From Psychrobacillus sp. FSL H8-0483 (GTDB taxonomy: Bacteria; Bacillota; Bacilli; Bacillales_A; Planococcaceae): 64,000 nt of DNA. The position numbers and the translations under genes were made by a program. Location of the stretch: positions 1,037,501 to 1,101,500 of the forward strand of contig NZ_CP152052.1 of assembly GCF_038637725.1 (NCBI RefSeq), given 5' to 3'. The stretch's first letter is position 1; each line of letters opens with the position of its first letter. Below the pieces are notes generated by a model, which worked only from the letters and a program-made list of their open reading frames with translations, had not been told where the DNA came from and searched no databases. This document shows, piece by piece, positions 1 through 64,000 of the stretch.

Positions 1-107
1 AGACAGATAAGCCATCACAAACGACGCGTGAGCTATGGTGATGGCTTATCGCTCACCCCGCGGAAAGCGTCCGCCTATAGTGGAAATCAACTATACTTTA
101 TTCCATG
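1..107. repeat. Palindromic intergenic repeat, copy A (cut by window edge)
   Basis: Near-identical to 57009-57115. It has a 13-bp stem (GATAAGCCATCAC pairing with GTGATGGCTTATC) followed by CCGCGGAAAGCGTCCGCC and a short tail. Other family members are near 52390-52740, 56379-56567 and 56968-57115. The left part lies outside the window. It has no coding potential; it is probably a REP/MITE-like element of Bacillales. Confidence 0.8.
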
Positions 108-405
108 TGAAATATATATTTCTTTAGTTTCCTTTAGTATTGTTCGTGTTTTTTCATGTAAATTGGAATTATGAAATTGATTCAATAAAGAAGGATTATG
201 GACGAAGGATGTAGAAATTAGATATTGTAGTACAATTGTCGGTATGAATTTATAACTATTTAGTATAAAGCAATAGGATAATATTTATTATGCTCTCACT
301 TATTACCTACAAATTGAAATGAAACTGTAACAATCGAGTGGTCGTCTAGTGTTATAATAGGCATGTTGTATTTTATTAAACGAAATTAACTAGGTGGTAT
401 ATAGA
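108..405. other. AT-rich leader upstream of ftsE
   Basis: This stretch is very AT-rich and I see no gene in it. The only recognisable signal is an extended -10 (TG-T-TATAAT) at 350-358, about 47 bases before the ftsE start. Confidence 0.5.
350..358 (+). promoter_or_regulatory. Candidate extended -10 promoter of ftsEX
   Basis: TGTTATAAT at 350-358 fits an extended -10 element for the housekeeping sigma factor. I see no good -35 at normal spacing, which is usual for extended -10 promoters. Confidence 0.5.
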
Positions 406-1092
406 ATGATAGAAATGATAAACGTCTACAAAAAATATCCGAATGGAATAGTTGCTGCAAACGGGATTGATGTAGAAATAAAGCAAGGTGAGTTTGTTTA
501 TGTCGTAGGTCCGAGTGGTGCAGGAAAATCGACATTTATCAAAATGATGTATCGAGAAGAACGACCAACTTCAGGAACTATTAAGATTAACGGTAGTGAT
601 TTAAGCACATTAAAAAATAAAAACGTACCCTATTTAAGAAGACAAATTGGGGTAGTCTTTCAGGACTTTAAATTACTTCCTCGCCTTAATGTGTATGAAA
701 ATATAGCTTTTGCGTTAGAAGTTATTGAAGAGTCTCCTAAAATTATACGTAAGCGTGTCATGGAAGTTTTAGAATTAGTTGGGTTAAAACATAAGGCAAG
801 AATGTTTCCAACAGAGCTTTCTGGAGGAGAGCAACAACGAGTATCCATTGCACGATCTATTGTAAATACTCCTAAACTTGTTATTGCGGACGAGCCTACA
901 GGAAACTTAGATCCAGATACTTCATGGGAAATTATGAATATTTTCGAAGAGATTAATGCCCGAGGAACTACGATTGTAATGGCAACACATAATAGAGAAA
1001 TTGTAAATACTATTAGACACCGTGTTATTGCAGTGGAGGGTGGATTAATCACTCGAGACGAATACGGAGGAGAATATGGTTATGAAAGCTAG
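406..1092 (+). CDS. ftsE: Cell-division ABC transporter ATP-binding protein FtsE
   Basis: FtsE is the cytoplasmic ATPase of the FtsEX complex, which converts ATP hydrolysis into activation of a peptidoglycan hydrolase outside the cell. The 228-residue protein has a Walker A motif (GPSGAGKST, residues 35-43), the signature LSGGEQQR and the Walker B LVIADEP. The start MIEMINVYKKYPNG matches the family N-terminus. AGGTGG at 392-397 lies 8 bases before the ATG at 406, so a GTG at 394 inside that ribosome-binding site is not the start. ftsX follows with an overlap, as in other Bacillales. Identification is secure. Confidence 0.95.
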   Translation: MIEMINVYKKYPNGIVAANGIDVEIKQGEFVYVVGPSGAGKSTFIKMMYREERPTSGTIKINGSDLSTLKNKNVPYLRRQIGVVFQDFKLLPRLNVYENIAFALEVIEESPKIIRKRVMEVLELVGLKHKARMFPTELSGGEQQRVSIARSIVNTPKLVIADEPTGNLDPDTSWEIMNIFEEINARGTTIVMATHNREIVNTIRHRVIAVEGGLITRDEYGGEYGYES

Positions 1093-1969
1093 AACAGCAG
1101 GACGACACTTCAGAGATAGCCTGAAAAGCATCAGTCGTAATGGCTGGATGACTTTTGCTTCGGTTAGTGCAGTAACAGTAACTTTACTACTTGTTGGTGT
1201 TTTCTTTATGATAATGATGAACTTAAACAAGGTTGCGGATGATTTAGAAAGAGATGTAGAAGTTAAAGTCTATGTAGAACTTACCGCGGATGAAGAAGCT
1301 AGATTGAAATTAGAAGAAGAGATTAAAAACACATCAGGAGTAGCTGAAGTGGTGTATTCTCCAAAAGAAGATGAATTAAGTAAGTTAGTAGTAGATTTTG
1401 GAGAAGATTTACGTTTGTTTGAACAACAAAACCCTCTACATAATGTGTATTATATAAAAGCTGTCAACCCACAAGAAACAGCGAAGATTGCACAAAAAAT
1501 CGATCGTTTAGATAATACGTTCGAAGTAAAATATGGCGAAGGAAAAATAGAAAAACTATTCTCTTTCTTAAACACAAGTAGAAATGTAGGGCTAGTATTA
1601 ATTTTGGCGTTGCTATTTACGGCAATGTTTTTAATTTCTAATACGATTCGTATCACTATTGTTGCAAGACGACGTGATATTGAAATTATGAAACTTGTTG
1701 GAGCAACGAATTGGTTTATTCGTATTCCTTTCATATTAGAAGGAATGTGGCTTGGGATATTAGGAGCAATCATTCCGATAACTTTAGTAACAGTACTCTA
1801 TTATAATATTCACAAAATGCTAGCACCTAAGTTGGAACAAGGGAACTTGTTTGAACTGCTGGAATTTTCGCCTTTCATCTATCAAGTGAATGCCTTGATT
1901 TTATTAATGGGAGTATTGATAGGTATCTGGGGTAGTTTCATGTCTGTACGTAAATTCCTACGAGTATAA
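1082..1969 (+). CDS. ftsX: Cell-division ABC transporter permease FtsX
   Basis: FtsX is the membrane partner of FtsE. It has a short cytoplasmic N-terminus, a first membrane segment around residues 20-45, a large extracellular loop and three C-terminal membrane segments ending in KFLRV. The N-terminal block SRNGWMTFASVSAVTVTLLL is the typical FtsX sequence. GGAGGAG at 1066-1072 is 9 bases from the ATG at 1082 (MKARTAGRHF), better than the ATG at 1076, which would leave only 3. The gene overlaps the end of ftsE, implying translational coupling. By analogy with B. subtilis, its loop would contact a coiled-coil hydrolase; the next gene is such a protein. Confidence 0.95.
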   Translation: MKARTAGRHFRDSLKSISRNGWMTFASVSAVTVTLLLVGVFFMIMMNLNKVADDLERDVEVKVYVELTADEEARLKLEEEIKNTSGVAEVVYSPKEDELSKLVVDFGEDLRLFEQQNPLHNVYYIKAVNPQETAKIAQKIDRLDNTFEVKYGEGKIEKLFSFLNTSRNVGLVLILALLFTAMFLISNTIRITIVARRRDIEIMKLVGATNWFIRIPFILEGMWLGILGAIIPITLVTVLYYNIHKMLAPKLEQGNLFELLEFSPFIYQVNALILLMGVLIGIWGSFMSVRKFLRV

Positions 1970-2133
1970 GCTTTTGCAGCAAATGACTTCTGTGGAAGCA
2001 TATGTTTTTTCTGCTGATTAAGTTTATAGCCACAGATTTTGTTAGTAGTTCACCTGCCAAACCTGGTGGAAAATCTGGGCACCAATACGCCAAGGCATAT
2101 ATGATAGTAATAGTTTGAAAGGAGCAATAAATT

Positions 2134-3438
2134 TTGAGAAAACAGTCTAAATGGGTGCTACGTATTATTGCAGTGGCAACAACTGGAGCACTTTTATTAA
2201 CTGGTCCAAGTGCCCTTGCCAATTCATTAAATGATTTAAAAAGTGAACAAAAAAAATTAGAACAGAAGAAAAATTCAATTAACTCGAACATTAAAGAAAC
2301 AGAAGGTAAAATAAATGAAAATGAGTCGAAAATTGATAAAATTATGGCTCAAATTCAAGCGCTAGATTCAGAAATTATTGCAACTGAAAATAATATTTCG
2401 AAGGTGTTAAATGCAATAAAATTAACCACTACGGAAATAGAAAAATTGCATGCTTCCATTGCAGAATTGGAACGTAAAATCGAGGAACGAGATAAGCTGT
2501 TAAAAGAACGAATTCGTGCTGTCCAAGTGAGTGGAGGTTCGGTTAGTTATGTAGACGTTTTACTCGGGGCAAATAGTTTTATTGATTTTATCGATCGCTT
2601 CTCTGCCGTTAATACATTAATGGAAGCAGATCGTAAAATTTTAAAAGAACAAGCAGATGATAAAAAACAGTTAGAAGAACAAAAAGCAAGTTTAGAAAAT
2701 AAGTTAAAAGAACAAGAAGAGAGCAAAAATAAACTTGTTAGTTTGAAAGCTTCGCTAGATAGTCAAAAAGCTTCCAAAGGCGACTTAATAGACCAGCTAG
2801 AGGTAGAACAAAGTAAGTTGCAAGAACAAAAAGAAGTAATGGAAACAGAATATGAAGAAGTGCTTAATTTAAGCCAAGACGTGCAAGATAAAATTGTATC
2901 AGAACAAAAACGTCTTGAAGAAGTAGCAAGAAAAATAGCAGAAGAGAAAAAGCGTAAAGAAGAGGAAGAACGAAAACGCCAAGAAGCAGCTGGCGGATCC
3001 ACTACAATTCCAGACGTCTCTCCCGGTGCATGGACAAAACCTGCTTCAGGAAGATTGACATCAGGTTACGGATATAGAGTGCATCCTATTTATGGTACTG
3101 GGAAAATGCACTACGGAGTAGACTTTGCGAACAGTACTGGAACTCCTGTTGTATCAGCAGCAGATGGGGTCGTATCCTATGCATCTCCACTGAGCACATA
3201 TGGAAATGTTATTATGGTAACACATTCGATTGATGGTCAAACCTTTACTTCCTTATATGCGCATTTAAGTAGTATCAAAGTAAGTGTTGGACAAGTTGTT
3301 TCAAAAGGACAACTAATAGGAGCAATCGGAACCACTGGGAACTCTACTGGCCCGCATCTCCATTTTGAAATTCACGTTGGAAACTGGGAAGGCATGGCGA
3401 AAAACTCAGTAAATCCATTAAGATATATTTCTATTTAA
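2134..3438 (+). CDS. Coiled-coil M23 (LytM/EnvC-type) peptidoglycan endopeptidase
   Basis: A secreted 434-residue murein hydrolase. A signal peptide (cleavage likely after the ALA near residue 30) is followed by a long Lys/Glu/Gln-rich coiled coil (about 31-285) and a C-terminal M23 metallopeptidase domain. Zinc ligands are visible as H326-x3-D330 and H408-L-H410. The start is TTG at 2134, with AAAGGAG 9 bases upstream. It lies 164 bases behind ftsX. B. subtilis FtsEX controls CwlO, which has the same coiled coil but a NlpC/P60 domain; E. coli FtsEX controls EnvC, with coiled coil plus M23. I infer this is the FtsEX-controlled hydrolase of this organism. Confidence 0.85.
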   Translation: MRKQSKWVLRIIAVATTGALLLTGPSALANSLNDLKSEQKKLEQKKNSINSNIKETEGKINENESKIDKIMAQIQALDSEIIATENNISKVLNAIKLTTTEIEKLHASIAELERKIEERDKLLKERIRAVQVSGGSVSYVDVLLGANSFIDFIDRFSAVNTLMEADRKILKEQADDKKQLEEQKASLENKLKEQEESKNKLVSLKASLDSQKASKGDLIDQLEVEQSKLQEQKEVMETEYEEVLNLSQDVQDKIVSEQKRLEEVARKIAEEKKRKEEEERKRQEAAGGSTTIPDVSPGAWTKPASGRLTSGYGYRVHPIYGTGKMHYGVDFANSTGTPVVSAADGVVSYASPLSTYGNVIMVTHSIDGQTFTSLYAHLSSIKVSVGQVVSKGQLIGAIGTTGNSTGPHLHFEIHVGNWEGMAKNSVNPLRYISI

Positions 3439-3440
3439 AA

Positions 3441-3486
3441 AAAGATGCTCAATTACTCACCTTAGTAAGTGATTGAGCATCTTTTT
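3441..3486 (+). terminator. Intrinsic terminator after the M23 hydrolase gene
   Basis: A long stem with arms AAGATGCTCAATTACT and the matching GTGATTGAGCATCTT, followed by a T run. It starts right after the stop codon and closes the ftsEX-M23 unit. Confidence 0.85.
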
Positions 3487-3599
3487 ATTTTGGACATATT
3501 TACAAACTTGCCAATAGATTAAATTGGTATTCTCCATCCAATTATGCTTATAATAATAGCGATGGGAATAAACAATGATGTGTTAATTGGAGGTAGACT

Positions 3600-4178
3600 G
3601 TGAAGAAAAAGATAGTCGGTTTATTAATCGTTGGTTGTTTAGTGGCAATCGCAACCATTTCATTTGTAAAAAATAATATTGATGAAAAAGATGCGTTTGC
3701 TGGGGAACAAATGGGAACAGATTTAGCAATGAATCCTGCTAATGAAGGTATTGGTAAAGGGGATACTGCACCTAATTTCACGCTGACAACGCTAGATGGG
3801 GAAGAAGTGACCCTTGCAGATTATCGGGGGAAAAAGGTTGTTTTAAACTTTTGGGCAACTTGGTGTCCACCTTGTAAAGCAGAGATGCCTCATATGCAAA
3901 ACTACTACGAAGATATGGCAGAAAAGGAAAACGTGGAAATTTTAGCGGTTAATTTGACAAGCTCCGATGTTGGTCTAGATAAAGTAAAAGCATTTCAAGA
4001 AGATTACGCGTTAAGCTTTCCAATTCCTTTAGATGAGGAAGGTATACTTGGAGAGACATATCAAGCAATCACAATACCAACTACATATATGATTGATACA
4101 ACTGGTAAGATTCAAAATAAAATAGTTGGTCCGATGGATGAACAAATGCTTAATGAGTATGTTAGTAATTTAAAATAA
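3600..4178 (+). CDS. Membrane-anchored thioredoxin-like thiol-disulfide oxidoreductase (ResA/TlpA type)
   Basis: A 192-residue redoxin with one N-terminal membrane anchor (about residues 4-22) and an extracytoplasmic thioredoxin fold. The active site is WATWCPPCKAEMP, and the later TIPTTYMID block supplies the cis-proline. Family members (ResA, StoA) reduce disulfides in apocytochrome c or envelope proteins. The start is GTG at 3600 behind GGAGG. It is a single gene between the hydrolase and ctpB. There are no cytochrome-maturation genes nearby, so I cannot say which substrate it serves. Confidence 0.85.
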   Translation: MKKKIVGLLIVGCLVAIATISFVKNNIDEKDAFAGEQMGTDLAMNPANEGIGKGDTAPNFTLTTLDGEEVTLADYRGKKVVLNFWATWCPPCKAEMPHMQNYYEDMAEKENVEILAVNLTSSDVGLDKVKAFQEDYALSFPIPLDEEGILGETYQAITIPTTYMIDTTGKIQNKIVGPMDEQMLNEYVSNLK

Positions 4179-4249
4179 AACCCGATTTTTGGGCAAGTAT
4201 TAAACTTCATTTTCCTCACATATATTAGTGGAAAAGTAGGAGGTTGAAC

Positions 4250-5668
4250 TTGCGCAAAAGTCGGATTTTTTTATATGGTTTTCTAGGTGTAATAATTCTT
4301 GGGTTTGGGTACATTTGGTTTGGGACAACATCGAGTACAGGGCAAACAAACGTTAGTAATAGTCAAGTAATCGATGAAGCGTTTAAATTAATTAAAAAAG
4401 AAGCTGTGTTTTCGAAAAACGAAAAACTGTTGGTTGAAGGGGCCATTCGCGGAATGGCAGATGCGTTAGAAGATCCGCATAGTACTTATTTGACAAAAGA
4501 AGAAGCGTTAGCTCAAGAAGCATCACTAGCAGAAGAACGTGTTGGAATTGGAGTAGAAATTATGCTCTCCGCTGGGAAATTTATAGTTGTTGCACCGATA
4601 AAGGATTCTCCTGCATTTAAAGCAGGAGTGAAACCGCAGGATGAGATTGTCCGTGTTAATGGAGAACGACTAGAAGGTAAAAAGATGACGGAACTTGTTC
4701 GGTTATTAAGTGGTGATAAAGGAACTAGTGTAAAACTGACGGTATATCGTGCAAGCGAAGATCGACACGTGGAGTTACATATGAAACGAGATACGATTGC
4801 GATGCATACTGTTTCTAGTGAAGTATACGAAGTGGATAATTACTCAATCGGACTTGTAACGATTTCTATATTTGGGGAAAAGACAGGAGAAGAGTGGGAG
4901 AAACAAACGAAAGCTTTAGTTGAACGTGGTATTGATGGTCTCCTGGTTGATGTCAGAGGAAATCCTGGCGGATACTTATTTAGCGTATCTTCTATTATCG
5001 GAACTTTGTTGCAAAATGGCAGTACTTTCGCGTACATGCAAGATTCGAAAGGTGTTTTGGAAATACTGAAAACGGAAAATAAAGATAAGACTTATTTAAA
5101 TAAAATACCTGTTGTTTTATTACAAAATGGGGGAAGTGCTTCAGCAAGTGAAGTGTTAGCGGGAGCATTAAAGGATAATAATCGTGCCATGATCATAGGA
5201 GAAACAAGCTTCGGGAAAGGAACTGTGCAGGAAACAAAAGACCTTTCCAATGGAGGTAAATTAAAAATTTCAACCCATAAATGGCTTACTCCAAAACAAG
5301 AGTGGATTCATCATAAAGGTATTGAGGCAGATTTAAAAGTCGAGCAAGATGAGCTCTATATGATGGATCTAAAATCTTATCGTGGAGAATTTAAAGTTGG
5401 AGATTTCGGAGAAGAAATTAAATATGTTCAACAAGTATTAGGAGCTTTAGGTTATAGTATTTCACGAAAAGATGGTTATTTTGATGAAGATACAAGAGAT
5501 GCATTAGAAATGTACCGAGAGAAAAATAAACTAACGGCTAAAGAGGGACTAGACGATACATTATTTCAATCCTTAACGAAAACAATATCGGACTATAAAG
5601 TGAGAAAAGAAAATGATAAGCAGCTTCAAATGGGTATTAGTTATTTAATTCACGCTATTAAAAAGTAA
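4250..5668 (+). CDS. ctpB: Carboxy-terminal processing serine protease CtpB (S41) with PDZ and peptidoglycan-binding domains
   Basis: An exported 472-residue S41 protease. Order: N-terminal membrane anchor (about 5-25), PDZ domain (about 95-180), S41 catalytic core, and C-terminal PG_binding_1 domain (about 385-450). The catalytic serine is in NGGSASASEVLAGAL and the lysine in SFGKGTVQ, with the downstream Gln also kept. In B. subtilis, CtpB cleaves SpoIVFA to trigger sigma-K processing; whether this strain sporulates cannot be told here. TTG at 4250 is chosen because AGGAGG at 4238-4243 sits 6 bases upstream; the TTG at 4244 abuts it. minJ follows, as in B. subtilis. Confidence 0.9.
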   Translation: MRKSRIFLYGFLGVIILGFGYIWFGTTSSTGQTNVSNSQVIDEAFKLIKKEAVFSKNEKLLVEGAIRGMADALEDPHSTYLTKEEALAQEASLAEERVGIGVEIMLSAGKFIVVAPIKDSPAFKAGVKPQDEIVRVNGERLEGKKMTELVRLLSGDKGTSVKLTVYRASEDRHVELHMKRDTIAMHTVSSEVYEVDNYSIGLVTISIFGEKTGEEWEKQTKALVERGIDGLLVDVRGNPGGYLFSVSSIIGTLLQNGSTFAYMQDSKGVLEILKTENKDKTYLNKIPVVLLQNGGSASASEVLAGALKDNNRAMIIGETSFGKGTVQETKDLSNGGKLKISTHKWLTPKQEWIHHKGIEADLKVEQDELYMMDLKSYRGEFKVGDFGEEIKYVQQVLGALGYSISRKDGYFDEDTRDALEMYREKNKLTAKEGLDDTLFQSLTKTISDYKVRKENDKQLQMGISYLIHAIKK

Positions 5669-5750
5669 GATTATATGAAAATCCTATACGCAAAGGACTC
5701 CACGTTTGTTACAATGATAGGAAAGATAGTTGCGAGCGAGGAGGATGCGT

Positions 5751-6923
5751 ATGGTGCAAGAATTATTAATCGAGTTGGCTAAAGGAATTGGACGGTTTTT
5801 CCTTCATCCAGCAGTATATATTTCGCTACTTTTCTCTGTATTAATTGGCTATGTTCGTGTGAAAAGAGAAAGAAAGCAATTTCGCGCAAGAATCTTATGG
5901 GGTTGGACAGAAACAAAGCATGTTTTGTTAGATGGTTACGTTTGGTCCATTATCTTATCGGTTATTAGTGTTGGAATTGGCTTTGTTGTACCAACTACGT
6001 GGTTATTTATCTATAGTGCTTGGATGATATTATTTGTTTTATTGTTCATGTATCAGCTAGGTTCAGCAATTTACGCCATTGCTCTAGGCGCCACTACTTT
6101 GTACGTGATGTATGCGTATAACTGGTCTTTTCAAGTATTTTCGTGGGAAGAATTCACTGGTCTAAATGTATTAAATGAAGCTATTGTTCCAATTGCCATT
6201 TTAGCAGGATTGTTATTGATTGTAGAAGGGGCCCTTATTCAAAAACACGGAGCTACTTATGCTTCACCTAAATTAGTGAAAACATCAAGAGGCATCCAAG
6301 CGATGGAATATGTAACGAAGCGACTGTGGCTATTACCCGTCTTGTTAGTCATTCCTGGTGATGTTATTAGTGCCTATATTCCATTTTGGCCACAATTTCC
6401 AATAGGAGAGTCTACGTTTTCCTTGATATTATTTCCATTTGTTATTGGGTTTCAACAAAAAAGTAGACGAACACTGGCAGTTCAGTTTTATAAACGTTAC
6501 GGAAAAATGGTCTGGCAGTTGGGCATTATCGTAACTGTTGCAGCTGCAATTGGTTATGTAATGCCAATTATTAGTGCAGTTGTTATTCTACTAGCTGTAC
6601 TCGCGAGATTAGTAATTTCCTATATGGAATACAAAAAGGAAACGAGTGGCACATTTGCAGTGTCTCCTCAGCCGAATGGTGTTATGATAGCAGGAGTTCT
6701 TATCGATTCGCCCGCTGAAAAGATGGGTTTACAAATCGGAGAGCGTATTGTAAAAGTGAATGGACAAAAGGTGACGGACGAGCAAGAGCTTTACGAAGCG
6801 GTACAAATAAATGCAGCACATTGCAAATTGGAAGTACTGGATTCCAACGGAGAGCTTCGTTTACGTCAGCATATTTTGTTTAGACATGATCATTACCGAT
6901 TAGGCTTGATCTTAATAAGATAG
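5751..6923 (+). CDS. minJ: Cell-division topological determinant MinJ (polytopic PDZ protein)
   Basis: The 390-residue protein has about seven or eight hydrophobic segments in its first 290 residues and a C-terminal PDZ domain (about 295-385, including IAGVLIDSPAEKMGLQIGERIVKVNGQKV, given here as position 6691-6777). MinJ in B. subtilis is 397 residues, has the same layout and lies beside ctpB; there it links DivIVA to MinD and blocks division near poles. ATG at 5751 is preferred because GAGGAGG at 5738-5744 is 6 bases upstream. Identification rests on architecture plus synteny. Confidence 0.8.
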   Translation: MVQELLIELAKGIGRFFLHPAVYISLLFSVLIGYVRVKRERKQFRARILWGWTETKHVLLDGYVWSIILSVISVGIGFVVPTTWLFIYSAWMILFVLLFMYQLGSAIYAIALGATTLYVMYAYNWSFQVFSWEEFTGLNVLNEAIVPIAILAGLLLIVEGALIQKHGATYASPKLVKTSRGIQAMEYVTKRLWLLPVLLVIPGDVISAYIPFWPQFPIGESTFSLILFPFVIGFQQKSRRTLAVQFYKRYGKMVWQLGIIVTVAAAIGYVMPIISAVVILLAVLARLVISYMEYKKETSGTFAVSPQPNGVMIAGVLIDSPAEKMGLQIGERIVKVNGQKVTDEQELYEAVQINAAHCKLEVLDSNGELRLRQHILFRHDHYRLGLILIR

Positions 6924-6931
6924 GAGAACAT

Positions 6932-7189
6932 ATGGAAACGATATCTTTATCAACACAAATACTAATGGCCATCTTTGCTCCTGCACTACTAGTCGTGTTA
7001 TTTACACGTATTACGTTCAATCATTATGTTGCGTTAATATTGACGGTCGCATTGTTCGCAGCTTCGGTTTACGCGGGTTACACGCATCGATGGTGGATAT
7101 ATATTCTAGATGCGGCGTCCTTAACAGCAGGATTTTGGTACGCAACCAATATGAAAACTAATGATAAGAAGAAAAAATCCGCCTCTTAA
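6932..7189 (+). CDS. csbA: CsbA-like small membrane protein (DUF2198)
   Basis: An 85-residue protein with three hydrophobic segments and a lysine-rich tail (KKKKSAS). The pattern LVVLFTRITFNHYVALILTVALFAASVYAG, encoded at 6989-7078, resembles B. subtilis CsbA, a sigma-B-controlled membrane protein of unknown function. It starts 9 bases after minJ with GGAGAA upstream. In B. subtilis csbA neighbours uvrBA; here a terminator and a repeat array follow, so synteny breaks. I see no sigma-B promoter in front of it. Confidence 0.75.
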   Translation: METISLSTQILMAIFAPALLVVLFTRITFNHYVALILTVALFAASVYAGYTHRWWIYILDAASLTAGFWYATNMKTNDKKKKSAS

Positions 7190-7204
7190 AGAGAGCGGAT
7201 TTTT
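7174..7204 (+). terminator. Terminator overlapping the csbA stop codon
   Basis: AAATCCGC...GCGGATTTTT forms a short stem whose loop contains the csbA stop codon (7187-7189). Confidence 0.8.
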
Positions 7205-7263
7205 CTTTGGAATGAAAGATGATCAAGGGAATAGCAAATGGTGTGATCCTAATTGCAAGATAA

Positions 7264-7458
7264 CCGTTACTTCGCAAGATAGAATTGCTTACTCGCAACA
7301 TTACGATGTGTACTCGCAAGATAGAATTGCTTACTCGCAAGATTACTATGCTTACTCGCAAGATAGAATTGCTTACACGCAACATTCAAGTGCTTACTCG
7401 CAATATTACTATGCGTACTCGCAACATTCAAGTGATTCCGGGCAACATTACTATGTGT
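7264..7458. repeat. 21-bp tandem array, class I (TACTCGCAA), nine units
   Basis: The core TCGCAA recurs at 7272, 7293, 7314, 7335, 7356, 7377 (ACGCAA), 7398, 7419 and, degraded, 7440. Each step is exactly 21 bases. Between cores the sequence alternates among GATAGAAT-, CATTACGA-, GATTACTA- and CATTCAAG-like segments ending in TGCT or TGTG. The array lies between the convergent csbA and M20 peptidase genes. It stays open in several frames only because 21 is a multiple of 3. A second class I array is at 32331-32507. Confidence 0.9.
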
Positions 7459-7504
7459 AATCATAAGTTCCATCCCCAGACTCACGAATTCATCCTCTAA
7501 TTAC

Positions 7505-8710
7505 TCACTCCACTTGTTTTCTTGCAAGTGAAGCATCATACTCTTTTCGTATACTGTGAAGAAGCTGAGCGTCCGTCAAGATTCGATAACCTGTTGAAGC
7601 TAAAGCTTTAGCTCCTTTAATCAGAGCTTCGTTTCCAACCTCTGATTTTGCTGCTTCACGGAATTCAATTGTATGCCCAATTAAATCGTCTGGTCCAATT
7701 TTAATGTGAGGATGCGCAGTTGGCACAGCATAGCTTATGTTACCGGCATCGGTTGAACCTTTACCTTTTCGTTTTTCGGTATGCACAACTTCTCCGACAG
7801 CTTCTAATTCGCAATGGAGTACTTCATCCAATACCGAATTTAACACAAAGTCTTGCACCTCGTTTTGGAAACGTTCGATTTTCACCGCTGCGCCTGTTGC
7901 TAAAGCAGCTCCGTTTGCAATAGCTCGCACTTTTTCTGCAACTTCTTCTGTTTTCTTCCATGTCTCTGCGCGAATATAAAAACGTGCAGACGCAAAGTCA
8001 GGAATTATATTCGGTGCATCTCCACCATGTGTAATAATGCCGTGAATACGGACATCAGAAGGGAGTTGCTGACGAAGTGCATTGATTCCATTGAACAGTT
8101 GAATTACTGCATCTAATGCGTTAATCCCTTGTTCAGGCGAGCCTGATGCATGAGCAGCTTTTCCATAGAAATGAAAATCTAAAGGATCGACAGCAAGCGT
8201 TTCACTGGTCAATGAAGTTTTACCAGCTGGATGAATCATTAAGGCAACATCCACATCCTTTAAATAGCCATGTCTGACAAAACTACCTTTTGCACTTCCA
8301 TTAGGTCCACCTTCCTCGGCAGGGGTACCAAGCACAACGACGCGTCCGCCTGTTTCAGAAATAGCTTCCGCTAATGCAATGCCCGCTGCAACACTTGTAG
8401 TCCCAATAATATTATGGCCGCAGGCATGGCCGATACCAGGTAGTGCGTCGTATTCAGCTAGATATGCAATGGTAGCTCCTTCTTTACCACTATCTTTTAC
8501 TGCATAAAAAGCAGTCTCGTGACCTGCAACTGCAGTTGTTACATCAAACCCTGCAATCTTTAGTAATTCTACATGTTTCGCACTTGCATAGAATTCTTGA
8601 TTTCCGATCTCTGGATTTGCATGAATATCTTGACTCGTTTGAATGTATAACTCTCTCTTATCATCGATAGATTTTGATAGTAGTTCTCTGCGTTCTTTTA
8701 CAATACTCAT
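7505..8710 (-). CDS. M20-family metallopeptidase / amidohydrolase
   Basis: A 401-residue M20D-type enzyme that hydrolyses N-acyl or peptide bonds using two metal ions. Visible metal-site motifs are LAEYDALPGIGHACGHN and TPAEEGG; the dimerisation (lid) domain lies at about residues 185-300 and a late His/Glu segment near IGHTIEF. The start is ATG with GGGAGG upstream. It is the last gene of the metN-metI-metQ operon, 15 bases after metQ, behind a SAM riboswitch. That context suggests it releases methionine or another sulfur amino acid from an imported conjugate, as proposed for M20 enzymes in B. subtilis sulfur operons. The substrate is inferred. Confidence 0.85.
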   Translation of the reverse strand: MSIVKERRELLSKSIDDKRELYIQTSQDIHANPEIGNQEFYASAKHVELLKIAGFDVTTAVAGHETAFYAVKDSGKEGATIAYLAEYDALPGIGHACGHNIIGTTSVAAGIALAEAISETGGRVVVLGTPAEEGGPNGSAKGSFVRHGYLKDVDVALMIHPAGKTSLTSETLAVDPLDFHFYGKAAHASGSPEQGINALDAVIQLFNGINALRQQLPSDVRIHGIITHGGDAPNIIPDFASARFYIRAETWKKTEEVAEKVRAIANGAALATGAAVKIERFQNEVQDFVLNSVLDEVLHCELEAVGEVVHTEKRKGKGSTDAGNISYAVPTAHPHIKIGPDDLIGHTIEFREAAKSEVGNEALIKGAKALASTGYRILTDAQLLHSIRKEYDASLARKQVE

Positions 8711-8725
8711 GTTTGTTTTCCTCCC

Positions 8726-9595
8726 TTACTTTAATAGGTTTGAAAATGTTTCATCCAATTGTTCTTGCGTTAAAATGACTAAAGAAGAACCACCTTTTGT
8801 ATCTTCTGCTACAGCTTGTTTAATATCATCTTCTTGGTAAAGTTCAACAATGCGTTTAAATGTCTCATTGTCTTTATCTTCCGCCCGAGCTGCAATTAAG
8901 TTTACATAAGGGTAGATAGATTCGTTATCTCCAGCTTCTTTGAAAATAGGATCTTCACCAGGAGAGAAGCCTGCTTGACCAGCAACACCATTGTTAATGA
9001 TAGCTGCAGTTACATCTGGTAATACACGAGGTGTTTGCTGAGCAACCATCGGAATAATTTCAAGGTTCAACGGATTTTCTGTAATTTGAGAAGGATCACC
9101 AGCTAGTCCGAAGTCATCTGCTAGTGTAATTAATTTTCCAGCTTCTAATAAACGAAGTGCACGTGCTTGGTTAGTTGGATCATCAGGAATAGCGATTTTA
9201 TCGCCTTCTTTAATTTCTGAAATGTCTTTAATTTTTTCAGAATAAACACCTAATGGTGCGAACATTGTAGAACCAATTGGAATAAGATCGTTACCACTTT
9301 CTTTTACATATTGCGATAAGAACGAAAGATGTTGGAATGCATTTAAATCAATGTCCCCTTGTGCAAGTGCATTGTTCGGTAATGTGTAATCAGCAAACTC
9401 TACTAATTCAATTTCAATACCTTCTTTTGCAGCTTTTTCTTGAAGAATAGGCCATTGAATACCATCAGAACCATTCACACCAATTTTTACTTTTACTGTT
9501 TCTTTACCTTCTGTAGTAGATGCCGAAGAACTCCCACACGCGGATAATACCAAAGCAGTAATAATTGCTAGTACGAATAAACTTAACTTTTTCAT
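8726..9595 (-). CDS. metQ: Methionine ABC transporter substrate-binding lipoprotein MetQ
   Basis: A 289-residue NlpA-family lipoprotein. A lipoprotein signal ends in LVLSAC, with the lipidated cysteine at residue 20 when starting from ATG at 9595 (a TTG lies just upstream at 9598; GGAGAG fits either). It captures D- or L-methionine outside the membrane and hands it to MetI. Conserved stretches such as GVNGSDGIQWPILQ and DPTNQARALRLLE are typical. It sits between metI and the M20 peptidase in one operon controlled by the SAM riboswitch at 11448-11554. Confidence 0.93.
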   Translation of the reverse strand: MKKLSLFVLAIITALVLSACGSSSASTTEGKETVKVKIGVNGSDGIQWPILQEKAAKEGIEIELVEFADYTLPNNALAQGDIDLNAFQHLSFLSQYVKESGNDLIPIGSTMFAPLGVYSEKIKDISEIKEGDKIAIPDDPTNQARALRLLEAGKLITLADDFGLAGDPSQITENPLNLEIIPMVAQQTPRVLPDVTAAIINNGVAGQAGFSPGEDPIFKEAGDNESIYPYVNLIAARAEDKDNETFKRIVELYQEDDIKQAVAEDTKGGSSLVILTQEQLDETFSNLLK

Positions 9596-9620
9596 CAATA
9601 AATCTCTCCTTTAAATTAAA

Positions 9621-10283
9621 TTAACGCCTCATAAATTTTTTAGATAAAGTATTTCCTAACCATTGTGCGAGCTGCACAAGAACGATTAAAATAATGACTG
9701 TAACGAGCATGACACTACCGTCAAATCGTTGATATCCGTAAGTCATCGCGACATGACCTAAGCCGCCACCACCGACCGTACCGGCAACCGCTGAGAAATC
9801 GATTAAACTAACTGTGATAAACGTTAGCCCTAAAATTAGGGGCCCAAGCGCTTCCGGAATTAATACAGTAAAAATGATGCGAAGGGGGCTAGCGCCCATT
9901 GCTTGCGCAGCTTCGATTACTCCTGGATCAATACTTACTAAGTTGTTTTCCACTACTCGGGCGATTGAAAAACTTGCAACTACCGTCATTGGGAAGATAG
10001 CAGCTGCAGTACCGATTGTTGTACCAACAACTAATCTAGTTAACTGTGAAATAGCTACTAGGAAAATAATGAATGGAATAGGTCGAATAATATTAATTAA
10101 AATATTTAGCACTTGAAAAACAACTTTGTTTTCTAAAATATTTTTTTCTCTTGTGACAAATAGTAATAGACCAATAGTAACTCCAAGAATGGAACCGAAT
10201 ATGAGTGTAGCAATCACCATAATAATTGTTTCGCCAGTCGATTCTAAAATTCGTGGCCAAAATGTACTCCAATCAACTTTCAT
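9621..10283 (-). CDS. metI: Methionine ABC transporter permease MetI
   Basis: A 220-residue inner-membrane permease with five or six transmembrane segments and the EAA-loop motif EAAQAMGASPLRIIFTVLIP (20 residues) that docks onto the ATPase. ATG at 10283 (MKVDWSTFWP) is chosen because GGAGGAGGTGG lies just upstream; a longer reading from 10310 adds nine residues inside metN. The start overlaps the end of metN by 11 bases, indicating coupling. Confidence 0.93.
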   Translation of the reverse strand: MKVDWSTFWPRILESTGETIIMVIATLIFGSILGVTIGLLLFVTREKNILENKVVFQVLNILINIIRPIPFIIFLVAISQLTRLVVGTTIGTAAAIFPMTVVASFSIARVVENNLVSIDPGVIEAAQAMGASPLRIIFTVLIPEALGPLILGLTFITVSLIDFSAVAGTVGGGGLGHVAMTYGYQRFDGSVMLVTVIILIVLVQLAQWLGNTLSKKFMRR

Positions 10284-11298
10284 GGTGTGCCACCTCCTCC
10301 AAATTGACAATTGTCTTTAATTCTTCTAATGCATTTTGTATAGCTTCTGTTTTACCCTCGAATGAGATAAGTAAATTTCCGAAGAGTTTTTCTTGTAGCT
10401 CTCGAATGGAACCATACACAATGTTGAAATGAACCTGATGCTTTTGAGTGACTTGGGAGAGTACGGCATTATTCGTAATCTCCCCTTTGAAAATAACACG
10501 GTATAATTTTTTGCCGCCTTTTGTGCGCCAATCTTCTAAAATATTTTCAGAAGGTAAGTCTTGTTGCACGGATTGGATAAAACGTTGCGAAGTCAAATGC
10601 TGTGGATCTGTGAATACATCGAACACATCACCAGATTCGATAACTTCTCCATTCTCCATTACAGCAACTTTGTGACAAATCGATTGGATAACATGCATTT
10701 CGTGCGTGATGAGCAAGATTGTTATGCCAAACTCTTTGTTTACTTTTTTTAGTAAGCGTAAAATGTCTGCTGTTGTTTCAGGATCGAGTGCAGATGTCGC
10801 TTCATCACAAATAAGTATGTCTGGTGAAGTAGCTAATGCTCTTGCAATGCCGACGCGTTGTTTTTGACCTCCAGATAATTGATCCGGATAATCTTTTGCT
10901 TTATCTGCTAAACCAACAAATTGTAATAGCTCTTCTACTCGCGTATTAATCTCTTTTTTGGATAAACCAGCAAGCTTGAGTGGATACGCAATATTTCCTG
11001 CTACTGTACGAGAGTTAAACAAGTTAAAGTTCTGAAAGATCATTCCAATGTTGCGGCGTCTCGTTCGTAAGTCTTTGGAAGATAGTGAGTTAACGTCAAT
11101 GTCTTGGATTAATACGGACCCAGATGAGGGACGCTCGAGCATATTGACAAGTCGTAACAGTGTACTTTTTCCAGCTCCACTAAATCCGATAATGCCGAAT
11201 ATTTCTCCTTTGCTTACTTTTAGAGAAACATTCTTGACTGCATGCACCTCCCGTTTGCCAAGACGAAATGTCTTGGAAACATTTTTAAATTCAATCAT
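10273..11298 (-). CDS. metN: Methionine ABC transporter ATP-binding protein MetN
   Basis: A 341-residue ATPase. Walker A is GFSGAGKST, the signature LSGGQKQR, and Walker B ILICDEA. After about residue 255 comes a NIL domain, the regulatory methionine-binding domain that causes trans-inhibition in MetN proteins. It is the first gene of the operon, preceded by GGAGG and by a SAM-I riboswitch with terminator, so transcription should occur only when S-adenosylmethionine is low. Confidence 0.95.
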   Translation of the reverse strand: MIEFKNVSKTFRLGKREVHAVKNVSLKVSKGEIFGIIGFSGAGKSTLLRLVNMLERPSSGSVLIQDIDVNSLSSKDLRTRRRNIGMIFQNFNLFNSRTVAGNIAYPLKLAGLSKKEINTRVEELLQFVGLADKAKDYPDQLSGGQKQRVGIARALATSPDILICDEATSALDPETTADILRLLKKVNKEFGITILLITHEMHVIQSICHKVAVMENGEVIESGDVFDVFTDPQHLTSQRFIQSVQQDLPSENILEDWRTKGGKKLYRVIFKGEITNNAVLSQVTQKHQVHFNIVYGSIRELQEKLFGNLLISFEGKTEAIQNALEELKTIVNLEEVAHHES

Positions 11299-11371
11299 GT
11301 GAAAACCTCCTGATGTTCATTCATTCTTAACAGACAAAGATTTGCAATCATCTAACTTTCTATCAAGAGAA

Positions 11372-11423
11372 CAAAAAAAGCTTTCTTGATCTTATCTAAA
11401 GTTAGATAAGAAAAAGAAAGCTC
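11372..11423 (-). terminator. Riboswitch-controlled terminator of the met operon
   Basis: On the minus strand AGCTTTCTT...CTTATCTA-ACTT-TAGATAAG...AAGAAAGCT is followed by a run of seven T. It stands between the SAM-I aptamer and metN and is the expression platform. Confidence 0.9.
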
Positions 11424-11447
11424 TTCGAATATACGAAAAACCATCTC

Positions 11448-11554
11448 TTCTCATCTTTCAAGCGAAATTCGCTTGCAGGAATTGGCACAGTGTTCAAATT
11501 GAACCTGCTGCCGAAACGTCATAGGGCCTGCCCCTCGGTTTCTCTGGATAAGAA
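11448..11554 (-). promoter_or_regulatory. SAM-I riboswitch (S-box) controlling metNIQ
   Basis: The minus strand carries the hallmark segments CTTATCCAGAGAAACCGAGG, GGCCCTATGACGTTTCGGCA, GTGCCAATTCCTGCAAGCG and GAAAGATGAGAAG. P1 forms from TTCTTATC (11554-11547) and GATGAGAA (11455-11448). It is followed by an intrinsic terminator at 11423-11372. In this class SAM binding stabilises the terminator, turning methionine uptake off. Confidence 0.97.
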
Positions 11555-11653
11555 AGTGATGTGCTATTTAATTGTTGTAAGAATTGTTTTAAACTTTAAA
11601 CATTAAGAACTTAGACGTCAAGTGTATTATTAAAATAAAATAATTCTGAATAA

Positions 11654-11962
11654 TTAAAATATAAAACTGTATAGAGCTAAAACTCCGATAGTACCTAGCA
11701 CTACAACCATTACATTCTCGAAAATAAAAGCTAAAGAAAATGCAACAACTGTACCTATTATGCCAAATAGTAAATGACCTTCTTGCACGTATAAAATAGC
11801 AGGAAATATTAATGCACCTAAAACAGCATAGGGAATATTTCGTAATACACCAGAAACGACTGGTGGTAATTCTTTACCCTCTAAGAAGGTGAGTGGAAAA
11901 GCTCGAGGGATATATGTAACAAGCGTCATTCCAAGTAGTGTCCACCAATACCATGCACCCAT
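11654..11962 (-). CDS. azlD: AzlD-family branched-chain amino-acid transport protein
   Basis: A 102-residue small membrane protein with three or four hydrophobic segments, beginning MGAWYWWTLLGMTLVTYIPR and keeping the family's PRAFP motif. AzlD is the small partner of AzlC in branched-chain amino-acid export. Its ATG lies just after the azlC stop with AAGGAG upstream, so the pair is coupled. I see no clear terminator after it; the 90 bases to the riboswitch region are AT-rich. Confidence 0.85.
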   Translation of the reverse strand: MGAWYWWTLLGMTLVTYIPRAFPLTFLEGKELPPVVSGVLRNIPYAVLGALIFPAILYVQEGHLLFGIIGTVVAFSLAFIFENVMVVVLGTIGVLALYSFIF

Positions 11963-11966
11963 TTAC

Positions 11967-12674
11967 TTAAACTCCTTTCGGCAAACCACGACCACGCCGT
12001 GCATAAATTATTTCGACAAAAATAGAAGATGCCAGTGTAGCGATTAAAATGGACCAACCTGTCGATAATAGATGTGACCAATAAAAAAATCCATTGATAG
12101 TTGCAGCGATTAACGCAAGCATGACAACTTTACGATTTCCTCGCATAGAAGGGACAAGGAGACCGACGAACATAGCATACAAAGCAATTGACATGGCCGC
12201 CTGTAAGAAAGCGGGGAGATTTGCTCCGATTACATGACCAATTGCAGTAAAAATAACCCAGCTACTATACGCGATCAATGCGACTCCAAACGCAAAGGAG
12301 GTAGCTATCTTTTCTTCCTTTTGCGTTGCAAGCACCGAAAACGATTCGTCCGTAATACCAAAAGCATAGATTCCTTTAATCCATCTTTTCTCACTCTGCA
12401 TCTTTTCATTAAGTGCAGCCGTCATTAAAAAGTGACGTATATTGACGACAAAAGTGTTTAAAACGATTAAAATAGGATCGACACCTTTCGATATTAGCGT
12501 CAAGGACATGTATTGGGCTGCTCCAGCATACACAAAAATACTCATAGCTGTAGCTTCTAGAATGGATAGACCAGATGTTTTGGCAAGTAAACCAAATGTC
12601 AAAGCAACTGGAAAATAGCCAATTGCAATACTAACTCCAGCCTTTAAACCTTGTCCAAATAATGAATTTTTCAA
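11967..12674 (-). CDS. azlC: AzlC-family branched-chain amino-acid permease
   Basis: A 235-residue membrane protein with about five to six transmembrane segments, matching AzlC-type exporters of branched-chain amino acids and analogues. Recognisable family features are the N-terminal GLKAGVSIAIGYFPVALTFG block and NIRHFLM. The start is TTG at 12674, with AGGGGG about 10 bases upstream. No azlB regulator gene is present beside it, unlike the B. subtilis azl operon. Confidence 0.85.
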   Translation of the reverse strand: MKNSLFGQGLKAGVSIAIGYFPVALTFGLLAKTSGLSILEATAMSIFVYAGAAQYMSLTLISKGVDPILIVLNTFVVNIRHFLMTAALNEKMQSEKRWIKGIYAFGITDESFSVLATQKEEKIATSFAFGVALIAYSSWVIFTAIGHVIGANLPAFLQAAMSIALYAMFVGLLVPSMRGNRKVVMLALIAATINGFFYWSHLLSTGWSILIATLASSIFVEIIYARRGRGLPKGV

Positions 12675-12788
12675 TTAGAATTTAACCCCCTAAAAAACAT
12701 AATGAACAAATTATACTATAAGAAAATAGTTTTATGTATACAATAATAGGGAATAGTATAAATATACATAGTAGTGGAGGAAAGCAAC

Positions 12789-13430
12789 ATGCCTGATTGG
12801 TTTTCATTGGAGACATTATCTAATTTAACGAATGAGTATCGTGCTCTCGGACCAATAATCGGTATCCTTCTGCCCTTCTTAGAGGCCTTTTTACCGTTTT
12901 TGCCGTTAGTAGTATTTATCGTAGCGAACGTAACCGCATACGGATTACTTTTTGGATTTCTTCTTTCTTGGATAGGATCTGTTGCAGGTGCATATACCGT
13001 ATTTCTAGTCATTCGTAAATATGGACGAGCTCGGGTTCTTGGTTTTATTACGAGGCATGAAAAGATTCAAAAATTAATATTATGGGTAGAGAGAAATGGT
13101 TTCGGTCCACTATTTTTGCTCATTTGTTTTCCGTTCACTCCATCTGCGATTATCAATATTGTTGCTGGTTTGTCTAATATGAAAAAGAATACATATCTAT
13201 GGACAGTTACGCTTGGGAAATTCATCATGATATCCGTCGTGAGTTTCATTGGATCTGATATTAAATCATTTGTAACGCAACCATTGCGAACGGCTATTGT
13301 TGTGCTTGTAATTGCCAATCTTTGGTTTGTCGGGAAATGGATCGAAAAACGAATTAATACAAAAGTGGAAGCTGATCTTCAAAAAATTAGTAATGAAAGT
13401 AAACTTAAAAGAGGAGAAAATCTTGAGTAA
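12789..13430 (+). CDS. TVP38/TMEM64 (VTT/DedA-type) membrane protein, YhjE-like
   Basis: A 213-residue polytopic protein with the VTT/DedA signature region (FLPLVVFIVANVTAYG then a G-rich SWIGSVAG segment and FPFTPSAIINIVAGLS). Relatives act in membrane-lipid transport or membrane homeostasis; the exact role here is unknown. ATG at 12789 lies 8 bases after GGAGG; an upstream GTG at 12774 overlaps that site. A signal-peptidase gene overlaps its 3' end, the same pairing as yhjE-sipV of B. subtilis. Confidence 0.8.
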   Translation: MPDWFSLETLSNLTNEYRALGPIIGILLPFLEAFLPFLPLVVFIVANVTAYGLLFGFLLSWIGSVAGAYTVFLVIRKYGRARVLGFITRHEKIQKLILWVERNGFGPLFLLICFPFTPSAIINIVAGLSNMKKNTYLWTVTLGKFIMISVVSFIGSDIKSFVTQPLRTAIVVLVIANLWFVGKWIEKRINTKVEADLQKISNESKLKRGENLE

Positions 13431-13974
13431 AACGAAAAAAGAAGTAGTAGAATGGTTAGCAGCAATCATCATTGGGGTAGTTATCGTTACGATAGTTCGT
13501 ATGTTTATTGCAACTAATTACGAAGTTGTTGGGAAATCCATGATGCCAACAGTTTCTGATCATGATAAAGTGATTGTGAACAAGCTTTCACCGATCAATC
13601 GGATGGATATTATTATATTTCATGGAGCACAAAATGAAGATTATGTAAAAAGAGTGATTGGGATTCCAGGAGATACGATTAAATACGAAAACGATGAGTT
13701 ATTTATTAACAATAAAAAAGTAGAAGAGCCATTTCTAGAAACGTATGAAGCTTATAAACATCCGGAAGAAAATTTTACGGAGGATTTTGAGTTATCCGAG
13801 GTAACTGGTAGTATGACGGTTCCTCCGAATAGGTATTTTGTATTGGGTGATAATCGTATGTCTAGTCTAGATAGTCGATACTTTCACTTTATTGAAAAAG
13901 ATGAGATTATTGGTGAAGTAAAAGTGAGATATTGGCCAATTTCTAGTTTTACATTTAACTTTTATTCCGAATAA
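13423..13974 (+). CDS. Type I signal peptidase (SipS/SipV family)
   Basis: A 183-residue membrane-anchored leader peptidase that removes signal peptides from secreted proteins. One N-terminal membrane segment is followed by the catalytic serine S39 (VGKSMMPT) and lysine K76 (DYVKRVIGIPGD), then the conserved VLGDNRMSSLDSR block. The start is TTG at 13423, with GAGGAG 7 bases upstream, inside the last codons of the preceding gene. It is closest in size and context to B. subtilis SipV. Confidence 0.92.
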   Translation: MSKTKKEVVEWLAAIIIGVVIVTIVRMFIATNYEVVGKSMMPTVSDHDKVIVNKLSPINRMDIIIFHGAQNEDYVKRVIGIPGDTIKYENDELFINNKKVEEPFLETYEAYKHPEENFTEDFELSEVTGSMTVPPNRYFVLGDNRMSSLDSRYFHFIEKDEIIGEVKVRYWPISSFTFNFYSE

Positions 13975-14053
13975 TTTCCCTCTCTATCGTATGTTTTGTA
14001 CAATAGAAGTAAGGGATTATTCGGATTTTTTTATGGAGAGGGGCTAGGTTATT

Positions 14054-17000
14054 TTGTCATTACGAATAGTTACTGGTCGATCTGGATCAGGCAAGACAAA
14101 TTTCATGCAAAGAGAAATAGTTAATACACTAAAAGCGGCTCCATTAGGAGATCCGTTATTTTATATTGTTCCAGACCAAATGTCTTTTTCTAGTGAGTAT
14201 GATCTTGCTGCTGGTTCAGGACTTGAAGGGTTAATACGAGCACAGGTGACGACATTTAAGCGATTGGCTTGGCGTGTGCTACAAGAGACTGGCGGAATTG
14301 CTAAAGAAGAAATAAGTGGATTTGGGTACCGGATGCTGATCCGAAGTTTGTTGGAAGACAATAAAGAAGAGTTTAAATTATTTAAGAGAGCTGCAACCAA
14401 ACGAGGATTTACAGATCAAATAGAAGTGCTATTGAAAGAGTTTAGTCGCTACTGTCTCGACAGTGCGACAATGTCCAACGCTCTAAATGATTTGCAAACA
14501 GTAAATGCACCTAAAACCTTACTCGATAAATCATCGGACATTATGATGATGCTTGATTTGATGGAACAAAAATTAGGAGCAAGCTATATTGACGGAGAAG
14601 GTTTTTTAACATTACTAGCAACGAAAATTGAAGACTCGGGACTGTTAGGGAAATCGGAAATCTATATTGATGGATTTACATCATTCACAACGAGAGAACT
14701 AGAAATTATTTTAGCGTTAATGAAAAAAGTGAAGCGAATTACTGTTGCCCTTCCGATGGAGTCTTTAGCGGATTCCCTAGACGAGCAGTCCTTATTTTAT
14801 CAACCTGCAAATACATGTGCTAGATTATTAGAAATGGCACAAGTAGAAAATTTGGAAGTTGAAAATATCGTTCACTTAGCAGAACAAAAGCGTTTTGCTG
14901 TAACGGAACTTGCTCATATAGAAGAAAACTTTGATCAGTTACCTCCGCTAGAGGTGAAAACAGAAGGATATTTACGAATAACGGAAGCGTCCAATCGTCG
15001 CGCTGAAATACATGCTGTGGCAAGGGAAATACGGGAACTGATGCAGCATAAAGAGGTTCGTTACAAGGAAATGGCGATCTTACATCGCGATGCAGAAACA
15101 TATGAAGGTTTAATAGAAACGATATTCCCGCAGTATGATATTCCTGTATTTATTAGCCAAAAGAAATCGATGCTACATCACCCTTTAATTGAGCTAAGTC
15201 GAACGGTATTGGAAATTATTCGTACGGGTTGGAAGTACGAGCCAATGTTTCGGGCAATAAAAACAGATTTATTCTTTCCTCCAGGCGCTCCAAAAAATAA
15301 GTGGAGAGAGCGTGCGGACAGGTTAGAAAATTTTGTGCTGTCCTTTGGTATATACGGGGATAGATGGCATGAAGCACGCAGGTGGATTTACAAAAAGTAT
15401 CGTGGACTAGAATTTTATTCGAAAGTGCAAACAGATGAGGAATTAAGTATCCAAGCAGATATTCATGCTGTTCGAGATATTGTCGTTGATCCTTTATTAA
15501 AACTTTCAAAGCAATTAGATAAAAGTAAAACGGCTTTGGACATTGCGACAGCTTTGTTTACCTTTATGGAGTCTCTTCAAGTGTATGACAAGCTACAAAG
15601 CCTGAAGCAAATAGAAGAAGAAAATGGTCAATTGTTACTCGCTTCAGAGCATGAGCAGGCATGGAACGAGTGGGTTAATGTATTAGACCAATTTGTATTA
15701 ATGTTTGGCGAAAAAGAAATGACAATAGAGGAAGCAGCGAAAATATTAGAGGAAGGGTATGATCAATTAACCTTTTCTCGGATTCCTCCGACAGTCGATC
15801 AAGTAATCGTCGCAAGTGTTGACATTGCCCGATTGTCTAATATGCAAGCTGTTTTTGTTATTGGGGTAAATGATGGTGTATTTCCTAAACGGATGGACCA
15901 TGAAGGATTATTATCGGATTCCGAGCGTGAGTGGTTTACACAAATCGGTTTTGAACTTGCTCCAACATCTAAAATGCGTCTCCTGGATGAAAATTATTTG
16001 ACCTATAAAGCATTTACTACTGCCTCTAACTATTTATTCGTGTCCTATCCTATTGCGGATAGTGAAGGGAAAGCTTTGCTTGCATCCATGTATATAAAGA
16101 AACTGCAACAAATGGTTAGTGGAATTTCCGTAGAATTCGCTGTGATGGACCCGACGGATTTTTCGAAAGAAATAGTTGATATGTCTGCAATCAGTCACCC
16201 TAGAACGACATTACCTTACGTGGTTATGCAATTACGGGAAGCGATGGAAACTGGAAATCTATCAGAAGTATGGCAATCGGTGTATCACTATTATATGGAT
16301 GATCCGTATTGGTCCAAATTGTTAAATCGCATTATTAAACCATTAATCCAAGGGAATAAAACAGAAAGACTATCTCAGGAAATGACGTCTGCTTTATACG
16401 GGGAAACAATTTCATCTAGTGTGTCACGTGTGGAGAAATACTATAGCTGCCCATTTGCTCACTTTGCTGCATATGGCTTAAAGTTAGAGGAACGTGCAGA
16501 GTATCGATTAGAAGCTCCAGCAATGGGCGACTTATTTCACGCAGCACTTAAATGGATTGCGGATGAAACGAAGCGGTTAGATCTAACTTGGGCCCAACTT
16601 ACCAAAGAGCAATGCGTGAAACTGGCTAAAGAAGCGGTAAATCAAATCGTGCCTGTATTTGTCCATCAATTATTACTTAGTACGAATCGCTACCGTTATA
16701 TTCAGCGTAAGTTAGAGCAAATTGTGGCGTCAACACTTATAGCACTTAGCAAACATTCCAAAGTATCCAGTTTTGTACCGATTGCAATTGAAGCTGGATT
16801 TGGCCCTGGAGAAGAATTACCTTCCCTTGAAATTCCGTTAAAGCATCATCGTAACATGCAGTTACGTGGGCGAATTGACCGGGTCGATGCTGCAAATGTA
16901 AATGGCAATATGTTCGTGCGAATTGTTGATTATAAATCTTCGAAAAAAGGCATTGATTTAAACGAGGTGTATCACGGTTTATCCCTTCAAATGTTAACTT

Positions 17001-17548
17001 ATCTAGATGTTGCCATCGAGAATGCACCAATATGGTTACATGAAGATGCGGAGCCAGCAGGTGTTTTATATGTGCATATGCATAATCCATTTATTCAATC
17101 CCAAAAAGAAATGGAAGATGCCGAGCTGCAGGATGCTATCTATAAATCCTATAAAATGAACGGCTTATTGCTCGATGATCCTGAGGTCATTATGGAAATG
17201 GATGAACAAATAGAAGGATTTTCGAAGGTCATTCCTGTTCGGATGAATAAAGATGGAAACCTGTCAAAAGCTTCCTCTAAAGTAGTAGAGCCAGAGCAAA
17301 TGAAACTTTTACAGTCCTTTGTACGTAAAAAGCATGAGCAGGCAGGTAACGGCATGAATGCAGGAGATACGCGCGTGTATCCGTATCGTTTAAAGGACAA
17401 AATGCCTTGCACGTATTGTTCGTATCGAAGTGTGTGTCAATTTGATCCGCAAGATCCAGCACAAGGAGTACGTGTACTAAAAGTAGAGCAACCAGATGTT
17501 GTTACAGAAAAAATTCGAGAGGAGATGGGACAAAATGAAGATTCCTAA
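14054..17548 (+). CDS. addB: ATP-dependent helicase/nuclease subunit AddB
   Basis: AddB is the second subunit of the AddAB helicase-nuclease, which resects double-strand breaks to Chi for recombination. The 1164-residue protein has an N-terminal GRSGSGKT nucleotide site, a degenerate helicase core and a C-terminal RecB-type nuclease (VDYKSSKKG). The four cysteines that bind the [4Fe-4S] cluster are visible: C799 (YYSCPF) and C1119, C1122, C1128 (PCTYC...VC), almost the B. subtilis numbering. The start is TTG at 14054. It overlaps addA by 14 bases. Confidence 0.96.
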   Translation: MSLRIVTGRSGSGKTNFMQREIVNTLKAAPLGDPLFYIVPDQMSFSSEYDLAAGSGLEGLIRAQVTTFKRLAWRVLQETGGIAKEEISGFGYRMLIRSLLEDNKEEFKLFKRAATKRGFTDQIEVLLKEFSRYCLDSATMSNALNDLQTVNAPKTLLDKSSDIMMMLDLMEQKLGASYIDGEGFLTLLATKIEDSGLLGKSEIYIDGFTSFTTRELEIILALMKKVKRITVALPMESLADSLDEQSLFYQPANTCARLLEMAQVENLEVENIVHLAEQKRFAVTELAHIEENFDQLPPLEVKTEGYLRITEASNRRAEIHAVAREIRELMQHKEVRYKEMAILHRDAETYEGLIETIFPQYDIPVFISQKKSMLHHPLIELSRTVLEIIRTGWKYEPMFRAIKTDLFFPPGAPKNKWRERADRLENFVLSFGIYGDRWHEARRWIYKKYRGLEFYSKVQTDEELSIQADIHAVRDIVVDPLLKLSKQLDKSKTALDIATALFTFMESLQVYDKLQSLKQIEEENGQLLLASEHEQAWNEWVNVLDQFVLMFGEKEMTIEEAAKILEEGYDQLTFSRIPPTVDQVIVASVDIARLSNMQAVFVIGVNDGVFPKRMDHEGLLSDSEREWFTQIGFELAPTSKMRLLDENYLTYKAFTTASNYLFVSYPIADSEGKALLASMYIKKLQQMVSGISVEFAVMDPTDFSKEIVDMSAISHPRTTLPYVVMQLREAMETGNLSEVWQSVYHYYMDDPYWSKLLNRIIKPLIQGNKTERLSQEMTSALYGETISSSVSRVEKYYSCPFAHFAAYGLKLEERAEYRLEAPAMGDLFHAALKWIADETKRLDLTWAQLTKEQCVKLAKEAVNQIVPVFVHQLLLSTNRYRYIQRKLEQIVASTLIALSKHSKVSSFVPIAIEAGFGPGEELPSLEIPLKHHRNMQLRGRIDRVDAANVNGNMFVRIVDYKSSKKGIDLNEVYHGLSLQMLTYLDVAIENAPIWLHEDAEPAGVLYVHMHNPFIQSQKEMEDAELQDAIYKSYKMNGLLLDDPEVIMEMDEQIEGFSKVIPVRMNKDGNLSKASSKVVEPEQMKLLQSFVRKKHEQAGNGMNAGDTRVYPYRLKDKMPCTYCSYRSVCQFDPQDPAQGVRVLKVEQPDVVTEKIREEMGQNEDS

Positions 17549-20500
17549 TATGCCAGCAGAGCTAACTTGGACACCTGCGCAATGGAAAGCTATTTGGGCA
17601 ACCGGTGCAGACGTACTTGTGTCTGCAGCAGCAGGCTCAGGAAAAACAGCTGTCCTCATCGACCGGCTCATTCAAAAAGTAATTGCAAAAGAAAATCCGA
17701 TTAATGTCGATGAACTCCTAGTGGTGACTTTCACCAATGCATCTGCAGCAGAAATGCGTCATCGAATGGGAGAAGCTTTAGAAAAAGCAATCGCTATCGA
17801 CCCATCATCGAGTCATTTACGAAAGCAACTTAATCTCTTAAATAAAGCGCAAATATCGACGCTTCATTCCTTCTGCTTAAACATTGTTCGACAATATTCG
17901 TACATGTTGACAATTGATCCTGGTTTCCGGATTGCGAATGAAACAGAAGCAGCTCTAATGCGGGATGATATATTAGCTGAAGTACTAGAAGAAGCGTATC
18001 AAATGGAAAATCCAGAGGCGATGTACCGACTTTCTGATAGCTTCACATCGGACCGAGATGATCAGTCCATTGAAGTAATGATTGACAAGTTGTACACATA
18101 TGCTCGGGTACATCCTGAACCGAAAAAATGGTTACTTGCTATTCCGGAAGCCTACACATTAAGCGAAGAAATTACCATTGATGAGCTTTCTTTTATAGAT
18201 CCACTGAAGCTTGCCATTATTCACCACTTAGAAGAAGCAATTGCAGTAACAGTAGAAATTCGTAAGCTCGCAACACTTCCGAATGGACCTGCTCCACTGG
18301 CGGAAACTGCTATGAAGGATGAACAGGTGATTCAAGAGGCAATACGTCTAATGAAAATGAGTGCTTGGCAAGATGTGTTTTATTATTTCCAAAGCATGGC
18401 GTGGGTCAAAGCTGCATCGATAAAAAAAAATTCTTGTGACGAAGCACTTAAGAAACAGGCAACAAGTAAAAGAAATAAAGTGAAAAAAATTGTAAATGAT
18501 CTAAAAGAAAATTATTTTACTAGAACACCAGAACGTTTGCTAGAGGAAATGCGCTTAATGGCTCCTCAGTTACAAACATTAGTGGAACTAGCAATTGCTT
18601 ATGGTGAACGGTATACGGTGGCTAAAAATGAAAAAGGGCTAGTAGATTTTTCTGATTTAGAGCATTATGCGTTGGAAATTTTAACCGAGCGTCAAGAGGA
18701 TGGGCAGCTCGTACCGTCCGCCATTGCAGAGGAATATCAAAATCGCTTCAAGGAAGTACTGGTCGATGAATATCAGGATACGAACCGATTACAGGAAACT
18801 ATCTTACAACTTGTGAAAAGCAGGGACGAAAGTACTGGCAATATGTTCATGGTAGGAGACGTGAAGCAATCCATTTATCGATTCCGGTTAGCAGAGCCTA
18901 TGCTGTTTTTAGGAAAGTATCTTACTTTCAATGATATGCCCGAGAATTCTGGGGTGAGGATCGATTTAAATGCAAACTTCAGAAGTCGAAAAGAAGTGCT
19001 ACACGCAACAAATTATATTTTCCAGCAAGTGATGGGAGAAAAAGTAGGCGAAATAAATTACGATGATGCGGCTTCTTTAAAACCTCAAGCTCCCTACGAT
19101 GAGGCAGAAGCAGCTGTTGAACTTGCCCTTCTCTATGAAGTAGAGGATGGTAGCGTAGAAATAGTAGAAGAGGACGCAGAAAAAGTAGAATTAAATGCGG
19201 AGGAAGAGCTAAAGAAATCACAAGCAGAAGCTCGGTATATCATATCCAAAATAAAAGAAATGATAGACACAGGAGCTACTGTTTATGATCCTTGGAAGCA
19301 AACTTCCCGTCCAGTTCAATATAGCGACATGGTCATCTTAATGCGTTCCATGACTTGGTCTCAGGAAGTAACAGACCAATTTAAAGAGGCTGGGATTCCG
19401 TTATATGCAGAGCTTTCCAAAGGATATTTTGAAGCGATCGAAGTGCTTATTATGCTTCATACACTTCGAACCATTGATAATCCTTACCAAGATATTTCCC
19501 TTGCGTCCGTCCTCCGTTCTCCTTTTGTTGGATTAACAGAGTCGGAGCTAGCCCTTATACGTCTTTCTGCACCGAAAGAACCTTTTTATGATGCTTTAAA
19601 ATCCTTTGTATCGAGTGGGGGAGCCGGGATTTCTGCAGATACGAGTGAGAAACTACAGCGTTTTTTATTACAGTTTGAAGATTGGCGGAATCTAAGTCGT
19701 AGAGGGTCGCTAGCCGATTTAATTTGGCGAATCTATTTAGATACCCATTATTATGAAATAGTTGGGTCGATGCCAAATGGAAAGCAGCGACAAGCGAATT
19801 TACGTGTTTTACATGACCGAGCTGTCGATTATGAAAAGACCTCCTTCCGAGGCTTATTCCGCTTTTTACGTTTTATCGATCGCATGCGAAAACGTGGAGA
19901 TGATTTAGGAACAGCACGTGCGATTAGTGAAAAAGAAAATGTTGTCCGGCTGATGACGATTCACTCTTCCAAAGGCTTGGAGTTCCCAATTGTATTTTTG
20001 GGAGGAATGGGTAGACCATTTAACCAAATGGACTTTAATGAACCGTATTTATTCGACCAATCGTTTGGACTTGCTGTAAAAGCAATCGATCCTGACAAAC
20101 GTATTTCCTTTACTTCCTTGCCATTCTTATCTATGAAAGAAAAGAAACAAATGGAGTTAAAAGCGGAAGAAATGCGTGTCCTATATGTGGCTATGACTCG
20201 TGCAAAAGAGCATTTATTTCTCCTTGCATCTGTGAAAGACCTTGCGAAAACACTGGAGAAATGGGAAGACGCTCAAGCACTTATGAGCGATGAGATGCTA
20301 CCTGACTATATTCGTGCTAAAGCGAAGGGATATTTAGATTGGATTGGTCCTGCACTTGCAAGACATGCAGATTATACGCAAATATCCAACGTAGTGGAAG
20401 CCAACATCGTCGCGAGTGAATCGAGGTGGACAATTGTTGCGAAACCTATCGATGACTTAAAAATTCAGACAGAAGCAATAGTAAAAGAGAAAATTACGTT

Positions 20501-21248
20501 AGACATGCTTATAGATCAGGAGAAGTCCGACCTACTTTCGGATATACAGGCTCGATTTGATACACCATATGCCTTTGAATATGCTACGCATAAACGATCG
20601 AAACAATCGGTAAGCGAAATGAAAAAAATCCAACAATTAATGGAGCGAGAAGAAGACTATTTCCAAGCAAACAGGAATACTAGTAGTCTCACCAAAATCG
20701 CGAAGCGTCCATTCTTTCTTCAGCAAGAAGAAAAATTGACTGGAGCAGAAGTCGGTACAGCAGTACATGCATTTATGCAAAATGTTGATTTGGCAGAAGT
20801 GAAAACAGTAGAGCAAGTAATCGCATTTGCAGATAAGCTTGCAGAACGAGAAATCTTAACAAAAGCAGAACAACTTTCGATTCATCCAGACAAAATAGTG
20901 CCTTTCTTCCATTCCGACATAGCGGCACGATTGCGAGCTGCAAAAGAAGTGATGCGAGAATTTCCATTCACATACGCCTTACGTGATCAAGATGGAGATA
21001 AGCAAATAATTCAAGGGGTTGTCGACTGCTTGTTTTTAGAAGATGATGGCCGCTGGGTTTTACTCGATTATAAAACGGATCGGGTCCAGCATTTATTAAA
21101 TAATGATTCTTTACTACAACAGGAAATGAAAAATCGTTACCAGATTCAGCTATCTCTTTATGCTCAAGCGATTGAAGCGATTATGCAAGTGGAGATTAAA
21201 GAAAAAACACTGTATTTATTTGATGGAAATAAAACTGTGTCATTATAA
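17535..21248 (+). CDS. addA: ATP-dependent helicase/nuclease subunit AddA
   Basis: The 1237-residue UvrD/Rep-type 3'-5' helicase with a C-terminal nuclease. Walker A is AAAGSGKT (residues 31-38); helicase motifs VDEYQDTN and the late VLYVAMTRAK are present; the nuclease residues D1164 (GVVDC) and D1178-Y-K1180 (LLDYKTD) are intact. ATG at 17535 (MKIPNMPAEL) is chosen over an upstream reading from 17496 because GAGGAG lies in front and it restores the usual N-terminus. In B. subtilis sbcD-sbcC follow; here they do not. Confidence 0.96.
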   Translation: MKIPNMPAELTWTPAQWKAIWATGADVLVSAAAGSGKTAVLIDRLIQKVIAKENPINVDELLVVTFTNASAAEMRHRMGEALEKAIAIDPSSSHLRKQLNLLNKAQISTLHSFCLNIVRQYSYMLTIDPGFRIANETEAALMRDDILAEVLEEAYQMENPEAMYRLSDSFTSDRDDQSIEVMIDKLYTYARVHPEPKKWLLAIPEAYTLSEEITIDELSFIDPLKLAIIHHLEEAIAVTVEIRKLATLPNGPAPLAETAMKDEQVIQEAIRLMKMSAWQDVFYYFQSMAWVKAASIKKNSCDEALKKQATSKRNKVKKIVNDLKENYFTRTPERLLEEMRLMAPQLQTLVELAIAYGERYTVAKNEKGLVDFSDLEHYALEILTERQEDGQLVPSAIAEEYQNRFKEVLVDEYQDTNRLQETILQLVKSRDESTGNMFMVGDVKQSIYRFRLAEPMLFLGKYLTFNDMPENSGVRIDLNANFRSRKEVLHATNYIFQQVMGEKVGEINYDDAASLKPQAPYDEAEAAVELALLYEVEDGSVEIVEEDAEKVELNAEEELKKSQAEARYIISKIKEMIDTGATVYDPWKQTSRPVQYSDMVILMRSMTWSQEVTDQFKEAGIPLYAELSKGYFEAIEVLIMLHTLRTIDNPYQDISLASVLRSPFVGLTESELALIRLSAPKEPFYDALKSFVSSGGAGISADTSEKLQRFLLQFEDWRNLSRRGSLADLIWRIYLDTHYYEIVGSMPNGKQRQANLRVLHDRAVDYEKTSFRGLFRFLRFIDRMRKRGDDLGTARAISEKENVVRLMTIHSSKGLEFPIVFLGGMGRPFNQMDFNEPYLFDQSFGLAVKAIDPDKRISFTSLPFLSMKEKKQMELKAEEMRVLYVAMTRAKEHLFLLASVKDLAKTLEKWEDAQALMSDEMLPDYIRAKAKGYLDWIGPALARHADYTQISNVVEANIVASESRWTIVAKPIDDLKIQTEAIVKEKITLDMLIDQEKSDLLSDIQARFDTPYAFEYATHKRSKQSVSEMKKIQQLMEREEDYFQANRNTSSLTKIAKRPFFLQQEEKLTGAEVGTAVHAFMQNVDLAEVKTVEQVIAFADKLAEREILTKAEQLSIHPDKIVPFFHSDIAARLRAAKEVMREFPFTYALRDQDGDKQIIQGVVDCLFLEDDGRWVLLDYKTDRVQHLLNNDSLLQQEMKNRYQIQLSLYAQAIEAIMQVEIKEKTLYLFDGNKTVSL

Positions 21249-21260
21249 GGGGGAATAAGA

Positions 21261-22457
21261 TTGTTGATGCGTCCAACAGGAGAGAAAGAACGAGTAATAT
21301 CCATTGACGTTATGAGAGGGTTTGCGTTATTAGGGATTTTTGTCGTCAATATGTTATTTTTTCATTCGCCATATATTTATGTAAATCCATATAGTTGGTA
21401 CCAAGCTCCAGGGGATTATGAAACATATAAGTGGATAGATATCTTTGTACAAGGCAGTGTTTATCCGTTATTTTCTATGCTATTTGGGTATGGGCTTGCG
21501 ATGCAATTTATGAAGACGCAAGAAAAAGGAACTTCCTTTACAAAGCTAGCTGTTAGAAGGTTGTTAGTTTTGTTACTAATAGGATGCATACATGCGTTTC
21601 TTATTTGGTCAGGTGATATTTTAATCACTTATGCACTAGCAGGATTAGTATTAATAACAATGATGAAGCTAAAGCCTTTTTGGTTATTGTTAATAAGTGC
21701 TCTTTTATTTTTAATTCCAAATGGGTTATTAAGCGGATTATTGTTTGTTTTAGCTAAGGTTGATCCGAATAATGCAATATTATATACCGGCATTCAAGAA
21801 GTAGAAGCATCAATCGTCGCGTATTCTCAAGGCTCTTGGGTAGATGTATTTTGGCAAAGATTAGATGATTGGTTATATGTGACAGGAGGTGGAGCAATTG
21901 TTATTATGATGATAATTATGATCGTTCCGTTTTTATTAATTGGTGCAGCAGCTGCAAAGTTAAAGTTAATCGAAAGAGCGCGAGAGTTAAAAGTGTTTTG
22001 GATTATCACAATTATTATTGGATTGGCAGCTGGTACTGCCATTAAATGGATCCCTTATGTGATGGGAGATAATGTGTTTACCATAACTGCACAGGATACA
22101 TTTGGGGGACCGCTACAAGCAATGGCATATGCAGGAATAATTGCCTTACTATGTACAATTCCTGTTGTACCTAAAATCTTATCACCGGTTGCAAAAGCTG
22201 GAAGAATGTCGATGACAATCTATTTAATGCAATCTATTATTGCTACTACTATATTTTATGCATATGGATTTGGATTGTATGGAAAGATTGATATTGTAAC
22301 AGGAACATGGATGGCGGTAGGCATATATGTTTTACAACTAGTATTTGCGGAGATATGGTTTATACGATTTGAGCAAGGACCAGTAGAAGCATTGTGGAGA
22401 AAACTGACTTATTCAAATATTTTATCTAAAAAGGATGAAAACAAAATCAATTTGTAA
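21261..22457 (+). CDS. DUF418 (YeiB-type) integral membrane protein
   Basis: A 398-residue protein with about ten hydrophobic segments. The N-terminal ISIDVMRGFALLGIFVVNM and the C-terminal GRMSMTIYLMQSI...FEQGPVEALWRKLTY are characteristic of the DUF418/YeiB family. Function is unknown; the family is distantly related to membrane acyltransferases. TTG at 21261 lies 7 bases after AAGGGGG; an ATG at 21267 is the alternative. It starts 12 bases after addA. Confidence 0.85.
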   Translation: MLMRPTGEKERVISIDVMRGFALLGIFVVNMLFFHSPYIYVNPYSWYQAPGDYETYKWIDIFVQGSVYPLFSMLFGYGLAMQFMKTQEKGTSFTKLAVRRLLVLLLIGCIHAFLIWSGDILITYALAGLVLITMMKLKPFWLLLISALLFLIPNGLLSGLLFVLAKVDPNNAILYTGIQEVEASIVAYSQGSWVDVFWQRLDDWLYVTGGGAIVIMMIIMIVPFLLIGAAAAKLKLIERARELKVFWIITIIIGLAAGTAIKWIPYVMGDNVFTITAQDTFGGPLQAMAYAGIIALLCTIPVVPKILSPVAKAGRMSMTIYLMQSIIATTIFYAYGFGLYGKIDIVTGTWMAVGIYVLQLVFAEIWFIRFEQGPVEALWRKLTYSNILSKKDENKINL

Positions 22458-22503
22458 TAGACTAGAGACTAGATTCAAAACTATTTGAAGGAGAGTCGAC
22501 ACG

Positions 22504-23400
22504 ATGAAACTATTATCATACCGATTAAATGATAAAATTTACTTCGGACCAAAAGTGAAAAAAGAAGAGGCAGTATGGGATGTACTAAGCATACAAGAGA
22601 CACTCCAGGTTTTACCTAGTTTTCCGACATCCATTGTTCAAGGTGTAAGTTTTGGGATGGATTTTATCGAGCAGATTCGTAAACTTGTAGAAGTAGCTTC
22701 GAAAGAGGAAAATGCAAATAGTTTTAAACGTTCCTTTACGGAAATCGAATGGCTATCCCCAATTCCTCGCACTCCGAAAAATATCATGGCTATTGGTAAA
22801 AACTACGCTGACCATGCAAAAGAAATGGGAGGTGTAGCGAATGATTTTGTCGTATTTACAAAGGCTCCAACTACTATTGCTGCAGACGAACAAACGCTTA
22901 CCGTTCATGCAGATATAACATCCTCTTATGATTATGAAGGGGAACTGGCAGTTGTTATAGGAAAAGAAGGGAAAAATATACCAACGAAATTAGCATATGA
23001 CTATGTGTTTGGTTATACTATTGCAAATGATTTAACAGCACGTGATTTACAAACGAAGCACCAACAATATTTCCTTGGAAAAAGTTTAAATGGCTCATGT
23101 CCACTAGGTCCTTATGTTGTGACTAAAGATGAACTGCCAAACCCGCAAGAACTTGCGATTGTGACAAAAGTAAATGATGAAATTCGTCAAAATGGACTAA
23201 CTTCTGATATGATTTATTCGGTGGAACAAATTATTTCGGAAATTTCTAGAGTTGTTACCTTAGAGCCAGGTGATGTAATTTTAACAGGAACTCCTGCTGG
23301 GGTAGGGAAGGGTTTTAATCCTCCTAAGTTTCTGAAATCAGGCGATATTGTGAAAGTGTCTATTGAAGGAATCGGTACGTTGGTTAACAAGTTCGAGTAA
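22504..23400 (+). CDS. yisK: YisK-like fumarylacetoacetate hydrolase family protein
   Basis: A 298-residue FAH-fold protein. The metal-binding core is visible in YDYEGELAVVIGK and ANDLTARDLQ, with GTPAGVG near the end. B. subtilis YisK (about 300 residues, near addAB) is an oxaloacetate decarboxylase that also associates with the MreB homologue Mbl. The neighbouring yisL gene supports the assignment. The start is ATG at 22504 with GGAGAG upstream. Enzymatic substrate is inferred from the homologue. Confidence 0.82.
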   Translation: MKLLSYRLNDKIYFGPKVKKEEAVWDVLSIQETLQVLPSFPTSIVQGVSFGMDFIEQIRKLVEVASKEENANSFKRSFTEIEWLSPIPRTPKNIMAIGKNYADHAKEMGGVANDFVVFTKAPTTIAADEQTLTVHADITSSYDYEGELAVVIGKEGKNIPTKLAYDYVFGYTIANDLTARDLQTKHQQYFLGKSLNGSCPLGPYVVTKDELPNPQELAIVTKVNDEIRQNGLTSDMIYSVEQIISEISRVVTLEPGDVILTGTPAGVGKGFNPPKFLKSGDIVKVSIEGIGTLVNKFE

Positions 23401-23459
23401 TATTTGGATAAAAGTGTTATAGTATATTTATATAATAAAATAACGTCGAGGTGAGACAA

Positions 23460-23822
23460 ATGGATTTTTTAGCAAGTACACATTTACACATTACAACTTG
23501 GGTAGTAGCATTAATTCTATTTTTTGTTGCATTAGCTATGGCTAATCCAAAAGTTGTTCAAATGATTTTACGATTAGACTATCTATTGATTATTGCAACT
23601 GGTATAGCATTGTTCATGAAAGGGATGGACTATGGCGAGGGTATGCTTTATGGCATGAAATTTTTAGCAGGTATTTTAGTTATTGGTATGATGGAAATGA
23701 CATTAGTGAAAAAGAAAAAAGGCAAAGCCTATACAACATTTTTAGTTTTGGTTTTTGTTTTCTTCTTCATCGCTCTTTTCCTTGGATTCAAACTACCAAT
23801 GGGCATAAATTTCTTAGCTTAA
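23460..23822 (+). CDS. yisL: YisL-like membrane protein (DUF1516)
   Basis: A 120-residue protein with four hydrophobic segments, matching the DUF1516/YisL family of unknown function. ATG at 23460 (MDFLASTHLH) follows GAGGTGAG by a suitable distance; a GTG at 23451 lies inside that site. It is placed directly after yisK as in B. subtilis and is closed by a terminator at 23831-23862. Confidence 0.82.
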   Translation: MDFLASTHLHITTWVVALILFFVALAMANPKVVQMILRLDYLLIIATGIALFMKGMDYGEGMLYGMKFLAGILVIGMMEMTLVKKKKGKAYTTFLVLVFVFFFIALFLGFKLPMGINFLA

Positions 23823-23830
23823 TTAATCGG

Positions 23831-23862
23831 AAGGGGCTTTCCAGTAGTGGAAGCTCCTTTTC
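23831..23862 (+). terminator. Terminator after yisL
   Basis: AAGGGGCTTTCC-AGTAGT-GGAAGCTCCTTTT forms a compact hairpin with a T tail. Confidence 0.75.
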
Positions 23863-23920
23863 ATTTGAGAACAAGTATGATATTTTTGGGAGTAATGAAT
23901 GAAAAGGAGTGATATAACAA

Positions 23921-24028
23921 ATGCTAGGGGTATCCTTACTAATATTCGTCATCCTATTGATGATGATCTTTGTTGTTGCTTCCTTTATTGTTTCTAAAGT
24001 TAACAAAAAAACATACGATCCTGACTAG
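23921..24028 (+). CDS. Small single-span membrane protein, 35 residues
   Basis: An ATG at 23921, with AAAAGGAG about 11 bases upstream, opens a 35-residue frame. It encodes one hydrophobic helix (residues 4-24) followed by a basic and polar tail, SKVNKKTYDPD. It lies between two terminators, so it is probably its own transcript. I do not recognise a family. Support is the ribosome-binding site, the clear helix-plus-tail shape and the terminator at 24064. Confidence 0.5.
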   Translation: MLGVSLLIFVILLMMIFVVASFIVSKVNKKTYDPD

Positions 24029-24063
24029 ATGATCAACATTGAAATGAGTATGCATAACACGTC

Positions 24064-24094
24064 AAAGCCACCGAATTAATTGGTGGCTTTTGTT
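24064..24094 (+). terminator. Terminator after the 35-residue gene
   Basis: AAAGCCACC-GAATTAATT-GGTGGCTTT followed by TGTT. The arms are perfect over nine bases. Confidence 0.75.
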
Positions 24095-24113
24095 AATGGA
24101 TTTAACAGTTAAT

Positions 24114-24275
24114 CTAGATTAATCGGGGAGTCGTCCGATTAGGCTGCCAGCCATCCGATTATATGGTAAAGCCACCCGATTATTTAGTTGAACCATCCGA
24201 TTATTCGGGTAAACCACCCGATTATGTGGTTATGCCATCCGATTATTCGGCTCAACCATCCGATTAAGGGGAATA
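24114..24275. repeat. 21-bp tandem array, class II (CCATCCGATTAT), seven units
   Basis: The core CCGATTA occurs at 24135, 24155, 24176, 24197, 24218, 24239 and 24260: one step of 20, then five of exactly 21. Units read like CCATCCGATTAT-NNGG-NNNA with CCACC/CCATC alternating. It has the same period as the class I arrays but no sequence similarity to them. It lies between a terminator and the amylase-like gene; the rest of the 24029-24497 gap is AT-rich with no gene seen. Confidence 0.88.
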
Positions 24276-24497
24276 TGGGTTTCATCTAGCCATTTACTTG
24301 TAAGAAACAACTTGTTTTATCGAAGTAACTTTTTATTTATGACACAGTTTGGACGAATTATCGGTTATTTTTAGGACATTCCTGTTTAAACGATAGCGAT
24401 TAAAACGTAGCTTTGTTAAAATAACGTTGATGTGTTGAACAAATTGTTAGATCTAGTGACTTGCGCTTCTGCTGTTCTAGATAAAGGAGGATTTACC

Positions 24498-25940
24498 TTG
24501 AAATTAAAAAAATGGCTTGTAACCGGTTTATTGATTAGTGGTCTTTGGGTGACAACGACTCAAACTACCAATGCAGAAGAAAACGCTTCTATACATAACG
24601 AAAGTATATACGATTTATATGTAGATCGTTATTTTAATAAAGTTATTTCCAATGATTATGACGTAAATGCAAAAGATCCAAATGCTTTTGCAGGTGGGGA
24701 TTTTGTTGGGATTATTGATAAGATGGCACATATTAAAGATATGGGCTTTACGACTATTTCTATTGGACCTGTATTCGCAACTGAAACCTATGATGGTAAG
24801 AGGATTTTAGATTTTAATGAGATTGAAAAGCGTTTTGGTACTCCAGAAGAATTCCAAAAACTTATTGATGAAGCGCATAAACAAAATCTAAAAATAATGA
24901 TCGAGTTTCCTTTAAATAATTATAGTGTCAATCATGTTTGGAATGTAGACAATGAAAAGAAAGATTGGATTATTTCTACTGAAAATGGTGTCCTGCAATT
25001 AGATCTTTCAAATGATGAAGTGCAGAAAGCTTTAACAGAAGAAGTCGTTAGTTTTGCAAGTAAATATGAAATTGATGGTGTAAAACTTTCTGAATTAGAT
25101 ACTGCTCCTACAGCTTTTATTAATGAAATCATTGCAAGTGTAAAAGAAGTACGTGATCCAATGTATGTCATTGCCCTAGAAGAATCGGATGCAGATTTTG
25201 ATGTAAAATATTCTGAAGAATTACAAGTAAACTTTCGAGATGCCTTTAAAAATACGGATTATCCAACAGCTGGTATTGGTTCTACGAACTACAATGATTT
25301 ACTAATGATTGATGATTTAACTACGGAAAGATTTACTTATTATAGTGCACTTGAAAATATGTTTCCTCCTACTCGTATTAGAACAGCGATAGGTGCGATG
25401 CTAACAATGCCTGGCGTACCTTATATGACGTACGGTACAGAAATTGCAATGAATGGACAAACTCCTCAAGAAAGTCACCAAGTCATGAACTTTCGAGTAG
25501 ATGAAGAATTAATCGAATATATTAAGGATATAAATTCTATTCGAAATAAATCCGAAACTATGCGTTCTGGGAAAATGGAAGTTTTGAAAAATGAAAATGG
25601 TTACATGGTTTACAAACGATATTCTGAGGATGAAACATTTATTGTTGTAGTTAATAATACAAGTGGAACGCAACGAATCGATTTATCAAGTGACGTCGTG
25701 GGTGAAGATAAGGAACTACGAGGATTATTTGAATCCGATTTAATACGACCTTCCGATGATGGTACTTACCGATTAGTAATGGATCGAGAAATTGTGGAGG
25801 TGTTTCAAGTAACTGATCGTAAAGGCTTAAATACTTCCTATATAATTGCCATGGCAGTTGCTTACTTACTATTTATCGTTTTCTTAGTTGTTGTTTGGAA
25901 GAAAGGAAAGCAACGAAGACGCGACGCGGATAATAAATAA
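24498..25940 (+). CDS. Membrane-anchored GH13 alpha-amylase-like protein with degenerate active site
   Basis: A 480-residue protein with a signal peptide (cleavage near TNA-EE, residue 26), a GH13-type barrel (about 36-340), a beta domain and a C-terminal membrane helix (448-467) followed by KKGKQRRR. The fold is recognisable from YVDRYFN, GGDFVGIIDKMAHIKDMGF and PGVPYMTYGTEIAMNG. However, the four catalytic regions are altered: EFPLNN replaces DxxxNH, DGVKLSELDT has Ser198 where the nucleophile Asp belongs, the acid-base Glu region reads VIALEES, and the NHD motif is missing (ENMFPPTRIR). It is likely a non-catalytic binding or sensing protein. The start is TTG at 24498, 7 bases after AAGGAGG. 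Confidence 0.8.
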   Translation: MKLKKWLVTGLLISGLWVTTTQTTNAEENASIHNESIYDLYVDRYFNKVISNDYDVNAKDPNAFAGGDFVGIIDKMAHIKDMGFTTISIGPVFATETYDGKRILDFNEIEKRFGTPEEFQKLIDEAHKQNLKIMIEFPLNNYSVNHVWNVDNEKKDWIISTENGVLQLDLSNDEVQKALTEEVVSFASKYEIDGVKLSELDTAPTAFINEIIASVKEVRDPMYVIALEESDADFDVKYSEELQVNFRDAFKNTDYPTAGIGSTNYNDLLMIDDLTTERFTYYSALENMFPPTRIRTAIGAMLTMPGVPYMTYGTEIAMNGQTPQESHQVMNFRVDEELIEYIKDINSIRNKSETMRSGKMEVLKNENGYMVYKRYSEDETFIVVVNNTSGTQRIDLSSDVVGEDKELRGLFESDLIRPSDDGTYRLVMDREIVEVFQVTDRKGLNTSYIIAMAVAYLLFIVFLVVVWKKGKQRRRDADNK

Positions 25941-25947
25941 AAGGTGT

Positions 25948-26060
25948 TGTTAATGGTAGCATCCGCTTACTTTCTGCTGGGGAACCGACAAGCCTCCTCG
26001 GCTAAGCAGGATTGGTCGCTTTCCCGCAGTAGTCTGCTCGGATTCTACCTCAAATTATTT
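25948..26060. repeat. Degenerate intergenic repeat
   Basis: GC-richer than its surroundings, with ATCCGCTTACTTTCTGC, AAGCCTCCTCGGC and GCTTTCCCGCAGTAG stretches that recall the GCGGACGCTTTCCGCGGGC / GAGCCTCCTCAGGC parts of the copy at 56379-56567. The match is partial. There is no coding potential. Confidence 0.45.
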
Positions 26061-26102
26061 GCTAAAAAACAACAGTAAAATATAACAGCGCCAAATAAAA
26101 AG

Positions 26103-26147
26103 AAGACTGTCTCCAAGTCATAAAATGGACTTGGAAACAGTCTTTTT
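26103..26147 (+). terminator. Strong terminator between the amylase-like gene and yitS
   Basis: AAGACTGTCTCCAAGTC and GACTTGGAAACAGTCTTTTT form a long, nearly perfect stem with a T run. Confidence 0.8.
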
Positions 26148-26160
26148 CTATTTACGAATG

Positions 26161-26285
26161 TTAAACGAACATGTTGTTACCTGCCGAAAATACGTAGCAA
26201 CAAGGATGTGGCGAACGTAGGATTTGTTCCTATAAGCTCGTTGCGGGTCTTGGAAGTCCGTTTTTCTGTAGGGGTCTCGCGAATT
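26161..26285. repeat. Degenerate relative of the palindromic repeat, central part
   Basis: The segment with GTGGCGAAC, TTTGTTCCTAT, AGCTCGTTGCGGGTCT matches in order the middle of the copy at 56379-56567 (GTGGCGTTC, TTTGTTCCTAT, GAGCTCCTGCGGGGTCT). It appears to be an old, decayed copy. Confidence 0.5.
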
Positions 26286-26293
26286 TATTATGG

Positions 26294-26331
26294 AAAGGGC
26301 GAAATCTATATTTCTAAAGTTTCGCCTTTTA
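26294..26331 (-). terminator. Hairpin downstream of the DegV-family gene
   Basis: AAAGGGCGAAA and TTTCGCCTTTT form a stem 33 bases beyond the end of the minus-strand DegV gene. The T tract on the minus side is weak, so it may also act for plus-strand transcripts. Confidence 0.55.
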
Positions 26332-26363
26332 ACAATTCTATTTATTTACTATCTATTATTAAT

Positions 26364-27215
26364 TTATGAGAGCTTATTTAAAAAGAATAATGCCATAGTT
26401 CCTGGACCTACATGTGCCCCTACAGTCGAACCGATCAGATGTATTTCTATACCCTTTGGTTGAAAACGTTCTTCGATTACTTTTTTCATTTCAAGCGCCG
26501 TCGCTTCATCATCGCTATGACTTATTGCGATTATTTGTTCATTTAATTGACTTCCTCGTTCCTCCATCATATCCATCATTCGTTTAATTACTTTTTTGCG
26601 ACCTCGAATTTTTTCAATTGGAACTAGTTTTCCATCTTCTACATGTAAAAGTGGTTTAATATTTAGTAATCCACCAATAAATGCACTTGCTTTAGAAACT
26701 CTTCCACCACGAGCCAGATAATCTAAGTCTTCCACCGTGAATAGGTGCTCCATATGCTCGGCATTAAATCGTATTTTTTCTTCAATAGTTGGTAAGTCTA
26801 AACCTTCGTCTTTTAACTTTACTGCTTCTTTTACGAGAAGCCCAATCCCTAGTGATGCACATTTCGAATCAATGATCGTTAATTTTAGTTCGGGATATGT
26901 TTCAAGCAGCTGCTCGCGCATCATGACAGCGGTACTATATGTTCCGGAAAGTGCAGAAGAGAGTGCAATGTACAAACCTTCTTCTCCTGATTTTGCAAGG
27001 TCCTCAAACAGTCTTAAAAAAAGTTCTGGAGATGCTTGTGAGGTTTTTGGTTGTTTGCCAGCTCGTATTGCTGCGTATACTTCTTTTGAATCAATACCAA
27101 CAATATCATCATACTCGTTTTCGTCAATATGAACTTTAAGTGGTACTAATTCAACATCATGTGCTTCAAAGAAAGATTTTGGTAAGTCACTAGCACTATC
27201 AGCGAATAATTTCAT
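26364..27215 (-). CDS. DegV-family fatty-acid-binding protein (YitS-like)
   Basis: A 283-residue DegV protein; the family binds a fatty acid and, in the FakA/FakB system, presents it for phosphorylation. Typical features are the N-terminal ADSASDLP, SQASPELF and the C-terminal HVGPGTMALFF. ATG at 27215 (MKLFADSAS) lies 6 bases after AAGGAGG; the ATG at 27221 touches it. It forms an apparent operon with the HAD phosphatase gene upstream, as in the yitS/yitU region of B. subtilis. Which lipid it binds is unknown. Confidence 0.85.
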   Translation of the reverse strand: MKLFADSASDLPKSFFEAHDVELVPLKVHIDENEYDDIVGIDSKEVYAAIRAGKQPKTSQASPELFLRLFEDLAKSGEEGLYIALSSALSGTYSTAVMMREQLLETYPELKLTIIDSKCASLGIGLLVKEAVKLKDEGLDLPTIEEKIRFNAEHMEHLFTVEDLDYLARGGRVSKASAFIGGLLNIKPLLHVEDGKLVPIEKIRGRKKVIKRMMDMMEERGSQLNEQIIAISHSDDEATALEMKKVIEERFQPKGIEIHLIGSTVGAHVGPGTMALFFLNKLS

Positions 27216-27236
27216 TTTCATCCTCCTTAATTATCC

Positions 27237-28049
27237 TTATTTGTTTAATTGTAATCTTTCTATTAAGAATTCGGCAATACCATCCGAATTATTAGATAAA
27301 GTAATTTCGTTGGCGATATTTTGGAGTGGTGCAATTGCATTGCCCATTGCAACCCCAACTCCTGCATATTCAATCATTTCTAAATCATTGTCTTCGTCTC
27401 CAAATGCAATGATGCGTTCTTTCGGTATATTTAAATACTCGGAAACTTGCGCTAAACCAACCGCTTTGTTTAAGCCGCTCCGTACAATTTCAATAACATC
27501 CCATGGAGCACCCCAACGGCGATGATCGATTACTTCGGCATGTACATCCCGTAAATGTTTGCGAACTAAGTCAACTGATTCCTCTTCTGCATGTATCAGA
27601 AGGCTTGTAGGATCTGTTTTTAAGAAAGTACGTAAATCACCAGTTGTAATATGTGGATTACCTAAAGCGAATGCCGAGATCATTTTTTCATCATGGTAAT
27701 GTAAGTATACGTCATCCAACACTTCTGCTAGCATATTTTTTATGGAAAAACTTTGAACCGCTTCAACTACTTCTTTTACTACCTTTAATTCTATCGGCTT
27801 ATGCCATGTATTCCACGTGTTACTCATTGGATGATGGACAAATGCTCCATTAAAATTAACAATTGGTGTCGTTAGTCCAAGTTCTTTATAATACATTTCA
27901 CTTGATCGATAAGGTCTTCCAGTTGCAATCATTACTTCATGGCCTTCATCTTTTGCTTGTAATAGTGTATTTTTTGTCTTTTGCGAAATAACTTTTTCAT
28001 CGGTCAATAAAGTTCCATCTAAATCCAAAACTATTAAGTGACGTTGCAT
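27237..28049 (-). CDS. Cof-type HAD-IIB phosphatase (YitU-like)
   Basis: A 270-residue HAD phosphatase. Motif I is LDLDGTLL (nucleophile and acid aspartates), motif II is in IATGR, and motif IV is FGDEDNDLEMI. A C2 cap lies at about residues 85-190. B. subtilis YitU is one of several phosphatases acting on the riboflavin precursor 5-amino-6-ribitylamino-uracil phosphate; this assignment is by synteny with yitS/yitV/yitW. The start is ATG with GAGGGGAG upstream. Confidence 0.82.
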   Translation of the reverse strand: MQRHLIVLDLDGTLLTDEKVISQKTKNTLLQAKDEGHEVMIATGRPYRSSEMYYKELGLTTPIVNFNGAFVHHPMSNTWNTWHKPIELKVVKEVVEAVQSFSIKNMLAEVLDDVYLHYHDEKMISAFALGNPHITTGDLRTFLKTDPTSLLIHAEEESVDLVRKHLRDVHAEVIDHRRWGAPWDVIEIVRSGLNKAVGLAQVSEYLNIPKERIIAFGDEDNDLEMIEYAGVGVAMGNAIAPLQNIANEITLSNNSDGIAEFLIERLQLNK

Positions 28050-28181
28050 ATGAAAAACTCCCCTCTTTATTATTAAAGTTTATCGTGTTCAAGTAGGAAC
28101 GTCAAAATGTATAGTTTAGCTTTTTTGTAAATATTGAAATGCTTTGTTAGAATAATAATAAATACGGAGGTGGCTTAAGAA

Positions 28182-28940
28182 ATGATTTCACAATCTGAAT
28201 TATGGGGTAATATTCCTGTATTACATATATTTGATGAAGAAATAAGTAATAACGCACCTATTGTTCTATTCTTACATGGGTTTGAAAGTGCGAAGGAACA
28301 TAATTTACATTATGCTTATCAACTAGTTAACCAAGGGTGCAGAGTAATATTACCCGACGCTCTTTTACATGGTGACCGAGCGGAGAAACTAGACCAAGTA
28401 GAAATTAGCCTTCGGTTTTGGGAAATAGTATTAACCTCCATCGAAGAAGTCGGTAAATTAAAGGAAGAACTTATCGAACGGGGGTATTTAATTGATCAGA
28501 AAATTGGTCTTGCAGGAACTTCCATGGGTGGTATCACGACTTTAGGCTGTTTAACTGCTTATCCTTGGATTGACGCGGCTGCTATTATGATGGGGACTCC
28601 GGGTTATGTTGAACTTGCAAAAGCACAAATTGCTTCAGTAGAACAAAAAGGGTTTAATATTCCGCTAAATAGTGAAGAAAGAAAGAATATGTTTGATACG
28701 TTAGCTTCTTTTGATGCTTCAAAACAAATGCACAAGCTTGCTGATAAACCGTTGTTTTTCTGGCATGGAGAAAAAGATCCAGTTGTTCCATTTGAACCGA
28801 CAGCACATTTTATCGAAGCGTTGAAACATGAATATGGAGAGAATGATATTGTGTTTATGAAAGAAAAATCTGCAGGTCATGCAGTATCTCGCAAGGGAAT
28901 GTTAAGCGCAACAAAATGGCTTTCAAACAATTTGGCATAA
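28182..28940 (+). CDS. Alpha/beta-hydrolase esterase (YitV-like)
   Basis: A 252-residue alpha/beta hydrolase of the prolyl-oligopeptidase-like group. The nucleophile elbow is GTSMGG, the acid is in HGEKDPVVPF and the catalytic His near SAGHAVSRKG. B. subtilis YitV is an esterase of similar length and has the same neighbour, yitW. It starts at ATG 28182 behind GGAGGTGG. The physiological substrate is unknown. Confidence 0.83.
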   Translation: MISQSELWGNIPVLHIFDEEISNNAPIVLFLHGFESAKEHNLHYAYQLVNQGCRVILPDALLHGDRAEKLDQVEISLRFWEIVLTSIEEVGKLKEELIERGYLIDQKIGLAGTSMGGITTLGCLTAYPWIDAAAIMMGTPGYVELAKAQIASVEQKGFNIPLNSEERKNMFDTLASFDASKQMHKLADKPLFFWHGEKDPVVPFEPTAHFIEALKHEYGENDIVFMKEKSAGHAVSRKGMLSATKWLSNNLA

Positions 28941-28989
28941 GTATAGATGTTTTGTTATGATGGAATAATGAGGTAGGGAGGTTATATAA

Positions 28990-29298
28990 ATGGACCAAGA
29001 TATGAAAGATAGTATGATGGCAGCTCTTGAAAATGTCATTGACCCTGAACTAGGCGTAGATATTGTCAATTTAGGTTTAGTATACGATGTTGAATTGTCA
29101 GATGAGGGTGTTGGAACAGTTACGATGACTTTAACATCCATGGGATGCCCAATGGGACCGATGATTGTAGATCAAGTGAATACAGCACTTATGGAATTAC
29201 CAGAAGTCAAAGAAACTGAGGTTAACATCGTCTGGAATCCACCATGGTCAAAAGATAATATGTCTAGATACGCTAAAATTGCCTTAGGCATACGTTAA
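28990..29298 (+). CDS. MIP18/DUF59 Fe-S assembly factor (YitW/SufT-like)
   Basis: A 102-residue MIP18-family protein. It keeps the DPELGVDIVNLGLVYDVE core, the reactive cysteine in TSMGCPMGP and the NIVWNPPWS end. Family members help deliver Fe-S clusters to target proteins. It starts 49 bases after the esterase gene with GGGAGG upstream and ends in a bidirectional terminator. The Fnr encoded convergently just downstream needs an Fe-S cluster, though a functional link is only speculation. Confidence 0.88.
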   Translation: MDQDMKDSMMAALENVIDPELGVDIVNLGLVYDVELSDEGVGTVTMTLTSMGCPMGPMIVDQVNTALMELPEVKETEVNIVWNPPWSKDNMSRYAKIALGIR

Positions 29299-29301
29299 TA
29301 T

Positions 29302-29349
29302 AAAAGCGACCTCTTTCTATTACAAAAATAGAAAGAGGTCGCTTTTTTT
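29302..29349. terminator. Bidirectional terminator between yitW and fnr
   Basis: AAAAGCGACCTCTTTCTAT and ATAGAAAGAGGTCGCTTTTTTT make a long perfect stem with A and T tracts on both sides, serving both convergent genes. Confidence 0.9.
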
Positions 29350-30043
29350 AATCAATTCGGCAAATAGATAAGGGACAATTCTCACACTCATTTTCTCTTT
29401 TCAAGAATTCAATATCGTGAATGGTAATGATTCCTTTTTGAAAGGACACAATTCCTTCACTTTTAATATCATTTAACATTCTATTCACAACTTCTCTACT
29501 CATGGCACATAAATTTGCTAGCTTTTGATTGGTTAGTGTGTACTCGATGATAATACTTCCATCCGGTTGTACTTGACCATATGTATTAGATAGACGAATC
29601 AACGTGGAGAAAAGTGCTCCTTTTTTGCCATGTAACATTAAGTCTCTAAACCGAGTTTGATTCTTTATATAAACTAGTTGAATAAATTTTGTCCATTCTA
29701 CCATTAGCTCTGTTGATTCCATTAAAAAATTCTCTAGTTTGCTTCGGTGAAGCGATAATAATTGGGTAGATTCTAACGTAATAGCAGAAAAGGAGTGGTA
29801 TACAATATCACAAAAAACAGCAGTTTCACCAATGTAATCATTTGGTCCGACTACTCGAAGTGTTAAAAGTTTACCGCTTTCTGTGTCTTTATTAATACCT
29901 ACAGATCCAGAGACGATGAAATAAATCTCTTCAGAGCGCTCACCCTCTTGAAAAACGGGTCGATCTTTTTCTAATTTTATTATGGAACCATATTGTTTAA
30001 ATAGAGAATAAATACCTGTTGTATCAGAAATATACTCGCTCAT
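29348..30043 (-). CDS. fnr: Fnr oxygen-sensing transcription factor (Crp/Fnr family)
   Basis: A 231-residue regulator with a cyclic-nucleotide-type beta barrel (about 15-110), a dimer helix and a C-terminal winged helix (TNQKLANLCAMSREVVNRML). The C-terminal tail has C220-x2-C223-x4-C228, and Asp134 stands in RFRDLM. B. subtilis Fnr uses C227, C230, C235 and D141 to bind its [4Fe-4S] cluster; every position here is shifted by exactly seven. This supports a cluster-binding anaerobic regulator. ATG at 30043 (MSEYISDTTG) lies 11 bases after GGAAAGG; the longer reading from 30112 lacks such a site. No nitrate-respiration genes are adjacent. Confidence 0.87.
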   Translation of the reverse strand: MSEYISDTTGIYSLFKQYGSIIKLEKDRPVFQEGERSEEIYFIVSGSVGINKDTESGKLLTLRVVGPNDYIGETAVFCDIVYHSFSAITLESTQLLSLHRSKLENFLMESTELMVEWTKFIQLVYIKNQTRFRDLMLHGKKGALFSTLIRLSNTYGQVQPDGSIIIEYTLTNQKLANLCAMSREVVNRMLNDIKSEGIVSFQKGIITIHDIEFLKRENECENCPLSICRID

Positions 30044-30117
30044 TAATAACACAACCTTTCCGTGTATATAACAATCATAGCATATAAACCTAACGTCTTT
30101 AGGAAAAATCACTTTTC

Positions 30118-30147
30118 TTTACAAATAATAAGAGAAGATATTATAAT
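30118..30147 (+). promoter_or_regulatory. Promoter of the clpB-like gene
   Basis: TTTACA (30118-30123) and TATAAT (30142-30147), spaced by 18 bases. The transcription start would fall inside or next to the CtsR operator. Confidence 0.7.
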
Positions 30148-30153
30148 TACATT

Positions 30154-30170
30154 AGTCAAAAAAGGTCAAA
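30154..30170 (+). promoter_or_regulatory. CtsR operator
   Basis: AGTCAAA-AAA-GGTCAAA is a full match to the CtsR heptad direct repeat (A/G)GTCAAA-NAN-(A/G)GTCAAA. It lies 7 bases after the -10 box and 25 bases before the start of the clpB-like gene, the normal repressing position. Confidence 0.9.
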
Positions 30171-30194
30171 CTATTTTGGGGGAGATGTTTGGTT

Positions 30195-32321
30195 ATGCAA
30201 ATGAATCAACAAGATCAAAAAAGTCCTTTAGAAACGTACGGTCGTAATCTAATTACTGCAGTGAGAGAAGGAAAGATGGATCCCGTTATCGGTCGTGATC
30301 AAGAGATTCGAGATGTTATTCGGATTTTGTCTAGAAAAACAAAAAATAATCCGGTTTTAATTGGAGAACCTGGTGTAGGGAAAACAGCCATTGTAGAAGG
30401 ATTAGCACAACGTATTGTCCGAAAAGATGTACCGGAGGGCTTGAAAGAGAAAGAAATATTTGAATTAGATATGAGCTCCCTCATTGCAGGGGCGAAATAT
30501 CGAGGAGAATTTGAAGAACGATTACAAGCGGTATTGAAGCAAGTAAAAGAGAGCGAAGGACAGATTATCTTATTTATCGATGAAATCCATACAATTGTAG
30601 GAGCTGGAAAATCAGACGGTGCCATGGATGCTGGTAATATGTTAAAACCGATGCTAGCTCGAGGAGAATTACATTGTATTGGTGCAACGACATTAGATGA
30701 ATATCGTATGTATATTGAAAAGGATCCTGCGTTAGAGAGAAGATTTCAACAAGTACTCGTACGAGAGCCATCTGTTGAAGATACAGTTTCTATTTTACGC
30801 GGGTTGAAAGAAAGATTTGAATTGCATCATGGTGTACGTATACATGATAGAGCGATTGTCGCTGCAGCGCAGCTTTCTAATCGTTATATGACAGAACGCT
30901 TTCTTCCAGACAAGGCAATTGATTTAGTAGACGAGGCATGTGCAATGATTCGAACAGAAATAGATTCCATGCCGCAGGAGTTAGACGAAGTTACGAGAAA
31001 AATGATGCAGCTGCAAATAGAAGAACAAGCGTTAATAAAAGAAAAAGATGCTGCTAGTCAAAAAAGATTAGAACAATTACGTCAAGACTTAGCAGAACTA
31101 GAGCAATCAACCAGTGAAATGAGAAACAAATGGGGGCAGGAAAAAGAAGCGATTCAAGTAATTCAGCAAAAAAGAGAAGAGTTGGATCGATATCGTAGAG
31201 AATTGGAGGAAGCTGAAAATAAGTACGATTTAAATAAAGCAGCAGAACTTCGTCATGGAAAGATACCTACGCTAGAAAAAGAATTACTAGTCTATGAGCA
31301 AGAAGTAAACAATGATACAGACACGCGCTTACTACGAGAAGAAGTAACTGTCGATGAAATTGCTTCGATTATTTCAAGATGGACTGGCATCCCAGTCACA
31401 AAACTTGTCGAAGGCGAAAGAGAAAAACTTTTGCGATTAAAAGAAACGCTTGGAGAACGAGTAGTTGGACAGGATCAAGCGGTTCAATTAGTGACGGAAG
31501 CTGTTTGGAGAGCTAGAGCAGGTATAAAAGATCCACAAAAACCGATTGGATCCTTCCTATTTTTAGGACCTACTGGTGTTGGAAAAACAGAACTTGCCAA
31601 ATCATTGGCTGCCAACTTATTTGATTCGGAAGAGCATTTTATTCGTATCGACATGTCAGAGTATATGGAAAAACATAGTGTATCGCGACTAGTAGGCGCT
31701 CCTCCTGGCTATATTGGATATGAAGAAGGTGGTCAGCTGACGGAAGCGGTACGCAGAAATCCTTATTCCGTTGTTTTATTAGATGAAATTGAAAAAGCTC
31801 ACCCTGATGTTGCGAATATTTTATTGCAATTAATGGATGATGGACGAATTACGGATAGCCAAGGAAGGATCGTTAATTTCACAAATACAGTTGTCATCTT
31901 AACATCTAATATTGGTTCGCAATATCTTGGAAATACGACTGGTAAAGTAGGGGAAGAGGAAGAGACTCTTGTCATGTCTGCACTTCGAGCGCACTTTAAG
32001 CCCGAGCTTTTAAATCGTATGGATGACATCATTATGTTCCATTCATTGACGACACAACATTTTGAAAAAATCGCAGAGAAATATGTGAAGCAGCTACAAA
32101 AAAGATTGCAAGAACAAGAAGTTACATTGGAAGTGCAAGATAATGTCTTTAAGTGGATTGTAAATGAAGGAACGGATGCAGCATATGGTGCAAGACCTTT
32201 AAGACGATTCATCCAACGTAATCTAGAAACCGCTGTAGCTAAACTGCTAATTGGTGGAAATGTTCTTCCAGGAGGCACTATTGGAGCGAGTGTAGAAGAT
32301 GGACAATTGATTGTAAAATAA
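30195..32321 (+). CDS. clpB: ClpB-type AAA+ disaggregase lacking the N-terminal domain
   Basis: A 708-residue Hsp100 protein. NBD1 has Walker A GEPGVGKT and Walker B LFIDEIH; a full-length coiled-coil middle domain (about 245-365) follows; NBD2 has GPTGVGKT and [11 protein letters not shown]. The middle-domain length and the [10 protein letters not shown] linker mark it as ClpB, not ClpC. The usual N-domain of about 150 residues is absent: the protein begins at SPLETYGRN, equivalent to the start of NBD1, and upstream DNA is promoter. There is no ClpP-binding loop evident. ATG 30195 follows GGGGGAG. CtsR control is predicted. Confidence 0.88.
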
Positions 32322-32330
32322 CTATCTATG

Positions 32331-32507
32331 TTACTCGCAATATTAGGAAGCATATTCGCAAGATAGGTTGGATTTTTCGCAACATTATGAGGAATACTAG
32401 CAATATTTAAGCTATGCGCAATATAACGAGCGTTACTCGCAACATTTCGAAGCATATTCGCAAGATAGAGTGGATTACTCGCAATATAATGTGGAATCCT
32501 CACATTT
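32331..32507. repeat. 21-bp tandem array, class I (TACTCGCAA), second locus
   Basis: The core TCGCAA or a variant lies at 32335, 32356, 32377, 32398 (TAGCAA), 32416 (GCGCAA), 32437, 32458, 32479 and, degraded, 32500. All steps are 21 except one of 18. It begins directly after the clpB-like stop codon, before the terminator. The consensus matches 7264-7458, about 25 kb away. Confidence 0.88.
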
Positions 32508-32513
32508 CAAAAT

Positions 32514-32548
32514 AAAAACAGCTCCCAACAAGGGGGGAGCTGTTTTTT
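32514..32548. terminator. Terminator between clpB-like gene and DUF2929 gene
   Basis: AAAAACAGCTCCC and GGGAGCTGTTTTTT form the stem; A and T tracts on both sides suit the two convergent genes. Confidence 0.85.
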
Positions 32549-32735
32549 AGTGATGTTCTGAAGCTACTGGGTCGTTTGGAATAATTGCAGAGATAATAAA
32601 AATCATAATTGCAACTGGAACTGACATGATTAATCCATTAACCACTTCAAATGGTACGTTCTGTACAGAGCTTACTACGTAATTTAACATTGAAACTAAA
32701 ATAACTGACCATATTAACGTCATAATATATTTCAT
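32547..32735 (-). CDS. Small DUF2929-like membrane protein
   Basis: A 62-residue protein with two hydrophobic segments (about 4-24 and 34-52) and a polar tail NDPVASEHH. It resembles the DUF2929 family often found next to fabH in Bacillales; function is unknown. GAGGTGAAAAC precedes the ATG at 32735. It is divergent from fabH. Confidence 0.7.
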   Translation of the reverse strand: MKYIMTLIWSVILVSMLNYVVSSVQNVPFEVVNGLIMSVPVAIMIFIISAIIPNDPVASEHH

Positions 32736-32828
32736 TTGTTTTCACCTCATATTGAATTTACCTATATGTATCATCATACCATACGGAGCTTCTTTTCAAA
32801 AGAATATTTAATACATCTAACTATGTTG

Positions 32829-32857
32829 TTGAAAAATGTTCATATATTCGTTATTAT
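32829..32857 (+). promoter_or_regulatory. fabH promoter
   Basis: TTGAAA (32829-32834) and TATTAT (32852-32857) with 17-base spacing. The FapR operator begins at the end of the -10 box. Confidence 0.75.
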
Positions 32858-32873
32858 TAATACCAGGTACTAA
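32857..32873 (+). promoter_or_regulatory. FapR operator upstream of fabH-fabF
   Basis: TTAATACCAGGTACTAA is a near-perfect 17-bp inverted repeat matching the FapR site of fatty-acid and phospholipid genes in Bacillales. It covers the likely transcription start, so FapR would repress until malonyl-CoA releases it. Confidence 0.88.
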
Positions 32874-32902
32874 TAATAGATTATAAGAAAAGAGGAACTT
32901 TC

Positions 32903-33838
32903 ATGAATGCAGGAATAATCGGTTTAGGTTCATATGCACCTGATCAAATTTTGACAAATGAAGACCTTGAAAAAAAAATAGATACATCTGATGAATGGAT
33001 TCGAACTAGAACTGGTATAGAAGAAAGAAGAATTGCCGCACCAGAAGAAAATACTTCTCATATGGCGTTTAAAGCAGCACAAGAAGCGATTAAGGATGCA
33101 GGAATAAATCCAGAACAAATTGGTTTAATTTTAGTAGCAACTGTTACACCCGATAATCCTTTCCCAAGTGTAGCAACGATGTTACAAGAACAACTAGGAG
33201 CGTCAAACGCTGCAGCAATGGACGTATCAGCTGCATGTGCAGGATTTATGTATGGAATAGTTACTGCAAAGCAATTCGTTGAAACCGATACGTATTCTCA
33301 TGTACTAGTAGTAGGCGTAGAAAAGCTCTCTAAAATAACAAACTGGGAAGATCGCAATACAGCCGTGCTATTTGGTGATGGAGCGGGTGCTGTAATCGTT
33401 AGTAAAGTATCCGAGGGACGTGGTATATTATCGTTCGAGCTTGGTGCAAACGGAAGCGGCGGTAAGTATTTACAGCAAGATGGTCCATATCTAACGATGA
33501 ATGGCAGAGAAGTTTTTAAGTTTGCTGTTAGACAAATGGGAGAGTCTGCGGTTAATGTAATAGAGAAAGCTGGATTAAATAAAGAAGATGTAGATATGTT
33601 AATCCCGCATCAAGCAAATATTCGAATAATGGAAGCAGCGAGAGAGAGACTAGAGCTACCAATAGAAAAAATGTCTAAGACAATTCATAAATACGGAAAC
33701 ACTTCTTCTGCTTCTATTCCACTTTCTTTAAAGGAAGAAGTAATGAATGGTAAAGTGAATGACGATGACGTTATTGTGATGGTTGGATTCGGTGGAGGAT
33801 TAACATGGGGTGCAATTGCGTTAAAATGGGGAAGATAA
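32903..33838 (+). CDS. fabH: 3-oxoacyl-ACP synthase III FabH
   Basis: FabH condenses an acyl-CoA primer with malonyl-ACP and starts fatty-acid synthesis. The 311-residue protein has the catalytic C112 (SAACAG), the His in [10 protein letters not shown] and the Asn in [11 protein letters not shown] 32903 follows AGAGGAA. It forms an operon with fabF 27 bases downstream, under a FapR operator, as in B. subtilis fabHA-fabF. Confidence 0.96.
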
Positions 33839-33865
33839 TTTATAAATACGAAGGGATGAATATAA

Positions 33866-35101
33866 ATGACAAAACGTAGAGTTGTGGTTACTGGAGTTGG
33901 AGCTATTACACCACTTGGTAACGATATCGAAACAACATGGGCTGGTATTAAAGAAGGAAAATCTGGAGTAGGCATGCTGACACGACTAGATGCTAGTCAA
34001 TTTGCAGCAAAAGTTGCGGCAGAAGTCAAAGATTTTGATATTGAAAAATATATTGAAAAAAAAGATGCTCGTAAGATGGACCGTTTTACACATTATGCAC
34101 TAGCTGCATCTATCATGGCCGTGGAAGATGCTAACTTAACTATTACGGAAGAACTTGGGCTTCGAACGGGTGTATGGATCGGTTCTGGTATTGGTGGGAT
34201 GGAGACGTATGAAGCGCAATTCCGAATCTTTTTAGAAAAGGGTGCTCGTCGAGTTAGTCCATTTTTTGTACCAATGATGATTCCTGATATGGCTGCTGGC
34301 CAAGTGTCTATTCATTTTGGAGCAAAAGCAATTAACTCATGTACGGTTACGGCTTGTGCATCTGGTACTAACTCCATTGGGGATGCATTTAAAGTGATTG
34401 AGCGCGGAGATGCTGATGTAATGATCACAGGTGGAGCTGAATCACCTATCACACATATGTCAGTAGCTGGATTCTGTTCAAACACTGCATTAACTTTAAA
34501 TACAGATCCTCAAAAAGCATCAAGACCGTTTGATGCAAATCGTGATGGGTTTGTTATTGGAGAAGGTGCAGGAATTCTTATATTAGAGGAATATGAACAT
34601 GCAGTAGCCCGCGGAGCAAAAATCTATGCGGAAATCGTTGGATATGGTTCCACTGGTGATGCACATCATATTACTGCTCCAGCTCCTGAAGGGGAAGGTG
34701 CAGCTCGTGCGATGCAACAAGCAATTGAAGATGCAGGTATCAGTCCGGAACAAGTAGACTATATTAATGCACATGGTACAAGTACCCCATACAATGACCA
34801 ATTTGAAACATTGGCAGTGAAAACTGTTTTTGCAGAACACGCATATAATTTGGCAATGAGCTCTACTAAATCAATGACGGGACATTTACTTGGTGCAGCT
34901 GGGGGAATTGAAGCTATTTTTAGTGTTCTAGCGTTGAAAGAAGGTATTTTACCTCCAACAATCAATTTAGAAAATCCTGACCCGATTTGTGATTTAGATT
35001 ATGTACCGAATATTGCTAGAAAAGCTGATATTCAATATTCAATGAGCAATTCATTAGGATTTGGTGGGCATAACGCGAGTATCTTGTTTAAGAAAATTTA
35101 A
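33866..35101 (+). CDS. fabF: 3-oxoacyl-ACP synthase II FabF
   Basis: The elongating condensing enzyme of type II fatty-acid synthesis, 411 residues. The triad is C164 (TACASGTNS), the His in [11 protein letters not shown] and the His in [11 protein letters not shown]. The N-terminus [20 protein letters not shown] is typical. AAGGGATG precedes the start. A terminator follows at 35113. Confidence 0.97.
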
Positions 35102-35112
35102 CTAAATTTTAT

Positions 35113-35152
35113 AAAAGCATTTCCAATTTAAAAATTGGAAATGCTTTTTTTT
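35113..35152 (+). terminator. Terminator of fabH-fabF
   Basis: AAAAGCATTTCCAATTT and AAATTGGAAATGCTTTTTTTT form a strong stem with T tail. Confidence 0.9.
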
Positions 35153-35512
35153 GTTGCATGTAAATTTAGTCAATTAAAATACTATTATATTATCGATTTA
35201 AAGCACTAAATGATATTTTATTGATGTGAAACTTCAAAAAATGATGCTTTTTTTGTGTTATTAATTAATTTTTTGAACAATGTAAAGATTAATAAAACTG
35301 TTGGTATTATTGACCTTATTATGATTTTTCAATTTTCGGAATAGAGTAAATAAAAGGAAAAGATAGAAAATTTGTATTGCGATTGTAACAATACTGTAAT
35401 AGACTTTACAAATAAGATAGTTAAAAAACAGAAAAGTGTAAATATTGAATTAGTTAAATATTTTCTGAATGTAAAGAGGCTAGCGATTGATTCTTGAAAG
35501 GAGTTCATTACT
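35153..35512. other. AT-rich spacer before the first oligopeptide operon
   Basis: About 360 bases, strongly AT-rich. I see no gene, no known riboswitch and no convincing operator; it presumably holds the promoter of the operon that starts at 35513. Confidence 0.5.
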
Positions 35513-36526
35513 TTGAACATCACTGACCAACTACTAACCATAAAAGATTTACATACTGGCTTTCGTATCAAGGATACATATTTTGATGCAGTAGATGGTG
35601 TATCCATCAATTTAAAGAAAAATGAAATTCTAGCTATTGTTGGTGAGTCTGGTTGCGGCAAGTCTACATTAGCGACTTCTATTATTGGGCTTCACGATCA
35701 TAATAGGACCCGTGTAGAAGGAGAAATTATCTACGATGGAAAAAATCTTGCGAAGCTGGATGAAGAAAAGTTTAACAAAGTACGTGGGGAAGAAATCGGA
35801 ATGATCTTCCAAGATCCTTTGTCTGCTTTGAATCCACTTATGCGTATTGGTGAACAAATTGAAGAGTCATTAATATTCCATACCAAGATGTCTAAAAGTG
35901 AAAGGGAAAAGCGTGTAATAGAATTATTAAATCAAGTTGGAATACCTAATCCAATGCGCGTTAAAAAGCAATTTCCTCATCAGTTGTCAGGTGGTATGCG
36001 CCAACGTGTTATTATTGCCATTGCCATTTCCTGTAAACCGAATATAATCATTGCAGATGAACCGACTACTGCACTGGATGTAACAATCCAAGCCCAAATT
36101 TTAGACTTACTTAATGATTTACAAGCTGAAACAGGTGCAGGGATAATTCTTATCACACATGATTTAGGCGTTGTAGCGGAAGTAGCTGACCGAGTAGCAG
36201 TTATGTACGCTGGTCAAATTATTGAGGAAGCGCCAGTAGAAGAATTATTCTCGAATCCAAAACATCCATATACAAGATCATTATTTAATTCTATCCCACA
36301 AATGAATAGCGAAAATGAAAAATTACAAGTAATTCAAGGAATTGTACCTTCTCTCGTGAAATTACCACGAACAGGATGCCGTTTCTCAGCACGTATTCCA
36401 TGGATACCAAATATTGCACATGAAGAAAATCCGATACTTCACGAAATATCTCCAGGTCATTTAGTTAGATGCACCTGCTGGCAGCACTTTCACTTGGAAA
36501 GTGAAGAAGGAGGAAATGCACTATGA
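35513..36526 (+). CDS. appD: Oligopeptide ABC transporter ATP-binding protein (AppD/OppD type)
   Basis: A 337-residue ATPase with Walker [10 protein letters not shown], signature LSGGMRQR and Walker B IIIADEP, plus the C-terminal oligopeptide-type zinc/cysteine-rich tail (RTGCRFSARIPW...RCTCWQH). The start is TTG at 35513 behind AAAGGAG. It heads a D-F-B-C-A operon between fabF and trpS, the position of the app operon in B. subtilis. Its stop overlaps the next start (ATGA). Confidence 0.9.
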   Translation: MNITDQLLTIKDLHTGFRIKDTYFDAVDGVSINLKKNEILAIVGESGCGKSTLATSIIGLHDHNRTRVEGEIIYDGKNLAKLDEEKFNKVRGEEIGMIFQDPLSALNPLMRIGEQIEESLIFHTKMSKSEREKRVIELLNQVGIPNPMRVKKQFPHQLSGGMRQRVIIAIAISCKPNIIIADEPTTALDVTIQAQILDLLNDLQAETGAGIILITHDLGVVAEVADRVAVMYAGQIIEEAPVEELFSNPKHPYTRSLFNSIPQMNSENEKLQVIQGIVPSLVKLPRTGCRFSARIPWIPNIAHEENPILHEISPGHLVRCTCWQHFHLESEEGGNAL

Positions 36527-37470
36527 GCTTTATGCAAATCAAAGATTTACACGTCCATTACCCTATTCGCGGAGGATTTTTCAATACTGTCGTCGACAAA
36601 GTATATGCAGTTGATGGAATTAGTCTAGATATAGAAAAAGGGAAGACTTATGGTTTGGTTGGAGAATCTGGATGTGGAAAATCTACAACTGGTAAATCTA
36701 TTATTGGATTAGAAAAAATTACGTCTGGAGAAATCATTTATGAAGGAGAGAATGTGACGCATAAACGTCGTAGTAACAATTCCTCTTATAATCGTGATAT
36801 CCAAATGATTTTCCAAGATGCTCATTCTAGTCTGAATCCTAGGAAACGAGTTCAAGATATTATTGCAGAGCCAATTAGAAACTTTTTGAAACTAACACTA
36901 GATGAGGAAAAACGTAAAATTAATGAGTTGTTGGCGATTGTTGGGATGAACGAGGATGCAAAATTAAAATACCCTCACGAGTTCTCTGGAGGTCAGAAAC
37001 AACGTATTGGTATTGCACGTGCAATTGCAACCAATCCCAAATTAATTATTGCTGACGAGCCAGTTTCTGCACTAGATTTATCCGTTCAAGCACAAGTATT
37101 GAACTTTTTGAAAGATATTCAAAATGAGTTTGGTCTTAGTTATTTATTTATTTCACATGATCTGGGTGTAGTTAAACATATGTGTGACCAAATTTCAATA
37201 ATGTATAAAGGACGATTCGTAGAAGTTGGTAATCGTCATGATATTTACAACAACCCACAACACATATACACAAAGCGCTTATTATCCGCTATACCTGATG
37301 TAAATCCGCTTGGTCGGGAAGCTCGAAAAAGAGAACGCATTGAAGTGGAACAAAACTATCTTGTAGATCATAAGAGGTATTTTGATGAGAATGGACGAGT
37401 ATTTAATTTAAACACGATTACTGATACACATCAAGTAGCGGTGGCCGCTATAAAAAAGGAGGCCATCTAA
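36523..37470 (+). CDS. appF: Oligopeptide ABC transporter ATP-binding protein (AppF/OppF type)
   Basis: The 315-residue second ATPase of the importer. Walker A is GESGCGKST, the signature FSGGQKQR, and Walker B LIIADEP. ATG overlaps the appD stop by four bases, and GGAGGAAA is in place. It pairs with AppD to power uptake of peptides through the two permeases that follow. Confidence 0.9.
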   Translation: MSFMQIKDLHVHYPIRGGFFNTVVDKVYAVDGISLDIEKGKTYGLVGESGCGKSTTGKSIIGLEKITSGEIIYEGENVTHKRRSNNSSYNRDIQMIFQDAHSSLNPRKRVQDIIAEPIRNFLKLTLDEEKRKINELLAIVGMNEDAKLKYPHEFSGGQKQRIGIARAIATNPKLIIADEPVSALDLSVQAQVLNFLKDIQNEFGLSYLFISHDLGVVKHMCDQISIMYKGRFVEVGNRHDIYNNPQHIYTKRLLSAIPDVNPLGREARKRERIEVEQNYLVDHKRYFDENGRVFNLNTITDTHQVAVAAIKKEAI

Positions 37471-37471
37471 T

Positions 37472-38434
37472 ATGTGGAAAACGATTTTAAGACGAGTATT
37501 AGCAATGATTCCACAATTATTTGTTTTAAGTTTGCTTATCTTTATCATGGCTAAGTTTATGCCTGGGGATCCATTTACAGGATTAATTACTCCAGAAACA
37601 GATGCAAATAGACTGGAAGAAATGCGAGAAGCTGCGGGGTTTTATGATCCTTGGCATGTACAATATTACAACTGGATAGTGAATGCTGCACAAGGGGATT
37701 TTGGGAAAAGTTACACATATAAAGTGCCGGTATCCGATTTAATCGGTGATCGTGCGAAGAACACACTTTGGCTGTCCTTATTGAGTGTAATTTTACTTTA
37801 TAGTTTTGCTATTCCTTTAGGAGTTTTAGCAGGACGTTATCAAGATACGTTCCTAGATAAATCGATCGTTTTATATACTTTTGTTACTTACGCAATCCCT
37901 ACTTTTGTATTAGGTTTACTACTATTATTCTTTTTTGGCTATCAGCTTAATTGGTTCCCAACTAGTGGAACAGTTGATATAAAACATGACGAAGGCACTC
38001 TAGGTTATTTTTGGAATAAAATTTACCATATGATATTGCCAGCCATTACGTATGCAATATTAGGCACCACTGGAGTTGTTCAATATCTTCGTTCAGAAAT
38101 TATTGATGCGAAATCAATGGATTATGTTCGTACTGCTCGAAGTAAAGGAATTCCAGTACGAAAGGTTTACAGCCGGCATATTTTTAGAAATTCCTTATTA
38201 CCAATAGCTGCCTTTTTTGGTTTCACTATAACTGGATTGCTTACCGGCTCTATTTTTATCGAATCTATTTTCGGTTATCCTGGGATGGGTCAATTGTTTA
38301 TTCAATCCATCTCATCTCGAGACTATAGTGTCATTACTGCATTAGTAATGCTTTTCGGCTTCTTAACATTATTAGGTAGTCTCTTGTCCGATATCATCAT
38401 GAGTATAGTAGATCCTCGCATTAGGATAGAGTGA
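37472..38434 (+). CDS. appB: Oligopeptide ABC transporter permease (AppB/OppB type)
   Basis: A 320-residue permease with six membrane segments and the EAA-type loop (DYVRTARSKGIPVRKVYSRH, 20 residues). The N-terminal FIMAKFMPGDPF is typical of OppB/DppB. It follows appF by one base, with AGGAGG upstream. Confidence 0.9.
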   Translation: MWKTILRRVLAMIPQLFVLSLLIFIMAKFMPGDPFTGLITPETDANRLEEMREAAGFYDPWHVQYYNWIVNAAQGDFGKSYTYKVPVSDLIGDRAKNTLWLSLLSVILLYSFAIPLGVLAGRYQDTFLDKSIVLYTFVTYAIPTFVLGLLLLFFFGYQLNWFPTSGTVDIKHDEGTLGYFWNKIYHMILPAITYAILGTTGVVQYLRSEIIDAKSMDYVRTARSKGIPVRKVYSRHIFRNSLLPIAAFFGFTITGLLTGSIFIESIFGYPGMGQLFIQSISSRDYSVITALVMLFGFLTLLGSLLSDIIMSIVDPRIRIE

Positions 38435-38463
38435 CGAAAATAAGGGTTAAGGAGAGAGGGAAA

Positions 38464-39381
38464 ATGACTAAAACGTTGGAATTTAAAAAAACAGGAAATT
38501 TGATAGATGAAGTTAATAGCTCTCCACCTACTGGTTTTCAAGTACTTGTACGAGAGTTTAAAAAAGATAAATTAGCTATGTTCTCATTATTCGCTTTAGT
38601 ATTAGGTATTTTAGGAATCTATATCGCGGCTATGTTTATAGATCAAGAAGCTCTCATGAAAGTGAGCCTTCGTGACAAGTTTGGAGAACCAGGGGAGAAG
38701 TTTTTTCTTGGGGCTGACCAAGGTGGCCGTTCCATTATAGGGCAATTAATCATCGGTGCGCGAAACTCCATTACGATTGCTTTATCAGTAACGATTATTA
38801 CAGGAGTTATAGGAGTAGCCGTAGGATTAATTACAGGTTACTTTGGTGGTTGGATAGATAATATTTTTATGCGTATTATTGATTTCTTTATCACCATTCC
38901 TACACTAATGATTATTATCGTTTTTGTTACAATTATCCCGAAATATACAATAGCTAGTTTTGTATTAATTATGAGTGCATTCTTGTGGGTCGGTACTGCA
39001 CGACTTGTAAGGAGTAAGTCGCTTACGGAAAGTAGACGCGATTATGTTAATGCGTCAAAAACATTGGGAACAAGAGACGCCACAATCATTTTCAAAGAAA
39101 TTATGCCAAATCTAAGTTCCATCCTTATTGTAGAATTAACGCTTAGTTTTGCGGGGAATGTAGGACTGGAAACAGGATTATCTTATTTAGGATTTGGATT
39201 GCCACAATCTGTTCCAAGTTTAGGGACACTTGTAAGCTATGCGAATAATCCATTGATTTTAGAAGATAAGTGGTGGGTTTGGTTACCAGCATCTTTATTA
39301 ATTTTAGTATTAATGCTAGCCATCAACTATGTTGGTCAGGCAATTCGTCGTTCTGCCGATGCAAGACAACGTCAGGGGTAA
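38464..39381 (+). CDS. appC: Oligopeptide ABC transporter permease (AppC/OppC type)
   Basis: The 305-residue second permease, with an N-terminal cytoplasmic segment, about six membrane helices and the docking loop DYVNASKTLGTRDATIIFKE (20 residues). ATG at 38464 follows GGAGAGAGGG; an in-frame GTG at 38431 overlaps the end of appB and lacks that site. Confidence 0.9.
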   Translation: MTKTLEFKKTGNLIDEVNSSPPTGFQVLVREFKKDKLAMFSLFALVLGILGIYIAAMFIDQEALMKVSLRDKFGEPGEKFFLGADQGGRSIIGQLIIGARNSITIALSVTIITGVIGVAVGLITGYFGGWIDNIFMRIIDFFITIPTLMIIIVFVTIIPKYTIASFVLIMSAFLWVGTARLVRSKSLTESRRDYVNASKTLGTRDATIIFKEIMPNLSSILIVELTLSFAGNVGLETGLSYLGFGLPQSVPSLGTLVSYANNPLILEDKWWVWLPASLLILVLMLAINYVGQAIRRSADARQRQG

Positions 39382-39441
39382 CGATTGGTATTAAACGATT
39401 TTCGTTTGATATATAGAAAGATATAAAAAGGAGGAAAAAGA

Positions 39442-41298
39442 ATGAGTAAAAAGCTTTGGGCATTACTAGCAGTACTTATAGCTTTCATGCTTGTGCTTGG
39501 TGCATGTAACAATGACGACAAAGAAGGAACTACAGGTACAGAAGTAAAAGAACCTGAAAAAACAGAAGAAAAAGAAGAAGAAAAAGAAGAAGTAGCAGAG
39601 CCGACAGAACCAGGAGATTCATCAGAATTTCCTTTATCAGTAAACAATGAAGGAGATGCAATTACAGGTGGAACGTTAAAAGTTGCACTGGGTACAGATA
39701 CTCCATTCCAAGGAATTTTCTCACTTGTATTATATGAAGATGGCTATGATGCAGATATTATGGAATATGCAGATAACTCAATCTTCGCTACTGATGGTGA
39801 CCTATTAATCACTGACAAAGGAATAGCATCATTAGAAGCAGATCCAAAAACGAATAAGGCTATAATTAAAATTCGTGAAGGCGTTAAATGGTCTGACGGA
39901 GAACCTCTTAAAATTGAAGATGTAATTTACCCATATTTAATTATCGGTCACCCTGATTACCAAGGGATTCGTTATGATGGTGATTTCCAAAACATTATTG
40001 GTGCAGTTGAGTACCACGATGGAAAAGCAGACACAATCTCAGGATTAAAAAAATTGGATGAATCTACTTTAGAAATTTCATTCAACAAATTATCACCTGC
40101 AATTTTCTCGGGTGGTGATGGAGTATGGGGTTCTGCGGAACCAAGTCATATCTTAAAAGACATTCCAGTAGGACAGCTTTTAGAGTCTGATGCAGTTCGT
40201 AAAAACCCTGTAACATTAGGTGCTTTCAAATATGATAAAATCGTACCTGGTGAATCCGTACAATTCGTAAGAAATGAAAACTACTGGAAAGGTGCTCCTA
40301 AACTGGACGGAGTTCTTTTGAAAGCAGTACCATCTGCTTCTATATCAAAAGCAATTCAAACAGGTGAATATCATATGACAGCTGGCTCATTACCAGCAAC
40401 AAAATATCCTGAAATAAAAGATTTTGACAACATTACAATCTTGGCTCAACCAGAGCTTTCTTATTCTTATTTAGGATTCAAATTAGGTAAATATGATACA
40501 GCAACTGGACTTTCTACAATGGATCCAGCAGCTAAAATGAGTGATGTAAAATTACGTCAAGCAATGGGTTATGCACTTGATGTAGAGCAAGTGAATGAGG
40601 TTTATTACGATAACCTACGCTCTCGTGCGACATCTTTAATTCCACCAGCATTTTCAACATTCTTTGATGATTCTTTAAAAGGCTATACGTATAACAAAGA
40701 TCAAGCAATTGCATTGTTAGACGAAGCTGGTTACAAAGATACAGATGGAGACGGATTCCGCGAAAATCCAAAAGGTGAAAAATTAGAAATTAAGTTCGCA
40801 GGAATGGCTGGCGATGCAATCGCAGAAGAAATGGCAGCGTTCTGGATTCAAAACTGGGCGGATGTTGGGCTAAAGGTTGTATTATCAACAGGACGTTTAA
40901 TCGAATTCAACTCTTTCTACGATAAAGTAGAAGCGGATGATCCAGAAATCGATATTTATATGGCTGCATGGGGAACAGGTACTAACCCATCTCCAGCAGG
41001 TTTATATGGTAAAGAAGCAGCATTTAACTTCAGTCGTTTCACAACTCCGGAGTTAGATGAGTTGCTTAAAGCAATCGATTCTCCAGAAGCATTCGATTCA
41101 AATTACCGTGCAAATGCATTCCGTGAATGGCAATTATACATGGAAGAAAATGCACCAGTTATTCCAACTCAATTCCGTACTGCAATTTACACAATCAATA
41201 AAGGTGTAAAAAATTACGATGTTGATCGTGCAAATGAAGAATTCGATTTAAGTCAAGTAGAATTACTTGCTGAAGAACCAGTTAAGTCAACGAAATAA
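39442..41298 (+). CDS. appA: Oligopeptide-binding lipoprotein (AppA/OppA type)
   Basis: A 618-residue SBP_bac_5 lipoprotein. The signal ends in LVLGAC with the lipidated C22, followed by an unusually acidic, glutamate-rich linker (about 30-65) before the binding domain. It captures peptides for the AppDFBC importer. GGAGGAAAAAG precedes ATG 39442. It is last in its operon; in B. subtilis the app binding protein lies in the middle (DFABC), so order differs. A terminator follows. Confidence 0.9.
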   Translation: MSKKLWALLAVLIAFMLVLGACNNDDKEGTTGTEVKEPEKTEEKEEEKEEVAEPTEPGDSSEFPLSVNNEGDAITGGTLKVALGTDTPFQGIFSLVLYEDGYDADIMEYADNSIFATDGDLLITDKGIASLEADPKTNKAIIKIREGVKWSDGEPLKIEDVIYPYLIIGHPDYQGIRYDGDFQNIIGAVEYHDGKADTISGLKKLDESTLEISFNKLSPAIFSGGDGVWGSAEPSHILKDIPVGQLLESDAVRKNPVTLGAFKYDKIVPGESVQFVRNENYWKGAPKLDGVLLKAVPSASISKAIQTGEYHMTAGSLPATKYPEIKDFDNITILAQPELSYSYLGFKLGKYDTATGLSTMDPAAKMSDVKLRQAMGYALDVEQVNEVYYDNLRSRATSLIPPAFSTFFDDSLKGYTYNKDQAIALLDEAGYKDTDGDGFRENPKGEKLEIKFAGMAGDAIAEEMAAFWIQNWADVGLKVVLSTGRLIEFNSFYDKVEADDPEIDIYMAAWGTGTNPSPAGLYGKEAAFNFSRFTTPELDELLKAIDSPEAFDSNYRANAFREWQLYMEENAPVIPTQFRTAIYTINKGVKNYDVDRANEEFDLSQVELLAEEPVKSTK

Positions 41299-41309
41299 TA
41301 TTCAAATTG

Positions 41310-41345
41310 AAAAACGCCATTCGTGATAAACGGATGGCGTTTTTC
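41310..41345 (+). terminator. Terminator of the app-type operon
   Basis: AAAACGCCATTCGT and ACGGATGGCGTTTTT pair; it lies 11 bases after the appA stop. Confidence 0.85.
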
Positions 41346-41372
41346 ATATTATTTACGAAGGATGTGATCGTA

Positions 41373-42797
<1,425 letters not shown>

Positions 42798-42803
42798 TTG
42801 ACT

Positions 42804-42833
42804 ATTATATATTAGAAGAAACTCCAAAATCAA
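42804..42833 (-). promoter_or_regulatory. trpS promoter
   Basis: On the minus strand TTGATT (42833-42828) and TATAAT (42809-42804) with an 18-base spacer, directly upstream of the T-box leader. Confidence 0.7.
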
Positions 42834-42842
42834 GCGAAAAAA

Positions 42843-43187
42843 TTAACTATAATAGACAAATAAAGCGATGCACATACAAAGTAAACTGGATAAGCCTAAA
42901 GCGATTATTGGCTTGTGTGGAAATGAAAAAACTTCCGAAGGCAATCGCATTTTGTTAGCCTCTGCTTTCATATGTTTGGGTGTGAACACTTTGCGTGTAC
43001 TTTCAGTAAAGAAATCAAAAAAACCACCTGAAACTACATATGTCATTAATCCGAAAAATGTTATGGTTCCACCAACATAAAAAGACATATTTGCGTAATA
43101 AACGAGTTCAGCATTTCCATAAGTGAGAACCATAAGAATCAAAATAAGTAACTGGACACTTAAAAAATATATAACTTTCTTTTTCAT
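42843..43187 (-). CDS. DUF3899 membrane protein
   Basis: A 114-residue protein with three hydrophobic segments (about 4-24, 31-52 and 93-112) and a basic central loop. It fits the DUF3899 family of small Bacillales membrane proteins with no known role. GAGGTGAAT precedes the ATG at 43187. It lies upstream of the trpS promoter, divergent from the second opp operon. Confidence 0.75.
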   Translation of the reverse strand: MKKKVIYFLSVQLLILILMVLTYGNAELVYYANMSFYVGGTITFFGLMTYVVSGGFFDFFTESTRKVFTPKHMKAEANKMRLPSEVFSFPHKPIIALGLSSLLCMCIALFVYYS

Positions 43188-43435
43188 AATTCACCTCTAT
43201 CAAAGTAAATTATAGAAGATAAATTAAAAATAATCAAAAAGTAATTAAGATATTAGTAAATGTGAATATCAAAAAAGAAACATTTTCTTTACCAATGATT
43301 CTCAATTGTTAGGACAATGTAATGATTTTGTTACAACAATGTAAAAATATTATAAAAAAGGTCTGTACAAGTTAAAAGTAAAATGTATAATAAGTAATGT
43401 AATGAATTTTTCTGAATATTAGGGAGGTTAAAAAA

Positions 43436-45148
43436 ATGAAGAATAGTAAGTTTGCATGGCTTTTAAGCCTACTGTTAGTTGTTGCTCTTTTCTTAGCTGC
43501 ATGTGGCGGTAAAGAAGAAGGTACTAAAACAACTACAGAACCAGGAGATAAAGAAGAAGCTACACCTGAAGAAGAAGTAGTAGTAACTGACGAAGAACAG
43601 GTACTTAACTTAATTATGAGTGCTGAGATTCCAACAATGGACTCTGCTTTAGTAACTGACCAAGTTGGTTTTGATTTACTGAACAATGTAAACGAAGGTT
43701 TATACCGTTTAAATCAAGAAAATGTTGCAGTTCCTGCAATCTCTGAAGGTGAACCAACAGTTTCTGAAGATGGATTAGTTTACACATTCACTTTACGTGA
43801 TGCTAACTGGTCTGATGGTTCTCCAGTAACTGCTAATGACTTTGAATTTTCATGGAAACGTGCTATGAACCCAGATACTGGTTCTGAATACGGTCCATAC
43901 ATGATGTCTGGAGTTATTAAAAATGCTACTGAAATTTCTGAAGGTAAGGTTGAATACACTGAATTAGGTGTTAAAGCAATCGATGAAAAAACTTTAGAAG
44001 TAACACTTGAAAAACCAGTTCCTTATTTCTTATCTCTTATGTCATTTGGAACATTCTTACCACAAAAAGAAGAATTTGTTACAGCGCAAGGTGAAAACTA
44101 TGCGAAAAATTCTGAATCTTTATTATACAACGGACCATTCTCACTTACTGCATGGGACGGAACAGGCTTATCTTGGCAATTAGTTAAAAATGACCAATAC
44201 TGGGATAAAGATACTGTAAAACTTACTGAAATTAACTATGATGTAGTTAAAGAACCTGCTACTGCAGTTAACCTTTATACAAATGGTGAAAAAGATCGTG
44301 CAGGTCTTTCAGGTGAATATGCAATGCAATATGCTGCTGACCCAGAAATGGTAAAAGAAATGGAAACTTCTGTATTCTATTTCAAATATAACCAAGAACG
44401 TACTGGAGAAAAAACTCCACTTGCGAACGTAAATATTCGTGAAGCAATTACAAAAGCTTTCAACAAACAAGACTTAGTAGATGTAGTATTAGCAAATGGT
44501 TCTGTACCAGCTAACTACCTAGTACCAAAAGACTTCACTTTCGATGAAAATGCAACTGACTTCCGTGATGTAAATGGCGATATGGCTACTTACAATGTAG
44601 AAGAAGCTCAAGCTGCATGGGAAAAAGGTAAAGCTGAGCTAGGTGTTACTGAGCTTTCAATTGAAATTCTTGGAGGAGACACTGAAGTTTCTAAGAAAAT
44701 GTCTGAGTACTTCAAATCTCAATTAGAAACTAACTTACCTGGTTTAACTATTACTCTTAAAGAAGTACCATTTAACGTTCGTTTAGATCTTGATACAAAC
44801 CAAGACTACGAGATTCAAGTTGCTGGATGGGGTCCTGACTTCCAAGATCCTTACACATTCATGAACTTATGGTTAACAGGTGGCGGTAATAACCAAATGT
44901 CATACTCTAACCCAGAATATGATAAATTAGTAAACTCTGCTAACAACGAATTAGCTCTAGATCCTGCTGCTCGTTGGCAAGCAATGGCTGATGCAGAAAA
45001 AATGCTTATCGAGCAAGATTTCGGTATCGGACCTATTTACCAACGTGGTGCAATGTTCCTGCAAAAACCATATGTTAAAGGTATTATTGCTCACCCATTC
45101 GGTGGAGACTATAGCTACAAATGGGCTTATATCGAAGGTAAAAACTAA
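43436..45148 (+). CDS. oppA: Oligopeptide-binding lipoprotein OppA
   Basis: A 570-residue SBP_bac_5 lipoprotein. The lipobox is FLAAC with C23, followed by a threonine- and glutamate-rich linker and the peptide-binding domain. It is first in an A-B-C-D-F operon, the gene order of the B. subtilis opp operon, which lies at the same place before spx. In B. subtilis, Opp imports peptides including PhrA and CSF signals. GGGAGG precedes ATG 43436. Codon choice is strongly biased (GAA, AAA, GTA, TTA), consistent with high expression. Confidence 0.92.
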   Translation: MKNSKFAWLLSLLLVVALFLAACGGKEEGTKTTTEPGDKEEATPEEEVVVTDEEQVLNLIMSAEIPTMDSALVTDQVGFDLLNNVNEGLYRLNQENVAVPAISEGEPTVSEDGLVYTFTLRDANWSDGSPVTANDFEFSWKRAMNPDTGSEYGPYMMSGVIKNATEISEGKVEYTELGVKAIDEKTLEVTLEKPVPYFLSLMSFGTFLPQKEEFVTAQGENYAKNSESLLYNGPFSLTAWDGTGLSWQLVKNDQYWDKDTVKLTEINYDVVKEPATAVNLYTNGEKDRAGLSGEYAMQYAADPEMVKEMETSVFYFKYNQERTGEKTPLANVNIREAITKAFNKQDLVDVVLANGSVPANYLVPKDFTFDENATDFRDVNGDMATYNVEEAQAAWEKGKAELGVTELSIEILGGDTEVSKKMSEYFKSQLETNLPGLTITLKEVPFNVRLDLDTNQDYEIQVAGWGPDFQDPYTFMNLWLTGGGNNQMSYSNPEYDKLVNSANNELALDPAARWQAMADAEKMLIEQDFGIGPIYQRGAMFLQKPYVKGIIAHPFGGDYSYKWAYIEGKN

Positions 45149-45179
45149 GCGATTTTAGTAGATTAAAAATCTCATATTT

Positions 45180-45221
45180 AGAGAGTATATGGTATCCTAT
45201 AGGACCATATACTCTCTTTTT
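45180..45221 (+). terminator. Intra-operon hairpin between oppA and oppB
   Basis: AGAGAGTATATGGT-ATCCTATAGG-ACCATATACTCTCTTTTT is a perfect 14-base stem with T tail. Lying inside the operon, it probably attenuates transcription or protects the oppA 3' end, giving more binding protein than transporter. Confidence 0.85.
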
Positions 45222-45339
45222 AAATGAATCAGAATTCACAAAATATTTTATTATTTGATGTTATTTTGACAATTAGTATAGTAATCTGTTTATATAGAAT
45301 AATAGATTATTTTTTTAGATTACATTAGGAGGTGCAAAG

Positions 45340-46272
45340 ATGGCAAAATACATTATTCGTCGTGTGATTTATATGTTTATAACATTTTTCCTGATTGCGA
45401 CAGCAACCTTCTTCTTGATGAAGGCGCTTCCAGGATCCCCGATTAGCTCTGCTTCAAAACTATCCCCTTCACAACTTGCGATAGTGGAAGCGAAATACGG
45501 ATTAGATCAACCAGTCCCAGTACAATATGCAAAGTATATGCTAAACCTGGCTCAAGGTGATTTAGGAAACTCATTCCAATTTAAAAATGCAAGTGTAACA
45601 GAATTGATTATCAATCGATTAGGTCCATCTTTTATCCTTGGAACTCAAGGTTTAATACTTGGTGTAACATTAGGGATCATTTTAGGTATGATTGCCGCAT
45701 TAAAACAGAATACAATATGGGATTATGGTAGTACGGTTATTTCTATAATCGGTATTTCTATTCCGGCATTCGTTTTTGCTACATTTCTTCAATATTGGCT
45801 AGCAGTTAAGTGGGAATTATTCCCGGTAGCTCTTTGGAAAGATGGTTGGATGTCAAGCGTACTTCCATCTATTGCATTAGCAATGGGGCCACTTGCGACT
45901 GCTTCACGTTTTATTCGTACAGAAATGATTGAAGTATTAAGTTCAGATTATATTACTTTAGCTAAATCTAAAGGTGCAACTGGATTTGAAATTGCGTTTA
46001 AACATGCTTTTCGTAATGCGTTAATCCCACTTGTGACGGTTTTAGGACCGCTTGCTGCAGGTTTACTTACTGGTTCACTTGTAATTGAACAGATTTTTGC
46101 TATTCCAGGAATCGGAGAACAGTTTGTAAAATCCATTTTCTCAAATGACTTCTCAATTATTATGGGAACTACATTATTCTTCTCTGCGTTCTTAATTGTC
46201 GTAATATTCGTAGTTGATATTCTTTATGGAATTATTGACCCGCGTATTCGTTTATCAGGAGGTAATAATTAA
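45340..46272 (+). CDS. oppB: Oligopeptide ABC transporter permease OppB
   Basis: A 310-residue permease with six membrane segments, the N-terminal FFLMKALPGSPI and the docking loop DYITLAKSKGATGFEIAFKH (20 residues). AGGAGGTG precedes ATG 45340. Its stop overlaps the oppC start by one base. Confidence 0.93.
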   Translation: MAKYIIRRVIYMFITFFLIATATFFLMKALPGSPISSASKLSPSQLAIVEAKYGLDQPVPVQYAKYMLNLAQGDLGNSFQFKNASVTELIINRLGPSFILGTQGLILGVTLGIILGMIAALKQNTIWDYGSTVISIIGISIPAFVFATFLQYWLAVKWELFPVALWKDGWMSSVLPSIALAMGPLATASRFIRTEMIEVLSSDYITLAKSKGATGFEIAFKHAFRNALIPLVTVLGPLAAGLLTGSLVIEQIFAIPGIGEQFVKSIFSNDFSIIMGTTLFFSAFLIVVIFVVDILYGIIDPRIRLSGGNN

Positions 46273-47291
46273 TGAGTCAAGATTTAAAAAAATTACCTGC
46301 TGGATCTTTTGAAAGAGTTCACATTGATAGCACACAAGCGGAAAGAATTTCAAAACCAAGTATTAGTTTTTGGCAAGATGCCTGGTTACGTATACGTAAA
46401 AATAAAGCAGCTATTGTGAGTATGTTTATTTTGGCATTTATCGTCATCATGGCTTTTGTTGGACCAATGATCAGTCCACATGATGCAGATACTCAAACAA
46501 TTACACATGCAAACTTACCACCTAAAGTACCTGGACTTGAAAAGTTAGGTATTTTCGATGGGGTCGGTACATTAGCTGGAAAAGAAGTAGATTTATATGA
46601 ATTGAAAAAAGTAGATACGTATTATTGGTTTGGTACGGATGGTCTTGGTCGTGATATGTTCTCACGAGTTTGGGAAGGTACGCAAATCTCATTATTTATC
46701 GCTTTTATGGCAGCACTAATTGATATGGTTATTGGTGTAGCATACGGTGGTATTTCTGGATATTACGGTGGGCGTGTAGATGATATATTGCAGCGCATTG
46801 TTGAAATACTTTATGGAATTCCAACATTAGTTATAGTAATTCTTATGAGTTTATTCATGGAACCAGGTGTCACGGCGATTATTATTGCTATTACAATAAC
46901 CGGCTGGATTGGTATGTCGCGTATTGTTCGTGGTCAAGTATTGAAATTCAAAAACCAAGAATTTGTATTGGCATCTCGTACATTAGGAGCATCAAATGGC
47001 CGAATAATAACGAAGCATATTTTGCCAAATATTTTAAGTGTTATCATTATTAATACAATGTTTACAATTCCAGGTGCAATTTTCTTCGAAGCATTTTTAA
47101 GCTTTATTGGATTGGGCTTACAACCACCTAATGCGTCATTAGGTACACTTATTAATGATGGTTACAAATTAATTAAATTCCAACCACATATTTTACTGTA
47201 CCCATCCCTCGTTTTAAGTTTGTTAATGATTGCATTTAACTTACTAGGTGATGGCTTACGTGACGCACTAGATCCAAAGATGAAAGACTAA
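46272..47291 (+). CDS. oppC: Oligopeptide ABC transporter permease OppC
   Basis: A 339-residue permease with an extended cytoplasmic N-terminus, a first membrane helix around 45-65, a periplasm-like loop with YWFGTDGLGRDMFSR, and five more helices including the docking segment FVLASRTLGASNGRIITKH. It is coupled to oppB by a TAATG overlap. Confidence 0.93.
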   Translation: MSQDLKKLPAGSFERVHIDSTQAERISKPSISFWQDAWLRIRKNKAAIVSMFILAFIVIMAFVGPMISPHDADTQTITHANLPPKVPGLEKLGIFDGVGTLAGKEVDLYELKKVDTYYWFGTDGLGRDMFSRVWEGTQISLFIAFMAALIDMVIGVAYGGISGYYGGRVDDILQRIVEILYGIPTLVIVILMSLFMEPGVTAIIIAITITGWIGMSRIVRGQVLKFKNQEFVLASRTLGASNGRIITKHILPNILSVIIINTMFTIPGAIFFEAFLSFIGLGLQPPNASLGTLINDGYKLIKFQPHILLYPSLVLSLLMIAFNLLGDGLRDALDPKMKD

Positions 47292-47307
47292 AAGGAGGAA
47301 AGCCAAA

Positions 47308-48372
47308 ATGGAAAAGATTTTAGAGGTTAAAGACCTAGAGCTTTCCTTCCATACTTTTGCAGGAGAAGTTAAGGCCATTCGTGGCGTTAATTTTGACTTA
47401 TTAAAAGGGGAAACTCTTGCAATCGTTGGAGAGTCTGGTTCTGGTAAGTCGGTTACGACAAAGGCGATTATGCGACTGTTGCCTGAATCAAGTTCTGAGT
47501 TTAAAAATGGTCAAATCCTGTTTAACGGGAAAGACTTAACGAAATTAACGGATAAAGAAATGCAGAAGATTCGTGGAAAAGATATATCAATGATTTTCCA
47601 AGATCCAATGACTTCTTTAAATCCAACAATGACAATTGGTAATCAAATTATGGAACCAATTTTAAAACATCGTAAGGTGAGTAAATCAGAAGCACGTAAA
47701 GTAGCTGTCGATTTGTTACGTTTAGTTGGTCTGCCAAAACCTGAAGCTCGTATAAAGCAATATCCACACCAGTTCTCTGGTGGTCAACGCCAACGTATTG
47801 TAATTGCAATTGCGCTTGCATGTAATCCTCAGATTCTAATTGCGGATGAGCCGACTACTGCACTTGACGTTACAATTCAAGCTCAAATTTTAGAGCTAAT
47901 GAAGGATCTTCAAAAGAAAATTGATACTTCTATTATCTTTATTACACATGATCTTGGTGTTGTGGCAAACGTAGCGGACAGAGTAGCTGTAATGTATGGT
48001 GGTAAAATTGTGGAGGTTGGTACGGTAGATGAAATTTTCTATAATCCACAACATCCATATACATGGGGATTATTAAGCTCTATGCCTTCATTAGATACAG
48101 CAGAAGAAAAATTATATGCAATACCAGGAACTCCTCCTGATTTATTGTTTCCTCCAAAAGGAGATGCATTTGCTCTTCGAAGTGAATATGCTTTGAAAAT
48201 CGATTTAGAGGAAGCTCCACCATTCTTTAAAGTGAGTGATACGCATTATGCAGCAACTTGGTTATTACATCCAAACGCTCCACAAGTAGAACCACCTTTA
48301 TCTATTATTGAGCGCATGAAAAAGTATCCTGGAAGTCGTTATTATGAAGGAACTAAAGGAGGTAGTTACTGA
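47308..48372 (+). CDS. oppD: Oligopeptide ABC transporter ATP-binding protein OppD
   Basis: A 354-residue ATPase with Walker A GESGSGKS, signature FSGGQRQR and Walker B ILIADEP, and the C-terminal oligopeptide-family extension. The cysteines that bind a cluster in many OppD proteins are not evident in this tail ([18 protein letters not shown]), unlike the first operon's AppD. AAAGGAGG precedes ATG 47308. Confidence 0.93.
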
Positions 48373-49313
48373 TGGCTGAAAAATTACTAGAAATTAGAAA
48401 TTTAAAGCAATATTTCAATCAAGGTAAGCCGAATGAGGTTCGTGCAGTAGATGACGTAAGCTTCGATATTTATAAAGGGGAAACTCTAGGACTAGTTGGA
48501 GAGTCAGGCTGTGGTAAATCTACAACTGGTCGTACAATTATCCGCTTATATAACGCGACTGATGGACAAGTAATTTATGACGGTGTAGATGTACATGATA
48601 AAAAATCGAAAAAAGATTTAAAAACATTTAATCGTAAAATGCAAATGATTTTCCAAGATCCATACGCATCTTTAAATCCTCGTATGAAAGTATTGGATAT
48701 TATTGCAGAAGGACTAGATATTCATGGTCTTGTGAAAAATCCAAAAGAACGTAAAGAACGTGTTGTAGAGCTTTTAGAGACTGTTGGTTTAAATCGTGAG
48801 CATGCCGATCGATATGCACATGAGTTTTCAGGTGGTCAACGTCAGCGCTTAGGTATTGCTAGAGCACTCGCTGTAGAACCTGAATTCATCATTGCAGATG
48901 AGCCTATCTCTGCTCTAGACGTATCTATCCAAGCACAAGTTGTAAACTTACTAAAAGAATTACAAGAAGAAAAAGGGTTAACCTATTTATTCATCGCCCA
49001 TGATTTATCAATGGTTAAATACATTTCTGACCGTATTGGCGTAATGTATTTTGGGAAGCTAGTAGAGCTTGCTCCTGCGGAAGATTTATATAATAACCCG
49101 TTACATCCATATACACAGTCACTATTATCTGCAATTCCACTTCCAGATCCAAATTATGAACGTACTCGTGTGCGTAAATCATACGATCCTTCGGTTCATA
49201 ATTACCAAGATGGAGAAGAAATTGCGATGCGTGAAATTACTCCTGGGCACTTTGTTTTCTGTTCTGAAAAGGAATCTGAATCACTGAAGGCCATCTCCAA
49301 TTCACGACTATAA
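48372..49313 (+). CDS. oppF: Oligopeptide ABC transporter ATP-binding protein OppF
   Basis: A 313-residue ATPase with Walker [10 protein letters not shown], signature FSGGQRQR and Walker B FIIADEP, ending in the short HFVFCSEK segment. Its ATG overlaps the oppD stop. It completes the OppABCDF importer. Confidence 0.93.
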
Positions 49314-49316
49314 AAC

Positions 49317-49350
49317 AAACGGTCATTCTTATTAGAATGACCGTTTATTT
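49317..49350 (+). terminator. Terminator of the opp operon
   Basis: AAACGGTCATTCT-TATT-AGAATGACCGTTT followed by ATTTT. Confidence 0.88.
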
Positions 49351-49426
49351 TGGTCAATTTCCCCTTTCTTTCCAACTATTAAATTGTTAGAATAAAGACA
49401 TAAAGAAGAAAGGAAGAACAACTATT

Positions 49427-50635
49427 ATGAAGTACACGTTTAAATTGCTTGCCTCTTTTACAATTGCAGCAGCTGTATTAATACCAAGTACTGCTTCTGC
49501 TGAATCCAATCTATTTGTCAATAACTTTGCTGGGAAAGAGTACAGTTTTGGAACTATTGACGAAACGATTGTTTCTTCTTCTAAATTATTCATCTATGAC
49601 TCTGGATTTACATTTAAATATCCAGATGCAGTAAGAGGTGTGTATGTAACAGGACATTCTGCAGGTGGGTCTAGGTTTAATGATTTAGTAACCTTAATGG
49701 ACGAAACTGAACTAAATACGATGGTAATTGATATTAAAGATGATTTTGGAAATTTAACATATAAACCAAGTGAAGAATCTCCACTTACAAAGTACGATAT
49801 TGGTAGACCATACATAAAAGATCTTAAAGCTACTCTAAAAACAATGGAACAGAAAGAAATATATCCAATTGCACGTATCGTTATTTTTAAAGATACAGAA
49901 CTTGCAGAGCGAAAGCCTGAATGGTCATTCGTTGACGGGTCGACTGTTTGGAAAAATGGACGGGGAGAGGCTTTTGTTAATCCTTTCTTGCAAGAAGTGT
50001 GGGATTATAATATTGAAATCGCAATAGAAGCTGCCAAAATGGGCTTTAAGGAAATTCAATTTGATTATGTACGATTTCCAGAAGGATTTGAAAATAGAGA
50101 TGACACACTAAAGTATTCATTGGGAACATATGAGTCATCTGAGTTAGATGCAGTTCAAAGAAGGGTATCTGCAGTCACAGATTTTGTGGCATATGCTAGA
50201 GAAAAATTAAAACCATATGGTGCACAATTATCCGTGGATATTTTTGGATATTCAGCAACTTTACCGGAAGCACCTGGAATCGGACAAAACTTCTCCAAAA
50301 TATCGGAAAATGTGGACGTTATTTCCTCCATGATCTATCCAAGTCATTGGACTTCTTACTTCGGGATAGCGAAGCCTGATTTAGAGCCTTACCGCTTAGT
50401 ACAAGAATATGCAAAAGTAGAAAATGCTAAGTTAGCAGAATTAGAGAATCCTCCAATTTCACGACCATGGATACAAGATTTTACAGCTTCTTATTTAGGG
50501 GCAGGTAACTATCTAACATATGGTAAAGAGGAAGTTGAAGCGCAAATTAAAGCACTTAACGAAGCTGGTATTAAGGAATATTTACTCTGGAATGCTGGAA
50601 ATAAGTATTCTCCAGGTGTCGACTATACCCCTTAA
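49427..50635 (+). CDS. Secreted putative glycoside hydrolase (DUF4015)
   Basis: A 402-residue exported protein. A signal peptide ends near ASA-ES (residue 25); the rest is a TIM-barrel-like DUF4015 domain with RGVYVTGHSAG, MVIDIKDDFGN, PIARIVIFKD, QFDYVRFPEG and SVDIFGYS blocks. The acidic residues in FDYVRFPEG and SVDIFG are likely in the active cleft. The family is annotated as putative glycosyl hydrolase; the substrate, perhaps a wall or capsule polymer, is unproven. It is monocistronic between opp and spx. Confidence 0.82.
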   Translation: MKYTFKLLASFTIAAAVLIPSTASAESNLFVNNFAGKEYSFGTIDETIVSSSKLFIYDSGFTFKYPDAVRGVYVTGHSAGGSRFNDLVTLMDETELNTMVIDIKDDFGNLTYKPSEESPLTKYDIGRPYIKDLKATLKTMEQKEIYPIARIVIFKDTELAERKPEWSFVDGSTVWKNGRGEAFVNPFLQEVWDYNIEIAIEAAKMGFKEIQFDYVRFPEGFENRDDTLKYSLGTYESSELDAVQRRVSAVTDFVAYAREKLKPYGAQLSVDIFGYSATLPEAPGIGQNFSKISENVDVISSMIYPSHWTSYFGIAKPDLEPYRLVQEYAKVENAKLAELENPPISRPWIQDFTASYLGAGNYLTYGKEEVEAQIKALNEAGIKEYLLWNAGNKYSPGVDYTP

Positions 50636-50651
50636 TAAAGAGGAATGTATT

Positions 50652-50685
50652 AAAAAGCAGAATTTAAAAATTCTTGCTTTTTTTT
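50652..50685 (+). terminator. Terminator after the DUF4015 gene
   Basis: AAAAAGCAGAATTT and AAATTCTTGCTTTTTTTT pair as a short stem with T tail. Confidence 0.8.
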
Positions 50686-51028
50686 ATATTTATTGAAACC
50701 TTATTTCATGAAAAACGTATTATAAAGTATAACAGTTATTTTCAATCATTCGCATCTAATTGAGAATAGAACTAAAAATAATTTATTTTTATGTTTAAAC
50801 AATAAATTAGACGGGTATAAATTAATTGTAGATCATCTAGATTTAAAAATCTAGATAGCTTATGTAATCAACAGAATTGTGACAGCATTAATTAAAAGTA
50901 AAATTTTTCTTTTAAACGTATTTTATTTCACTAATAATTGGTGTATACTATAAAAGTAAAATACTACATTAAATTAATTATAATCTACTTTATATAACAC
51001 AACGAAATATGAAAGGAAGTGTATTTTA
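50686..51028. other. Spacer before spx with hairpin and candidate -10
   Basis: AT-rich, no gene seen. ATCTAGATTT...AAAATCTAGAT at 50837-50858 is an inverted repeat without a T tail. TATACT at 50944-50949 is a candidate -10 for spx with only a weak -35. B. subtilis spx has several promoters under PerR and YodB; I cannot identify their operators here. Confidence 0.45.
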
Positions 51029-51427
51029 ATGATGGTTACACTATTTACTTCACCAAGCTGTACTTCTTGTAGAAAAGCAAAAGCGTGGCTAGAAGAACAT
51101 GAAATTCCATATACTGAACGTAATATTTTTTCTGAACCTCTTAGCATAAGTGAAATAAAAGAAATTTTACGAATGACAGAAGACGGAACAGATGAAATTA
51201 TCTCTACTCGCTCTAAAATTTTTCAAAAGCTCAATGTAGATGTGGAAAGCCTTCCATTACAACGTTTATACGAATTGATCCAAGAGCATCCTGGATTATT
51301 GCGTAGACCAATTATACTGGACGAAAAACGTCTGCAAGTTGGGTATAACGAAGACGAAATACGTAGATTTTTACCTCGAAAAGTTCGTGCTTATCAATTA
51401 CTTGAAGCACAACGACTTGTTAACTAG
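51029..51427 (+). CDS. spx: Global thiol-stress regulator Spx
   Basis: A 132-residue ArsC-fold protein that binds the RNA polymerase alpha C-terminal domain and reprograms transcription under disulfide stress. The redox switch CTSC is at residues 11-14, and [20 protein letters not shown] and [20 protein letters not shown] are almost identical to B. subtilis Spx. The start is ATG 51029 (or 51032; both follow AAAGGAAG). mecA follows, and its ClpXP adaptor YjbH is encoded at 57273-58094. Confidence 0.97.
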
Positions 51428-51436
51428 AACAAACAG

Positions 51437-51486
51437 AGCTGGTTGTTTTTCAAGAACTTTTGAAAAATAATCAGCTTTTCTTTTTT
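51437..51486 (+). terminator. Terminator after spx
   Basis: AGCTGGTTGTTTTTC and GAAAAATAATCAGCT pair with minor mismatches and are followed by a T-rich tail. Confidence 0.75.
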
Positions 51487-51643
51487 CGCTTGCCTTCATG
51501 ATTAAATTTTCTTAAAATGCATATAGTTTAGTTAATAATTTAAAAAGAGAAGCAGGAATCCTTTTCTTTTTTTCTTAAACAACATACAATAGTAAAAGAC
51601 ACTACAATAATGAGACGGTAAGAAGCGAAAGGAGATGTGTTAA

Positions 51644-52309
51644 ATGGATATCGAGCGTATCAATGATAACACTTTCAAAGTATACATTTCATACATCGAC
51701 ATTGAAGAAAGAGGCTTCAGCCGAGATGAAATATGGTTTAATAAAGATAAGAGCGAGCAGCTTTTTTGGGAGATGATGGATGAGGTTCATGATGACGACC
51801 ATTTTGATGAGTTGGATGGCCCACTATGGATACAAGTTCATGCGATGGAAAAAGGTTTGGAAGTTATTGTCACTCGAACGGAAATGGCCAAGGATGAACG
51901 ATCAGATGATAGTGATGAAATGGAAGATGTATCAAACAAAATATTTAAAAATGGTGTCTCTAGTTCCATAGGACCTCATGAGTTTGATGATTTTTCGAAT
52001 TATATGGATGATTTAGATGAAATACCTTCTGAGTATACATTTAAGTTTGAGAACTTTGATGATGTACTTGGTCTAGCAAAAAAACTAGAGAAAGTAAATT
52101 TCAAAACATCTCTGTACCACTACGAGGAAAAGTATTATTTACATGTAAGCTTTAATATAGAGGTGGTTGAATTTGAAACAGTATTAAATACACTAAGCGT
52201 GATTTCTGAATTTGGTCTTAGTACAAAAACAACCATTCATATGATTCAAGAATACGGTAAAGAAATAATTGCAAATGATGTCTTGAAAGAATTAAATAAA
52301 CATTTTTAA
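51644..52309 (+). CDS. mecA: Adaptor protein MecA
   Basis: A 221-residue adaptor that delivers ComK and other substrates to ClpC-ClpP. The N-terminal substrate-binding domain (MDIERINDNTFKVYISYIDI), a variable acidic linker (about 80-130) and the C-terminal ClpC-binding domain (about 130-221) are all present. AAAGGAGATG precedes ATG 51644. TACAAT at 51585-51590 may be its -10. Confidence 0.95.
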   Translation: MDIERINDNTFKVYISYIDIEERGFSRDEIWFNKDKSEQLFWEMMDEVHDDDHFDELDGPLWIQVHAMEKGLEVIVTRTEMAKDERSDDSDEMEDVSNKIFKNGVSSSIGPHEFDDFSNYMDDLDEIPSEYTFKFENFDDVLGLAKKLEKVNFKTSLYHYEEKYYLHVSFNIEVVEFETVLNTLSVISEFGLSTKTTIHMIQEYGKEIIANDVLKELNKHF

Positions 52310-52341
52310 AGGGGCTGTCCAATAAGCCCATAAATTGAAGC

Positions 52342-52381
52342 AGGTGTAGAAAAACGAGTCTTTTTCTACACCTGTTTTTTG
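52342..52381 (+). terminator. Terminator downstream of mecA
   Basis: CAGGTGTAGAAAAA-CGAGTC-TTTTTCTACACCTG-TTTTTT: a perfect 14-base stem with T run. Confidence 0.88.
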
Positions 52382-52389
52382 TAGGCAAT

Positions 52390-52740
52390 TGATTGTAGTG
52401 GAAGAAGGCGACTCCAGCGAGAATAGCGTGAGCTGAAGGCCCCGCAGGAGCGAACAAAGGAACAAAGGCTATGAACGCCACTTCAAATGCAAGGCAATCT
52501 AAGATCGCCGTGTCCTGCTCCTGCGCAAAGCTCGTCGCAAAAGTTCTATGCTCCTGCGCAAAGCTCGTCGCAAAAGAACTGTGCTCCTGCGCAAAGCTCG
52601 TCGCAAAAGAACTTTTGCGGCAACGATTGCATGACCCACATCCTGTGGGCCACAATGCCTTCGTGACCAATATCGTGTTGGCCAGAGGAGACTGAAGCCA
52701 TGCCTCGGAAAGCGTCCGTCTGGAACGGAAATCAATACAT
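52390..52740. repeat. Palindromic intergenic repeat, copy B
   Basis: It contains GGCGACTCCAGCG, CCCCGCAGGAGC, ACAAAGGCTATGAACGCCA, TTCGTGACCAATATCGTG and CGGAAAGCGTCCG in the order seen in the reverse complement of 56379-56567. A 33-bp tandem block is inserted in its middle. Confidence 0.8.
52517..52615. repeat. 33-bp tandem repeat, three units
   Basis: Units starting GCTCCTGCGCAAAGCTCGTC at 52517, 52550 and 52583 differ only in their last five or six bases (GTTCTAT, GAACTGT, GAACTTT). The period is exactly 33. It lies inside repeat copy B. Confidence 0.92.
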
Positions 52741-52870
52741 TGGAAAAGGGACTATCTCTCAGTCACTATATGACTTTTGGGACAGCCCCCCTTTTTTTTT
52801 TGCCTACTATTCTCTTATCACTTGATTTAATTGCTGAGAGTTTGTACATTTTAAATAGGAGGTGTTTATC

Positions 52871-54028
52871 ATACTAACGGCTATTACAAAACAAGGAGAA
52901 ATTATTATTCCGGCCAATTATTCACAGGATAGTTTGAAAGAACTAAAGGAAAGAAGTGCTTTTCTATGCATGCAATGCCAAGAGGAGGTCATTTTGAAGA
53001 ATGGTACCATTAATATTCCTCATTTTGCTCATAAGCGAAATGTCGAATGCGCACAGTTATTTTCAGAAGGAGAAAGTGAAGATCATTTAAATGGTAAACT
53101 ACAACTCTATGCTTTTTTTCATCAATTGAACCTAAATTGTCAACTAGAGCCATTTATTCAAACGCTCAAGCAGAGACCAGATATTTTGCTGCAAAAGAAT
53201 GAAGAACAAGTAGCAATTGAATTTCAATGCAGCCAAATACTACCCTCTACAATTATTGAACGTAATGCAGGATATAAAATGCAGCAAATAATCCCACTTT
53301 GGATATTAAGAACACCTTCCATCTTAGAGTTCCCGAATCAAGAAATAGGGCTGATGCAACTATCCTCATTTCGCCAACAATTTTTCCTCGTATCCCCCAC
53401 ATACGGAAAAATGATTATCACCTACTGTCCCCAAACAAAATACTTTCATTATATTTCAAACCTATTGCATATAAAAGCAAACCTATATATCGTCAAAGTA
53501 AAAAAGTTACCTATTACAAACCAAACCTGGCCATTTGCAATCGTAAAACATATTTCTTTGGAGGAATTTGAAAAGTATTTAAGCATGTATATAGAGCATC
53601 GGTTCAAGCATATAGACAATCTTTACTATTACAATAAAAAAGGAGTTCAATCAGCCTTTTTACAAGTCTGCTATAGATGGCAACTACAACCTAAAAAGCT
53701 TCCTCCATTTATAGGGATTCCAACTATCTTTGCAGAGTCATTTCATGTACATGCTGTGGAGTGGCAAACTCAATTTATCGATTATTTATATTCCTTAAAT
53801 ATCCCCATTCATCAAGCGTCTCTCCTACAATGTAAATCTTTTCTCATCAATAGACCAATAGGACCCATTCAATCAGAACTCAAGCTAGAAGCAGTAAAGT
53901 CATATTTATTTGTATTAAAAAAATGTATAATTCAATCAGAAAATGTCGTTTATAAAAGCAAGTACAGCATTTCTAAAATGAATCAACTACTTTATAGGCA
54001 ATTCCTTGCAAAGTGCCCAGAAAATTGA
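52871..54028 (+). CDS. coiA: CoiA-like competence protein, probable AUA start
   Basis: A 385-residue CoiA-family protein; CoiA is needed for DNA processing and recombination in transformation. It has an N-terminal CxxC pair (CMQCQEE), PHFAHKR, and a nuclease-like core with RPDILLQ and VAIEFQCSQ (the D...ExQ pattern). The expected family start MLTAITK is here encoded with ATA at 52871, 8 bases after AGGAGG; the only upstream alternative, GTG at 52862, overlaps that site. It sits between mecA and pepF as in B. subtilis. Confidence 0.85.
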   Translation: MLTAITKQGEIIIPANYSQDSLKELKERSAFLCMQCQEEVILKNGTINIPHFAHKRNVECAQLFSEGESEDHLNGKLQLYAFFHQLNLNCQLEPFIQTLKQRPDILLQKNEEQVAIEFQCSQILPSTIIERNAGYKMQQIIPLWILRTPSILEFPNQEIGLMQLSSFRQQFFLVSPTYGKMIITYCPQTKYFHYISNLLHIKANLYIVKVKKLPITNQTWPFAIVKHISLEEFEKYLSMYIEHRFKHIDNLYYYNKKGVQSAFLQVCYRWQLQPKKLPPFIGIPTIFAESFHVHAVEWQTQFIDYLYSLNIPIHQASLLQCKSFLINRPIGPIQSELKLEAVKSYLFVLKKCIIQSENVVYKSKYSISKMNQLLYRQFLAKCPEN

Positions 54029-54078
54029 GAAAATAATAGGTGATTCGAATATCGAAACAAATGGAAGGGGAGCTCATC

Positions 54079-55899
54079 TTGTCAGCTGAAACAAATAATA
54101 AAATCTTAACACGTGATGAAGTTGCGGAACATTTAACATGGAGATTAGAAGACATTTTTGCTTCTAATGATGCATGGGAAAAAGAATTTCAAGATGTTTC
54201 TGCACTAGCTAAAAAAGCGTCCTCTTTTCAAGGGACAATAGGAAATGGTCCAAATGCCTTATTAGACGTATTGATTTATCGTGATGAACTTACAAGTCGC
54301 TTGCGAAAGCTGTATACTTACGCGCATATGCGCTCCGATCAGGATACAGCAAATAGCACATATCAGGCAATGGAGAGCCGTATAAAATCATTATATGTAA
54401 AAGTTTCAACAGAGTTATCATTTTTAGTACCGGAAATTTTATCATTAGATGAATCTACTCTATCATCTTATCTTGATGAAAATAAAGAACTTCAAGTATA
54501 TCGTCAACTTTTAGAAGAAATCAATAAAGAACGTCCACATGTGCTTCCAAAAGAACAAGAAGCATTGTTAGCACAATTTTCCGAAGTAGCAGGAGCTTCA
54601 TCAGATACGTTTGGGAAGTTAAACAATGCAGATTTAGAGTTTCCGAACATCACAGATGCTGATGGAAATGAAGTACAATTAACACATGGCCGTTTTTCAC
54701 GCTTCTTAGAAAGCGAAGATAGACGCGTGCGAGAAGACGCATTTAAAGCTATGTATGACACATATGGCAAGTTTCGCAATACATTTGCCTCTACTTTAAG
54801 TGGAAATGTTAAAGGGGATAATGTGAACGCTAAAATTAGAAATTATACCTCTGCACGTGAAGCAGCAATGTCTGAAAATCATATTCCAGAAAGTGTATAT
54901 GATAATTTAATAGGGACCATTAATAAAAACGTTCATTTGCTTCATAAATATGTTAGCTTGCGTAAAAAAGTATTAGGCGTAGACGAGCTGCATATGTATG
55001 ATTTATATACACCACTTGTGAAAGAGCTGGATATGGAATATACGTATGACCAAGCGTGTGAGGCGATGCTAAATAGTTTTGAACCACTTGGTGAAGAATA
55101 TGTATCCATTGTGAAGCAAGGACTAGAAAATCGCTGGGTAGACGTTGTAGAAACGAAAGGAAAGCGCTCGGGAGCGTATTCTTCAGGAACGTATGGTACA
55201 AACCCTTATATTTTGATGAACTGGCAAAATAACGTGAATAACCTATTTACGCTAGCTCATGAATTTGGACATAGTATCCATAGTTACTACACGCGTGCAA
55301 ATCAACCTTATGTGTACGGAGATTATTCCATTTTCGTAGCTGAAGTAGCCTCTACTTGTAACGAAGCTTTACTGAACGATTACTTATTGAAAACAATTGA
55401 TGATCCAAAGAAACGTATTTACCTATTAAATCATTGGTTAGAAGGATTCCGTGGAACTGTTTTCCGTCAAACCATGTTTGCTGAGTTCGAGCATGTAATT
55501 CATCAGTTAGATCAAGATGGAGAAGCCTTAACAGCGGATAAATTAACAGAAGTATACTATGATTTAAATAAAAAATACTTTGGTGATGACATTGTTATTG
55601 ATGAACAAATAGGATTGGAATGGTCAAGAATTCCTCATTTCTACTATAATTACTATGTATATCAATATGCCACAGGTCTAAGTGCTGCTACTGCACTAAG
55701 CAATCAGATATTAACAGAAGGGAAACCTGCCGTAGATCGTTACATTAATGAATTCTTGAAAGCGGGATGCTCTGATTATCCGATTGAAGTATTGAAAAAA
55801 GCGGGAGTAGACATGAATACAGCAGCTCCAATTGAAGAGGCATGTCGTGTATTTGAAGAAAAATTAAATGAATTAGAACAATTATTATTAGCTGAATAG
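54079..55899 (+). CDS. pepF: Oligoendopeptidase F (M3B)
   Basis: A 606-residue cytoplasmic zinc peptidase that cleaves short peptides. The zinc motif HEFGHSIHSYY and the downstream EVAST glutamate are intact. TTG at 54079 (MSAETNNK) lies 6 bases after AAGGGGAG; readings from 54040 add residues without a ribosome-binding site. Its position after coiA matches B. subtilis. It would recycle peptides imported by the Opp systems, a plausible but indirect link. Confidence 0.94.
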   Translation: MSAETNNKILTRDEVAEHLTWRLEDIFASNDAWEKEFQDVSALAKKASSFQGTIGNGPNALLDVLIYRDELTSRLRKLYTYAHMRSDQDTANSTYQAMESRIKSLYVKVSTELSFLVPEILSLDESTLSSYLDENKELQVYRQLLEEINKERPHVLPKEQEALLAQFSEVAGASSDTFGKLNNADLEFPNITDADGNEVQLTHGRFSRFLESEDRRVREDAFKAMYDTYGKFRNTFASTLSGNVKGDNVNAKIRNYTSAREAAMSENHIPESVYDNLIGTINKNVHLLHKYVSLRKKVLGVDELHMYDLYTPLVKELDMEYTYDQACEAMLNSFEPLGEEYVSIVKQGLENRWVDVVETKGKRSGAYSSGTYGTNPYILMNWQNNVNNLFTLAHEFGHSIHSYYTRANQPYVYGDYSIFVAEVASTCNEALLNDYLLKTIDDPKKRIYLLNHWLEGFRGTVFRQTMFAEFEHVIHQLDQDGEALTADKLTEVYYDLNKKYFGDDIVIDEQIGLEWSRIPHFYYNYYVYQYATGLSAATALSNQILTEGKPAVDRYINEFLKAGCSDYPIEVLKKAGVDMNTAAPIEEACRVFEEKLNELEQLLLAE

Positions 55900-55910
55900 A
55901 TAAAGATGAG

Positions 55911-55942
55911 ATCAAGCTGACGAAAAGTCAGCTTGATTTTTT
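55911..55942 (+). terminator. Terminator of pepF
   Basis: ATCAAGCTGAC-GAAAA-GTCAGCTTGAT followed by TTTTT. Confidence 0.9.
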
Positions 55943-56378
55943 GAAGGGAATAGAAGTATTACTTTTCTACATGCTAGACTATTGGTAATGGAATCACTTA
56001 CTCTTTGTCCAAAGCGATTCGATTTAGCTTGCACTTTTTTTAGGTTGTATTTTGTCATTTGATAAGGTTAGACGTCTAATGTATGGCGAATTTGTGAAAG
56101 GTAGCTCTAATACATTGTATTTCTAAATGGGGCATGCTAAAGTAAGAGTGTGAAATAAATCACAAGATAACATACACCCCTTTGTTTGAACGTGAACATT
56201 TCTCCCATCCCCTTTGTAAAATGAAAAACCCTTTCCTAACTGAGGAAAGGGTTTTTCTATGTTTATTTTTTGTAAGAGGCTCTGTTAAATGAGGCTATTA
56301 TTTTTTGAAACATATAATTAATGATGAAACATGATCGTTATAGAGCTTTTTGATTAAATATAACATCTAGGTGATTAC
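55943..56378. other. Gene-free spacer with an extra hairpin
   Basis: No coding region seen. AAAAACCCTTTCCT-AACTG-AGGAAAGGGTTTTT at 56224-56257 is a bidirectional terminator with no gene next to it, perhaps left after loss of one. Confidence 0.6.
56224..56257. terminator. Orphan bidirectional terminator
   Basis: A perfect 14-base stem with A and T tracts on each side and no adjacent gene on either strand. Confidence 0.8.
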
Positions 56379-56567
56379 GTTGCAGGCGGACGCTTTCCGC
56401 GGGCGGTCCGTGAGCCTCCTCAGGCCGACAGGATGTTGGTCACAAAGGCGTTGCCACACGAGGTGGCGTTCTTAGCCTTTGTTCCTATGTGAGCTCCTGC
56501 GGGGTCTCACCTGGACACGCTTTTCCCGCTGGAGTCGCCGCCTTCCACTCCCATCACCATAAAATAA
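56379..56567. repeat. Palindromic intergenic repeat, copy C (inverted)
   Basis: Begins GCAGGCGGACGCTTTCCGCG and ends GCTGGAGTCGCCGCC, the reverse complement of the ends of copy D. The interior GTGGCGTTCTTAGCCTTTG and GAGCTCCTGCGGGG match copy B. Confidence 0.85.
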
Positions 56568-56635
56568 ATACGCTTTAAGCTAAAAAAGAGGCGTGTTACT
56601 TTTAATAAAAGGAACTAATTTAGGTGATTTGCCCA

Positions 56636-56893
56636 ATGATTTCAAATCAAGAATTCCTCCACTTAAGCCCGTACATGGCACTGTACGATTTAATCGTGCG
56701 AAAAGATAATATGCTTTGCCAAATCAATGAACTGGTGGACTTTACTTTTATCTTGGAAGAATTAGAAACAAAATATTGCTTAGATAATGGAAGAAATGCG
56801 ATTCCACCGATTCGCATGTTCAAATATCTATTATTGAAAGCGATTTTTGATGTATTAGATAGTAGAGCGTTTGAAATAGGATATGTCATTTAA
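56636..56893 (+). pseudogene. IS1182-family transposase, N-terminal remnant
   Basis: Eighty-five residues starting MISNQEFLHLSPYMALYDLI and continuing to PPIRMFKYLLLKAIFDV, typical of the N-terminus of IS1182-like transposases of roughly 450-500 residues. The frame then ends at a stop after EIGYVI; the DDE catalytic domain is absent. Repeat copies C and D flank it in opposite orientation. It is a dead fragment. Confidence 0.85.
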
Positions 56894-56967
56894 ATAAGTT
56901 CTTAGCACTAGAAAAGAGCATCCTTACAAGTAAAGCAATCATTTAAAATACGAACATTTATGACTTC

Positions 56968-57115
56968 GTTGATTGAAGCGACAGGCGGCGACTCCAGCGG
57001 GATGAGTGAGACAGATAAGACGTCACAAATGCCGCTGAGCGGCGGTGATGGCTTATCGCTCACCCCGCGGAAAGCGTCCGCCTATAGCGGAAATCAACTA
57101 TACTTTATTCCGTGA
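56968..57115. repeat. Palindromic intergenic repeat, copy D
   Basis: Contains GGCGGCGACTCCAGCGGGAT, a stem-loop ending GTGATGGCTTATC, then CCCCGCGGAAAGCGTCCGCC. The last 107 bases are almost the same as window positions 1-107. Confidence 0.88.
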
Positions 57116-57122
57116 AAGACAA

Positions 57123-57172
57123 AAAAATCTGGCACTTCCTGTTCAAACTTGAACAAGAAGTGCCGGATTTTT
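57123..57172. terminator. Long hairpin next to repeat copy D
   Basis: AAAATCTGGCACTTCCTGTTC and GAACAAGAAGTGCCGGATTTTT pair; it probably belongs to the element rather than to a gene. The rest up to the yjbH end includes a (TTTA)n tract at about 57252-57284. Confidence 0.75.
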
Positions 57173-57272
57173 GTTTAAAAAGAATTAACTGTTTTAAAAA
57201 CGTAAGTTTTTCAGTGGCCACCAAATTATTAGAGGCCTTTCAATTAATCTACTTATTTATTTATTTATTAAT

Positions 57273-58094
57273 TTATTTATTTTTTAATCGCCAAACGACT
57301 GAATTAGGAAGAACAACTCGGTCTACTTTTTGAAGTAACAAGAGTTTTTTTAACTCTCTTTCCGCTTGTTGTTGGGTGATATTATAGTAGTCTGCAATTT
57401 CATTTGTCGTTAAGGAATGAAAACGATCAAAAAGCTTATCGAGAGCTGGCGTTTCTTGTTTCTTAGGGACATCATATAACATTTCTTGTAATATTTGAAC
57501 GTAAATATTATATGAATATATGCCAGATAATTTGATGCCTTCATCTTCTATGTTTTCATTAAAGAATACTATACTTGGAAATGAATCTACTTCCATTTCA
57601 CAAGTAATGGATAAATCACTTTGGAAGGAACGGACACACTCTTTTGATTGTATATCCTGTGTAAATTCATCTACATCTAACTTGACTTCACTTGCAAGTT
57701 CTTGAAGGACTGAAAAAGAAGTTACATTTTTAGTTTGTAAAAATAGATGTTCCTGTATTTTATTAAAAAAACGAAGAGCCGCTTTTTTCCCTTGAAATTC
57801 TGCTGCTTTCACTGCGATAGAAGGTAAAACAGAGTGCTCTATATGCTGTAATTCGCAATTAGTATTAGAACTATTATCATTTGGCATTTGGAAAGCCGCA
57901 TTTAAATTATTTAGTTGTGTACTTAGTACTGTTCGAATAGCTAGATACTGGCCGTATTCCACTTGCAACTTCCGAATTATCGGTTGCAAATCCCAACAAG
58001 CTGAACAAAGCGGATCAAGAAAAACATACATCTCAATAGGCTTGTTTATAATAGGAGATGCGATCGTTTCAGCCGGAATTTGTATTATTGTCAC
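57273..58094 (-). CDS. yjbH: ClpXP adaptor for Spx, YjbH/SpxH (DsbA-like)
   Basis: A 273-residue thioredoxin-fold protein. It has C30-S-A-C33 in LDPLCSACWDLQP, followed by a helical insert and a C-terminal winged-helix-like segment. YjbH binds Spx and presents it to ClpXP, so it is the negative arm of the Spx system encoded 6 kb away. The start is GTG at 58094 behind GAGGAGG, overlapping the yjbI stop. The 3' end runs into the AT-rich (TTTA)n tract, so the last residues (VVWRLKNK) may be variable. Confidence 0.88.
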   Translation of the reverse strand: MTIIQIPAETIASPIINKPIEMYVFLDPLCSACWDLQPIIRKLQVEYGQYLAIRTVLSTQLNNLNAAFQMPNDNSSNTNCELQHIEHSVLPSIAVKAAEFQGKKAALRFFNKIQEHLFLQTKNVTSFSVLQELASEVKLDVDEFTQDIQSKECVRSFQSDLSITCEMEVDSFPSIVFFNENIEDEGIKLSGIYSYNIYVQILQEMLYDVPKKQETPALDKLFDRFHSLTTNEIADYYNITQQQAERELKKLLLLQKVDRVVLPNSVVWRLKNK

Positions 58095-58489
58095 ATTTTT
58101 TCCTCCTCATGACTCATTTGATTGACCATGTGGTTGGCAGTAAGTACAAGTCTTCTATATAAATCTTGGCGAAGCTTTCCATCGAGTCCGACGGTATCCA
58201 TTGCATCACTCATGCAGGATAGCCAAGCTTCAGCTCTTTCGGGTGTAATAGAAAAAGGATTATGACGCATTTTTAGCATTGGATGTCCATGCTCTTCTGT
58301 ATATAAATTAGGTCCGCCAAGGTATTGCGTTAAAAATTGTTTTTGTTTTCTAGCGGTTTCTGTTAAATCGTCTGGAAAGATTGGCTTCAGCTTTGGATGT
58401 TTTGCAACGTTATTGTAAAACGTATCGACAAGCTGTGATAATTTCTCTGCTCCGATCTCGTCGAAAGGAAGTATTGGTTTCTGTGTCAT
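58091..58489 (-). CDS. yjbI: Truncated haemoglobin, group II (YjbI)
   Basis: A 132-residue 2-on-2 globin. The proximal-haem region HPMLKMRHNPF and the distal FYNNVAKHPKLKPIFP match group II truncated haemoglobins. It is co-transcribed and coupled with yjbH (ATGTGA overlap), an arrangement conserved across Bacillales. It likely binds O2 or NO and may work with YjbH in redox control; this is inferred. Confidence 0.92.
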   Translation of the reverse strand: MTQKPILPFDEIGAEKLSQLVDTFYNNVAKHPKLKPIFPDDLTETARKQKQFLTQYLGGPNLYTEEHGHPMLKMRHNPFSITPERAEAWLSCMSDAMDTVGLDGKLRQDLYRRLVLTANHMVNQMSHEEEKM

Positions 58490-58580
58490 TATTCTTTACC
58501 CCTTTGCTTTAGCACTACAATCATTCTATCAATCCACGCCAAATATCTCAAACAATTAGACTGTTATAGAGTTCGTATAC

Positions 58581-58607
58581 AAAAAAACGACCTATGAATT
58601 GGCCGTT
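58581..58607 (-). terminator. Terminator of the yjbK-yjbJ unit
   Basis: On the minus strand AACGGCCAATTCATAGGTCGTT folds as a short stem with one mismatch, followed by a T run. Confidence 0.7.
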
Positions 58608-58612
58608 TCTGA

Positions 58613-59221
58613 CTACGTTTGGTAGTTGTTTAATACTTTTTTCACGTAGTCTTGTGTTTCTTTATAAGGTGGAATCCCATCATATTTCTTCACTGCACCA
58701 GGGCCTGCATTGTATGCAGCGAGGGCAGTTTCCATATTTCCATCAAACAGATTAAGCATTTGGCGCAAGTATTTTGCTCCACCCATAATATTTTGTTCGG
58801 GGTCAAAAATATTTTTCACTCCCAAATACTTAGCTGTTCCTGGCATTAACTGCATTAAACCAGATGCTCCTGCAGTACTAGTTGCAGAAGGATCAAAATT
58901 TGACTCTTGCTTAATAACAGATGATATAAGCTTTTCTGGGACATTATATGCTTCGGAAGCGCGTTTAATGATCTCATCATAATTAGATAAAGAGCTGGAA
59001 GTAGTTGGTGCATTTGTAGAAAAAGAGCTAACCAAACTTTCAGGTTGATAGGACAAATTAGATGGTAAGTATACAGGTGAATCGCCGTTATAAAATATGG
59101 ATGACATATTCTCTAAAGTTGAATTATTTCCCGTAGTTTGATACATCTGTCCTAGCAATTCAGAAAACAAAGGAGTAGAATAATCATTTTGATTACTTTG
59201 GACACTCCCAAAAGATTGCAT
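58613..59221 (-). CDS. Lytic transglycosylase (SLT domain), YjbJ/CwlQ-like
   Basis: A 202-residue protein with a poorly conserved N-terminal half and a C-terminal SLT domain: the catalytic Glu in SSVIKQESNFDP, then GLMQLMPGTAKYLGV, NIMGGAKYLR and ALAAYNAGPGAVKKY. B. subtilis CwlQ (YjbJ) is a wall hydrolase at the same locus. ATG 59221 has no ribosome-binding site. The frame stays open upstream to an ATC at 59263, behind AAAGG at 59278-59274, adding a family-like DIQSLKTLIEINA segment; the true start may be that ATC. Confidence 0.85.
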   Translation of the reverse strand: MQSFGSVQSNQNDYSTPLFSELLGQMYQTTGNNSTLENMSSIFYNGDSPVYLPSNLSYQPESLVSSFSTNAPTTSSSLSNYDEIIKRASEAYNVPEKLISSVIKQESNFDPSATSTAGASGLMQLMPGTAKYLGVKNIFDPEQNIMGGAKYLRQMLNLFDGNMETALAAYNAGPGAVKKYDGIPPYKETQDYVKKVLNNYQT

Positions 59222-59269
59222 TGCATTTATTTCTATTAAAGTTTTTAGAGATTGAATATCGATAAAGCA

Positions 59270-59845
59270 TCAACCTTTCAACGAATTGATATATGTTACG
59301 AGACGAGCAATTTTTTTGTCCGTATATCGAATAGGAATACTGTGTTTCTTCATTAAATGAAGAAAGAATTTTTGACCATTTTCGACATCTTTACTCTCAT
59401 ATTCTACCTCAAAGTCTTCCGTTTGACTATAAAGAGAGTGATCTAAAAAAAGGATTCCGTTATCCATCTCTATTTTTGCTCGGTTTGTTTGCATACTCCC
59501 GATACAAATTAAGGGACCTTTATCCGCAAATGGCTCAAGAAAGGGTACCGTAGGAAAATGAAGATGATGTATAATGGCCTCTCTCTCTGCATTCGACAAT
59601 AATTTTGTTTTTTCTTCCATTACATGGTCTTGTACAGGAATCTTTAATGTTAATTCGTTTCGATTAGATAACACCCTCAAACGAAAACCCATTTTCTTTT
59701 CTTTAAAATATTGATCTGCCGTATCATAATAATAATTTGTTTGTTTATGAAAATCGGATGGCTTTAATTCAAAATATGTGATGAATCGTTCAAATTCTGC
59801 TTTTGTTAGTAAATTTTTAAATTCGATTTCTTGTTCAGAATGCAC
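59270..59845 (-). CDS. CYTH-domain protein YjbK
   Basis: A 191-residue CYTH (triphosphate tunnel) protein. The EIEFKNLL start is the ExExK signature, with further charged residues in FRLRVLSNRNELTLKIP and EVEYESKD lining the tunnel. Such enzymes bind triphosphates or polyphosphate with divalent metals. The start is GTG at 59845 (VHSEQEIEF) behind AAAGG. Its stop overlaps the ribosome-binding region of the SLT gene. It lies back to back with yjbL and sasB, as in B. subtilis. Confidence 0.85.
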   Translation of the reverse strand: MHSEQEIEFKNLLTKAEFERFITYFELKPSDFHKQTNYYYDTADQYFKEKKMGFRLRVLSNRNELTLKIPVQDHVMEEKTKLLSNAEREAIIHHLHFPTVPFLEPFADKGPLICIGSMQTNRAKIEMDNGILFLDHSLYSQTEDFEVEYESKDVENGQKFFLHLMKKHSIPIRYTDKKIARLVTYINSLKG

Positions 59846-59945
59846 ATTTTCACTACCTTTCGTATTATTTCTATTATAGACGGTTTGCAATGAGTTTCAA
59901 TATGTTAAAATAGTGGGTAGAATGGACAGAAAGGAACGATTTATT

Positions 59946-60329
59946 TTGCCTGTTACGTATTATGTGCACAGTGGAGTGCAATTAGAAAACGATATAAGAT
60001 TTACAATAGAAGAAACATTAATCCGACCAAATATAAAAGCGGGAGGACAGATGATTACGGACTCCGATTCATTATCATTTGTCTACTTATTAGAGGATGA
60101 AACTGGGTATCACTATGTTAAATTTGGACAAGATGTTTGGCCATTGCTAGTAAACACTTTAAAAGCTTCCCAAGATCCTACATTACAATATGGGAATGTT
60201 GAACTAACTCTACATATGTTTAAAGAAGAACTTGAAATGCTTATTTTTAACATTGAAGGCAATAATAACTACGGTAATGATTTTTCAAAAGCAGTAGAAG
60301 AAGCTTTCAAGGAAATACTAAAAGCATAG
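59946..60329 (+). CDS. UPF0738 family protein YjbL
   Basis: A 127-residue protein of unknown function. The block TDSDSLSFVYLLEDETG and the C-terminal LIFNIEGNNNYGNDFSKAVEEAF are characteristic of UPF0738. TTG at 59946 is chosen because AAAGGA lies 10 bases upstream and the N-terminus then has the family length; an ATG at 59922 is the alternative. It precedes sasB, matching B. subtilis yjbL-yjbM. Confidence 0.8.
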   Translation: MPVTYYVHSGVQLENDIRFTIEETLIRPNIKAGGQMITDSDSLSFVYLLEDETGYHYVKFGQDVWPLLVNTLKASQDPTLQYGNVELTLHMFKEELEMLIFNIEGNNNYGNDFSKAVEEAFKEILKA

Positions 60330-60360
60330 AAAAAGTTCAAGTGAAGTGGAGGTAGAGCTT

Positions 60361-61008
60361 ATGGGGCAATGGGAACGTTTTTTAGAGCCGTACAAGCAAG
60401 CAGTTTCCGAATTAAAAGTTAAGTTAAAGGGGATGCGTACACAATTTGAAATTGAGAATACGAATTCCCCAATTGAATTTGTAACGGGTCGAGTTAAACC
60501 GTTAGCTAGTATCTACGACAAGTCACTTGAAAAAGGTATTGTATTTGAACCTTCTGATACATTGGCAAAAGAAATTCCTGATATAGCTGGTTTGCGGATG
60601 ATGTGCCAATTCGTAGATGATATTGAAACCGTAGTAGACATATTGCGTAGTAGAAAAGATATAAAGGTCATTGAAGAGCGAGATTATATTTCTCACAAAA
60701 AACAAAGTGGATATCGATCATTTCATATGATAATTGAGTATCCCGTTCAAACAATACACGGCGAAATAAATATTTTAGCTGAAATACAAATACGTACTCT
60801 TGCCATGAACTTTTGGGCTTCCATAGAACATTCATTAAATTATAAGTATAAGGGTATTTTTCCAGAAGAAATTAAGAAACGACTACAATATGCAGCAGAA
60901 GCTGCTTTTCGTTTGGATGAAGAGATGTCGTTGATTCGAGGAGAAATACAAGAAGCGCAGAAATACTTTAGTGAAAATAAAGAGCTACCTCGCATTAACG
61001 GGCAGTAA
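60361..61008 (+). CDS. sasB: Small alarmone synthetase SasB/RelQ (YjbM)
   Basis: A 215-residue RelA/SpoT-type synthetase that makes (p)ppGpp from GTP/GDP and ATP without hydrolase or regulatory domains. Visible motifs are TGRVKPLASIYDKSLEKG, DIAGLRMMCQFVDD, SHKKQSGYRSFHM and EIQIRTLAMNFWASIEHSL. ATG at 60361 follows GTGGAGG; the GTG at 60346 contains that site. RelQ-type enzymes form tetramers; the C-terminal helices are present. Confidence 0.94.
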   Translation: MGQWERFLEPYKQAVSELKVKLKGMRTQFEIENTNSPIEFVTGRVKPLASIYDKSLEKGIVFEPSDTLAKEIPDIAGLRMMCQFVDDIETVVDILRSRKDIKVIEERDYISHKKQSGYRSFHMIIEYPVQTIHGEINILAEIQIRTLAMNFWASIEHSLNYKYKGIFPEEIKKRLQYAAEAAFRLDEEMSLIRGEIQEAQKYFSENKELPRINGQ

Positions 61009-61085
61009 AACTTCCACAACAAGCATTCCATAAAATCTGGGTGCGTAAGTAGAAGGTATAGAACACGTAAAAGGGTGTTCAACAA

Positions 61086-61121
61086 ACAATTAGTGGGAAG
61101 ATTCCTCACTGATTGTATTTT
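61086..61121 (+). terminator. Possible attenuator between sasB and nadK
   Basis: ACAATTAGTG-GGAAGATTCC-TCACTGATTGT is an imperfect stem followed by ATTTT. It may partly separate sasB from nadK transcription. Confidence 0.45.
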
Positions 61122-61177
61122 CACATTATGTACTGTAAGAACTATGAAAATTAAACGGAAAAGAGGTCACGTGAAAG

Positions 61178-61984
61178 ATGAAATTTTTTATTCAGTCTCG
61201 AAATGATGATCTATCCAATCATTTAATGGAAAGCGCAAAGACGTATTTAGTTGATTTTGGGCTTATATTAGATGAAGAAAATCCAGATATCGTGTTATCT
61301 ATAGGCGGAGATGGGACGCTGTTGCATGCTTTTCATAAGTATAAGCATTTAACAAGTTCTGTTGCTTTTGTCGGTATTCACACGGGTCATTTAGGTTTTT
61401 ATGCAGACTGGAAACCAGCTGAAATTGAAAAATTAGTTATAAGTATTGCAAAAAAGGAGTTTGAAGTAATCGAATATCCTCTTTTGGAAGTAACGATTAA
61501 TTATCGTCATGGAGAAGATAGCTCTGTTTATCTTGCAGTGAATGAATCTACCGTAAAATCACCTGATGTTACCTTAGTAATGGATGTGGAGTTAAATGGG
61601 AATCATTTTGAGCGATTCAGAGGCGATGGGTTATGTATGTCTACTCCTTCTGGAAGTACAGCATACAACAAAGCACTTGGAGGTTCCATCGTGCATCCAT
61701 CATTAGAAACAATGCAACTTGCTGAAATAGCATCTATAAATAATCGTGTTTTCCGAACAGTAGGTTCTTCTCTAGTATTACCAAAGCACCATACGTGTCT
61801 ATTGAAACCTGTTAAGGGACCTGACTTTATGGTAACAGTTGATCATTTACAATTATTGCATAAGGATGTGCAATCCATTAAATACCGAGTTGCAGATGAA
61901 AAAATTCGTTTTGCGAGGTTTAGACCATTCCCGTTTTGGCAAAGAGTACATGATTCTTTTATAGATAGTGATCTTGAAAAATGA
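61178..61984 (+). CDS. nadK: NAD kinase
   Basis: A 268-residue ATP-NAD kinase that makes NADP. GGDGT is at residues 43-47 with the catalytic Asp45, then the NEST motif and [10 protein letters not shown] in the nucleotide site. ATG 61178 follows AAGAGGTCACG. Its stop overlaps the RluA-family start (ATGA), as in B. subtilis yjbN-yjbO. Confidence 0.95.
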
Positions 61985-62901
61985 AAAGCCACGCTTTAAA
62001 ACTTACTTTTGAAATGAAGGAATCGTCCATTTTATTAAGAGATGCAATTAGACAATACGGGATTTCAAAAAAAGCATTAACCAGTATTAAATATGAAGGC
62101 GGCTTGATACTTGTCAACGGGGAAGAAAAAACGGTTCGCCATACATTACAAATAGGGGATATCGTTACGATTATTTTTCCGGATGAGAAGAAAAGTGAAG
62201 GTTTAGTTGCACAAAAAGGTGTATTTCCGATTCTTTTTGAAGATGACCATCTATTAATGCTGACAAAAGAAGCTGGATTAAGTACAATCCCATCGCGAGA
62301 GCATCCAAATGGTACTATTGCCAATCTAATAGCGGGCTACTTAGAGGAAAATGGACTAACATCTACGGTTCATATTGTTACTAGATTGGATAAAGATACT
62401 TCAGGCATTATTTGTGTGGCGAAGCATCGTCATGCGCATCATCTATTAAGTGAAATGCAAAAATCCAATGACATCTCTAGAACATATGAAGCAATTGTTC
62501 ATGGACATGTAGAAAAAGATAAATTTATGATCGATGCTCCTATTGGTCGCAAAGATAGTAGTATCATTGAGCGTATGATTTCTCCTGAGGGTAAATTTGC
62601 TAAAACGTCTGTTGAAGTATTAAATAGGTTTACTATAAGTGGAGAAGAGCTATCACATGTGAAGCTAAATTTGCACACTGGACGAACGCATCAAATACGT
62701 GTACATATGATGTCCATTGGGCATCCTTTAATTGGTGACGATTTATACGGGGGCAGCTTAACGTTGATAGAACGGCAAGCTCTTCATGCAAAAGAATTGA
62801 CATTGATTCATCCATTTACAAAAGAGCCTCTTAAATTGGAAGCCCCTTTTCCTAGAGACATGACGGAGATTATACGATTTATTCCCACTAATAGAACCTG
62901 A
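61981..62901 (+). CDS. RluA-family pseudouridine synthase (YjbO-like)
   Basis: A 306-residue RNA pseudouridine synthase. An S4-like N-terminal region (about 15-70) precedes the catalytic domain; the catalytic Asp137 lies in [12 protein letters not shown], and [14 protein letters not shown] (with [10 protein letters not shown] as seen) is the second signature. The RNA target, rRNA or tRNA, cannot be assigned from sequence. It is translationally coupled to nadK and closed by a terminator. Confidence 0.92.
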
Positions 62902-62928
62902 AATTCAGGAGGAATTAGTGGTTTTTTT
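62884..62928 (+). terminator. Terminator of nadK and the pseudouridine synthase gene
   Basis: CCACTAAT and ATTAGTGG flank an inner CCTGAAATTCAGG hairpin, followed by a T run; it overlaps the last codons of the synthase gene. Confidence 0.8.
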
Positions 62929-62958
62929 CATTTAACTAAATATTATAGTTTTTTTATA

Positions 62959-62972
62959 ATTTCCCGGGAAAT
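62959..62972. promoter_or_regulatory. Perfect palindrome upstream of mgtE
   Basis: ATTTCCCGGGAAAT is a perfect 14-bp inverted repeat 22 bases upstream of the candidate -35, where an operator could sit. No known regulator site is recognised. Confidence 0.35.
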
Positions 62973-62994
62973 AATGAATGTGGTAAGATTGCTG

Positions 62995-63023
62995 TTGCTT
63001 ATTGATTTTTAACAACATACAAT
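62995..63023 (+). promoter_or_regulatory. Candidate mgtE promoter
   Basis: TTGCTT (62995-63000) and TACAAT (63018-63023) with 17-base spacing. The -10 lies in a 15-base segment, AACAACATACAATAG, also found before mecA. Confidence 0.6.
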
Positions 63024-63056
63024 AGATAATGAAAATCGCCGAGAGGAGGGATAAGT

Positions 63057-64000
63057 GTGAAAGAAGAAATGAATGAATTATTAATCGAGGAAAATAATCT
63101 AATAAATTTTTTAAGTAATGGATTAATGCATGAATTTAGAGAGAGCTTTATGCAACTTCACCCGTATGACCAATCGCTATTTTTTGAAAAGGTAGACCAA
63201 GAAATACGACAGAAAATCTTTCACTACCTATCTCCTAAAGAAATGGCGGAGTTGTTTGAGGCCACAAAATTTGATGAAGAGCGCTACGAGTTTTACTTAA
63301 AAGAAATGGACACAATATACGCAGCAGATATGCTTTCCTATATGTATGCAGATAATGCAGTAGACGTGCTTAACGAGTTAGGAAAAGATCAAGTAGCTAG
63401 TTATTTAAGCATAATGGATAAAGAATCTGCGCAAGAGATTAAAGACTTGTTACATTATGAGGAATATACTGCAGGATCTATTATGACAACGGAATATGTT
63501 GCTATTCCTGAAAATTCCACTTGTCGATCAGCTATGACGATTTTAAGAAGTGAAGCACCCAATGCAGAAACAATTTATTATTTATTTGTTGTGAATGAGG
63601 CTCATCACTTAACAGGTGTTATTTCTCTTCGAAACCTTATCATCGCGGAGGAAGATACATTAATTAAAGAAATTATGAACGAACGTGTAGTTAGTGTGTT
63701 AGTGAGTGAAGATCAAGAAGAAGTAGCACGAACCATTAAAGATTATAATTTCTTAGCAGTTCCAGTCGTAGATTTTGAGCAGCATCTACTTGGTATTGTT
63801 ACGGTGGATGATATTATAGATGTTTTAGATGAAGAAGCATCCGACGACTATTCCAAGCTAGCGGCTGTTTCAGATATGGATACTTTTGATAAAAGTCCTT
63901 TACAAGCTGCAAAGAAAAGACTTCCTTGGCTTGTTATCTTATTATTTTTAGGCATGATGACAGCGAATTTAATGAGTATTTTTGAGCAAACTCTAGATAA
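63057..64000 (+). CDS. mgtE: Magnesium transporter MgtE (runs off the window)
   Basis: The first 314 or so residues of an MgtE Mg2+ channel (family length about 450). The helical N-domain (about 1-130), two CBS domains (about 135-255, beginning AGSIMTTEYVAIPE), the connecting plug helix and the start of the first membrane segment (LPWLVILLFLGMMTANLMS) are present. Translation starts at GTG 63057, 7 bases after AGGAGG. In MgtE the cytosolic N and CBS domains bind Mg2+ and close the pore when Mg2+ is plentiful. I see no M-box riboswitch in the 155-base leader. Confidence 0.93.
   Translation, partial: MKEEMNELLIEENNLINFLSNGLMHEFRESFMQLHPYDQSLFFEKVDQEIRQKIFHYLSPKEMAELFEATKFDEERYEFYLKEMDTIYAADMLSYMYADNAVDVLNELGKDQVASYLSIMDKESAQEIKDLLHYEEYTAGSIMTTEYVAIPENSTCRSAMTILRSEAPNAETIYYLFVVNEAHHLTGVISLRNLIIAEEDTLIKEIMNERVVSVLVSEDQEEVARTIKDYNFLAVPVVDFEQHLLGIVTVDDIIDVLDEEASDDYSKLAAVSDMDTFDKSPLQAAKKRLPWLVILLFLGMMTANLMSIFEQTLD

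Follow-up and report, generated by a model that had tools for sequence, protein, structure and literature searches.

Two class I arrays of 21-bp units lie in the window, a 64,000-nucleotide stretch of the chromosome of Psychrobacillus sp. FSL H8-0483 (Table 1). Array 1 is flanked by a DUF2198 gene (Pfam), which we take to be of the CsbA family, and by a convergent M20 amidohydrolase gene; array 2 is flanked by clpB and a convergent DUF2929 gene, with a terminator directly after it. The earlier note on this DNA had described nine units between csbA and the M20 gene in exact 21-bp phasing, and a second array of nine after clpB with one 18-bp step. Both were recovered: all eight steps of array 1 are 21 bp, its last unit being decayed, and the steps between the clear units of array 2, read by eye and matching the step count, are 21, 21, 21, 18, 21, 21 and 21 bp (six of seven are 21). 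The exact core TACTCGCAA is present in six of the nine units of array 1 (at 7290, 7311, 7332, 7353, 7395 and 7416), the others carrying ACTTCGCAA (7269), TACACGCAA (7374) and the decayed TCCGGGCAA (7437), and in three units of array 2 (at 32332, 32434 and 32476). These nine copies, against 0.45 expected, are all that the window contains, and none of 100 shuffles of the window reached at least nine.

Table 1. Positions of the arrays and of neighbouring features in the window
Feature	Position	Strand	Remarks
Array 1, class I	7269..7460	+	Nine 21-bp units, core TACTCGCAA; opposite strand TTGCGAGTA
Array 2, class I	32331..32507	+	Eight clear units and one decayed, single 18-bp step
Class II array	24149..24266	+	21-bp units, core CCAYCCGATTA, between tandem genes
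Stem-loop with T run, overlapping the csbA stop	7172..7206		Found by eye; similar stem-loop in relatives
Terminator between clpB (+) and the DUF2929 gene (-)	32513..32548		Scan: stem-loop 32522-32537, + strand
99-aa open frame spanning array 1	7161..7460	+	No Pfam match at E<=1; judged spurious

The stem-loop at the csbA stop is probably a bidirectional terminator common to csbA and the M20 gene; the terminator scan called 0 terminators at 7172..7206. The ClpB frame (30189-32321, 710 aa) aligns to the NCBIfam ClpB model from position 146 onwards, and its score of 1174.8 is under the model cut-off of 1232.1; the N-terminal part is absent from the frame. Elsewhere in the window, a 33-bp tandem repeat of three copies with 95% matches (52516-52613) has a length compatible with a coding repeat. 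Rfam models identified a SAM riboswitch (11448-11554, -), a T-box leader (42576-42789, -), a RoxS/RsaE small RNA (56150-56256, +) and, far from the arrays, one copy of Bacillaceae-1 RNA (56425-56491, -).

Arrays with several cores recur at one period

The arrays had been proposed to belong to a dispersed repeat family, and their recurrence across the genome (a single contig of 4.137 Mb) bears this out: three TTGCG words spaced at 21 bp occur 35 times, at 9 loci. When 1.257 Mb of the genome were scanned at lags of 13-30, lag 21 yielded 23 arrays and every other lag 0-6; the sample comprised the window and 60 stretches, some of them picked for holding or neighbouring class I hits. Two of the 23 look coding, at 717.6 kb and at 880.5 kb (an exact 21-bp duplication).

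Sorted by eye, the cores fall into about six families, nearly all of period 21: I (TCGCAA), II (CCGATTA), III (GCGACAAA), IV (GGTCTCG), V (weak) and VI (TTCCAATA). They are not all independent, since classes I and IV intergrade: an array at 664 kb alternates both, and some class IV units have TTGCG replacing TCTCG. At 726 kb (L074, 11420-12056), class III arrays and hairpin-like sequences lie together inside a longer tandem repeat. Families I, II, III and IV are all present in a 200-kb sample of G009, another species of the genus, where the scan gave five hits at lag 21 (one looks coding), two at lag 20 and one at lag 27. A further core, CTCTCGTATA, is found in other species of the genus.

Across the family, 32 of 261 genomes, from 7 of the 19 genera, contain the TCGCAA triple; they include 15 of the 19 genomes of the own genus, and one genome of another genus has it 283 times. 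The reversed pattern gave 0 in all 19 genus genomes and was positive in 10 genomes elsewhere, so the triple is not a clean pattern outside the genus. Pairs of TGGTCTCG were found in 5 of the 261 genomes, four of them in the genus (4 of 19), with the reversed control positive in two genomes (G048 and G069). In 100-kb samples of each of two other genera, no non-coding lag-21 array was detected (one coding-like hit in G035, none in G143); class I triples are present in both genomes outside these samples. The paired core is scattered in many phyla among the matches listed, which are named genome contigs.

Along the chromosome, 17 of 25 class I loci from G000, G003 and G012, which have dnaA at coordinate 1, lie at 0.4-0.6 of the replichore arm (G013 and G015, without dnaA at the start, were set aside). 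The loci are partly orthologous and the clustering was not significant in any single genome (KS p 0.13, 0.19 and 0.07); we regard it as suggestive only.

Spacing of the units

A search of ten genus genomes for three TTGCG words gave 288 occurrences at 21-bp spacing (156 in seven genomes, 132 in three), against 0 at 22 bp and 1 at 20 bp; the reversed-pattern control, with four spacing searches pooled, gave 1. A set of 191 loci, mostly of the own genus and partly of other genera of the family, also gave 57 distinct class I arrays. Their steps are of 21 (356), 18 (38), 20 (13), 19 (9), 17 (3), 23 (2) and 22 bp (0), and longer and shorter ones also occur. As these arrays were preselected for at least two steps of 21 bp, the proper comparison is with the independent searches at 20 and 22 bp. 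Families II, III, IV and VII contributed 6, 22, 12 and 12 steps of 21 bp, with few of 19 or 20 and none of 22.

At least one 18-bp step is present in 14 of the 57 arrays, and steps of 17, 19 and 20 bp in 3, 4 and 5, respectively; none has a step of 22. A 102-bp super-unit (four steps of 21 and one of 18) recurs in several species, and super-units of 101, 122, 123 and 124 bp are found elsewhere. The earlier note had argued that 21 bp, as two helical turns, would put all cores on one face of the DNA. The period agrees with this, but simple phasing does not predict off-phase 18-bp steps together with absent 22-bp steps, which weakens the argument.

A conserved core and a free spacer

We compared the units within each of the 47 class I arrays, of 57, that have at least four distinct ones. 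Mean identity is 0.52-0.88 for the nine positions that flank TTGCG and 0.31-0.40 for the seven that remain; TTGCG itself, the selection word, is uncounted. The conserved part covers about 14 bp around TTGCG in each 21-bp unit. The remaining 7 bp are near background, with a mean identity of 0.346 vs 0.290 predicted from composition. The larger set thus agrees with the earlier note, according to which the inter-core segments vary while core and period are kept.

The pattern was recovered when arrays were taken without the TTGCG word: in 19 arrays from G000 and G009, covering all families, conserved columns adjoin one another more often than chance would give (combined p 3e-10), and nine of the 19 fall below 0.05 alone. 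The contiguous block was not significant for array 1 (p 0.11), array 2 (p 0.31) and eight of the other 17.

Turnover of cores at orthologous sites

Comparison with relatives covered selected loci, with one genome per species. A close M20 orthologue (at least 68%) was found in 7 of 19 genomes, and csbA lies beside it in five of the six relatives. In each of these seven genomes, TTGCG in the gap after the M20 gene is on the M20 strand, with the cores TTGCGAGTA in G000, TTGCGATTC in G010, TTGCGATT in G018, GTGTTGCGCATTT in G002 and GTGTTGCGGGAATG in G011; G012 has 47 bp identical to G011, and G009 a single unit. These arrays hold site and orientation across species and so look inherited rather than newly seeded.

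The clpB 3' end was located in 19 of 19 genomes and examined by eye to 420 bp past the stop. Class I arrays or remnants of at least two units were present in G000, G003, G017, G008 and G010, CTCTCGTATA arrays in G013, G015, G016 and, weakly, G006, and a single unit in G014. The contig edge cuts the site in G007 and G011, and no array was seen within 420 bp in seven of the 19 species (G001, G002, G004, G005, G009, G012 and G018). We conclude from these orthologous gaps that a site can be inherited while its core and the presence of the array turn over.

Cores follow the genome. Cores compared across 38 genus arrays have a similarity of 0.498 for arrays of one genome vs 0.384 for arrays of different genomes (p 0.0005, the floor of 2000 permutations). 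Removal of the TTGCGATT type, a variant common to many species, left 26 arrays and the values 0.574 vs 0.401 (p 0.0005). All four csbA-M20 arrays with enough units (G000, G002, G010 and G011) are nearer the other arrays of their own genome than each other (0.58/0.39, 0.61/0.40, 0.44/0.27 and 0.72/0.39). The spacers stay unlike, which makes homogenisation by gene conversion alone a poor account.

Units are gained and lost whole, as had been suggested from the window: one extra 21-bp unit is found in 11 of 20 copies of a composite repeat dispersed in G010. These copies (L308-L327) are alike over about 500-930 bp within 1.2-kb pieces; every fetched copy has a class I array, and the consensus also contains a class IV array and an GATTGGAGC-type repeat. 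Bacillaceae-1 RNA (Rfam) was detected in three of ten scanned 1.2-kb pieces (L309, L311 and L316). Two further occurrences lie about 2 kb (L027, 7050-7230) and about 8 kb (L026, 17494-17561) from an array.

Position relative to genes

Position counts were based on crude ORF calls. Among 55 class I arrays, five of them from the own genome, 22 lie in tandem, 21 in convergent and 3 in divergent gaps; subtraction of the four inside ORF calls and the five at a locus edge leaves 46 classifiable arrays. Against own-genome gaps of at least 120 bp (277 tandem, 99 convergent, 117 divergent), these show a convergent excess (Fisher p 2e-4) and a divergent deficit (p 3e-3); once orthologues had been roughly collapsed by hand, the p values were 0.012 and 0.0097. 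For the own genome, 20 of the 23 lag-21 arrays, of all families, were taken into the analysis; those at 717.6, 880.5 and 719.6 kb (a short class III array) were omitted. Eleven are tandem, seven convergent and none divergent (p 0.058 for the convergent and 0.0085 for the divergent class). The two unclassed arrays, at 694.7 and 695.0 kb, look divergent and are excluded from these 18.

A candidate binding array and its alternatives

A kept core, a free spacer and a fixed length resemble the sites of a DNA-binding protein whose bound neighbours touch. Our tentative reading, to which we give somewhat less than an even chance, is that a putative sequence-specific protein with a boundary or nucleoid role at gene 3' ends recognises the arrays as tandem sites in double-stranded DNA. 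Each 21-bp unit would present a core of about 14 bp to this protein; in the spacer of about 7 bp, the letters would hardly matter and the length would. With a spacing of two helix turns, adjacent bound molecules could touch, and an array would then be covered by a short filament or roadblock. At gene 3' ends and in convergent gaps, this would serve to bound transcription or to anchor the nucleoid. Units would come and go whole, and the specificity of the recogniser would drift from species to species. Cores that follow the genome and not the site, with unlike spacers, point to a drifting recogniser over gene conversion, and rarity in divergent gaps suggests a boundary or nucleoid function more than promoter control.

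A protein-binding array had already been proposed in the earlier note. The conserved core, the free spacer and the near-exact period, all read from sequence, are consistent with such an array, but the strict helical phasing that went with it is weakened by the 18-bp steps and by the ease with which arrays are lost. Loss also counts against our own model, as the arrays at the clpB site are dispensable, missing in 7 of 19 species and reduced to one unit in one. So do the off-phase steps, the non-significant contiguous block of both window arrays, the sharing of TTGCGATT by many species and the intergrading of classes I and IV. For the same reasons, 18-bp steps and ready loss, a neutral alternative stays alive, which we rate as possible but less probable. 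The arrays would be neutral or selfish minisatellites, of no use to the host, whose units multiply by slippage or unequal recombination, sometimes within larger dispersed repeats; the core would be kept as recombination needs homology, and spread within a genome would give genome-specific cores. Exact recent duplications of units and of the 102-bp super-unit are what this account expects, as are the one-unit differences among copies of the G010 repeat, the orthologous sites that are empty in many species and the clustering of cores by genome. It is at odds with cores kept beside spacers little above background, with several unlike cores at one period and other spacings nearly absent, and with the conserved site and orientation of the csbA-M20 arrays.

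We consider it unlikely that the arrays act as RNA, namely as 3' untranslated elements whose core is bound by a protein or small RNA (as a sponge, or in stability or termination). Read along the gene that precedes the terminator, the core is on opposite strands in arrays 1 and 2, and a single gap of G003 contains both core orientations, which argues for DNA rather than RNA. A fixed 21-nt period would be unnecessary for RNA binding. Twelve RNA folds of six array pieces, on both strands, gave z-scores of -1.99 to +1.08, unremarkable against shuffles, and structured RNA is therefore unsupported; Rfam at gathering scores returned no match over the arrays of the window or over those of 15 loci scanned. 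The layout nevertheless suits an RNA element, since each window array sits between a stop codon and a terminator (for array 1, the stop of the M20 gene and the terminator that it probably shares with csbA; for array 2, those of clpB), and divergent gaps are under-represented. In addition, 52-nt repeats are reported to be transcribed in B. coagulans (PMC8161180).

Very improbable is the proposal that the arrays encode heptad-repeat peptides (21 bp being seven codons and 18, the commonest odd step, six), for despite the 99-aa frame across array 1, stops occur in 56-115 of 356 class I units in each of the six frames, 13-23 of 46 class I arrays are fully open in any given frame, and steps of 17, 19 and 20 bp and super-units of 101, 122 and 124 bp are not triplets; heptad coding was accordingly rejected for class I. 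One minus-direction frame has fewer stops than column-shuffled units (56 vs 102, sd 7) and another has more (99 vs 55); departures in both directions look like linked columns. The statement that no gene function explains the arrays stands so far.

Returning to the binding-site model, a more specific form of it would have a family of boundary proteins coat 21-bp arrays at gene 3' ends, with specificity co-evolving with the core and spacing conserved. We hold this doubtful. If true, each species would rewrite the recognition sequence of a chromosomal boundary that itself persists, and physical spacing would be the conserved character.

Comparison with known systems

Protein-bound direct repeats near two helix turns are familiar from plasmid iterons, which sit at replication origins with a Rep gene alongside; the arrays described here are dispersed on the chromosome. 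CRISPR arrays have repeats of about 23-50 bp and spacers of similar length, and were rejected as an identification for a 21-bp unit with a 7-bp variable part. The TAACTGA repeats of Beggiatoaceae (PMC4679880) resemble the arrays in being intergenic and direct and in repeating one short fixed word, and have been proposed as binding sites; the seven-base word is mostly just upstream of starts, in contrast to about 14 bp per 21-bp unit, seldom in divergent gaps, here.

The closest likeness is to the repeats described by Subirana and Messeguer (2021; PMC8161180), who reported tandem repeats of constant length, 20-21 or 52 nt, in 176 Bacillus genomes. These are variable and species-specific in sequence, contain short signals and are mostly non-coding; their function is given as unknown, two helix turns are noted, and a protein that polymerises along DNA or small RNAs are offered as ideas. 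An earlier paper (Subirana and Messeguer 2020, J Bacteriol) is cited there; PMC6749651 surveys prokaryote satellites, and PMC8625621 is listed among the literature on constant-length bacterial repeats. The openly licensed literature yielded nothing on the present arrays under other descriptions. The 52-nt repeats are alike in constant length, species-specific sequence and short signals, and differ in period (52 against 21).

The 20-21-nt Bacillus repeats agree further, in a constant period with several sequence families per genome, species-specific sequence, a short signal (TCGCGG in B. weihaiensis) and a mostly non-coding nature. By step counts, arrays 1 and 2 fit the definition used in PMC8161180, a minimum of four repeats of which 60% or more are of one length (+/-1). 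One length with several families is found here too, the excess being at lag 21 only with about six families, V weak. Sequence is species-specific by core similarity, with TGGTCTCG pairs in 4 of 19 genomes, but TTGCGATT is widely shared; a short characteristic sequence is present, and class I is non-coding. We conclude that the arrays belong to this described kind of constant-length repeat. Orthologous gaps with different cores, 20- and 22-bp spacing controls, core and spacer lengths, position relative to gene ends and 102-bp super-units are absent from the text of PMC8161180 and are added here. Bacterial repeats of constant length and variable sequence have been known from the literature since 2020-2021, with no function assigned; this genus offers the same gap with different cores, with one decayed unit or with none, plus a clean spacing control, and such gaps and the control make a statistical curiosity testable.
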